Virus record (IMG/VR): IMGVR_UViG_3300020474_000061
Coordinates: 1 to 32,749 of that record
Direction: 5' to 3' (one strand)
DNA: 32,749 nt
DNA from: a virus
Of the stretch, positions 1 to 32,749 are shown piece by piece; positions within the stretch are counted from its first letter, which is position 1; each line of letters begins with the position of its first letter. The notes under the pieces are model-generated. The model saw only the letters and a list, made by a program, of their open reading frames with translations, ran no database searches and had not been told where the DNA came from. Both the position numbers and the translations under genes were made by a program.

Positions 1-1015
1 AAAACCCAATTGTAGAGTCTACAGTAATAACAGACGCACCAATACCAATAGTTCCAATATTTTGACTTCTACCAGGTACATAGAAGATACCATCAGTCAA
101 ACCTCGTTCATCAAAACCTGTAAAGAGAGAAAGTTTGAAATAATTGTCTCTAATTAGTGATACTTCAGAAATAGGACCTGATGCTGCGTTTAATTCAGGG
201 TTTGTTGGGTCATTATCTTGAAAAAGTGTCTGACCAACTAATGCTTGAGGATTTCCAGATATTAATTCTACAGAAACTGTTTTTCTACGCAAATAATTTG
301 CAAAAGACGGTTTTATTAGAAATTTCTCTAAATCATTAATTTTTGGATCAACTCCAAAGAGTGCTTTGAAGAGAATTTTGAATGAAGCATTAGTTCCCTT
401 TGATTCATACAAACTTCTTGCTTCTTTTATAAAATTACTAACATCTAATTGAGGTGAAAGCGTTACTCCTTCTAAACCAGGAGCATACATTGCTTTTAAG
501 TTCCTATAAAATTCTTTTAAGAATAAAGAACTAAGATTTTGGACATTTGCACCACTAGTATGAATTCCAGCAACAGTTTGCTCCCATACTAACTGATCAG
601 GATCGTTTTGTTTGGAAAATGTAGAGATTCCACTAAAACCACGCCAAACACCAGTAAAACTATTTGTAGTTATACCAGCATAACTGAATATTTCATTGTC
701 AATCTTGAAAAGACCGTATTTTTGAGGATATCCATCAGTACTATCAACAGTTACAGTAGTATCTGCAGTTGAAATAGTGCCAACAAGAGTAGTTGACCCT
801 CTTATTACATCAGTAGTTAAATTATCAACTTGAATATACGCATCAATATTCTCCGCAATGTCTGCAGGTCCACCTTGGAAGTCTTGAGAGATATAATACT
901 GTTTTAAGAATTTTTCAAACAGAGGATTCTCTGATTTAGCAAATTCTGGTATTATTTCGCTAACGACTTGATAAGTTTTTACCCTAGGACTTAAGGGAGA
1001 ATATGTTTCGATCAT
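1..1015 (-). CDS. Virion structural protein next to gp6 (3' part outside window)
   Basis: The ATG lies one base after the gp6 stop codon (TAG-A-ATG), so the two genes are translationally coupled. The first 338 codons are open and run off the left edge. The protein begins METYSP-like (MIETYSPLSPRV) and contains a beta-rich stretch (GYPQKYGLFKIDNEIFSYAG) of the kind seen in large baseplate or tail proteins of cyanomyoviruses. Position after gp25 and gp6 suggests a baseplate wedge or baseplate-associated component. I do not recognise a T4 counterpart with certainty. No catalytic motif is visible. Confidence 0.8.
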   Translation of the reverse strand, partial: MIETYSPLSPRVKTYQVVSEIIPEFAKSENPLFEKFLKQYYISQDFQGGPADIAENIDAYIQVDNLTTDVIRGSTTLVGTISTADTTVTVDSTDGYPQKYGLFKIDNEIFSYAGITTNSFTGVWRGFSGISTFSKQNDPDQLVWEQTVAGIHTSGANVQNLSSLFLKEFYRNLKAMYAPGLEGVTLSPQLDVSNFIKEARSLYESKGTNASFKILFKALFGVDPKINDLEKFLIKPSFANYLRRKTVSVELISGNPQALVGQTLFQDNDPTNPELNAASGPISEVSLIRDNYFKLSLFTGFDERGLTDGIFYVPGRSQNIGTIGIGASVITVDSTIGF

Positions 1016-1016
1016 T

Positions 1017-2936
1017 CTACTGTCTGATTAGCGATCCATTAGAGTAACTAGAGGTGACTTTGTATCCTATGCCCGAAATTTGCTGTCCAGAAGATATTGT
1101 GTCTCTAACGATATTTATCGTCGTGTTTGATATGTCCAAATTAAGGTAAATGTCCTTTAATCCTATAATATCATTAGATTCTGGAAACGCTTGTATTTCA
1201 ATAATGTTATTATCCTTAACTGTTGATGAAATCTTGATAGTATTGATTATTACTTCACCTTTTACATAATCTACAACACCAGCTGACCCAACAACAACTA
1301 CTGCATCCTCTGTTGCGGATGTAGCAGGTTTAAATACAGCAATATCACCCATTAGACCATCATCTCTTGGTATATCAGTAAAATACACCTCACCTTCAAC
1401 ACCAGTAATACCAAATCCAGTAGATTTGATAGTTCCACCACCTTTTTTTAAATTAAATTGATTACCAAAGCATAATTCATACTGAGCAGACTGATTTATA
1501 AGTGCTTTTAGGTCTCTACGAATAGTAACCTTCGTAATATTGGAAGTAATTGCTGGATCTGTTTGATCAATAATTCGTTGAGACTCAGAATACTTAAATC
1601 TGCCACCAAATGCGTTTAAATTAGAAGATTGTCCATATTCAGTAAGAGATGTAACGACTTCTGCCTTAAGTTGGTCTTTATCATCCGTAATACTGTTGTT
1701 ATAATAGACAAAAGATTCTAATTCTACATACAAAATCTTTAAATCTTCAATTCGTTGGTTAATTCCAGCAATTGCATACTGTTTTAGGTTGTTTAATATG
1801 TTTTGTTTAGTAAAGTCAGATAAGAATGTACCATTTTTAGGTTTTATACTCAAAACTACTGTTCCAAACTCAGGAGGATCTAATTCTTCACCTCCAACAA
1901 CAGAAACAGACTCCGTATTTGGATAAATTGACTGAACTATTGCTTCATAATCCCTAGGTGTAACTGCTCTGTTCTGTGCGGAGTACATTCTAGGGGCAAA
2001 ATATCGTATAGAGTCAATTGGTTCGATATCAGTACCATTTCTAGCGGTTTGAGTGGCAGTTACTTGCACATTATTTGTAGATGCAATAGAAGTTCCTGCA
2101 TCATTTACCATATTTCCAGAAAAAGTAAAGAATTTACCTTCATTTCCATCCTTACCATCAGTTATAATGTAAGAAATATCAACCACATCTCCAATTTCTA
2201 GTTTTTTACCAAAAAGACCATCTCCAAAAAGCAATTCATAGGTCTCATTCTTAATTTCTTGTATCAAATAGATGTTTGAGACAGGAGTAACCTCAATAAT
2301 GTTATCAACTCTAGAAAATCTTAGTCCTCCAGACGATCCAGACTTTCTAACCTCTACTCTGAGCGAATCTAAGTCAATAAATGAGTTGTCAAGAATGAAT
2401 CTTTGGTCAGAACTACCATTTATAACGAATTTTTTAGTTAAAAGTGTACCTTGATATACTGTTAATCCAGAAAATGTCCCAGTTCTAGGAGAATTATTAT
2501 TACCTACTCCTCCAGCGTCTAAAGGACTGTTAACTGTAACATCTTCTGGAATAGAAAAAGTATAACTTGTGTTATTTACAGCACCAACTAATGCTAAACC
2601 TTTCTTTAAAGTGATAGTATTACTATCTCCATTAAATTTATATTGAAAATCAACCACTGCTTCAGCAGATTTTCGTGATCTTGGTACATATCCTATGTTT
2701 CGAGCTAAAGAAACGACATTTTCTCTTAATGTTGCTGAGTCCAAGAAGGATTCATTAGCAACCATGTTGCTATTAAATGCAGTTATATACGAATTATACG
2801 CTAATATATCAACAATGATCGACATATTTGACCCTTCAAAGTCAAAATCTTTAAAATCAGAGTTAGCTCTTAGGTAATCTTTGACAGATTCCTTAATTTC
2901 AGCGAAATTTAAGTTAGTAAATTTAGTAAATGGCAT
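1017..2936 (-). CDS. gp6: Baseplate wedge subunit gp6 (baseplate J family)
   Basis: This 639-residue protein is close in length to T4 gp6 (about 660). It has the baseplate-J-type N terminus: an acidic helical start (NLNFAEIKESVKDYL), then MSIIVDILAYNSYITAFNSNMVANESFLDSA with its shift into RENVVSLARNIGYVPRS, a signature of gp6-like proteins of cyanophages. Gp6 forms the inner ring of the wedge that links neighbouring wedges around the hub. It lies 6 bases downstream of gp25, the same partner order as in other T4-like phages, and probably shares the late promoter in front of gp25. No frameshift or truncation is seen. Confidence 0.95.
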   Translation of the reverse strand: MPFTKFTNLNFAEIKESVKDYLRANSDFKDFDFEGSNMSIIVDILAYNSYITAFNSNMVANESFLDSATLRENVVSLARNIGYVPRSRKSAEAVVDFQYKFNGDSNTITLKKGLALVGAVNNTSYTFSIPEDVTVNSPLDAGGVGNNNSPRTGTFSGLTVYQGTLLTKKFVINGSSDQRFILDNSFIDLDSLRVEVRKSGSSGGLRFSRVDNIIEVTPVSNIYLIQEIKNETYELLFGDGLFGKKLEIGDVVDISYIITDGKDGNEGKFFTFSGNMVNDAGTSIASTNNVQVTATQTARNGTDIEPIDSIRYFAPRMYSAQNRAVTPRDYEAIVQSIYPNTESVSVVGGEELDPPEFGTVVLSIKPKNGTFLSDFTKQNILNNLKQYAIAGINQRIEDLKILYVELESFVYYNNSITDDKDQLKAEVVTSLTEYGQSSNLNAFGGRFKYSESQRIIDQTDPAITSNITKVTIRRDLKALINQSAQYELCFGNQFNLKKGGGTIKSTGFGITGVEGEVYFTDIPRDDGLMGDIAVFKPATSATEDAVVVVGSAGVVDYVKGEVIINTIKISSTVKDNNIIEIQAFPESNDIIGLKDIYLNLDISNTTINIVRDTISSGQQISGIGYKVTSSYSNGSLIRQ

Positions 2937-2942
2937 TCCTTA

Positions 2943-3335
2943 TTACCTAGATGATTCCAACATAAAGTCAAATGCTTGAGTTGGGAAACTTTGACCTACA
3001 ATATCATATGAAATAAACACTTCAAATGTATTTTCGTCAGGTTTGGGGTCTACCCTTACTACAGTATTTGCTATACGACTCTCAAACCCTCTTAAAACAT
3101 CAAAAATTTGCTGAGTTATGACACTCGCAGTACCATAATCAACAAAATCAAACAAAGACCTAGTTACATCAGTACCAAGATTAGATTGAAAAGGTCTTTC
3201 CCCATCTATTGTTTGGACTAAATTCCTTACAGCTCTCTTAATCGCTTCCTCATTTGAAAGGACTCGTATATCTCCAGAAACAGGGTGTGGCATAAAAGAA
3301 AGATCTATGTCTTTAAATGCCTTGGAAGTTGCCAT
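2943..3335 (-). CDS. gp25: Baseplate wedge subunit gp25 (GPW/gp25 family)
   Basis: 130 residues, against 132 in T4 gp25. The N-terminal half carries the family pattern: LSFMPHPVSGDIRVLSNEEA, then AIKRAVRNLVQT followed by GERPFQSNLGTDVTRSLFD. That GERPF..xxGT..xxLFD block is typical of GPW/gp25 proteins, which hold the baseplate wedge onto the sheath-initiating surface. The chosen ATG (GCAACTTCC follows) is about 25 bases downstream of a TATAAATA late promoter. A second ATG five bases upstream is in another frame. Structural role in the virion baseplate is secure from the family. Confidence 0.95.
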   Translation of the reverse strand: MATSKAFKDIDLSFMPHPVSGDIRVLSNEEAIKRAVRNLVQTIDGERPFQSNLGTDVTRSLFDFVDYGTASVITQQIFDVLRGFESRIANTVVRVDPKPDENTFEVFISYDIVGQSFPTQAFDFMLESSR

Positions 3336-3363
3336 GCCATGCAGAGGCTCTAGGTATCTCGAT

Positions 3364-3371
3364 TATTTATA
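3364..3371 (-). promoter_or_regulatory. T4-type late promoter in front of gp25
   Basis: The minus strand reads TATAAATA exactly, the T4 gp55-dependent late -10 consensus, 28 bases before the gp25 ATG. No -35 element is needed in that class. It lies in the gap between the upstream 98-residue gene and gp25, so it should start the gp25-gp6 late transcript. Confidence 0.8.
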
Positions 3372-3393
3372 CCAGTTTCCGTGAGATTATAGA

Positions 3394-3690
3394 TTAGTCC
3401 CATTCTTTAGGGTTATATGGTGGACTCGGTTCATCATAATTAACCTTTTTTTCTTTCTTTATATCTACTCCATCTAATAGATCTGACAACTTCTTACATC
3501 TCTCTGCTGCAATTTCATGATCATTACCTCTTTTTCTAATACTATTCATTATAGTATTGTATATGTCGTACTCATCTGCTTCAGAAGTAATGGCATCATA
3601 GATTGCTTCATCTAATGCAGCCATAGCATAGTCCTTATATTGTGTATCATCACCAACTAGATGTAGGTGCCTTTTGTTCTTCTCAGTCAT
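3394..3690 (-). CDS. Conserved-type small phage protein, 98 aa
   Basis: Unrecognised function. The sequence is soluble and acidic in the middle (EAIYDAITSEADEYDIYNTIM) and ends in a lysine and proline rich tail (PSPPYNPKEWD). It is the last gene of a five-gene chain beginning with the glycosyltransferase-like gene; its ATG overlaps the preceding stop as ATGA. The gene ends just before the gp25 late promoter. Confidence 0.8.
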   Translation of the reverse strand: MTEKNKRHLHLVGDDTQYKDYAMAALDEAIYDAITSEADEYDIYNTIMNSIRKRGNDHEIAAERCKKLSDLLDGVDIKKEKKVNYDEPSPPYNPKEWD

Positions 3691-3830
3691 TCCTTGCTCC
3701 TTCTGCGTCTGAAGTGTTCGTCAATTCTTTTCTTACCCCAATACATTCCATACAACCACACGGTAAATAAAGCACCCTCAACCCATCCTAGAGTTTCCCA
3801 TGCCCACTGTAAAAATTCCCAGAAGTTCAT
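3687..3830 (-). CDS. 47-aa basic-tailed protein with one hydrophobic segment
   Basis: Short ORF starting MNFWEFLQWAWETLGW and ending in HFRRRRSKE. A tryptophan-rich hydrophobic stretch at about residues 3-32 followed by a strongly basic tail suggests a single membrane-spanning peptide with a cytoplasmic basic end. It overlaps both neighbours by ATGA junctions (start with the 48-aa gene, stop with the 98-aa gene), which supports real translation. Function unknown. Confidence 0.7.
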   Translation of the reverse strand: MNFWEFLQWAWETLGWVEGALFTVWLYGMYWGKKRIDEHFRRRRSKE

Positions 3831-3973
3831 TTACCTTGACCTCTATATGGTTTACGAGCAGCGTTTCGGGCGGTGCTAGAAAATTTTGAGTGTTTTCCTT
3901 GTCCTTGACGAGTCTTTTTAGGGATTCTTTCAATCCACTGACCACCTGATAAGTTTGTAAATGTTTTAGCCAT
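3827..3973 (-). CDS. 48-aa highly basic small protein
   Basis: Reads MAKTFTNLSGGQWIERIPKK, followed by a Lys/Arg/Ser-rich tail ending KPYRGQGK. From memory, near-identical small proteins recur in cyanomyoviruses at a similar place, but I could not check this. The high basic charge suggests nucleic-acid or virion binding; this is inference. It overlaps the 55-aa gene by 8 bases and the 47-aa gene by 4. Confidence 0.75.
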   Translation of the reverse strand: MAKTFTNLSGGQWIERIPKKTRQGQGKHSKFSSTARNAARKPYRGQGK

Positions 3974-4133
3974 TAATCTCCTTCATAGTATGTGATATTG
4001 TTGATGGGTCTGGATAGTTCTTTGTATAATACGAATAAGCATAGTCCTCTAAACATTCCAGAAATTCAGTTTCACTTATATCGGTGTGCTTCTCAACTCC
4101 ACCGATATAGATTGTGTAAACTGTCTTTGACAT
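3966..4133 (-). CDS. 55-aa hypothetical protein
   Basis: Reads MSKTVYTIYIGGVEKHTDIS..., with an acidic middle (ETEFLECLEDYAYSYY) and no recognised domain. Its ATG overlaps the stop of the glycosyltransferase-like gene as TAATG, and its end overlaps the 48-aa gene, so it is part of a coupled chain. The short beta-like start and helical middle suggest a small folded protein. Function unknown. Confidence 0.7.
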   Translation of the reverse strand: MSKTVYTIYIGGVEKHTDISETEFLECLEDYAYSYYTKNYPDPSTISHTMKEING

Positions 4134-4888
4134 TATATAACTCTTGTCTTCTCGTGACCTACTCTTACACGAGGATCACACCATATCTCAAATCCTGCTT
4201 CTATAGCATCGAGACAGAAACTCACATCTTCCCCACACATATCTTGAACATCGCCCGATTCAAATACTTGCATCTTAGGAGCAAACCAAGGATACTTCAA
4301 ACCCTCATGTTCAAATACTCCTTTCTTAATTAGACACCAACCAAAACCTGTATAGTCTACAGTAAATGGTTTCTTACGCTTAGTCATGGTCTCACCTGTT
4401 TCGTGATTCATAACTCCACCATTGTTACGGAAGTCGCCCTCATCTAACCAGTGAGCAACACTAGTAGTACGACCATCCTCTGTCATATACCAACCTGCAG
4501 CAATGTCCTTGTCCATAAGAACTAGTTGTAAGAACTTCTCTGTTCCATAGACGATATCACTATCAATCCATAATTGGTAGTCGTAGTTTAGTTTGCCATC
4601 CCAAGGTATCTGATCAGGTCCTCTGAGAACATTCGCCCCTAGACACTTACAACGAGCAAAGTTGACCATACTACTATAGTCTTGAGATATCTGTATACTC
4701 GCCCCATGCTGAACTAAGTCAAAACAAAGTTGAACAAAACTCTTTAAGAACTGGAATGAGCATCCACGACCAGGCATACAGAATACAATTGCCTTGCCCT
4801 TCAACATCTCCCATGCTTTATCATAATCCCATTCGGGTTCTTTAGTCTTCTTTGGTGTTTTCGCCTTAACAGTAAATCCTTTAGCCAT
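4133..4888 (-). CDS. Glycosyltransferase-like protein (GT-A fold, DxD)
   Basis: 251 residues. A lysine-rich leader (1-18) precedes an alternating beta/alpha domain starting KAIVFCMPGRGCSF (32-45). A metal- and sugar-nucleotide-binding DxD motif is seen as WIDSDIVYG with Asp109 and Asp111, and a late CGEDVSFCLDAIEAGFEIWCDP block matches the conserved ED region of family 2-type transferases. It likely transfers a sugar to a host or phage acceptor in the cytoplasm; the acceptor cannot be read from the sequence. It is first in a five-gene coupled chain and has its own strong sigma-70 promoter 22 bases upstream. Fold assignment is good, substrate unknown. Confidence 0.75.
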   Translation of the reverse strand: MAKGFTVKAKTPKKTKEPEWDYDKAWEMLKGKAIVFCMPGRGCSFQFLKSFVQLCFDLVQHGASIQISQDYSSMVNFARCKCLGANVLRGPDQIPWDGKLNYDYQLWIDSDIVYGTEKFLQLVLMDKDIAAGWYMTEDGRTTSVAHWLDEGDFRNNGGVMNHETGETMTKRKKPFTVDYTGFGWCLIKKGVFEHEGLKYPWFAPKMQVFESGDVQDMCGEDVSFCLDAIEAGFEIWCDPRVRVGHEKTRVI

Positions 4889-4909
4889 AATGAATAATGT
4901 ACTTCATAT

Positions 4910-4938
4910 ATTATAACAGATTATATAGGTACAGTCAA
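4910..4938 (-). promoter_or_regulatory. Sigma-70-type promoter for the glycosyltransferase chain
   Basis: On the minus strand TTGACT, a 17-base spacer, then TATAAT: eleven of twelve consensus positions. The expected start lies about 15 bases before the ATG at 4888. It implies transcription by unmodified host polymerase, so early expression, even though late genes follow on the left. Confidence 0.75.
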
Positions 4939-4949
4939 CGACCCCTATT

Positions 4950-5111
4950 TTATTCTAGAAACACTCCGTCACTTTCCACGGTCATAGTAACCTCGCTCTC
5001 TTCATACCAATCAAACTGGTTGCATATGCTCTCAGGCAGATCTAATACTAACTTGTCTTCTACAGGGTCGAACCTTATGGCAATTTTTATATTCTGGATA
5101 TTTTTTTTCAC
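4950..5111 (-). CDS. 53-aa small protein with GTG start
   Basis: No ATG is available; GTG at 5109-5111 is preceded by AGGA nine bases upstream, and the frame then runs for 53 codons to TAA. The product has a clear globular pattern (IRFDPVEDKLVLDLPESICN, then an acidic EESEVTMTVESDGVF end). The alternating charged and hydrophobic residues fit a small beta protein; the shape recalls AbrB-like or other swapped-hairpin domains, but I cannot assign it. The start codon is enclosed by an unusual hairpin (see separate entry). Confidence 0.6.
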   Translation of the reverse strand: MKKNIQNIKIAIRFDPVEDKLVLDLPESICNQFDWYEESEVTMTVESDGVFLE

Positions 5112-5135
5112 AAAACGAATCCTGATGTTCGTTTT
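5109..5135 (-). promoter_or_regulatory. Hairpin presenting the ribosome binding site of the GTG-start gene
   Basis: On the minus strand AAAACGAA, loop CATCAGGA, TTCGTTTT, then GTG. The 8-bp perfect stem puts the AGGA ribosome-binding sequence in the loop and ends directly at the start codon. This could hold the site accessible or let a protein or temperature control access. Seen directly; function is inference. Confidence 0.45.
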
Positions 5136-5240
5136 TATATATTGGATTATTTTTTTATAGAGAGATATAGCAAGGTCGAATTGGGTCGTTTATAGCTTAC
5201 AAAGGTTCCTTCGATTTAAACCGCATCACAATAACACGAT

Positions 5241-5269
5241 AACATATAAGGCACGAAATAACCTGTCAA
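5241..5269 (-). promoter_or_regulatory. Sigma-70-type promoter upstream of the 53-aa gene
   Basis: Minus strand TTGACA (exact -35), 17-base spacer, TATGTT (four of six -10 positions). The transcript would have a leader of about 120 bases containing the hairpin at 5109-5135. Its position just after the stop of the 44-aa gene makes it a separate unit. Confidence 0.55.
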
Positions 5270-5285
5270 TTTGTGTTACTTAGTG

Positions 5286-5420
5286 TCAGTAATTACAATA
5301 ATAGTTATTACTTAGTGTCTCATAATAGCCTGTGCGTGGGTAATAATCAAGGTCATCATTATACTCTGAGTTGTTGTTACTTTCCTGGTAATCTTCAAGG
5401 GTTAAGTAATACTCTGCCAT
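5286..5420 (-). CDS. 44-aa acidic Tyr/Asn-rich protein
   Basis: The start at 5420 is preferred over an upstream in-frame ATG because GAGGAA lies ten bases before it and the promoter -10 at 5452-5457 would fall inside the longer form. The product begins MAEYYLTLEDYQE and is extremely rich in Tyr, Asn, Asp and Glu, ending YYCNY. Such small acidic proteins are typical of early host-takeover genes, and an acidic surface could imitate nucleic acid; this is inference. No homologous domain recognised. Confidence 0.6.
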   Translation of the reverse strand: MAEYYLTLEDYQESNNNSEYNDDLDYYPRTGYYETLSNNYYCNY

Positions 5421-5451
5421 ACGATTGCAGTTCCTCAGTGTTATTAACTGT

Positions 5452-5480
5452 ATTATAGCAAAGTAACTGGCAGATGTCAA
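5452..5480 (-). promoter_or_regulatory. Perfect-consensus sigma-70 promoter for the 44-aa gene
   Basis: Minus strand TTGACA, exactly 17 bases, TATAAT: a full 12 of 12 match. The transcript would start near 5445, about 25 bases before the 44-aa gene. This is the strongest promoter-like sequence in the window. Confidence 0.85.
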
Positions 5481-5592
5481 ATTACAGTGCCTAATTAACA
5501 AGAACTGTGAGGAAATTGTGACCTCTGTGTAATATTATGATCTGATACTTGACATTTAGTTGTATCCATAGTACACTCGCTTAACTAACAAC

Positions 5593-5708
5593 AACTCCGT
5601 ACATTTACTCACATTAATTAACATTTACTGAGAGAAGAATAAAACACTCATGTATATTTAAAAAGGTATTTAATAACTCTCCGTATATACTCACAAACAC
5701 TCATGTAT
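5593..5708. repeat. Duplicated short repeats in a 314-base gap without a gene
   Basis: The stretch 5421-5734 holds no convincing gene beyond the promoter at 5452-5480. Within it, aaacactcatgtat occurs at 5642-5655 and again at 5695-5708 (exact 14 bases). A second pair, aactccgtacatttactcac at 5593-5612 and aactctccgtatatactcac at 5675-5694, differs at a few places. The two repeat types alternate, as if one unit of about 60-80 bases was duplicated. Possible protein-binding or origin-type repeats; only tiny ORFs of about 18-24 codons cross it. Confidence 0.5.
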
Positions 5709-5734
5709 GCCCTCTAAATGACACTCAGAAGGGG

Positions 5735-5971
5735 TTAATCTGTGTGAGGTTTGTATATATCTTCTAAGGTACTTTCTTCCTTAATTAACACTAACTGTTC
5801 TTGTTCTCTAGGATACACTAACAGGCAACACTTAGTCATTGGTTGTAAAGAATGACCACACACATTTTTCTTTACACTAACACAAACTGTTATGTATTGT
5901 TCACTTATAAAATCAACAATACCACGCATTTTATCGGGGAATTCTACATAGTTTCCTTTGTTAAATTGCAT
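5735..5971 (-). CDS. 78-aa small protein, SH3-like beta pattern
   Basis: The start MQFNKGNYVEFPDKMRGIVDFI followed by SEQYITVCV reads like a small beta barrel of the kind often found in phage accessory proteins: a KGNYVEF strand, a RGIVDFI strand and an ITVCV strand. Four cysteines follow (VCV, VCGH, CC), so metal binding is possible but no standard CxxC pair is present. It is the last gene of the 7326-5735 unit. Function unknown. Confidence 0.7.
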   Translation of the reverse strand: MQFNKGNYVEFPDKMRGIVDFISEQYITVCVSVKKNVCGHSLQPMTKCCLLVYPREQEQLVLIKEESTLEDIYKPHTD

Positions 5972-6117
5972 CTTAGTTGATAATCAGTTGAATCGATTAG
6001 GTCTGTTATATGTAAAGGTAGAGGTGTATTATTTTTTGCCCACTTCACTTTATAATTCATAAGTAGCACTCTAAGTATACTTAACTGTTCATGACTAAGT
6101 TGCACATTGTATAACAT
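5944..6117 (-). CDS. 57-aa hypothetical protein overlapping the 78-aa gene
   Basis: Open from ATG 6117 to TAG 5944: MLYNVQLSHEQLSILRVLLM followed by a basic KVKWAKNN stretch. The LSHEQLSILRxLL helix is a common opening of small phage proteins. It overlaps the next gene by 28 bases. No clear ribosome-binding site is present, so translation may depend on coupling with the 103-aa gene that ends 8 bases upstream. Function unknown. Confidence 0.5.
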   Translation of the reverse strand: MLYNVQLSHEQLSILRVLLMNYKVKWAKNNTPLPLHITDLIDSTDYQLRCNLTKETM

Positions 6118-6125
6118 AATAGTAT

Positions 6126-6437
6126 TTAATTGTTGTTAGTTAGTGATAGAACATAACACTCGTCAATGTCTATATCCTCCTCTATTATAGCACATATTCT
6201 ATCAATATCTTTTTCCGAACTTGCCTCGGTATGTAATAACCAACCATCGTATTCCTCTTGATATGTATCATTTTTTAGGGCGATTCCCAACTCATCTTGA
6301 TATTTAGCAAGGAAATTAACAACTGAATAGTTATTATAATTGTCAGCAAATACGACAACTAAAGTAGCACTAACCCCAGTGAAATATGTGATGCCTGATG
6401 ATAACTTATCCATTGACAATTTACTTTTCCTCGGCAT
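6126..6437 (-). CDS. 103-aa hypothetical protein
   Basis: The ATG at 6437 (MPRKSKLSMDKLSSG) is preferred: it overlaps the upstream stop as TAATG and has GGGGG eight bases before it, whereas a form five codons longer would need GTG. The protein has a short hydrophobic core (YFTGVSATLVVVFAD) and an acidic C terminus (IIEEDIDIDECYVLSL). No domain recognised. Part of the 7326-5735 transcription unit. Confidence 0.7.
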   Translation of the reverse strand: MPRKSKLSMDKLSSGITYFTGVSATLVVVFADNYNNYSVVNFLAKYQDELGIALKNDTYQEEYDGWLLHTEASSEKDIDRICAIIEEDIDIDECYVLSLTNNN

Positions 6438-6694
6438 TACATTAACCCCCACTTAATTGTTAGATAGTTACTATCGTGATACCTCTCTAATTCATCTGGT
6501 TCAGCAAGAAAAATAAACTCTTCACAAAAATACTGAACTGAGATATTCCCTAAGTCTTCACACGCTCTAAACATTTCCCCGATCTGACCATTATTTAATC
6601 CTAGTGTGTCTATACAGTAAGCAATATCTCTTTCGATCTGTGTTTTCTTCTTTTTGTTGAATTCGGGCAACTGTGGTGACTTGTTATTTTTCAT
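6437..6694 (-). CDS. 85-aa hypothetical protein
   Basis: The start at 6694 (MKNNKSPQLPEFNKKKK) is chosen because the longer frame begins with GTG inside the preceding gene; TAA of that gene ends two bases before this ATG. A basic N terminus is followed by an acidic helical region (YFCEEFIFLAEPDELERYHD). Possibly a small regulator; nothing in the sequence proves it. Confidence 0.7.
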   Translation of the reverse strand: MKNNKSPQLPEFNKKKKTQIERDIAYCIDTLGLNNGQIGEMFRACEDLGNISVQYFCEEFIFLAEPDELERYHDSNYLTIKWGLM

Positions 6695-6696
6695 GA

Positions 6697-6951
6697 TTAA
6701 CCCACCCACTCAAGTTTGAACTCATCTAGAATTATATCCCTTACTCTCTCTCTGTCTAGTGAATCGCCATCGCCCCAACTGTAATAGGGGTTACCAGTTT
6801 TCTCTGCTTCAATTATTTTGTCTCTGTATATAAAAATAGCGTCAAAGATGTGCTTTTTTGTTAATCCCTTAATAGGATATAATGGGTCTTCAGTTCCGTA
6901 GAATGACCAAATGTAATCTACGAATTCAAAAAGTTTGCTGTATGCTGACAT
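6697..6951 (-). CDS. 84-aa hypothetical protein
   Basis: Reads MSAYSKLFEFVDYIWSFYG... with an aromatic N-terminal half and a charged C-terminal half containing DSLDRERVRDIILDEF. The AFDxIW/SFYGxxDPLYPIKGLTK-like composition suggests a small globular helical protein. It is followed within a few bases by the next gene of the same unit. I recognise no family with certainty. Confidence 0.7.
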   Translation of the reverse strand: MSAYSKLFEFVDYIWSFYGTEDPLYPIKGLTKKHIFDAIFIYRDKIIEAEKTGNPYYSWGDGDSLDRERVRDIILDEFKLEWVG

Positions 6952-7005
6952 AATTTAAAGAATGATAAAGGACGATTGAAAGAAAGAAATAAGCGGTAGT
7001 TTTCA

Positions 7006-7326
7006 TTAGTCTATCGCTAGTTCCATACCGCTTACGAAGTCTTCGCTGACATTTTTGTAAGATACGAACCACTCAAAGTTTTTCTGAAAAACTCTCATAC
7101 CGTATGAAAACTCATCTAAAAGTGCGTTTAGTCTGCTTTTAGTGGTGTTTGATTGCCAACCGCCATCTTTGATGATGATTGAATTGCTTTTAACTGTTGC
7201 TATGTGATTGCCATGTAAATATACATCTGCTTCGCCTTCCCAACCTTGCTTAACCATTGTATTTGATGATGAAAAATTGTTGCCTGTTCTGATTGCTCTG
7301 TTCATGTCTCTTTCAATTTTTCTCAT
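7006..7326 (-). CDS. 106-aa conserved small phage protein (VYLHGNHIA type)
   Basis: Reads MRKIERDMNRAIRTGNNFSS..., then NTMVKQGWEGEADVYLHGNHIATV, then TKSRLNALLDEF and FEWFVSY. This pattern (basic N-terminal helix, NT.V, VYLHGNHIA, SRLNAL) is a family I recall as widespread in phages of different hosts, always without assigned function. First gene after a promoter-leader module (-10 at 7357-7362) and leads the unit down to 5735. A gap of 54 bases to the next gene holds no clear signal. Confidence 0.8.
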   Translation of the reverse strand: MRKIERDMNRAIRTGNNFSSSNTMVKQGWEGEADVYLHGNHIATVKSNSIIIKDGGWQSNTTKSRLNALLDEFSYGMRVFQKNFEWFVSYKNVSEDFVSGMELAID

Positions 7327-7344
7327 GTGTGTTACCTGTGTTTG

Positions 7345-7362
7345 TTTGTTACTCTTATTATA
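7345..7362 (-). promoter_or_regulatory. Early-type promoter-leader module
   Basis: Minus strand TATAAT (7357-7362), five bases AAGAG, then TAACAAAC. The same arrangement of -10, five bases and TA(T)A-CAAA occurs in front of four other small-gene units in this window. No good -35 is seen; the hairpin terminator of the previous unit occupies that place. Confidence 0.55.
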
Positions 7363-7365
7363 ACC

Positions 7366-7389
7366 AAAAATAACCCCCTAATAGGGGTT
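7366..7389 (-). terminator. Hairpin terminator after the 60-aa gene
   Basis: The minus-strand RNA folds AACCCC, loop UAUUAG, GGGGUU, followed by AUUUUU. It lies between the stop codon at 7406 and the next promoter -10 at 7357-7362, so it separates two units. The U-run is short but the stem is GC-rich. Confidence 0.65.
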
Positions 7390-7405
7390 TGTTGTGACAC
7401 TAATA

Positions 7406-7588
7406 TTATTGGCACATAGCATCAAATCTTCTGGTAGTTTCTACTGTAATCTCAACTATAGTGCCAGTATCAGTATTTTGCTCAAGTGCATATAACTGGT
7501 CATCGGTTAAATTGTGTTTAATCCTGTATTCTTCCCACACCTCGTCATAGATGTTTTCTAGGATTGTTTCGTTATGTATGTTGCTCAT
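7406..7588 (-). CDS. 60-aa acidic hypothetical protein
   Basis: Begins MSNIHNETILENIYDEVWEE and contains EQNTDTGTIVEITVETTRRFD. Acidic and probably helical. ATG overlaps the previous stop as TAATG. Last gene before the terminator at 7366-7389. Function unknown. Confidence 0.65.
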   Translation of the reverse strand: MSNIHNETILENIYDEVWEEYRIKHNLTDDQLYALEQNTDTGTIVEITVETTRRFDAMCQ

Positions 7589-7776
7589 TATCTAAAATTG
7601 AGTGATTTGATTTCATTTGATGTTGATGCCTTATCAACTTCCTTATCTGCATTGAAATAATATAATTTATCTTGTATTATCTCAGCGATCTTCTTCTCAC
7701 TATCTGACATATACAGATTATAGTTTTGAAGTGCATTTGCAACTAAGTTGTATTCTTTTCTAGTAAATGTTTTCAT
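7588..7776 (-). CDS. 62-aa hypothetical protein
   Basis: Begins MKTFTRKEYNLVANALQNYN and continues with a likely helix SEKKIAEIIQDKLYYFN. The KEYNLVANAL pattern resembles the FxxxxYxxIAxxL openings of small phage proteins. It sits in a four-gene run between 8427 and 7406 with one- to few-base junctions. Function unknown. Confidence 0.65.
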   Translation of the reverse strand: MKTFTRKEYNLVANALQNYNLYMSDSEKKIAEIIQDKLYYFNADKEVDKASTSNEIKSLNFR

Positions 7777-7781
7777 GATGA

Positions 7782-7949
7782 TTAAAAATCCTCTAGTGTT
7801 AAATTGTTTACTGCATCAAATACCTTATCCTCCATTGAGTCAAATGTTCGATTATCATACAAGTTGTTTCGATACTTGTCTGTTTTAGGATGACTTAAAA
7901 GTCTTGTAAGTGATTGATGCTCTTCTATTGTGAGATTGATTTGTGGCAT
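7782..7949 (-). CDS. 55-aa hypothetical protein
   Basis: Open from ATG 7949 to TAA 7782: MPQINLTIEEHQSLTRLLSH, then YRNNLYDNRTFDSMEDKVFDAV. Two predicted helices and no known domain. GAGG at its very end may serve as the ribosome-binding site of the next gene. Its start follows the 85-aa gene stop by two bases, which supports it as a real member of the polycistron. Confidence 0.65.
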   Translation of the reverse strand: MPQINLTIEEHQSLTRLLSHPKTDKYRNNLYDNRTFDSMEDKVFDAVNNLTLEDF

Positions 7950-7951
7950 AA

Positions 7952-8209
7952 TTAAAAAATAGCGTAAACTGTGTTTAGGTTTTTGTCCTCGACCTGTACC
8001 CGACCATACTCTTTAGACCATTCTTTTGCCGATTGCTTTGCAACTTCAAAGTCCATTGCGTAGTGTTCATGATATCCTAAGGGATGATTTGGTACTATTA
8101 TAGCATAATCAAATTTGTTTCGAGGATGATTTGGTTCTCTTTTAAAATTCTCTCTTTGACATGCCTTGAGATACTCTAATTTTGCTTCTAGGTCACTTTT
8201 GAATGTCAT
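7952..8209 (-). CDS. 85-aa hypothetical protein
   Basis: Begins MTFKSDLEAKLEYLKACQRE, a charged helix, and then has an alternating strand/helix part with FDYAIIVPNHPLGYHEHYAM, followed by AKQSAKEWSKEYGRVQVE. The latter resembles helix-strand segments of small modified-nucleotide or RNA-binding phage proteins, but no motif is decisive. Strong GGAGG precedes the ATG, which also overlaps the previous stop as TAATG. Confidence 0.7.
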   Translation of the reverse strand: MTFKSDLEAKLEYLKACQRENFKREPNHPRNKFDYAIIVPNHPLGYHEHYAMDFEVAKQSAKEWSKEYGRVQVEDKNLNTVYAIF

Positions 8210-8427
8210 TATGCAACCTCCCTTATGTAACCATTTTCTGCTTTGATGAATGCATCTAGTCTAGCAACATCTAACTCTGGGTCATCAAAATCGATCTTAG
8301 CACAACCGTCAACACCCCACTCTGCTAACTCAATTACGAACTCATCCCAATTAGCACAACAACATGCCATATTCTGAAAGTTGTCAACCTGTACGATTCG
8401 GTTCATAACTGTTTGAGTTTTGTTCAT
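8209..8427 (-). CDS. 72-aa Cys-rich hypothetical protein
   Basis: The start at 8427 (MNKTQTVMNRIVQV) is chosen because the promoter -10 at 8456-8461 would lie inside a form 17 codons longer, and AAAGGA stands 13-18 bases before 8427. The protein contains CCCANWDEFVIELAEWGVDG with a triple cysteine and an acidic C-terminal half. No zinc-finger spacing. First gene of a unit ending at the terminator near 7366-7389. Confidence 0.65.
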   Translation of the reverse strand: MNKTQTVMNRIVQVDNFQNMACCCANWDEFVIELAEWGVDGCAKIDFDDPELDVARLDAFIKAENGYIREVA

Positions 8428-8440
8428 AATTTCTGAATTT

Positions 8441-8484
8441 CCTTTGTATATTACTATTATAATAGGTAATGATACCAAAAACAG
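8441..8484 (-). promoter_or_regulatory. Promoter-leader module, copy with conserved upstream box
   Basis: Minus strand CTGTTT, 17 bases, TATAAT (8456-8461), five bases AGTAA, TATACAAAGG. It is nearly identical over about 60 bases to the module at 9433-9476, including CTGTTT and GGTAATGATAC-type spacer bases. The -35 does not match sigma-70, so an activator may be required. Confidence 0.6.
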
Positions 8485-8489
8485 GCATG

Positions 8490-8515
8490 AGTAGACACTA
8501 ATTAAACTGTCTACT
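8490..8515 (-). terminator. Stem-loop overlapping the stop codon of the 61-aa gene
   Basis: AGTAGACA, ten-base loop, TGTCTACT: an 8-bp perfect stem whose first arm contains the TAG stop codon (8511-8513). A TTTTT run follows 9-13 bases later, less tight than in a standard terminator. Similar stems at 9481-9510 and 19462-19483 share the position at a stop codon. Confidence 0.5.
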
Positions 8516-8696
8516 TTGCCTCTCGAATTTTATCAAAACTAGTTTCAATTTCTTTGGGTAGGTCTTCTGTCATATCCATATCCAACATTGTTTCATACAA
8601 TTTGTTCATTTGATATAATTCATCAAATGTAAATTCTACCTTAATTGTTTTTGGTTTTAGTTTCATGATCTTATGATTAGTGAATTGTTTGCACAT
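8511..8696 (-). CDS. 61-aa hypothetical protein
   Basis: Begins MCKQFTNHKIMKLKPKTIKV and continues VEFTFDELYQMNKLYETMLDMD. A start at codon 11 (8666) is also possible. EFTFDELYxxxKLYETML reads like a helical small regulator, but I do not recognise the family. The stop codon lies inside a stem-loop. Confidence 0.6.
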   Translation of the reverse strand: MCKQFTNHKIMKLKPKTIKVEFTFDELYQMNKLYETMLDMDMTEDLPKEIETSFDKIREAK

Positions 8697-8699
8697 TGT

Positions 8700-9035
8700 T
8701 TATAGATATGCGATCTCGCCATTTTCAACTGCTTCCATATATTCACACATATCAGAATGTGCTTTGTCTTTATCTTCTTGCCATTGCTTCCAACATAGTT
8801 GCCTGTTAATGTCAAATAACTCATTTAGGTTAACACCTTCGAGGTCTGTCCAGTTGCTAACATAATCAAGTTGCGACTCATCATATCCACCAGTTATTAA
8901 ACTAGGTGCTGATATGAAATTAAATCCAATATCAATAAAGAAGTGCCTACCGAATGCTTCGCTCTCTATTGTTTGAAGTGGTAAAAACTTGCCATTGTCC
9001 ATTGCAAGATAGTCTTTAAAAATGTAAGTTCTCAT
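8700..9035 (-). CDS. 111-aa hypothetical protein
   Basis: Begins MRTYIFKDYLAMDNGKFLPL and contains RHFFIDIGFNFISAPSLITGG, then NWTDLEGVNLNELFDINRQ and an acidic helical end with EYMEAVENGEIAYL. Mixed alpha/beta protein without known motif. ATG overlaps the previous stop as TAATG. Confidence 0.7.
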   Translation of the reverse strand: MRTYIFKDYLAMDNGKFLPLQTIESEAFGRHFFIDIGFNFISAPSLITGGYDESQLDYVSNWTDLEGVNLNELFDINRQLCWKQWQEDKDKAHSDMCEYMEAVENGEIAYL

Positions 9036-9229
9036 TAGAATGGGTTACTCCAGTTGTATGCTTGATAATCTGTTACTAGACCATCTTTGTTGAGACCATC
9101 AACATAGTCATTAAATGCACATCGTTTAGCAATACTATCTCCTCTGTATGATGGATTGCTTTGTAAGAAATCTGACCAATCCCATCTAAATTGCTGAACT
9201 GCTTGTTTTTTAGTCATTCTGTAATTCAT
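9035..9229 (-). CDS. 64-aa hypothetical protein
   Basis: Begins MNYRMTKKQAVQQFRWDWSD and contains DSIAKRCAFNDYVDGLNKDG. The RxxAxxxFRxxWxDF type pattern occurs in many small phage proteins without function. AAGGAG lies five bases ahead of the ATG, an excellent ribosome-binding site, and the gene joins both neighbours by very short junctions. Confidence 0.7.
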   Translation of the reverse strand: MNYRMTKKQAVQQFRWDWSDFLQSNPSYRGDSIAKRCAFNDYVDGLNKDGLVTDYQAYNWSNPF

Positions 9230-9230
9230 G

Positions 9231-9419
9231 TTAAACTCCTTTTACATTGTTTGTTAGATTTGTTGATGTTGCTTGGCATACATTATCAACAAGATTGTCG
9301 AAAGTTTGCATATCCCAACCTTTTTGATCGGGAACATCTAAATCGTATGCTGACATGATTAAATCATAGAGATAATCATATTGACTAGAGGTGACTTGTA
9401 TGTTTAATCCTTTTCGCAT
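9231..9419 (-). CDS. 62-aa hypothetical protein
   Basis: Begins MRKGLNIQVTSSQYDYLYDL and ends STNLTNNVKGV. Mostly helical, no motif. First gene after the module at 9433-9476; AACGAA rather than AAAGGA precedes it, so its ribosome-binding site is weaker than that of the paralogous module at 8441-8484. Confidence 0.65.
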   Translation of the reverse strand: MRKGLNIQVTSSQYDYLYDLIMSAYDLDVPDQKGWDMQTFDNLVDNVCQATSTNLTNNVKGV

Positions 9420-9432
9420 AATTTTTGAACTT

Positions 9433-9476
9433 CGTTTGTATATTACTATTATAATGGGTAATGATACAAGAAACAG
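9433..9476 (-). promoter_or_regulatory. Promoter-leader module, second near-identical copy
   Basis: Minus strand CTGTTT, 17 bases, TATAAT (9448-9453), AGTAA, TATACAAACG. Matches the module at 8441-8484 across spacer and leader with a handful of changes, so one is a duplicate of the other. Confidence 0.6.
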
Positions 9477-9480
9477 GTGT

Positions 9481-9510
9481 TAGTGTGCAACCTCTTTAAC
9501 TGTCACACTA
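9481..9510 (-). terminator. Stem-loop overlapping the stop codon of the 69-aa gene
   Basis: TAGTGTG and CACACTA pair (7 bp) around a 16-base loop; the TAG stop (9508-9510) forms the first bases of the stem. No tight U-run follows. Same stop-codon position as the stem at 8490-8515. Confidence 0.4.
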
Positions 9511-9717
9511 TACTTCTAAACAAGTTGTAAATCTTGATATTATTCTACCTACTGGTAAAAATACATCATCTAGAGTATCATAAACTGTTACTCTCTGAAG
9601 TAGTTTATCATCATCAAAGTTTTGTAATTCTGTTAGTAAATCAAGGTAGGTCATATATCCTACCTCGTTATCATTAATAGAATCAGAATGTGATGGGAAA
9701 AATTGCCTTTTAGTCAT
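9508..9717 (-). CDS. 69-aa hypothetical protein
   Basis: Begins MTKRQFFPSHSDSINDNEVG and contains YMTYLDLLTELQNFDDDKLL. The last part (TVYDTLDDVFLPVGRI) resembles a short beta hairpin of the type seen in several unassigned phage proteins (MxYxDLLxxLxxLxxEQLDxxVTVYxxxxDE). Last gene of the unit starting at 11278; its stop sits in a stem-loop. Confidence 0.7.
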   Translation of the reverse strand: MTKRQFFPSHSDSINDNEVGYMTYLDLLTELQNFDDDKLLQRVTVYDTLDDVFLPVGRIISRFTTCLEV

Positions 9718-9719
9718 GA

Positions 9720-9908
9720 TTAATTGCTGAGTTGTTTACGAATGTTGCATTCTATCTCTTTGAGATATCTTGCTTTTCCTGGTGTTTTGGATGTTACTAT
9801 TATAGCACCATTTGCACCATGCCATGTGTAATGTTTGCCGACCTTTTCAAGTTTAAAGTCATACTTTTTCATCAACTTTCTAAGGTCTTTGTCCATCTTT
9901 AATGCCAT
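9720..9908 (-). CDS. 62-aa HicA-like small protein (possible)
   Basis: The chain reads LRKLMKKYDFKLEKVGKHYTWHGANGAIIVTSKTPGK..., in the order helix, strand, GKHYTW strand, G-IIVTSKTPG strand, helix. This matches the double-stranded-RNA-binding fold of HicA toxins, and His29 of GKHYTW would be in the place of the catalytic His. Known HicA size is about 60-80 residues, as here. No HicB-like partner is visible next to it, so it may be an RNA-binding relative rather than a toxin. GAGGAG stands five bases ahead of the ATG. Confidence 0.55.
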   Translation of the reverse strand: MALKMDKDLRKLMKKYDFKLEKVGKHYTWHGANGAIIVTSKTPGKARYLKEIECNIRKQLSN

Positions 9909-10075
9909 TATAACTCCTCTATAGTTTCAATTGTCCACTCACTTGTGAACTCTTCTTCAACTGGAAATGAGTTAATATCTGCTCTAGCAAGTTTTCTTGC
10001 TTCCTCTTCAGTATTTGCTTCAACAAAAACTGTAAAGTAATTTACTTCTGAGCATTCAACTTTAAACTGGTTCAT
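9908..10075 (-). CDS. 55-aa acidic hypothetical protein
   Basis: Open from ATG 10075 to TAA 9908: MNQFKVECSEVNYFTVFVEA, then NTEEEARKLARADIN and a glutamate-rich end. The pattern strand, FTVFVEANTEEEARKLA, strand is a small ferredoxin-like or wing fold common in phage proteins. Overlaps its neighbours by TAATG on both sides. Function unknown. Confidence 0.7.
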   Translation of the reverse strand: MNQFKVECSEVNYFTVFVEANTEEEARKLARADINSFPVEEEFTSEWTIETIEEL

Positions 10076-10332
10076 TAATTTGTCTCCTCGAATGATTCTC
10101 TTAATGGTTTTTTGAAATCACACTTAATATAATCTTGAATCTCGTCAACAACTTCGCCAAAATGATCTTCCCAATAGTTTTGAGCATCATTGATAAATTC
10201 AACATCACTCATGTTTTTGTATAGGTCATCAAGGTCTGCTGTAACATATGATACTAAGTCCTCGGTTGACATATTATCAACCACTCGCTCAACTAAAAAA
10301 GATTTTAGTTCTTTGATTAGTGCTTTGTCCAT
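10075..10332 (-). CDS. 85-aa helical acidic protein
   Basis: Begins MDKALIKELKSFLVERVVDN and continues MSTEDLVSYVTADLDDLYKN, then MSDVEFINDAQNYWEDHFGE. All-helical with three predicted helices and many acidic residues. From memory, STEDLVxYVxxDLxxYYxxxSxxEF occurs in many cyanophage proteins without known function. Confidence 0.7.
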   Translation of the reverse strand: MDKALIKELKSFLVERVVDNMSTEDLVSYVTADLDDLYKNMSDVEFINDAQNYWEDHFGEVVDEIQDYIKCDFKKPLRESFEETN

Positions 10333-10550
10333 TAATAATTCTCCTGTGCATAAAATGGGTTGAAATCGTCTCTTTTAACATTATATCCTACTACCTGAGC
10401 ATCTACAAATTGACCGCTTCCGCCATCATCTATGCATACATGAGCATTGAGATATGCTTGAATTTCCTCACATAAATGAACTGGGTTTGGTGCATCATCG
10501 TTGTCACCTACAATTTCTATTCTAAAAGAATAATTGATAATTTGTCTCAT
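10332..10550 (-). CDS. 72-aa beta-rich hypothetical protein
   Basis: The start at 10550 (MRQIINYSFRIEIVGDNDDA) overlaps the previous stop as ATGA and is preferred over a form 11 codons longer inside that gene. Contains HLCEEIQAYLNAHVCIDDGG and FVDAQVVGYNVKRDDFNP. Strand-helix-strand pattern, unassigned. Confidence 0.7.
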   Translation of the reverse strand: MRQIINYSFRIEIVGDNDDAPNPVHLCEEIQAYLNAHVCIDDGGSGQFVDAQVVGYNVKRDDFNPFYAQENY

Positions 10551-10798
10551 GATGTAATCCCCTGATCTTGAGTTAAATCCCACACTTGGATATAATTGCT
10601 TAACCAGTTTTGTTGATACTGAGTTAATGCATCGATCTCAGCATATACATGAGCATACAATAGATCATCAGCACTCATAAATGGTAACTTGTGCTTAGTA
10701 CAAAAATCCTCTAATACATCACTTAAAAGATCGAGATTGTTCATAGTGTAATTGCCTTGAATGAATTGTTGTTTAGTTATGGTTGACATTGATATCAT
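10547..10798 (-). CDS. 83-aa helical hypothetical protein
   Basis: ATG at 10798 has AAGG nine bases upstream; an internal ATG three codons later is also possible. Contains LSDVLEDFCTKHKLPFMSAD followed by LLYAHVYAEIDALTQYQQNWLSNYIQVWD, an amphipathic helical pair. No motif recognised. Confidence 0.7.
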   Translation of the reverse strand: MISMSTITKQQFIQGNYTMNNLDLLSDVLEDFCTKHKLPFMSADDLLYAHVYAEIDALTQYQQNWLSNYIQVWDLTQDQGITS

Positions 10799-10804
10799 TT
10801 TGTA

Positions 10805-11278
10805 TTACCTTAGATAGAGATATGAACCGACCCAATCTGCAACTTTGTAGCAATACTCACGAGATTTGGGGTCAAGTAAGTTGTATCTGACATGCTTTGC
10901 AGGGGATTTCCAACTTGCAGGTTTATATACATCGCCTGTGTTTTTGTCTATGAATGCGTGAACTGAACCGTCTCTGTACTCATTTCTGTTTTGGAATGTA
11001 TCGAACTCTTGTTGAATAACCTTAAGGTATTTCTTACCTTTTTGTACTCTGAACTTCATTAAGTTTGCAGTTCCATTATCCATTGCTTCCAACTGTTGAT
11101 TAGAATAATCTGAACTACCTCTTAGCAACATATTTCTATGGTACTGTCTGTAATGTTGCTCTAGGATTTGAGTTAGAAATTCTGCATAGTTTAAAACATC
11201 TGCCTGAGTTGCCTGTGCATCAGTTGGTGCTGTTGTTATCACTCGTTCATCAATTTGAATTGGTGGTGTGTTTGGCAT
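10805..11278 (-). CDS. 157-aa conserved phage protein
   Basis: First gene after the module at 11290-11309. The second half carries FRVQKGKKYLKVIQQEFD..., then SVHAFIDKNTGDVYKPASWKSPAK and VRYNLLD. The VHAFIDKxTGDVYKPAxWxxPxK pattern is one I recall from many phages of different hosts, annotated as hypothetical. The N-terminal half (TDAQATQADVLNYAEFLTQ) appears helical. Role unknown; broad occurrence suggests a general phage function. Confidence 0.8.
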   Translation of the reverse strand: MPNTPPIQIDERVITTAPTDAQATQADVLNYAEFLTQILEQHYRQYHRNMLLRGSSDYSNQQLEAMDNGTANLMKFRVQKGKKYLKVIQQEFDTFQNRNEYRDGSVHAFIDKNTGDVYKPASWKSPAKHVRYNLLDPKSREYCYKVADWVGSYLYLR

Positions 11279-11289
11279 AATTGATTTCT

Positions 11290-11309
11290 TTGTTTATACA
11301 TCTAGTATA
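11290..11309 (-). promoter_or_regulatory. Promoter-leader module before the 157-aa gene
   Basis: Minus strand TATACT (11304-11309), five bases AGATG, TATAAACAAAG. Layout is the same as the other modules. The terminator hairpin at 11315-11340 lies immediately upstream, where a -35 would be. Confidence 0.55.
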
Positions 11310-11451
11310 GCAACAAAAAAGCACCTTTTGACAGGTGCTTGTGCCTCTTTTTAAAGTGTCTCAATCGCTCTTTAGCACTTCTAAGTGCCTGTGGTCTTAA
11401 TGTCCTTTTCTTTTCTTTTTTGCTATGGTGTTGCCAGTTTGGGATTTTCAT
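11302..11451 (-). CDS. 49-aa Lys/Arg/His-rich protein whose end lies in a terminator
   Basis: A strong GGAGG stands seven bases ahead of the ATG at 11451. The protein is MKIPNWQHHSKKEKKRTLRP, then RSAKERLRHFKKRHKH, very basic throughout, so nucleic-acid binding is likely by composition. The last codons (KGAFLLLY) are encoded by the terminator hairpin and by the -10 region of the next unit; the TAG stop is at 11302-11304. Transcripts ending at the terminator would carry this ORF without a stop codon. Confidence 0.6.
   Translation of the reverse strand: MKIPNWQHHSKKEKKRTLRPQALRSAKERLRHFKKRHKHLSKGAFLLLY
11315..11340 (-). terminator. Strong intrinsic terminator
   Basis: Minus-strand RNA AAGCACCU, loop GUCAAA, AGGUGCUU followed by UUUU: 8-bp stem with U-run. 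It is inside the end of the 49-aa reading frame and just before the next promoter, and ends the 14182-11302 unit. Confidence 0.8.
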
Positions 11452-11460
11452 GATATCCTC

Positions 11461-11616
11461 CTATAGAGAATTAACTCTCTTGATATCAACATTGCCATAT
11501 TGCTCTAGAATTAATTGTCTAGCACCATCAGGATTATTGCTATTTACAATAACACTCTGAAGTCCTAAGTTTGGACTATAGAAAATTACTTCTTGTTTGC
11601 GAATTTCAAAAAACAT
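11461..11616 (-). CDS. 51-aa hypothetical protein
   Basis: Open from ATG 11616 to TAG 11461: MFFEIRKQEVIFYSPNLGLQ, then NSNNPDGARQLILEQYGNVD. Looks like a small strand-helix-strand domain with the DGARQLIxxQYG pattern found in tiny phage proteins. It ends right before the GGAGG of the 49-aa gene. Function unknown. Confidence 0.65.
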   Translation of the reverse strand: MFFEIRKQEVIFYSPNLGLQSVIVNSNNPDGARQLILEQYGNVDIKRVNSL

Positions 11617-11621
11617 GATGT

Positions 11622-11783
11622 TTACTTAGCAGGTACTGTTGTTAATATTCTATCAATATATGCATCAGGATTTGTTGATAGAAATGTTGTTTTAGCGTCA
11701 TCAGGGGATGATGCTATGATAGTTGATTCTAACATAGAACCACTACCATTGTTTTTATAGAAAATAGTGTGTAGGAATGCCAT
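11622..11783 (-). CDS. 53-aa hypothetical protein
   Basis: Open from ATG 11783 to TAA 11622: MAFLHTIFYKNNGSGSMLES, then TIIASSPDDAKTTFLSTNPDA. The strand, SPDDAKxxFLSxNP pattern resembles that of the 51-aa neighbour (NNPDGARQLILEQYG), so the two may be related small domains. It begins two bases after the helicase stop. Confidence 0.65.
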   Translation of the reverse strand: MAFLHTIFYKNNGSGSMLESTIIASSPDDAKTTFLSTNPDAYIDRILTTVPAK

Positions 11784-11785
11784 TG

Positions 11786-13060
11786 TTAAGAGTTAGCGAA
11801 TGAATGTGCAGGAAGTCCATCTTCAAATATTAATTCTATTAACTTTTGAAGTCTATTCCTAGTTGAGAGTGATGCTTTACCACATAACGGAACTGTAACC
11901 ACTCCATGAGATTTACGATATAATTGATAATTACCAACTGGAATATTGCCTTTAGCAATATTTTCTGCATCTTCTTTATGTAGTCTTATGACTCTTCCTA
12001 TAGTCTGTGCCATTTCGATAACAGGTAGATTTCTCAATAGTATTGTATGAGTTAATCCTGGAACATTGATGCCTTCAGATAATATAGAGTAATGAAATAC
12101 AACAAACTTTTTGTTGTCATCCCTTCCCCACTCTGTTAAAGTATTAAAGAATACATCCCGACCAACTTTCTTGTCATTGACATAAGCACCATGCTTTGAT
12201 GTAATATGTAATACATCATAACCTAATTGCTTTAAGACATATAAGAGATTTGTCTGTGATAATATTCTCCACAATATTGAAGTATTAGGAGCAGCAACTA
12301 AAACTTTAGCACTCTGTTCTTCTGTTAAATCGTCTAGTATTTCTAATATCATTTCCCGATCAACATCAGGTGCATTTTGTTTAGTTCTTACATGATCTGT
12401 TTCATGTATTACAAGTTTTGGTGGTATAATACTACCATTGTCAATTAATTCGGGTGCAGGAACACTAATTAGAGTCTTACCAAATACATCGGTGTTATTC
12501 ATACCTCTACCATTTACTTGTCTAGTGTATTTTGGTGTAGCAGTGAAAAAATAACTGTTAGATGCATTGGTAGATGTATTAGCAACTCCAACAAAATGGT
12601 TTTTCTGAGTGGCGTTATGTGCTTCATCACAATACATGATATCAACATCTATCATAGCATCATCTAGTCTGCCTAGTGAGTGATATGTAGAAAATATGAT
12701 TTGATGCTGTAATTGAAATTGTCTATCAACTATCCACTCATGAATGTAACGAGGTTTGGTAGATGAATCGAAAGATGTCTCTCCACTATGAACATGCAAT
12801 ATATTTAAGTTGTCATTGAGAACTATGTTATCATTGTCCTGAGTATATTCTAGAAATTCAGAACATAATTGATTTGCTAGTAATAAACGAGGTGCAACAA
12901 TAACAACAGTTAATGGAGCGTCAGCAGTTTCTATCCGTTGTACTAAATCTTCCAACATAATGATAGTCTTACCACCACCAGTAGGAATATACACACAACC
13001 TTTATCGAACTGTTTTAGTTTGTCAAGTGTTCGTTCTTGATGAGGTCTTAGTGTAATCAA
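11786..13060 (-). CDS. DEAD/DEAH-type superfamily 2 helicase
   Basis: 424 residues with all main SF2 motifs: Walker A PTGGGKT at 26-32, motif Ia APRLLLANQL at 56-65, motif II DEAH at 145-148, motif III TATP at 173-176, and motif VI QTIGRVIRL at 352-360. It probably unwinds DNA or RNA in replication, repair or transcription; related helicases are common in T4-like cyanophages and resemble T4 UvsW. The frame has no ATG at its beginning: TTG at 13058-13060 (giving MITLRPHQ) is the likely start, and no good ribosome-binding site is seen. The protein is short for UvsW but long enough for the two RecA-like domains. It follows a nuclease-like gene and a 42-aa gene in the same unit. Confidence 0.9.
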   Translation of the reverse strand: MITLRPHQERTLDKLKQFDKGCVYIPTGGGKTIIMLEDLVQRIETADAPLTVVIVAPRLLLANQLCSEFLEYTQDNDNIVLNDNLNILHVHSGETSFDSSTKPRYIHEWIVDRQFQLQHQIIFSTYHSLGRLDDAMIDVDIMYCDEAHNATQKNHFVGVANTSTNASNSYFFTATPKYTRQVNGRGMNNTDVFGKTLISVPAPELIDNGSIIPPKLVIHETDHVRTKQNAPDVDREMILEILDDLTEEQSAKVLVAAPNTSILWRILSQTNLLYVLKQLGYDVLHITSKHGAYVNDKKVGRDVFFNTLTEWGRDDNKKFVVFHYSILSEGINVPGLTHTILLRNLPVIEMAQTIGRVIRLHKEDAENIAKGNIPVGNYQLYRKSHGVVTVPLCGKASLSTRNRLQKLIELIFEDGLPAHSFANS

Positions 13061-13099
13061 TGATTTAATAATTTCGTATGTATTCAGTATAGTGTATAA

Positions 13100-13228
13100 T
13101 TATTGCCAATATGCAGGTTTGTAGTCACTTTCCTTACTGTCCACTACATCTTCCCTAGCATTTGGATGTATATGTTGATTATTATACCATTTTTCATCCT
13201 TCTTTTCAAGTGTGGTATCCGTTCTCAT
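13100..13228 (-). CDS. 42-aa charged hypothetical peptide
   Basis: Open from ATG 13228 to TAA 13100: MRTDTTLEKKDEKWYNNQHI, then HPNAREDVVDSKESDYKPAY. GGAGG stands six bases before the ATG, an excellent ribosome-binding site and the main support. Very hydrophilic. Lies between the nuclease-like gene and the helicase. Confidence 0.6.
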   Translation of the reverse strand: MRTDTTLEKKDEKWYNNQHIHPNAREDVVDSKESDYKPAYWQ

Positions 13229-13229
13229 A

Positions 13230-13934
13230 CTACCTCCAATACATGTGAAACATCATCCCATGATAACCACTATTATATTTTTTACCGCTTCCTTTCATTT
13301 GTAAATGGAATAGTTTAAAGTTGTCACTAGTTCTGAACTCTAGTGTAGTATTATTTATTTTCCATGTACCATTTTCAACTAGTGATACGAGAGAATCAAC
13401 ATTTATAATATCAACATTGTTTGTTATCTTATTTCTCCATACTATATGATTAATACTATCCCCACTAAATCCTCTTTTTACAATAATATCAAATATCTCC
13501 ATCTTATATGAATTCATGAATAATAAGAAACTTTCAACAATATCATCTGATATATTATCTCTATATACTCTATTTTGTCTCTTTTCAGCATCACTAAGAT
13601 TTAAGTATGGATGTATGCTCTCAACAATAGATACTAGTTTTTTATTTGGATATCCAAAGAACATTTTTATAAAGTATTCGCAATGACTATCACTAATACC
13701 AAAGTAATCTATAAACTTCTTGCTTGATAGCAATGCTACTTGGGTATGGTTTTTAGATACATTCTTTACTGAATATTTGTTAGTTCCTTCATTGTCATAT
13801 ACATCTACCTTAGTTTGTGGTCTGCCATCGGTTTTGTGGTCTCCACCAAATCGTTCATTTAAAAGATGAACACACTCTTCTTCATACTTGTGTCCATCTT
13901 GCTTTGCTTTTGTTCCTGATATTACTGAATTCAT
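13230..13934 (-). CDS. Possible PD-(D/E)xK-type nuclease
   Basis: Numbered from ATG 13934, which overlaps the preceding stop as ATGA (a start five codons upstream is also open). The N-terminal third has GHKYEEECVHLLNERFGG, then KVDVYDNEGTNKYSVKNVSK: an acidic Glu-containing helix, Asp44, and Ser55-Val-Lys57, which fits the order of the PD-(D/E)xK nuclease core with Ser in the second acidic place. The last 30 residues include FHLQMKGSGKKYN. Type II restriction-like or homing-type nucleases often look like this, but overall similarity is too faint to be sure. It lies between a Cys-rich protein and a helicase in one unit. Confidence 0.45.
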   Translation of the reverse strand: MNSVISGTKAKQDGHKYEEECVHLLNERFGGDHKTDGRPQTKVDVYDNEGTNKYSVKNVSKNHTQVALLSSKKFIDYFGISDSHCEYFIKMFFGYPNKKLVSIVESIHPYLNLSDAEKRQNRVYRDNISDDIVESFLLFMNSYKMEIFDIIVKRGFSGDSINHIVWRNKITNNVDIINVDSLVSLVENGTWKINNTTLEFRTSDNFKLFHLQMKGSGKKYNSGYHGMMFHMYWR

Positions 13935-14182
13935 GATGAGCATTTCCATTTGACTTTACCCATCCTCTGCATAGAACCGAAACATCTTTGACACATACAA
14001 GTGACTACATCGCCTTCTGAGTTTTTGAGAGTTCCCCAGTTATAGTCGCACCAATCTTCTCCCATGACCTCTACACTATAGAAATAGTCTAGTAATGGTT
14101 TATAATATCTCCCTGTCTGCATATCAGGTTCACCATCGGTATGCTCATCATCATAGACATGACATAAATCGCAGTATGACAT
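13931..14182 (-). CDS. 83-aa Cys-rich, probably zinc-binding protein
   Basis: Starts MSYCDLCHVYDDEHTDGEPD, and has CDYNW at the middle and TCMCQRCFGSMQRMGKVKWK at the end. The pairs C4-x2-C7 and C62-x2-C65 (approximate numbers) make a zinc ribbon or treble-clef module likely. Good ribosome-binding site (AAGGAG). First gene of the unit with the possible nuclease and the helicase, so a DNA-binding role for the unit is reasonable inference. Confidence 0.65.
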   Translation of the reverse strand: MSYCDLCHVYDDEHTDGEPDMQTGRYYKPLLDYFYSVEVMGEDWCDYNWGTLKNSEGDVVTCMCQRCFGSMQRMGKVKWKCSS

Positions 14183-14190
14183 AATTAACT

Positions 14191-14211
14191 CCTTTGTATA
14201 ATATTATTATG
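14191..14211 (-). promoter_or_regulatory. Promoter-leader module before the Cys-rich gene
   Basis: Minus strand CATAAT (14206-14211), five bases AATAT, TATACAAAGGAG. The leader is the same as that of the module at 8441-8484. The terminator of the ncRNA lies immediately upstream. Confidence 0.55.
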
Positions 14212-14215
14212 ACAT

Positions 14216-14241
14216 AAAAAAGAGACTTGTGAAAGTCTCTT
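14216..14241 (-). terminator. Strong intrinsic terminator of the ncRNA
   Basis: Minus-strand RNA AAGAGACUU, loop UCAC, AAGUCUCUU then UUUU: a perfect 9-bp stem with tetraloop and U-run. It has no reading frame upstream of it for about 200 bases. Confidence 0.85.
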
Positions 14242-14413
14242 GTGACAGTAATTAAATTGGTGTGAGGTGGGTCGAAACAAAACTCAACTGCTTAAGTTCG
14301 ACTTAAATGCGTATGCCAGTGGTTTTAACTATTCTAGTTAAATCTTGTAGTCATCTAATGACTTCACTTTGGGTGTCCGCAACCTTGAAAGTCTTATGTT
14401 GGTTTGTTTCGAC
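14216..14413 (-). ncRNA. Candidate structured non-coding RNA, about 198 nt
   Basis: The predicted start (about 14413) lies seven bases after a TATAAT box and the 3' end is a strong terminator. No ORF of useful length is present. The first bases GUCGAAACAAA (14413-14403) pair exactly with UUUGUUUCGAC (14281-14271), closing the molecule with an 11-bp stem. Inside it are three perfect hairpins: 14349-14363 (6 bp, 3-base loop), 14324-14342 (7 bp, 5-base loop) and 14292-14306 (6 bp, 3-base loop). The region between the first base pairing and hairpin one is GC-richer (GGUUGCGGACACCC). It is not a tRNA, and I do not recognise tmRNA, 6S or RNase P motifs. Possible roles: regulatory RNA, protein decoy or riboregulator of the downstream nuclease/helicase unit. 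Confidence 0.65.
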
Positions 14414-14419
14414 ATTCTT

Positions 14420-14447
14420 ATTATACATCATTTAACATGTCTGACAA
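14420..14447 (-). promoter_or_regulatory. Sigma-70-type promoter of the ncRNA
   Basis: Minus strand TTGTCA (five of six), 16-base spacer, TATAAT (exact). The first base of the closing stem of the RNA lies at the expected start position, which supports this pair. Confidence 0.65.
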
Positions 14448-14463
14448 CCCACTAGTGTACACT

Positions 14464-14685
14464 TTACAAATTGTCCTGTGGTATATCTAAATTCATTGCG
14501 TCAATAGTATCAGCAATCATAATACTATATGTCTCCCTAGTTTTCATTTCTAATTTGAGTAGAAACTTACACATATTCTGCAACTCCTTTACATCATTAC
14601 ATCTATCAATTTCTCTTGATATTTTCTCGAATTCAAATTCTTGTGATGTATTCCTTAATGGGATGCTATTCGGGTCGAATTTCAT
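14464..14685 (-). CDS. 73-aa conserved small helical protein
   Basis: Begins MKFDPNSIPLRNTSQEFEFE and continues with a long amphipathic segment KISREIDRCNDVKELQNMCKFLLKLEMKTRETYSIM, likely a helical hairpin. I recall the DxCNDVEELRNMCKxLL pattern from cyanophage and cyanobacterial hypothetical proteins, but cannot verify it. Last gene of the 19438-14464 operon and overlaps the 58-aa membrane gene by 4 bases. The ncRNA promoter follows. Confidence 0.75.
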   Translation of the reverse strand: MKFDPNSIPLRNTSQEFEFEKISREIDRCNDVKELQNMCKFLLKLEMKTRETYSIMIADTIDAMNLDIPQDNL

Positions 14686-14858
14686 TTTGCTTTGTTTAAA
14701 TTAGTAATTCCATAAACAACTAATACTATAAAGAGTAATCCAAGGGTTATCATAAATCCTGTACTTGGTTCAAGATTAAGATGATTGATTAATGGTTTTT
14801 TACACTCTGTCCATGTTCCTGGTAAATGATATACAGGTGGGCATGATAGAAATGTCAT
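14682..14858 (-). CDS. 58-aa small membrane protein
   Basis: Open from ATG 14858 to TGA 14682. Reads MTFLSCPPVYHLPGTWTECK, then a membrane segment TGFMITLGLLFIVLVVYGIT (about residues 34-53) and a basic end NLNKAK. Two Cys in the outer part could form a disulphide. ATGA junctions on both sides place it firmly in the operon. Confidence 0.7.
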   Translation of the reverse strand: MTFLSCPPVYHLPGTWTECKKPLINHLNLEPSTGFMITLGLLFIVLVVYGITNLNKAK

Positions 14859-14926
14859 TTTTTAAATACTCCTACTTGTTTCAAAAGATAAATTGTTAAT
14901 ATTGTCCAGAATATAACATACCACAT
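14855..14926 (-). CDS. 23-aa hydrophobic peptide (possible)
   Basis: ATG 14926 to TGA 14855: MWYVIFWTILTIYLLKQVGV followed by FKK. This is one membrane helix with a basic end. Its stop overlaps the start of the 58-aa gene as ATGA, which is the main argument; no ribosome-binding site is visible. Confidence 0.4.
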   Translation of the reverse strand: MWYVIFWTILTIYLLKQVGVFKK

Positions 14927-14929
14927 ATT

Positions 14930-15217
14930 TTACATCCCATTCCAAAAATTGTCCACTGGATTTAACATACTTCTTGATACAAAATATAAACCTACATTAC
15001 AAGCGAACCAGTTAATGTTAACTACCCACGCTTGTCTCCAACAGTATTTTCTGTTGCTCTGAACTATGTAGTTGTTTCTCTCATTCATTGATGCATCAAC
15101 AGATAAAGGTCTAAACTTAATCCATTGTTCTAATCCTAGTGAGATTAAAAAACCAATAGCAAAGATATAAAATAACAGGTTTAATAATCCTGCCATTGAA
15201 AGTAAAAATGAAATCAT
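14930..15217 (-). CDS. 95-aa membrane protein
   Basis: Two hydrophobic segments: residues about 2-28 (ISFLLSMAGLLNLLFYIFAI and following) and 66-83 (VVNINWFACNVGLYFVS). The loop between is basic and Asn-rich (ERNNYIVQSNRKYCWRQ). It shares a 4-base overlap with the 118-aa gene. Function unknown; third in a group of small membrane proteins after the halogenases. Confidence 0.7.
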   Translation of the reverse strand: MISFLLSMAGLLNLLFYIFAIGFLISLGLEQWIKFRPLSVDASMNERNNYIVQSNRKYCWRQAWVVNINWFACNVGLYFVSRSMLNPVDNFWNGM

Positions 15218-15570
15218 CTTCTTAGTAATTTTTGGATAGGCACTTGTTTCAGTTTGTCCACTACATCTGTCTCCACTCTCTCAACAATCTTATCAAGTAC
15301 ATCTATATCAATCTCCATAAAAGGTGGAATGATACCTAATAATCTTAACAGACCATCAACAAATAACGCAAGTGCAGTAAACCCTAATATCATACTGATA
15401 ACAGTAGCATCACGATTATGTTTACGCATTGACTCTTCATCAATCTTTCTTGCTTCATCAATAGCATACTTGATGAGAGCATCCACTTCTTCCTTTGTGT
15501 ATGTGTCTTTACTCATAGGTTTTCTGATAACCTCGGTAAGTGGAAAATCCTTAATTAAAGTTCTTACCAT
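15214..15570 (-). CDS. 118-aa membrane protein with soluble helical domain
   Basis: Residues 1-52 are charged and helical (DTYTKEEVDALIKYAIDEAR). A membrane segment follows at about 54-77 (TVISMILGFTALALFVDGLL), then a C-terminal acidic/basic helix with DVLDKIVERVETDVVDKLK. The ATG overlaps the stop of the second halogenase-like gene; a start at codon 19 is an alternative. Could anchor a partner protein at the membrane; inference only. Confidence 0.7.
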   Translation of the reverse strand: MVRTLIKDFPLTEVIRKPMSKDTYTKEEVDALIKYAIDEARKIDEESMRKHNRDATVISMILGFTALALFVDGLLRLLGIIPPFMEIDIDVLDKIVERVETDVVDKLKQVPIQKLLRR

Positions 15571-16949
15571 GTTATTGGATCGAGGTTGATTTCTCCGAAA
15601 GGTTCGGATGATGGTGGTAACATGTCTGTCATTAATGGAAATAGGTGAGCATAAGGTGAACCGAGACCTCTAGTAGTCTCAGTAAATATCTGATAACTAC
15701 CTAACAATCTGTAAGGTTCATCAGATACAGCAGTTTGTTTTTGTCTCAAACGCTGTTCATCATCTGCTAATCTCCTAAAATAATCTAAACGAATATTCTC
15801 TTCTGGTGGGATGAGTTCATTCATTTTAAGATATTCATATTGTATGAGATTTGTAGATATATCAAAGTGTTCTCTGTTCTCTAAACATAAACAAGCATTT
15901 GTTCTAGTTTGTTTCCAGAACTCAGTTTTATATTGAGAACCTTCCTGTAGATAGAAACCGAGTGATGATGCACAATCTTTTTTGCCATCTTGATACCTGT
16001 CCTCTACATCTAACCTTTGATATTCTGTCTGTTGTCTCTCAGGATCTTCAAACAGATATTCTGCTATTGCTTCTGCTAAATCTCCTTCAAGATAGTTTTT
16101 AAAGTTGTTTAACTCATCGTTAAACCCCAATGCACGACCACATCTTGCATACCTATTATTAGGATGAATACAATAGTCTGATAACATTTTATCATACTCA
16201 CTTATCTTAGGCAACTCATTTGTTGTTATTTCACAATGGTCATTAAAGTCTTTAATAGCATCATCAAGTGTTGTTATATCTTTATCGTATGAATATATCC
16301 ATGTTTGAGCATCTTTAATAGGAATGCCTGTTAAATATCCATGTTTACCTGCAATATGTGCAGTATAATTCCATTTACCCTCTACCTTTTTATGAACTGT
16401 TAGAGATGCATTTGTTGGATTATATAATGCTTCACTATAAGAATTATGATCCCATAATGCACCTTTAGTACAATCAATTACAAAATCATACTTCTCATCA
16501 AGTATTTTAACATGATCGTTTTGTACATCAATATATTCTACATGAGCATCTATCATCTTGACATTTTTAGCAGTATTAGTATAACTATTCCAGAATAAAT
16601 CTACCATTTTTCTACCGTTTAAATGCCAACCCACATGAGTTAGTTCATACAGTACATAAAAATTATGTGGTGTGTCATTACCAAATCCAATAAACTTTTT
16701 ACCCCATTTTTGTTTACCATCTAATAATTTTGATAGATGCATTGAATTTAATGTAGTATTCTCTCCGACTATTTCTCCCCACTCGGACTCGGTTTGTATT
16801 CCATAGTCATCAATAATATGAGAGCAATCACGAATCCAAACTATTTCATCATCCTGATATACACTATCCATAGTATCCCTATGTGACACGCAATTCAATA
16901 ATACCTGTACTGCGTCAGTACCACCAATAATAGCAATTTTTCTAGTCAT
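15564..16949 (-). CDS. Degenerate flavin-dependent halogenase paralogue
   Basis: 461 residues, clearly related to the upstream 435-residue halogenase along the chain. Matching blocks: KWGKKFIGFG (81-90) against KFGNRFVGWG; GYLTGIPIKDAQTW (204-217) against GWMFGIPLQSRRTY; NRYARCGRALGF (265-276) against GRYARNGNALGF. The equivalent of the catalytic lysine is present (Lys81). The dinucleotide site is altered: GGTDAV instead of GAGVIG at 9-14. The catalytic Glu is replaced: FNDELNN (Asn281) instead of FLDPLEA. It is therefore unlikely to be an active halogenase by the standard mechanism. It may be a partner subunit or substrate-binding protein. It begins three bases after the active copy. Confidence 0.75.
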   Translation of the reverse strand: MTRKIAIIGGTDAVQVLLNCVSHRDTMDSVYQDDEIVWIRDCSHIIDDYGIQTESEWGEIVGENTTLNSMHLSKLLDGKQKWGKKFIGFGNDTPHNFYVLYELTHVGWHLNGRKMVDLFWNSYTNTAKNVKMIDAHVEYIDVQNDHVKILDEKYDFVIDCTKGALWDHNSYSEALYNPTNASLTVHKKVEGKWNYTAHIAGKHGYLTGIPIKDAQTWIYSYDKDITTLDDAIKDFNDHCEITTNELPKISEYDKMLSDYCIHPNNRYARCGRALGFNDELNNFKNYLEGDLAEAIAEYLFEDPERQQTEYQRLDVEDRYQDGKKDCASSLGFYLQEGSQYKTEFWKQTRTNACLCLENREHFDISTNLIQYEYLKMNELIPPEENIRLDYFRRLADDEQRLRQKQTAVSDEPYRLLGSYQIFTETTRGLGSPYAHLFPLMTDMLPPSSEPFGEINLDPITW

Positions 16950-16952
16950 AAG

Positions 16953-18260
16953 TTATGTAAATGTAGGAAACTTGTTAGCATAATCTGCACTCATTCCTCT
17001 AGTAAATGAACTGAAGTTATAGTAATCACGACAGAAATCGAAAGTAAACTCAACATCAAGTAAATCATGAACAAATAACCTTCTCATTTCTGGGTCATCC
17101 CCTATAATATTAAACAAATCATCAGTAAATGTTTGTTCATCACTTATTAAACGACAAGGATTAATTTCCTTATTATTTAATATATCTTTAGCATTTTTCT
17201 GGACTTGTTGCCAGAATGGTGTGTCATGTTCTGAACCAAAATGATACATCCATGCTGAATTTAATAACCAATCTCCAACAACCTCCTGATAATACCAACT
17301 GTTGATATTATTAATAAGGTCTATACTATTATATGTATCGCCAAGAGCATAATTTGCCATCTTATCTGTCACACTATCATAATACATACCTGCTAGTGCT
17401 TCAAGTGGGTCAAGAAATCCCAACGCATTTCCATTACGAGCATATCTACCACTATGATGTAGTACATAGTTAGAGAATTTGGGTTTCCAAGTAAACTTAT
17501 TATATTGATATCCTTCCTGAGGAATTAGACTTCTAAACTCTTGTTGTGCTTCCTCTTCTGTTGTGACACTTGAATTATAGGCATAACCATAAGTTCTCCT
17601 GCTTTGTAATGGAATTCCAAACATCCAACCATTTCGAGTGGTCTGTGTCAATGTATAACCCCAATCTGCAGGTTCTGGTAGTCTAGTAGCAAGAACTGTA
17701 TTACAAGTCTCAAAGGGTGAATCAAAGTAATAATCATCATTCACCAGTGATTTGCCACCACTACAATCTAATACAAAATCATATGTCTCTCCATCAATAA
17801 CAACACCGAAGCAATGTCCACCTATAGGGTCTTGATCGAAACTTATTGATCTTATTTTAGTATCCCTTGACTCAAAATTATAACAACTTTCTTCAGTTAA
17901 ATGTTCAATAAAGAAACTACTGAATAATCTAGTATCAAAATGAATAGCAGCAGTACTCATAGGAAAATATCTGGTAAAATCTCCCCCATTTTTACCCCAT
18001 CCTACAAATCTATTACCAAACTTGATAGTAGCATCAAAATAATCTTTAGAATCATATCTTAAATATGATGGTGGACTAGCAATTTGTCCTGATAATGATG
18101 GTGTTGTTGACTCTCCAATACCAAATATATCTATTGATGTATCATACAACCATACTATCCTACAATCATTCTCTGCATCAGCATTAGTTCGCTCTTCTAT
18201 CAACTGTAGAATAGAGTTGATACCAATAACACCTGCACCGATAACAGCAATTTTTTTCAT
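16953..18260 (-). CDS. Flavin-dependent (tryptophan-type) halogenase
   Basis: 435 residues. Motifs: FAD site GAGVIG at 8-13; second flavin motif GIGESTTP at 47-54; catalytic lysine Lys80 in ATIKFGNRFVGWG; GWMFGIP at 211-217 in place of the usual W-x-W-x-I-P; and GFLDPLEA with Glu287 in the position of the second catalytic residue. These fit enzymes that use FADH2, O2 and halide to make HOX and pass it down a tunnel to lysine. A viral member from cyanophage Syn10 (VirX1) is described as iodinating many substrates. A host or phage flavin reductase would supply FADH2; none is in this window. The gene overlaps the ligase-like gene upstream by 4 bases. Substrate unknown. Confidence 0.9.
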   Translation of the reverse strand: MKKIAVIGAGVIGINSILQLIEERTNADAENDCRIVWLYDTSIDIFGIGESTTPSLSGQIASPPSYLRYDSKDYFDATIKFGNRFVGWGKNGGDFTRYFPMSTAAIHFDTRLFSSFFIEHLTEESCYNFESRDTKIRSISFDQDPIGGHCFGVVIDGETYDFVLDCSGGKSLVNDDYYFDSPFETCNTVLATRLPEPADWGYTLTQTTRNGWMFGIPLQSRRTYGYAYNSSVTTEEEAQQEFRSLIPQEGYQYNKFTWKPKFSNYVLHHSGRYARNGNALGFLDPLEALAGMYYDSVTDKMANYALGDTYNSIDLINNINSWYYQEVVGDWLLNSAWMYHFGSEHDTPFWQQVQKNAKDILNNKEINPCRLISDEQTFTDDLFNIIGDDPEMRRLFVHDLLDVEFTFDFCRDYYNFSSFTRGMSADYANKFPTFT

Positions 18261-19438
18261 TGTATTCCAAAGAGAATGTTTGCTTTTCTAAAGTCATCAT
18301 CAACAAACTTCATAGCATAGTTGTTGGTAGAAACAACATATCCCTCTGGATTTGTTGGTGTATTTCCTATGTATGTTCTTATTTGACCAACCTTATTTAA
18401 CTGTGTTATGACCATTCTCTTGGCATCACGAATAGAAATGTATGATGCAAATGTAAAATATATCTCATTCTGATACCTAGCAATAAAGTTAAGACCTTCT
18501 GCCTTCATTTGTTTATATCTCTCTTTACCTTTAGCACTTGTTTTAGCATTCATTTCTGCATCTAGTCTGTCAGAATAAAACTTAGCAAACTGTGCAACTG
18601 TTCTTCTAGTGTTTAGAATACTTTTGCCAGTACGAATCTGGTTATTAAAGAATTGCTTGAATAGTGTTGGCATTAAGAATCTAGATTGACCATGACTTTG
18701 CATGATGTCAAGAAATCTTGATGCTCTCTTGAGTGAACCCTCCGCACGATTAATAGTAGCAATATACTTGATCTTCTGACTATTATTGAAACGACTTATA
18801 CCTTTAGCATCATTGAAGTTAGCATTAGGTATGAATATATCTTCTGTGCCTACAAATAAGGGTGCTTTATATACTGCCTTGCAATCTTGTATTGAACTAC
18901 CTTGATATACTGTATGAAATACAATACCAATATTTGCTCTCTCTACTGCTATACCTTGACTTGATTGACACGATACTGCATAGGTAATGGCATTAGGATT
19001 AAATGTAATAACTCTATGTCCACCAATACTCGCATATCTTTTGTCTCCTGATGAGAATAATAAATCTCCTTGAATAATACCTTTGATATTTAATTGAGAA
19101 AGATACTTAAGACAATCTTTTAACTTTGCACGAAGTACTTCTGACTCATAGAAACGATCAACATCAACATTATCATAACATACTTTAGGTGTAATCTTAT
19201 TGAATACTGATTTAGTTCCAACAAAGAATTTACCAGTAACAGGGTCAGTGCCACAAATAATTGCAGGAGCTCCATCCCACTTAGTAGTAACACTTAGATC
19301 AGACTTAGTGCCTGTGAGCATATTACCAAATGATCTGAGTACGGAAACGACATTGAATCCACCAACAGCACCACTGTTGAGGATGTCATCTTCTAAGTGT
19401 TCAAGATGGGTATTCTTCATACCTATATTATACACCAT
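18257..19438 (-). CDS. Ligase-fold nucleotidyltransferase-like protein (KWDG)
   Basis: 393 residues; an internal ATG at codon 7 (MKNTHLEHLED) resembles the usual start of related phage proteins, while GAGG before codon 1 favours 19438. Motifs of the ATP-dependent ligase/capping fold appear in order: KWDG at 53-56 (motif I, covalent lysine), GDLLF at 124-128, PEGYVV at 364-369 and MKFV at 376-379. This suggests adenylation or ligation of RNA, DNA or another substrate. Family members of this type in cyanophages are annotated only as domain of unknown function, to my knowledge. First gene of the halogenase operon. Confidence 0.7.
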   Translation of the reverse strand: MVYNIGMKNTHLEHLEDDILNSGAVGGFNVVSVLRSFGNMLTGTKSDLSVTTKWDGAPAIICGTDPVTGKFFVGTKSVFNKITPKVCYDNVDVDRFYESEVLRAKLKDCLKYLSQLNIKGIIQGDLLFSSGDKRYASIGGHRVITFNPNAITYAVSCQSSQGIAVERANIGIVFHTVYQGSSIQDCKAVYKAPLFVGTEDIFIPNANFNDAKGISRFNNSQKIKYIATINRAEGSLKRASRFLDIMQSHGQSRFLMPTLFKQFFNNQIRTGKSILNTRRTVAQFAKFYSDRLDAEMNAKTSAKGKERYKQMKAEGLNFIARYQNEIYFTFASYISIRDAKRMVITQLNKVGQIRTYIGNTPTNPEGYVVSTNNYAMKFVDDDFRKANILFGIQ

Positions 19439-19461
19439 TTTACCTCACAATGGGGATGTAG

Positions 19462-19483
19462 TAGACACTTAAATCACTGTCTA
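19462..19483 (-). terminator. Stem-loop directly after the hydroxylase stop codon
   Basis: The minus-strand RNA reads UAGACA, ten-base loop, UGUCUA directly after the UGA stop of the hydroxylase gene. No U-run follows. It resembles the stem at 8490-8515 (GUAGACA/UGUCUAC). Confidence 0.4.
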
Positions 19484-20083
19484 TCACTTGAATCCAGGAC
19501 CATTTGCCCAGACTACCAAACTTCTTCTAACTCCAGATGTTACAGGTTTAACCCTATGTAAAACATAACTGGGAAATATTATTACATGTCCTCTACTATT
19601 TACTGCAGTCTGTACTTCACCATCATGCAACTGTAATTCACCACCAGTATAGTCACTAGGATCAGATAATTGTACAGTCATACTCAATTTTCTTGGTGGT
19701 ACATCTGACTGCATATTATTATCTACATGCCATCTATAAAAGCCTTGATCTTCTCCTTCATATACTGTGTATTGAATATGCTCATGAAATCCTCGGATAT
19801 CAAACTTCCAGAACATACCATTAGTTACTCTCAATATATTACCTAAACGCTCATATAACCATTTTGTATCATTATTGCAGTCTAACCATGCAGTCTTAGA
19901 TGTACGAATACTATCCACTACATTGGTATCAATATTATTACCGACTGTAGCAGGTTTTGGTGAAAGAGACTCACCATAGTTAATAATACGATGGCACTCG
20001 TTTGAGGTGAAACCATCTTCCCATGTTTGATATAGTGTCTCACCCCGAAAATTAGGGGACGGACTCAAAGGGTAAATTGACAT
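19484..20083 (-). CDS. 2OG-Fe(II) dioxygenase, PKHD/prolyl hydroxylase type
   Basis: 199 residues. The iron-binding triad is visible: His119 and Asp121 in RWHVD and His176 in VLHRVKP; Arg186/187 after it can bind 2-oxoglutarate. KLSMTVQLSDPSDYTGGEL (132-150) is the hallmark of PKHD-type hydroxylases. It would hydroxylate a protein side chain with O2, ascorbate and 2-oxoglutarate. It is encoded directly after (8-base gap) the collagen-like fibre protein, whose prolines are mostly in the Y position of G-x-y triplets, so that protein is a likely substrate. Stop codon followed by a stem-loop. Confidence 0.85.
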   Translation of the reverse strand: MSIYPLSPSPNFRGETLYQTWEDGFTSNECHRIINYGESLSPKPATVGNNIDTNVVDSIRTSKTAWLDCNNDTKWLYERLGNILRVTNGMFWKFDIRGFHEHIQYTVYEGEDQGFYRWHVDNNMQSDVPPRKLSMTVQLSDPSDYTGGELQLHDGEVQTAVNSRGHVIIFPSYVLHRVKPVTSGVRRSLVVWANGPGFK

Positions 20084-20091
20084 AATAAAAA

Positions 20092-21795
20092 TTAGTAAAT
20101 TACTTTAATATCTCCATTGTTCGGTTTAACTTCATATTTACTACCAGCAACTGCACGACCTGCAGCACCACCTTGTGAACCACCTGCTTCACCCCAGTCA
20201 CCACCATTACCACCAGGTTGACCAGGACCACCAGGTTGACCAGGTTGACCAGGATTGCCAGGTGTACCAGGTTGACCAGGTTGACCATCGCTACCCTTTG
20301 AACCAGGTTGACCATCGCTACCAGGTGTTCCAGAAGTACCAGGTGTACCAGGTGTTCCAGGTGTACCAGGTGTAGCAGCACTACAACTTGCAGCACCACC
20401 AGGTGTACCAGGTGTACCACCACTGCCAGGTGTTCCACTTCCGCCAGGTGTACCAGGTGTTCCTGGTTGTCCACTTCCGCCAGGTGTACCAGGTGTTCCT
20501 GCTCCTCCTCCACCACCAGGTGTGCCAGGTGTTCCGAAACTACCAGGTGTTCCTGTTATGTTACCAGTTTTATAATTCCAGCCACGACCTGGTGCTGCTG
20601 TACCACCTAATCCTTTTACTCCACCTTGTCCTGAATAACCTGCAGGTCCTCCAGTTCCACCCTGACCACCGCCACCGCCAGATCCACCTTGACCACCTGA
20701 ACCACCGCCACCAGAATTACCATGTAAACCTTTAGAACCTGCACCACCTGCTGCACCACCAAAACATGCCATTTTTGACTGTGCTGCTGACCTTGCTTGT
20801 CCACTACTTGTTGCTTGATATGATGTTCTACCTTGAATTTGTCCACGACGACTACGAGGCCACCCACCAAATCTCCTACGACGAGAACTCCTGTTTTGTG
20901 CTGTTGTCCTATTTTGTACTGTGGCTCTTTGTTGGAATGTTGTTCTTTGCATACCAGGTGTACCAGTAGATCCTGCTGATCCATCTGATCCATCTGATCC
21001 ATCACTACCTGCACCACCATCTGATCCATCACTACCTGTACCACCATCAGAACCAGGTGTGCCAGGTACTCCAGTGGACTCTCCAGTGCCATTTGAACCG
21101 TCTACACCATCAACACCATCTTTTCCACCTCCACCTCCACCATATATCCTAGCGTCTGAACCTTCACACTCTACAAATACTTTTCTAATCGCAGGACCTG
21201 ATGGTTGACTGATACTAATAGCATGTCCGCCAGGTTGATTGATAGTACCACCTGCACCATATACACCATAAGATGATGGTGCATTGTTAACAAATAATGT
21301 TAGGTTAGATGATGGTTGATCGGCAACAGCAGCAGGATTTGATATATTAGTACTTACTAGTCTACCTTTAATCTTGAGAAATTTTGATATATTTTTATTT
21401 AAGTTTGAGTTCCAATCAGCATTGATACTAGGTGTTGTAGGACTACTTAGAGTAGTAACATTAAAGTTCTCCTCCTCTGTCAATGTATCCTGTTCAATCA
21501 CATATTCTTTTATGACTCCTCTTACATCCTGTGGTGTAATTGCACCAGTGGTAGGTACACCAACATTCTCAGTAGCATCTAAAACATAAGGTAGATGTGG
21601 TGCTGATGATGATGGATATTTACCCTGACTAAAATCATATGGTGCATCAAGGTCTGTTTGTCTGTGTAATTCTGAAGCAGAAATAGATTTACTAGTATCA
21701 CCTATAGCAGCACGAATTTCACCAAATGATATTTGTGTGCCAGGTGTACCAGTCAATAACTGTTGAGTTGTCTTACTCCAATTATTTGCTGCCAT
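20092..21795 (-). CDS. Collagen-like virion fibre protein
   Basis: 567 residues in three parts. Residues 1-220 form an N-terminal domain with GTQISFGEIRAAIGD and SISASELHRQTD, elements of cyanophage tail-fibre proteins, followed by a Ser/Pro-rich area. Residues about 222-288 and 357-545 are G-x-y repeats (GSDGSDG, then GTPGTPGGSG, GQPGQPG). The two parts are separated by a 67-residue non-collagen insert rich in Gln and Arg (MQRTTFQQRATVQNR, SSRRRRFGGWPRSRRG). Residues 546-567 are a short end domain. Collagen-like sections trimerise; the insert may bind DNA, LPS or partner proteins. GAGGAAA before the ATG. A promoter was not identified. Confidence 0.85.
   Translation of the reverse strand: MAANNWSKTTQQLLTGTPGTQISFGEIRAAIGDTSKSISASELHRQTDLDAPYDFSQGKYPSSSAPHLPYVLDATENVGVPTTGAITPQDVRGVIKEYVIEQDTLTEEENFNVTTLSSPTTPSINADWNSNLNKNISKFLKIKGRLVSTNISNPAAVADQPSSNLTLFVNNAPSSYGVYGAGGTINQPGGHAISISQPSGPAIRKVFVECEGSDARIYGGGGGGKDGVDGVDGSNGTGESTGVPGTPGSDGGTGSDGSDGGAGSDGSDGSDGSAGSTGTPGMQRTTFQQRATVQNRTTAQNRSSRRRRFGGWPRSRRGQIQGRTSYQATSSGQARSAAQSKMACFGGAAGGAGSKGLHGNSGGGGSGGQGGSGGGGGQGGTGGPAGYSGQGGVKGLGGTAAPGRGWNYKTGNITGTPGSFGTPGTPGGGGGAGTPGTPGGSGQPGTPGTPGGSGTPGSGGTPGTPGGAASCSAATPGTPGTPGTPGTSGTPGSDGQPGSKGSDGQPGQPGTPGNPGQPGQPGGPGQPGGNGGDWGEAGGSQGGAAGRAVAGSKYEVKPNNGDIKVIY
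20190..21140 (-). repeat. Collagen-type G-x-y coding repeat with insert
   Basis: The DNA has near-exact nine-base repeats (ccaggtgta, ccaggtgtt on the plus strand) for about 500 bases at 20190-20540 and a lower-grade Gly/Asp/Ser version at 20955-21140. The repeated sequence runs open in other frames on both strands. The insert 20764-20952 is not repetitive. Repeat number is likely to vary between isolates through slippage and recombination. Confidence 0.8.
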
Positions 21796-21804
21796 TTATT
21801 TTCC

Positions 21805-24387
21805 TCAGACTAGATTTAATGTAGCAGATCCAATACCAGGTAGTGTGATGTAAACCTTAGTACCACTACTATCTAGTTCAATATCTATAGCGGATGTTCC
21901 TGTAGAAACATATGATCTATAATGTGTAGCAACTCCAATTCCTTGGTTGGTTTTGTACTGGTGTTTATTGAAAGTCTTATTGTACCACATGTGTGCAGTA
22001 CCCCATCCAATTCCTTGAGCTCCTACCTCATCATAAGGTTGAATGATGTTTGCAACTCCTTGTTCAGCAGATAATCTCTCTGCCTGAGTAGTAACACCAC
22101 CTATGAAACCAAGTTCCTGCACATATTGAGCAGGATCGTCACCTGTATTCAATACAGTTGAAAGACCAACCCAATTATCTTGGGAATTTTTAACAGCAAC
22201 TGTATTACTTGCAGTATCAAAGAATAGAGAACCAGTACCTGCACTAGTACCGCCTGTTGGTACTGTATTGTTAGGATCATCATTAAAGTAACTTGGTATT
22301 CTTAGGAATCCACTAGTAACAAATCCTAAGTCAAGAGTTGTGCGTGGTTTATTAGTTTCAAATCCAACACGAGCAGGACCAGCATCAGTACCACCTACAC
22401 CTGTATGATATGAATGAAATACTGTTTCTTTATATACTTCCAACATATTACCATCATCATTCCCCATCATTGTACCGATACCAACACCACCTTCAAATAC
22501 TGACTGACCATTGATAAAGTTACCTGATCCGTCTCTTCCATATCCAACATATAAAGCAACATTACTGTCTCTCTTACCTGAGGTAGTACCAATACCAATA
22601 CCACTTGCAGGTGAATCATTTACATATATCTCAGCATCATCCCAGAGAGCTATACCCTCAGTGATGCCTAAAGCACCTAAAGAAGTATTAAATCCTAATC
22701 TAGTTAATTGAAGATTACTATTTGTACCACCAGTTATATCAAGATCAAAGAATGTAGATACACCAGATGTTGATTGGAAGAAGTTATTAGATGTAGTAGG
22801 ACCTGTAAGATTTAATCCACCACCAGTAATTTCTCCAGTTCTGGCATTTAATCCTGTGCAACTTATAATACCTGTACCTGCCTCAATAGATGAGCAGGAT
22901 ACAAATCCAGTGTTGCTATTTAATAATATCGAACCGAATGTTGCTATACTTCCACCAGTATATGAGAAAGTACCACTAACATCGAGATCGCCAACAGTAA
23001 TACCACCAGTGGTAATAATACCACTCAAATTAGCAAATAATGTGCCAGCAGCAGCAACTTGTGTTGATGCATCACCAAAGTTTATCTGTGATCCAAATGT
23101 AGTTGTTCCACCAATAGAAAGATTTTGTCCGACTGTTAAATTTTTACCTGCTGACTGTACTACATTTCCTGTTATAGTTGTATCATGTAACACAACACTA
23201 GATGATGTAGTAGCAGAAAGAATACCAGTTGCAATAATTTCTCCAGCAGTGACATCAGTAACATTAACTGCACCACCAAATGTACCACCGATTGATAAGT
23301 TACCTTCAACTGCTAAGTCACCACCAAATGTACCACTACCTGAGAAGTCAGCAGCACCAATAACACCCATTCCCTTACCTAGAGAAGAAGATGTAGCACC
23401 TACACCTAAGAAGTTACCTACCGAGACCTCTCCTCCAAATGTAGATACACCAGTATTTCTGATGAATATACTATTAATACCTAAAGAATCTATCTTATCT
23501 GCTTCAATATCTGGTTGTCCAGCTATCGCATATGCTACTGACGCATTTAATGATGTAGTTGCAGTTCCACTAAATGTGGTTGCAGTAACAATACCATTGC
23601 TTGCTGTGATTCCACCTGATACTTGTATAGACTCAAACTCTGTAAGGTTGGAGAATGTTCCACCCGAACCTATAATCTTGTTAACAGTTATAGTAGGTGT
23701 ACCAGTCAGTCCCTGTGCGTTGGTTGCAAGTGTAGCAGTATCAGCATTACCAATTAATGATCCTGTGATATTACTGGTTGCAGTTATAGTTGAAAATGTA
23801 CCAACTTCTCCATTTATATTACCTTGACCAGATCCACTAGCATTGACCGCAGTTATATTTTTTGCTACTAATCCTTCAAATGTACCTACACCACTAACAG
23901 CATCAAGTTGAATAATATCTCCGACTGCAAAATCTGCTTGAGGATTTGTTACAGCAACACCAACAGGTCTAAATGCATTAATTGTAGTACCAGCTCCAGC
24001 ATAAGGAAGATTCCATACTGCAGTAGGTAAATCAGTTAAATTAGCACCTGAACCAGCAAATGTTGCAGCAGTTACATTACCATTAGAATCAACAGTAAAA
24101 CCAGTTGTACCAACACCAACTTGAAATGTAGCTTCAGGAATTGTAGTTCCTATACCTACCGAATTTCCAACAGCAATATTAATATTACCATAAAATGTAG
24201 ACTGCCCGACAACATTTACATCCCTAAAATTTGCCTGATTCTCAACAATCAGGTTACCACGAACATCGAGTTCCTCTCTTGGAATGGTAGTTCCGATACC
24301 TACCAGCCCATTATTGGAGACTAGATCATTGGCATCAACCTGAATACCATCTCTAAAATTAATGATAGTCTTATAATTGGTAGGCAT
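21805..24387 (-). CDS. Long tail-fibre/structural protein with VGIGTTIP repeats
   Basis: 860 residues. The N terminus MPTNYKTIINFRDGIQVDAN is typical of cyanophage fibres. Repeated elements include GLVGIGTTIPREELDVRGN, SVGIGTTIPEATFQVGVGTT, and many ATxFSG, GTATTS and GGxxT segments, giving a long beta-helix or trimeric fibre pattern. The end has NTGDDPAQYVQELGFIGGVTTQAERL and DSSGTKVYITLPGIGSATLNL. It lies directly after the 1748-residue fibre and its start codon follows a late-type motif. Likely forms part of the receptor-binding apparatus; receptor unknown. Confidence 0.75.
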   Translation of the reverse strand: MPTNYKTIINFRDGIQVDANDLVSNNGLVGIGTTIPREELDVRGNLIVENQANFRDVNVVGQSTFYGNINIAVGNSVGIGTTIPEATFQVGVGTTGFTVDSNGNVTAATFAGSGANLTDLPTAVWNLPYAGAGTTINAFRPVGVAVTNPQADFAVGDIIQLDAVSGVGTFEGLVAKNITAVNASGSGQGNINGEVGTFSTITATSNITGSLIGNADTATLATNAQGLTGTPTITVNKIIGSGGTFSNLTEFESIQVSGGITASNGIVTATTFSGTATTSLNASVAYAIAGQPDIEADKIDSLGINSIFIRNTGVSTFGGEVSVGNFLGVGATSSSLGKGMGVIGAADFSGSGTFGGDLAVEGNLSIGGTFGGAVNVTDVTAGEIIATGILSATTSSSVVLHDTTITGNVVQSAGKNLTVGQNLSIGGTTTFGSQINFGDASTQVAAAGTLFANLSGIITTGGITVGDLDVSGTFSYTGGSIATFGSILLNSNTGFVSCSSIEAGTGIISCTGLNARTGEITGGGLNLTGPTTSNNFFQSTSGVSTFFDLDITGGTNSNLQLTRLGFNTSLGALGITEGIALWDDAEIYVNDSPASGIGIGTTSGKRDSNVALYVGYGRDGSGNFINGQSVFEGGVGIGTMMGNDDGNMLEVYKETVFHSYHTGVGGTDAGPARVGFETNKPRTTLDLGFVTSGFLRIPSYFNDDPNNTVPTGGTSAGTGSLFFDTASNTVAVKNSQDNWVGLSTVLNTGDDPAQYVQELGFIGGVTTQAERLSAEQGVANIIQPYDEVGAQGIGWGTAHMWYNKTFNKHQYKTNQGIGVATHYRSYVSTGTSAIDIELDSSGTKVYITLPGIGSATLNLV

Positions 24388-24413
24388 TATCTTATGCTAA
24401 GGAGACCTTTTTA

Positions 24414-27400
24414 TTATTTATCTGAGCTCAGATCATCTACCTGTTTGGAGAGATCCTTGACTGCTTCAATGAGTAGAGGAATTAATTTGTTATAATGAAC
24501 GCCTTTAGTTCCATCTGGTTTTGTAGATACTGCATCAGGAAGTACAGATTCAACATCTTGAGCAATAACTCCAATGTCATGTCCTTTGTAATTAGGATTA
24601 CCATCCTTCCAATCAAATTCAGTACCACGAATTTGCATTACCTTAGCAAGTGGGTTATCTAAGGTAGAAATATTATCTTTCAATGTAGCATCAGATGATT
24701 GACCATAGAATGCAACGATATCATCAGTCACATGTAAAGGACCACCTGCAAATGTTACAAACCCTGCAGATGAATATACATTTTGTGAGAATGATGTAAA
24801 TCCATTGAAATTAACTTTATTATCAAATACTACATCAGCAGTATATCTTGTATCAGTTGCAATCGCAACAGCAAAACCTGGTGCAGCATTAAGTACAAGA
24901 TCAGATCCACATGCAGGATCAGTAGTAATTTCAGATTTATTAGTACCAACACCAGCAATAATACAATTTAACTTAGCACCAGTGGGGAATGTACCAATAA
25001 TATTAATACTTCCACCAAGTTCTACAGTTCCACTTGTGACCATATCATCAGTGAAACTAACATCATTAGAGAATGATACAGGACCATCAAACTGAGATAG
25101 TATATTTTGTTGAGGACCACCCTCAACGATAATTCTTTGACGAACAATAACTTCATCAAATACTACAGAGTTACTTGATACTGCTTCACCAGTAACACTA
25201 GGAATAGGAATATTGAATGATGTTTCTTTACCACTAGAAGAAGATATTCTCTTATTTCCAATATAGAAATCACCCTCGTTATTCAAACCAGTGTAGACCA
25301 CTACACCAGCAGATCTTTCTTGTGACTGTGCTAGGTACTCTTCATCATCTGATAGAGTTCTGTTTTGTACCTGAGGTAAACCAGTTGAGTAGTTACCTGG
25401 ACCATAACCAAGATATTCAAATGTGTGACCTGATGCACGAAGTATAGATGGTCTTCGTAACTCAAGAGCCAAAGCATTTACTTTTTTAATTATTGATCCA
25501 CTAACATGATCTGCTGGTAATGTACCAAGAACACCTCTAACAACATTAAGAGCATCATTACCTGCACCCACTAGTCCTTGTTCTACAACTCTTACAATCT
25601 CATTATCTATTTCAATATACTCACCTAGTTTAAATCTTAGATCAGTACCAATACCTGAGTTAGGAACTTGTATTTTAATAGAAGTAGATAGGTTAGTAAC
25701 TGCATCTTTTAATGTTGCAGTCTCACCAGCATATAAGTTTTGATATCTTGAACCTATAGTCTCTTCAATAGATACTGTCTGGTTATGTGCAGTATATGTT
25801 TGCTGATATACTTTATGTCCAGCAGCATAATTAATATCATTAACAGTAGTTGTAGTAAATGTAGTAATTCCAGCTATGGTAGATACCAAAAACTCACCTA
25901 TATTATTACTATTAGTATCTACGACTCTAAACTTAGATCCCTTTCTCAGTCCATGAGGTGTGGATGTAGTTATAGTTGTAAGACCAGTAGTGATATCAAA
26001 ATGAGTAGAAGCTATAGAAACAGCAGGACTATTTCTATACAAATACTGTCCATTAACAATAAGAGGATCACCAGCAGTAACAGCGATAGCAACACTATTT
26101 TTATCAGGTACAGATGTTATTCTGTATAGTCCATCAGATGTAGTTCCAATTCCAGTAATAGAAACAACATCACCAATAGCATTTGAAATGCCAGATGTAG
26201 GAACTCCGATACTTGCACTAGCAAATCCTTCAACAGTCAATGTCTCTCCACCTTGGAATCCAGAACCAGGTGCAAATACTTCAAATCCAGTAATAGAAGT
26301 AGATCCAAGACCAACTGTTACAGTTGCAGTCGCACCATTCCAATTACCACCATCTAGTAGTCTAGTATTATATTCTGTTGTTACAGCATATCCTACACCA
26401 GTAGTAAGATTTTCATGAGTGATAAGTCCATTGAAATTATGTTGATTATCAAATGTAATAGTACATACACCAGCAGATACAGGAGTAACTGCTGAAATAC
26501 CATAACCTACATTAAATGTCTTATTAAACTTATCAAGAGTTTCTCTTGTTAGAGAATTCTTTTGTTCATTAATATCAACTTTTCCTACTGGTTCTCTACG
26601 AGCAAATGATACAGCAGCAGGAGAATTTTCTACAATATTATCTCTATCTTGTTGTGGATACAGATATGTAACATTTTGTCTATAATTTTTGTAATCAAAT
26701 TCTTGAGGTGGAGCATAGTCACAACTCAATACATCTAGGATGTATATACCATCATTTGCTCCAGAGACATAAGGTTCTACAGTATTAACACGATAAACAG
26801 TAAAGTTTTTCTTGTTATCACTAATAGAAAATCTTGGTTGGAATAGGTTTCTACTGTTAGTAGTATCTACAAATGTACCAGTATTTCTCTCAACACCACC
26901 AATATCAGTAGTGCTATGTGCAAACTGATAAGCATCAATGAGAGCAGTGACTGTGAACAATCCATTATATCCTAAACCATCAGTACCACTAGTATTGTTA
27001 GAATCTTTTACATCTACAACTTTAACAACATCACCAACTTCTACATTGTGAGGTTTCTCGGTTCTAACAGTTACTACACTAGATGACTCACTAACAAATG
27101 CAATGAAATTTTGATTTCTTCCATAATTATTATCATTAAGAGTTATAGTAGTAGCAGCAGCATCAGAAGTTTTTGCATATCCTACTAAAGAAGAACTTTG
27201 GAATACAAATCCGTCAACTGGATCTCTTGAGTTAGTTGCTTCTTTTGGTATAACATAGCGGATCTTATAAAGTTTATCTTCAATAGATCTCTTATCCTCA
27301 TATCTTTTAATCTGTGCTATGTTTGTACCAGTAACACCTATTAAATTAGAATTATTTCTGATCTGTGGATAGATGTCGTTACCAGTATCTACATGAATAA

Positions 27401-29660
27401 ACCATCTACTTTGAGAAGAATCCCATTGTATTGGATGTCCAAGATCATTACTCTCTTTATCGGATACTCTACTCTCAATCCTTAATGCACTACCACCATA
27501 TATTGCAATAGGAACATCATTAATAGCATTTGAGAATGTAGATGCAATCTTAATACTAGTAGGAGATACTACGATAGCATAGTATATCTTATTGAATTCA
27601 AGATTTTCAGGTAAATCACCATCATCACTAAAAATTCTTATCTTTTCACCAGTAATCAGACCTATAGTATCAACTGTTAATTCAAATAATGAATTAGGTA
27701 CACTTGCTAAGGTTTTTTTAGCACCAGATTGAGTACCAACTGCAGCAGTATTAATACCAGTTGTCTCTATCTTGTTTTCAAGCATCAAGACATTAGCAGT
27801 ATAATCTGTTGCTCCTATGGCAACATGTATTTTTTCATCATGTCTAGCACCAACTCTATATCCTTGAGATAAACTTAAAGGGGGATCATCTTCCTTATCA
27901 AAGGAGAAGATGTATAAATGACTTGATACTCCTACTTGTTTAGTCTTATCAATATCTAACTGATAGAAACTAACACTATCAATTTTTGCAGCAGATGTAT
28001 CTACAGTCTGTGGTGTGGTAATATGTGTGACATATCCTTGATCGTCTCTTGGGAATGCATCAGGTCTAAATCCTTCACCAATTAAAGCAAACTGTCCAAA
28101 GTTAGAGTTAGAGTTAGTAATAGATGCGTCAGCACCACTCTGTCCTAAGAAATGAGCATTATAACCAATAGCAAATACAGAAACTATCTGTACAACAGCA
28201 TTGTTTTTGATAGTAACATGAGCTTGCTCCCATCCTTTACGATATATTGCTCCACTATCTAAGTGATAAACAGTTGCTGCGTTAGTTGATGATGATTGAG
28301 CACTCAAATCAGCACCAGTAACTTTTTGATATGCTATTCCTTCATATAATCTAGACTCTCTATTATATTTTACAAATGCTCTGTCATCTTTTTGCAGTGA
28401 TATACCAGTGAACTGAGCAACAACCATTGATCTGAATCCAGTTGCCTTTGCACCATCAGTTATCATACCTTGCATACCATACACTGATCTTAGTGAGAGG
28501 TTAAAGATATATGGTGATGCACCTGTTACTGTATCAGCTTCGATAGTTGCAACAGCATTAGCAATATTTGATGGTGTTGCTGGTAAATTATTAGGGAATG
28601 TTGATAAAGTATATGTGAATGTAGTAGGATCTACTATGGATTGTACAATAGTAGAAATATTATACTGTGATACATTAACTCCACTAATTTTTATAGGAGT
28701 TCCTTCACTCAATCTATGTGGTTGTTGTGTTGTTACTGTTACTTGTGATGTAGCAGTAGTACCATCACCTGATCTAATACTTGCAATTTGTATTGGATCG
28801 TTTCCTAACGCACCAACAATTTCATACTCTGGTCTGACTGTATCAAAATCTCCTTCATTCTCTGGCCATTCATATGTAACAGCACGACCTGTTGGTTCTT
28901 GATAAGCATAACTTAACTTGTAATAATACATGCTAAGGTCTGTCCTATCATATCCCTTAACTAGATTAACACCGTCAGCGTATTCAAAGCATGTTAATTT
29001 ATGATGAGAAAATATTGGGAACGATCTATTATCTTCATTGAACTGTTGGTGATCAGTATATACTAAGCGATCACCCTTTCCATCAAACATTGAGAACTGC
29101 CAGAAATAACAAGCACCAGTTATTCTGAATAATGATGTAGTAGGAACATCATCATCTGTAGGGTTAGGTACATATAAAGGATAAACTTTAGTCTTTCTTA
29201 AATCAAGACCAACAATAGAAGTACCACGAGGAACTATACATCCACCATTTACTGAGTTAAATCTATAAAGTTGATTATTTTCTACAGTAAGATCAAATTC
29301 TGAAGCTAAATTTAAACTAAATTCAGCACTAGCAAGTGTCTGACCACCTAAAGGAGAGACACCAACTGCCCTTGAGGGATCACTGGGATCTTTTTTAATA
29401 GCAAATCCTGGTCTATTGTCTATAAAATGATCGCCAGGAAAGAGTAATATAGTTGTCTTATCGTTTATATCGTTATCGAATCCAGTTTGATATGAAAATC
29501 GAGCAGACTCTAGTAATGCCCTTTGAATTGTCCTAAAAGGTTTTGTTAAGGAATTACCCTGATTGGTTACACTGTCTGTCGCATCCAAGTCATTTGGATT
29601 AACATAGAGAATCTTACCCTCAGTATTCTTTATAAAGTTCTCTAGTTTATTAAGTGGCAT
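24414..29660 (-). CDS. 1748-aa long fibre protein with peptidase S74 domain
   Basis: N terminus MPLNKLENFIKNTEGKILYV with NPNDLDATDSVTNQGNSLTKPFRTIQRALLESARF resembles the start of beta-helical or pectate-lyase-like fibre proteins. The bulk is a repetitive beta-rich body. The last 95 residues form an intramolecular-chaperone (S74) domain: SSDATLKDNI near 1655, TEFDW, KGHDIGVIAQDVESVLPDAV, then KGVHYNKLIPLLIEAVKDL. S74 domains trimerise, fold the fibre and usually cut themselves off at the serine of this SxATLKDN start. A late promoter lies just before the ATG (CTAAATA at 29692-29698). This is the largest protein in the window. Confidence 0.85.
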   Translation of the reverse strand: MPLNKLENFIKNTEGKILYVNPNDLDATDSVTNQGNSLTKPFRTIQRALLESARFSYQTGFDNDINDKTTILLFPGDHFIDNRPGFAIKKDPSDPSRAVGVSPLGGQTLASAEFSLNLASEFDLTVENNQLYRFNSVNGGCIVPRGTSIVGLDLRKTKVYPLYVPNPTDDDVPTTSLFRITGACYFWQFSMFDGKGDRLVYTDHQQFNEDNRSFPIFSHHKLTCFEYADGVNLVKGYDRTDLSMYYYKLSYAYQEPTGRAVTYEWPENEGDFDTVRPEYEIVGALGNDPIQIASIRSGDGTTATSQVTVTTQQPHRLSEGTPIKISGVNVSQYNISTIVQSIVDPTTFTYTLSTFPNNLPATPSNIANAVATIEADTVTGASPYIFNLSLRSVYGMQGMITDGAKATGFRSMVVAQFTGISLQKDDRAFVKYNRESRLYEGIAYQKVTGADLSAQSSSTNAATVYHLDSGAIYRKGWEQAHVTIKNNAVVQIVSVFAIGYNAHFLGQSGADASITNSNSNFGQFALIGEGFRPDAFPRDDQGYVTHITTPQTVDTSAAKIDSVSFYQLDIDKTKQVGVSSHLYIFSFDKEDDPPLSLSQGYRVGARHDEKIHVAIGATDYTANVLMLENKIETTGINTAAVGTQSGAKKTLASVPNSLFELTVDTIGLITGEKIRIFSDDGDLPENLEFNKIYYAIVVSPTSIKIASTFSNAINDVPIAIYGGSALRIESRVSDKESNDLGHPIQWDSSQSRWFIHVDTGNDIYPQIRNNSNLIGVTGTNIAQIKRYEDKRSIEDKLYKIRYVIPKEATNSRDPVDGFVFQSSSLVGYAKTSDAAATTITLNDNNYGRNQNFIAFVSESSSVVTVRTEKPHNVEVGDVVKVVDVKDSNNTSGTDGLGYNGLFTVTALIDAYQFAHSTTDIGGVERNTGTFVDTTNSRNLFQPRFSISDNKKNFTVYRVNTVEPYVSGANDGIYILDVLSCDYAPPQEFDYKNYRQNVTYLYPQQDRDNIVENSPAAVSFARREPVGKVDINEQKNSLTRETLDKFNKTFNVGYGISAVTPVSAGVCTITFDNQHNFNGLITHENLTTGVGYAVTTEYNTRLLDGGNWNGATATVTVGLGSTSITGFEVFAPGSGFQGGETLTVEGFASASIGVPTSGISNAIGDVVSITGIGTTSDGLYRITSVPDKNSVAIAVTAGDPLIVNGQYLYRNSPAVSIASTHFDITTGLTTITTSTPHGLRKGSKFRVVDTNSNNIGEFLVSTIAGITTFTTTTVNDINYAAGHKVYQQTYTAHNQTVSIEETIGSRYQNLYAGETATLKDAVTNLSTSIKIQVPNSGIGTDLRFKLGEYIEIDNEIVRVVEQGLVGAGNDALNVVRGVLGTLPADHVSGSIIKKVNALALELRRPSILRASGHTFEYLGYGPGNYSTGLPQVQNRTLSDDEEYLAQSQERSAGVVVYTGLNNEGDFYIGNKRISSSSGKETSFNIPIPSVTGEAVSSNSVVFDEVIVRQRIIVEGGPQQNILSQFDGPVSFSNDVSFTDDMVTSGTVELGGSINIIGTFPTGAKLNCIIAGVGTNKSEITTDPACGSDLVLNAAPGFAVAIATDTRYTADVVFDNKVNFNGFTSFSQNVYSSAGFVTFAGGPLHVTDDIVAFYGQSSDATLKDNISTLDNPLAKVMQIRGTEFDWKDGNPNYKGHDIGVIAQDVESVLPDAVSTKPDGTKGVHYNKLIPLLIEAVKDLSKQVDDLSSDK
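24415..24422 (-). promoter_or_regulatory. Late-type promoter overlapping the stop codon of the long fibre
   Basis: The minus strand reads GATAAATA with the TAA stop codon (24414-24416) inside it. About 28 bases before the next ATG. Matches the NATAAATA form of T4-type late -10 motifs. Confidence 0.5.
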
Positions 29661-29691
29661 CTCTAAAGTTCAAGAAATTACTTGCTTCAGT

Positions 29692-29698
29692 TATTTAG
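29692..29698 (-). promoter_or_regulatory. Late promoter of the long fibre gene
   Basis: CTAAATA on the minus strand, 32 bases before the ATG at 29660. This is one half of a divergent promoter pair between the fibre block and the plus-strand genes. Confidence 0.6.
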
Positions 29699-29703
29699 CC
29701 AAG

Positions 29704-29729
29704 GATAAATACATCAAGCATGATAAATA
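29704..29729 (+). promoter_or_regulatory. Pair of late-type promoters for the plus-strand genes
   Basis: GATAAATA at 29704-29711 and again at 29722-29729. The first is 19 bases before the ATG at 29731 and is the better spaced. The second lies so near the ATG that a transcript from it would lack a leader. Confidence 0.55.
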
Positions 29730-29730
29730 A

Positions 29731-29988
29731 ATGGATTTTCAAAAAGTAACTACAGGAGTAACAGCAGCTGCAGTCGTAGGAACTGGTGCAGTTGTTGGTG
29801 GTGGTCAAGTTATTGACAATATGAATAATGGACCTGCTAGGAGACAAGAAGCACAATTAGAAGAGATACGAAAAGTTGTTAGAGAAGAAATTTATATACA
29901 ACTGGTAGAAAACTGGCCGAAATCATCTGGTCCTGTCAAAGGATTAAAACCACCTGTAGACTACAAAAATCAAATTCCAACTAAATGA
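29731..29988 (+). CDS. 85-aa small protein with hydrophobic start
   Basis: MDFQKVTTGVTAAAVVGTGA followed by VVGGGQVIDNMNNGPARRQE. An Ala/Val/Gly-rich hydrophobic segment at 6-26 lies before an amphipathic charged region (EEIRKVVREEIYIQLVENW) and a Lys/Pro-rich tail. Probably membrane-associated or a virion component, since late promoters precede it and the fibre block is adjacent. One of two genes on the plus strand. Confidence 0.7.
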   Translation: MDFQKVTTGVTAAAVVGTGAVVGGGQVIDNMNNGPARRQEAQLEEIRKVVREEIYIQLVENWPKSSGPVKGLKPPVDYKNQIPTK

Positions 29989-30001
29989 ATAAATCATTAT
30001 T

Positions 30002-30874
30002 ATGGAACCATTTGAAATACCAAATATAGAAACCGATGGTGTTAGTATACCTAACATTCATATTAATGGTACTGAAATTAGAATCATTCCTTATTCTGGT
30101 GTAAGAGGTATTGGTAATAATTATGTACAAGATACTCGTGTATGGATAGTTACACCACCACAATCTATACCATCAGCAGTCCCTGTTACTGAACGAATAG
30201 GAACTCCTATTGTTGATATGCCTGGTTGTGTAAAAGTTCATAAAGAAAACGCAAAAAATCCACAAAACAAAAACAAAATGTTAGTGGATAATGATCCTAA
30301 AGGAAATGTAGTATTATGTGATGGTGGTATGCCATACTATGAACCACCTGATTATGATGCTAGAGATTTAACTTGGCAAACTATAACCACAGAAGAACCT
30401 GAAGCTCAAGGTGTAGATACTGGAGAACCACCTGCACCTGATGTAAACACTCCAGAACCGCCTGTAACACCTCCAACTGATAAAGAAGTAGAATGTCCTC
30501 CTATCAATGGAAGACGAGTTGGAGACTTAAATCAAGAGGGTACAGAAAGAGTAACTGGTCATAAATTAACACCTGATGGTCTCATCTGTGAGACATTATG
30601 GGAAGATGTTCCAGCATTGCAACAGTATGTACCGTCAGTATCTGTAATATCAACTACCGCAACGATTGCTACTGTGGCAACTGCGTCTGCCCTATTTGCC
30701 AAACCCCTAGCAGATTTGCTCCTGAGGGTGGTGAAACCTGTAGTGAAGAAAGCTCTTGGGAAGGTTCAGACGATCCTTGGGAAGTCTCCTCAACGGGCTT
30801 CTCGATCCGATATGATTCGGGATCGTTATCGGGAGAAGAAAGGGTTACCTCCTTTGAAGGTGAAGAAGAAGTAG
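30002..30874 (+). CDS. 290-aa conserved cyanophage-type structural protein
   Basis: N-terminal beta region with IPNIETDGVSIPNIHINGTE and IRIIPYSGVRGIGNNYVQDT, then a Pro/Glu/Thr-rich linker at about 125-165 (EEPEAQGVDTGEPPAPDV), a CPPINGRRVGDLN block, and a hydrophobic helix at about 212-240 (VSVISTTATIATVATASALF). The last 45 residues are strongly basic (KPVVKKALGKVQ, YREKKGLPPLKVKKK). I recall such proteins as conserved near tail genes in cyanomyoviruses; function unknown. Its last 206 bases overlap a minus-strand gene that runs into it. Confidence 0.75.
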   Translation: MEPFEIPNIETDGVSIPNIHINGTEIRIIPYSGVRGIGNNYVQDTRVWIVTPPQSIPSAVPVTERIGTPIVDMPGCVKVHKENAKNPQNKNKMLVDNDPKGNVVLCDGGMPYYEPPDYDARDLTWQTITTEEPEAQGVDTGEPPAPDVNTPEPPVTPPTDKEVECPPINGRRVGDLNQEGTERVTGHKLTPDGLICETLWEDVPALQQYVPSVSVISTTATIATVATASALFAKPLADLLLRVVKPVVKKALGKVQTILGKSPQRASRSDMIRDRYREKKGLPPLKVKKK

Positions 30875-31682
30875 GTGGTGTCCATTTAGGTTGTGGTATC
30901 TCATGTTGATGTGGCAGTATCTGACCACCAGGTGATGTTACAACTACATCAGCACAAATACTATAGTAAGGAGATTTTGGATGGAAAAATATTCCTGATT
31001 TTTTTAATTCACCACAATTTTTTAATCTTGCGATTTCAAAGTCTAATCTCTTGTTAGAGACTAATTGAGTTTGCATTGCTATTTGCTGTTCAGCTGCCTG
31101 TTTACATAAATCCTGCATTTTCTTGTTCAATGGTATTGATAATGTAGCAGATATACCAATATTAAATGATTGGTTTGCTCTCATATCAGTCCTTATAGGT
31201 TTATACCATATTGGATCTAAAGTATTATTAGTTACAGCATCAGGTACACCGTCTCCTGCAGGTACTTGAACCTCTATTTGCATATCTTCTCCATCTGGGA
31301 ACCATCTTGTTCCATCATCCTTAGTACGGTTATCATACCATGTCTCCCAAGGATAGTTCTTGACTGTGATTGTTTGAGTGGTTGTTCTACCAGATATATC
31401 TGTTAAATTATATTGTGGTTCGTTATAAAAATCTTCCCAAGGATCTTTTCTGCTATCAGCAAACTGCATGTATGGTGTCATATTGAGAGTCGTACTCTGA
31501 CACGATACCTGTCCACCATAGGTATTAGTTACATATGGACCTTGTAAAACTTGTATTGCCTGGTTGGTTACTGAGCCTGAAGAATTGGCGATTGGATTGG
31601 CAGTGGCACTAACACCGCCAACACCCTCAGCTAAGGCTTTTATTGGTAAGAAATAGTTAACGCCCAAAAGCGTTGCTATCAC
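30669..31682 (-). CDS. Third secreted-type protein, GTG start, convergent overlap
   Basis: No ATG exists in frame between the upstream gene and its hydrophobic N terminus; GTG 31682 overlaps the preceding TGA as GTGA, giving 337 residues beginning (M)IATLLGVNYFLPIKALA-EGVGG, a plausible signal peptide. The mature part has SCQSTTLNMTPYMQF, two WE-rich motifs (DPWEDFYNEPQY and YPWETWYDN), a helix-rich area with QDLCKQAAEQQIAMQTQL, and a Ser/Pro-rich C terminus. Cysteines could form disulphides outside the cytoplasm. The open form to 31988 seen in the same frame overlaps the neighbour gene for its whole first part and is rejected. The last 206 bases lie antisense to the 290-aa gene. Confidence 0.7.
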   Translation of the reverse strand: MIATLLGVNYFLPIKALAEGVGGVSATANPIANSSGSVTNQAIQVLQGPYVTNTYGGQVSCQSTTLNMTPYMQFADSRKDPWEDFYNEPQYNLTDISGRTTTQTITVKNYPWETWYDNRTKDDGTRWFPDGEDMQIEVQVPAGDGVPDAVTNNTLDPIWYKPIRTDMRANQSFNIGISATLSIPLNKKMQDLCKQAAEQQIAMQTQLVSNKRLDFEIARLKNCGELKKSGIFFHPKSPYYSICADVVVTSPGGQILPHQHEIPQPKWTPPTSSSPSKEVTLSSPDNDPESYRIEKPVEETSQGSSEPSQELSSLQVSPPSGANLLGVWQIGQTQLPQ

Positions 31683-32146
31683 TGGGTAAATGTACTTGTT
31701 GTATCTGTGACGCTTTGGATAGTGGTTACTCTCTGTATTATTGTTTGATTCGTCATCCCAGGTCCTTGATAACTTTGAGTAAATTGGAAGGCTGCTCCTG
31801 GTGTTGTTTGGGTAAAGTTGTTTTGAGCTGAGAAGTCTAACGCATCGAAGGAAGAAGTTACGCTGCCTGTTACTGCTGCGTCTCCTGACCCTACGGTTGG
31901 GTTGACTGTTACTGTCGATGTCGATGTTGGTGGGTTTAATGGCTGACCATTGTTGTCTATGCCTACCCCAGTCACTGAGTATTCCCATCCTGTCCTATAA
32001 TCAATGGAATTTATGGTTTCCGTTACTGTAGATTCAGTTTCGGTATGGCTCGTCATTGAGCCTTGCTGAAAATTGGGGACCACTGGCACTGCTCTTGCAG
32101 CTCCAGTACTACCTAACAATACTAATATAGTTATAAGCCTTTTCAT
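31679..32146 (-). CDS. Second secreted-type protein, 155 aa
   Basis: Signal peptide MKRLITILVLLGSTGAARA with AxA cleavage before VPVVP. The mature part is Thr/Ser/Gly-rich beta sequence (SHTETESTVTETINSIDYRT, NPTVGSGDAAVTGSVTSS). The block TPGAAFQFTQSYQGPG matches VPGATFSFSQAYTQAD in the 164-aa neighbour, so the two are paralogues. Likely exported or virion-bound adhesin-like protein. Confidence 0.75.
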   Translation of the reverse strand: MKRLITILVLLGSTGAARAVPVVPNFQQGSMTSHTETESTVTETINSIDYRTGWEYSVTGVGIDNNGQPLNPPTSTSTVTVNPTVGSGDAAVTGSVTSSFDALDFSAQNNFTQTTPGAAFQFTQSYQGPGMTNQTIIQRVTTIQSVTDTTSTFTQ

Positions 32147-32154
32147 GACCTATT

Positions 32155-32649
32155 TTATCGTACGGTAACCTCGGTTACGAACTGAGTCGTAGCTGAAGTA
32201 TTTGCTCCACCAGGTGCCACACTACTAAAAGCGTGATTGCTAGATGTTTGACCAGCTAAATTACCAACTGTTCCGCCAGCAGTACTAGTAACATTACCAA
32301 AATTAGCAGTCTCACCAACTGTTACAGCACCTGTAGGAACTGCATCGGCTTGGGTGTAGGCTTGGCTAAAGCTGAAAGTTGCACCAGGAACATCCTGAGT
32401 TGCTGAAATTGTACCTGGAGCATATACGCCCGAAGTTACTGTGCCAGCAGAAATAGTATTAGCAGTAGTACCATCAGTGGTATCAACACCACTACCAGAA
32501 ATCGAGAAAGATGACCCAATTCTCTCAGCCGAAGTATGGGCTCCTCCTACGCTCAACTGCACACTAGATGCATATCGAGTTGTAATATCGGCTCTCGCTG
32601 CAAGCGGAGCACTCATCAATAACATTATAAAAGGGATAAACCTTTTCAT
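32155..32649 (-). CDS. First secreted-type protein, 164 aa
   Basis: Signal peptide MKRFIPFIMLLMSAPLAARA with cleavage after ARA (before DITTRYASS). The mature domain is Ser/Thr/Gly-rich and ends with a beta-like TSATTQFVTEVTVR. Late promoter about 24 bases upstream. Phage proteins with Sec signals in a T4-like phage are unusual; the host membrane or periplasm could be the target, inference only. Confidence 0.75.
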   Translation of the reverse strand: MKRFIPFIMLLMSAPLAARADITTRYASSVQLSVGGAHTSAERIGSSFSISGSGVDTTDGTTANTISAGTVTSGVYAPGTISATQDVPGATFSFSQAYTQADAVPTGAVTVGETANFGNVTSTAGGTVGNLAGQTSSNHAFSSVAPGGANTSATTQFVTEVTVR

Positions 32650-32672
32650 TAGAATTAGTGCTTTAAGCCTCT

Positions 32673-32680
32673 CTATTTAG
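32673..32680 (-). promoter_or_regulatory. Late-type promoter for the secreted-protein genes
   Basis: CTAAATAG on the minus strand, 24 bases before the ATG at 32649. Same form as the CTAAATA at 29692-29698. The remaining 69 bases to the right edge show no gene. Confidence 0.55.
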
Positions 32681-32749
32681 GCATTTTTACTTTGTCATTT
32701 CTGATACAATCTACCACCTATATCATTGTAGACATCAGATAGTTTTGTA

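What the first reader, a model, noticed from the sequence alone, without database searches (positions are those of the whole stretch)
30669..32649. Three signal-peptide proteins in a row in a T4-like phage
Each begins with a Sec-type signal with AxA-like cleavage site (ARA, ARA, ALA). The first two are paralogues; the third starts with GTG overlapping the previous stop. Proteins exported to the periplasm are not typical of virion assembly and could act on the host envelope.
Basis: partly seen in the sequence, partly recalled or inferred. Interest (0 to 1): 0.55.

Follow-up and report, generated by a model that had tools for sequence, protein, structure and literature searches.

The report
Exported-protein cassette shared by marine cyanophages
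Three secreted proteins in a row in this ocean virus belong to a small gene cassette that quite different viruses of marine cyanobacteria share, and which may act on the host cell's outer layers late in infection, perhaps to burst the cell; one of the three genes begins inside its neighbour.

Summary
Three adjacent minus-strand genes (g1 32155-32649, g2 31679-32146, g3) encode proteins with Sec-type signal peptides; g1 and g2 are paralogues. But g3 probably does not start at the GTG overlapping g2's stop (present in 8 of 91 loci). Its conserved start is ATG 31988 inside a Trp codon of g2, so 102 codons are read in two frames and a long basic n-region precedes the signal core. g1-g4 are each found in 369-417 cyanophage records, mostly T4-like among those listed. 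g2 and g3, with a two-transmembrane holin-like protein (phrog_721/2714) and a g4 or g4-like protein, also occur in T7-like cyanopodoviruses and a siphovirus-like phage; in P-SSP7, SS120-1, S-TIP37 and NATL1A-7 they lie just upstream of terminase genes, where T7 keeps lysis genes (recalled). A T4-type late promoter motif precedes g1 in 25 of 29 loci. Sharing across virion types within one host group argues for action on the host. Best explanation: a late envelope-disruption (lysis) module. Not shown: no enzyme domain, no confident fold, no experiment; superinfection exclusion, a virion role or host-physiology effects remain possible. None of the paper listings or passages seen assigns a function.

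The parts
32155..32649 (-). g1: exported protein, 164 aa; signal peptide MKRFIPFIMLLMSAPLAARA|DITT; phrog_564, T4-GC 237
31679..32146 (-). g2: exported protein, 155 aa; signal peptide MKRLITILVLLGSTGAARA|VPVV; phrog_650, DUF6322 (PF19847), T4-GC 236; paralogue of g1
30669..31988 (-). g3: exported protein, 439 aa from ATG 31988; 102-residue basic extension, hydrophobic core, cleavage ALA|EGVGG (mature part from 31628); phrog_848/1755, T4-GC 235; four invariant Cys in 26 aligned sequences
31986..31988 (-). probable true g3 start ATG, embedded in GGA-TGG (Gly-Trp) of g2, -1 frame
   Evidence: first ATG of the g3 frame lies in ATGG in 90 of 91 loci
31680..31682 (-).
   Evidence: GTG there in 8 of 91 loci
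31679..31988 (-). dual-coding overlap: g2 C-terminal half and g3 N-terminal extension in -1 frame
   Evidence: 37 of 39 non-redundant loci open over the last 54 g2 codons, 15% expected
32674..32680 (-). CTAAATA, T4-type late promoter-like motif 31 bases before g1
   Evidence: motif in 25 of 29 loci, 70 of 8700 random windows
30002..30874 (+). g4: convergent gene, 290 aa; IP/Pro-rich N-terminal part with conserved Cys, C-terminal hydrophobic segment then basic tail; phrog_570, T4-GC 234
30669..30874 (.). 206-base convergent overlap of the 3' ends of g3 and g4
   Evidence: overlaps in other loci
29731..29988 (+). g5: small protein with one N-terminal hydrophobic segment, 85 aa; phrog_22018, T4-GC 231; found in some but not all of the T4-like phages examined

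Best explanation
g1, g2 and g3 are the exported part of a late-expressed, host-envelope-directed cassette of phages of marine picocyanobacteria. Steps supported by sequence: (1) in T4-like members a late-type promoter motif precedes g1-g2-g3; (2) all three carry Sec signal peptides with AxA-like sites; (3) g3 translation starts inside g2; (4) in small phages g2 and g3 sit directly beside a two-transmembrane holin-like protein (phrog_721/2714) and a g4 or g4-like protein. Steps inferred: after export g3 (probably disulphide-bonded, a beta region plus a long helix) and g1/g2 assemble in the periplasm or at the outer membrane, g4 anchors the complex to the inner membrane, and when the holin-like protein triggers, the complex breaches the outer layers so that progeny are released: a lysis module doing the job of spanins without being spanins.
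For: Signal peptides conserved. Late promoter-like motif 20 to 50 bases before g1 in 25 of 29 loci against 0.8% of random windows. g3 in 417 phage records; its P-SSP7 homologue finds 453, including many T7-like cyanopodoviruses. MED4-117, siphovirus-like by its tail genes, carries phrog_721 > g1 > g2 > g3 >< g4 < phrog_568. In P-SSP7 the order is fibre genes > g4-like > two-TM > g2 > g3 > TerS > TerL; SS120-1 has g4-like > two-TM (disrupted) > g2 > g3 > TerS > TerL; NATL1A-7 and S-TIP37 have g4-like > two-TM > g2 > g3 upstream of the large terminase gene. T7 has its holin and spanin genes there (recalled). phrog_721 in 18 of 18 g3-bearing records (g3); the two g3-lacking records tested have none (S-SZBM1) or only a 5e-5 match across two stops (S-CREM2). 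S-CREM2 instead carries annotated lysozymes, one with a sub-cut-off GH19 match and absent from the other 19 records. Amidase_2 in 0 of 13 phages; Phage_lysozyme in 2 of 13, both inside ORFs of 925 and 1456 aa, the S-CREM2 one in an ORF found in virions. Four invariant Cys in g3.
Against: No hydrolase, spanin or lipoprotein signature in g1-g3. No soluble endolysin was identified in the cassette, and only two lysozyme/amidase models were tested across 13 phages. Other papers place candidate lysis enzymes elsewhere in T4-like cyanophages: virion hydrolases in S-SCSM1, five 'lysis' ORFs in S-CREM1, one lysis gene in S-SZBM1 (passages); whether these make the cassette needless is unknown. The podovirus 'g4-like' proteins share layout, not a significant profile match, with g4 (phrog_570 E 0.18 for P-SSP7). 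In T4-like phages phrog_721 lies on the other strand, kilobases away, beside genes such as regA, and it was not found in the window or four related contigs, all fragments. Two g3-lacking phages are too few for a correlation. Late timing fits virion proteins equally well. Sharing between T4-like and T7-like cyanophages is also seen for metabolic genes such as talC, so it does not single out lysis. AlphaFold2 models are weak (mean pLDDT 54.3 and 59.5).
Confidence: 0.4

Rival explanations
1. Superinfection exclusion or surface remodelling: the exported proteins cover or alter the outer membrane or receptor so that further phages cannot adsorb or inject, with membrane proteins g4 and phrog_721 blocking DNA entry.
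For: Exported proteins shared by competing phages of one host group; many phage exclusion factors are small membrane or periplasmic proteins (recalled); S37-C6 carries a Phage_OMP beta-barrel gene near the cassette.
Against: Exclusion genes are usually early and dispensable (recalled), whereas this cassette is behind a late-type promoter motif and is very widely kept.
Confidence: 0.2
2. Virion or virion-associated proteins, such as appendage or adhesin proteins made late, with the signal peptides serving assembly at the membrane.
Against: Related genes occur in different virion types. The passages read name only T4-GC 15 and 190 as virion proteins of the cyanophage core, and the S-SM1 records call T4-GC 234-237 hypothetical; both are weak, as hypothetical proteins detected by MS are not always labelled (compare).
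Confidence: 0.2
3. Proteins sent to the thylakoid lumen or periplasm to keep host photosynthesis or nutrient uptake running during infection.
For: Neighbours in several T4-like phages are host-type genes (pstS, hli, psbA); metabolic genes too are shared by T4-like and T7-like cyanophages (talC); cyanobacterial Sec signals can lead to the lumen (recalled).
Against: No host chromosomal homologue seen, though the scan used only two peptide patterns; no metabolic domain; neighbours differ between phages while the cassette stays together.
Confidence: 0.12
4. g3 is made by -1 ribosomal frameshifting out of g2, giving a g2-g3 fusion, rather than from its own start inside g2.
For: g3 lies in the -1 frame of g2 and that frame is held open.
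Against: The open part begins 2-5 codons before the ATG in 62 of 91 loci; the ATG is conserved, and in P-SSP7 a GTG lies at a Trp codon; P-SCSP2 and S37-C6 g3 have ordinary short signal peptides with their own ATG. No slippery site was noticed by eye in the window's overlap; none was searched for.
Confidence: 0.08

Closest known systems
Rz/Rz1 two-component spanins (e.g. T7 18.5/18.7, lambda; recalled)
   Same: Two exported envelope proteins from overlapping, different-frame genes, near a two-TM holin-like gene and, in podoviruses, beside terminase genes
   Different: No lipobox or N-terminal anchor in g1-g3, all have SPase I type sites; g3 has four invariant Cys; a third exported paralogue in many phages; no sequence match
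Class II holins (two transmembrane segments, charged C-terminus; recalled)
   Same: phrog_721/2714 (DUF6450) proteins: 79-149 aa in the examples read, two hydrophobic segments, charged tail, beside the cassette in small phages
   Different: No match to a named holin family in the libraries searched; no activity shown; not found in the window fragment
phrog_564, phrog_650/DUF6322, phrog_848/1755, phrog_570 (T4-GC 237, 236, 235, 234)
   Same: g1-g4 are members: E 9e-61, 1e-50, 7e-117 and 8e-82
   Different: These families have no assigned function in the library; the T7-like and siphovirus links and the dual-coding start come from this analysis

Membership tests
Sec-exported, signal-peptidase I substrate | positive n-region, hydrophobic core, small residues at -3/-1 | tested here: met
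   g1 28 of 29, g2 21 of 28, g3 core 34 of 36, AxA-like site before mature g3 36 of 36; baseline 8%. Crude own test; SignalP not available
DUF6322 (PF19847) | profile score above curated cut-off | tested here: met
   g2 131.6 bits, cut-off 30.6
Two-component spanin | outer-membrane lipoprotein (lipobox, Cys at +1) partner | tested here: not met
   no Cys at the conserved cleavage sites of g1-g3 in the alignments read; the other cassette proteins were not checked for it
Two-component spanin | partner genes overlapping in different frames | tested here: met
   g3 starts inside g2, -1 frame
Two-component spanin | required for outer-membrane breach | not testable with these tools
   needs a deletion phenotype
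Class II holin (phrog_721/2714) | small, two transmembrane segments, charged C-terminus | tested here: met
   two hydrophobic segments in 5 of 5 sequences at a lenient cut-off; a stricter cut-off gave one segment in the one tested, Syn9 gp161; the P-SSP7 record itself notes two TMHMM segments
Class II holin (phrog_721/2714) | lethal membrane permeabilisation | not testable with these tools
   no experiment
T4-like cyanophage virion protein | detected in purified virions | tested here: inconclusive
   protein tables of S-SM1, S-SCSM1 and S-SZBM1 not readable here; S-CREM2 table read but that phage lacks g3
Outer membrane protein ('OMP1' label of g1 in many records) | match to an outer-membrane family | tested here: inconclusive
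   no Pfam family at E 1 and no NCBIfam family near its cut-off; a missing match does not exclude it

The most novel reading that the evidence does not exclude
A previously unrecognised lysis system of Gram-negative-type hosts, shared by T4-like, T7-like and siphovirus-like phages of Prochlorococcus and Synechococcus: a two-TM holin-like protein, a membrane-anchored Pro-rich protein and two or three secreted proteins in place of spanins, with a dual-coded signal sequence of about 30 to 100 mostly basic, polar residues ahead of the core coupling two of them.
Probability: 0.32. Interest if true: 0.85.

Novelty: new variant of a known kind. Interest (0 to 1): 0.6.

Why it matters
Marine cyanophages are major killers of the ocean's most abundant photosynthetic cells (general knowledge), yet how they open the host is poorly assigned: the word holin does not occur in the main text of any of the eight cyanophage papers I searched for it, though some name candidate lysis enzymes. 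A small cassette kept across virion types in phages of this host group is a direct candidate, and T7-like cyanophages can be engineered (passages of PMC8776855), so it can be deleted. The start of one exported protein inside another gene, seen from podoviruses to myoviruses, is also an unusually clear phage case of dual coding ahead of a signal sequence, and record annotations can mis-start or miss the gene.

Tried and rejected
GTG 31682 as start of g3: rejected on conservation. One search, my first test for stop-codon avoidance, was circular because I chose the tested region by its openness; replaced with fixed regions (4 of 95 loci dropped as too short). One search's iterated g1 profile had taken in g2 hits, so paralogy was tested anew with separate alignments. 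A first motif scan for TAAATA alone gave 17 of 29; the broader motif CTANATA or [TC]ATAAATA in a fixed interval gave 25 of 29, so the motif was widened after a first look. Solved-structure sequence search: nothing for g3 and g4, only matches at E 0.14 or worse for g1; g2 not searched. Structure: g1 model too poor to search; the g3 model found no PDB match at E below 0.4, and the second look gave best Z 3.8, most rows covering only the long helix. In the viral library 15 matches had E 0.001 or less: 7 named, all Gp165 or uncharacterised phage proteins, 8 without a name. PADLOC: no match for 8 proteins. NCBIfam: none near its cut-off. Virion proteomics: S-SM1 labels, S-SCSM1 notes and the S-SZBM1 text do not settle it. 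Ten paper searches: no listing or passage seen gave a function for these families; the two by family name returned 0 papers. Host origin: the genome scan gave 7 loci that I take for phage DNA, but it used only two peptide patterns.
Full report
What is there. The window is a fragment of a T4-like cyanophage: it holds two genes of T4-type baseplate wedge families, tail fibre genes and a tryptophan halogenase-like gene. At its right end are three adjacent minus-strand genes, g1 (32155-32649), g2 (31679-32146) and g3 (stop at 30669), facing two plus-strand genes, g5 (29731-29988) and g4 (30002-30874). PHROGs places them in families without a function: phrog_564, 650, 848/1755, 570 and 22018; Pfam has only DUF6322, for g2, above its cut-off. 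In the T4-GC numbering written in GenBank notes, g1, g2, g3, g4 and g5 are 237, 236, 235, 234 and 231.

Signal peptides. g1 and g2 begin MKRFIPFIMLLMSAPLAARA|D and MKRLITILVLLGSTGAARA|V. Alignments of 28 g1 and 28 g2 sequences keep the basic start, hydrophobic core and AxA-like site. A crude tripartite test passes 28 of 29 and 21 of 28, against 56 of 685 background ORFs. g1 and g2 are paralogues (probability 96%, E 2.6e-9, 63 columns). In P-SSP7 and SS120-1 only the g2-type gene was recognised, so g1 may be a later duplicate; that is inference.

The start of g3. In all 91 loci with both genes away from contig ends the open g3 frame holds an ATG; in 90 the first is in ATGG over a Trp codon of g2, -1 frame, and in S37-C6 it is at the g2 stop. 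In 72 of 91 there is no other ATG, GTG or TTG up to 15 codons past the end of g2. In P-SSP7 a GTG lies over a Trp codon. With regions fixed in advance, 37 of 39 non-redundant loci have no -1-frame stop in the last 54 codons of g2, where 15% would by synonymous resampling; total stops 5 against a mean of 73.6 (minimum 46 of 300), while the +1 frame shows no deficit (173 against 160.7). 27 of 39 stay open for 100 codons, 1% expected; in the 12 others stops in codons 55-100 exceed expectation (55 against 31.6). The five stops belong to MED4-117 and S37-C6. A caveat: many of these loci were fetched with a query that included the extension. The result in the T4-like phages is a dual-coded N-terminal extension of about 50 or about 100 residues, net charge +13 in the window, followed by a hydrophobic core and an AxA-like site. 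S37-C6 and P-SCSP2 have g3 with short ordinary signal peptides, so the extension is best read as a very long n-region. Annotation can miss g3: it is not annotated in S-SCSM1.

Expression. A late-promoter-like motif lies 20-50 bases before g1 in 25 of 29 non-redundant loci, against 70 of 8700 random windows; of the four without it two are MED4-117 and S37-C6. NATAAATA is the published late motif of S-PM2 (passages of PMC2984593); the CTANATA form is my widening of it. In Syn9, P-SSM7, S-SM1, S-TIM4 and P-TIM40 the three genes read against the genes on both sides (in S-TIM4 g4 reads with them).

Distribution. tblastn finds g1 in 393, g2 in 407, g3 in 417 and g4 in 369 of 50,697 phage records, named Synechococcus, Prochlorococcus, cyanophage, marine virus or uncultured. 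MED4-117, siphovirus-like by its annotated tape-measure and tail proteins, carries phrog_721 > g1 > g2 > g3 and, facing them, g4 and phrog_568. S37-C6, filed under Autographiviridae, has the same arrangement three small genes from its fibre gene. P-SSP7 has a g4-like protein, a two-TM protein, g2 (E 1.7e-32) and g3 (E 2.5e-51) in a row between fibre genes and terminase; the g4-like protein resembles g4 in layout (IP/Pro-rich, late hydrophobic segment, basic tail) but its profile match to phrog_570 is only E 0.18. The P-SSP7 g3 finds 453 records, among them P-GSP1, P-SSP2, S-RIP1, S-RIP2, S-TIP37, NATL1A-7 and P-SCSP2. P-SCSP2 has two-TM > g2 > g3 facing a g4-like gene. Clade names MPP-A, -B and -C come from passages of PMC9860041; the P-SCSP phages are its MPP-C, other assignments are recalled. 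The bacterial genome collection gave seven loci: five metagenome bins, one Prochlorococcus single-cell contig of 189 kb and one Nonlabens isolate contig of 188 kb; I take them for phage DNA.

Partners. The two-TM protein phrog_721 is in all 18 g3-bearing records, in P-SSP7 and four of nine IMG/VR records, not in the window or four related fragments, and, by phrog_2714, in S-TIP37, NATL1A-7 and P-SCSP2. In SS120-1 the gene is split by a frame disruption. phrog_568, called 'plasmid stability', is in 17 of 20 records, not in P-SSP7, and is a one-TM, Pro-rich protein. Of two phages without g3, S-SZBM1 has neither partner and S-CREM2 has only a 5e-5 match to phrog_721 across two stops. S-CREM2 has its own annotated lysozymes. 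Amidase_2 is in 0 of 13 phages, Phage_lysozyme only in S-SM1 and S-CREM2, within very long ORFs.

Function. A gene set kept together in different virion types but in one host group should act on the host rather than build the particle; the same is true of shared metabolic genes such as talC, so this is not specific to lysis. Exported proteins, membrane partners, late control and, in podoviruses, the position where T7 keeps holin and spanins (recalled) point to envelope breach at lysis. Four Cys are invariant in 26 g3 sequences, which suits an oxidising compartment. The g3 model suggests a beta region and a 42-residue helix at moderate local confidence and matches nothing solved. Against this, papers name other candidate lysis enzymes: virion hydrolases in S-SCSM1, five lysis ORFs in S-CREM1, one in S-SZBM1 (passages).

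What would change this. Readable proteome tables or a single cassette deletion would decide; see next steps. Papers, as seen: PMC3037559 (passages, section 14), PMC10665884 (passages, section 18), PMC9146016 (passages, section 16), PMC2984593, PMC5082946, PMC9602691, PMC9964418, PMC9860041 and PMC8776855 (passages); all others as listings with abstract starts.

Noticed in passing
30669-30874: g3 and g4 overlap tail to tail by 206 bases here; 74 of 90 convergent loci overlap, median 191 bases, so the two C-termini are coded on opposite strands of the same DNA.
   Followed up: partly
L005 11135-11386: In SS120-1 the holin-like gene beside g2 is interrupted by a frame disruption and is not annotated.
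   Followed up: no
L094 14011-14376: S37-C6 carries, between the cassette and the fibre gene, a protein matching Phage_OMP (PF24653), a cyanophage outer-membrane beta-barrel family, with a signal-peptide-like start.
   Followed up: no
L190 3560-4474: In NATL1A-7 the frame that holds g3 is open across all of g2; the record annotates one 294-residue 'gp165' there and no g2.
   Followed up: partly
15564-18260: Two adjacent similar-looking genes; the second matches tryptophan halogenase, the first was not scanned.
   Followed up: no
20092-21795: Collagen-like, very Gly/Pro-rich protein with weak tail-protein matches.
   Followed up: no
L101-L103, L105-L107: Five metagenome bins and a Nonlabens isolate genome in the genome collection hold DNA with this cassette gene, probably phage contamination.
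   Followed up: no
L002 10215-10478: The name 'plasmid stability' for phrog_568 seems misleading: a short one-TM, Pro-rich membrane protein kept near this cassette. Likewise 'OMP1' for g1 has no family support.
   Followed up: partly
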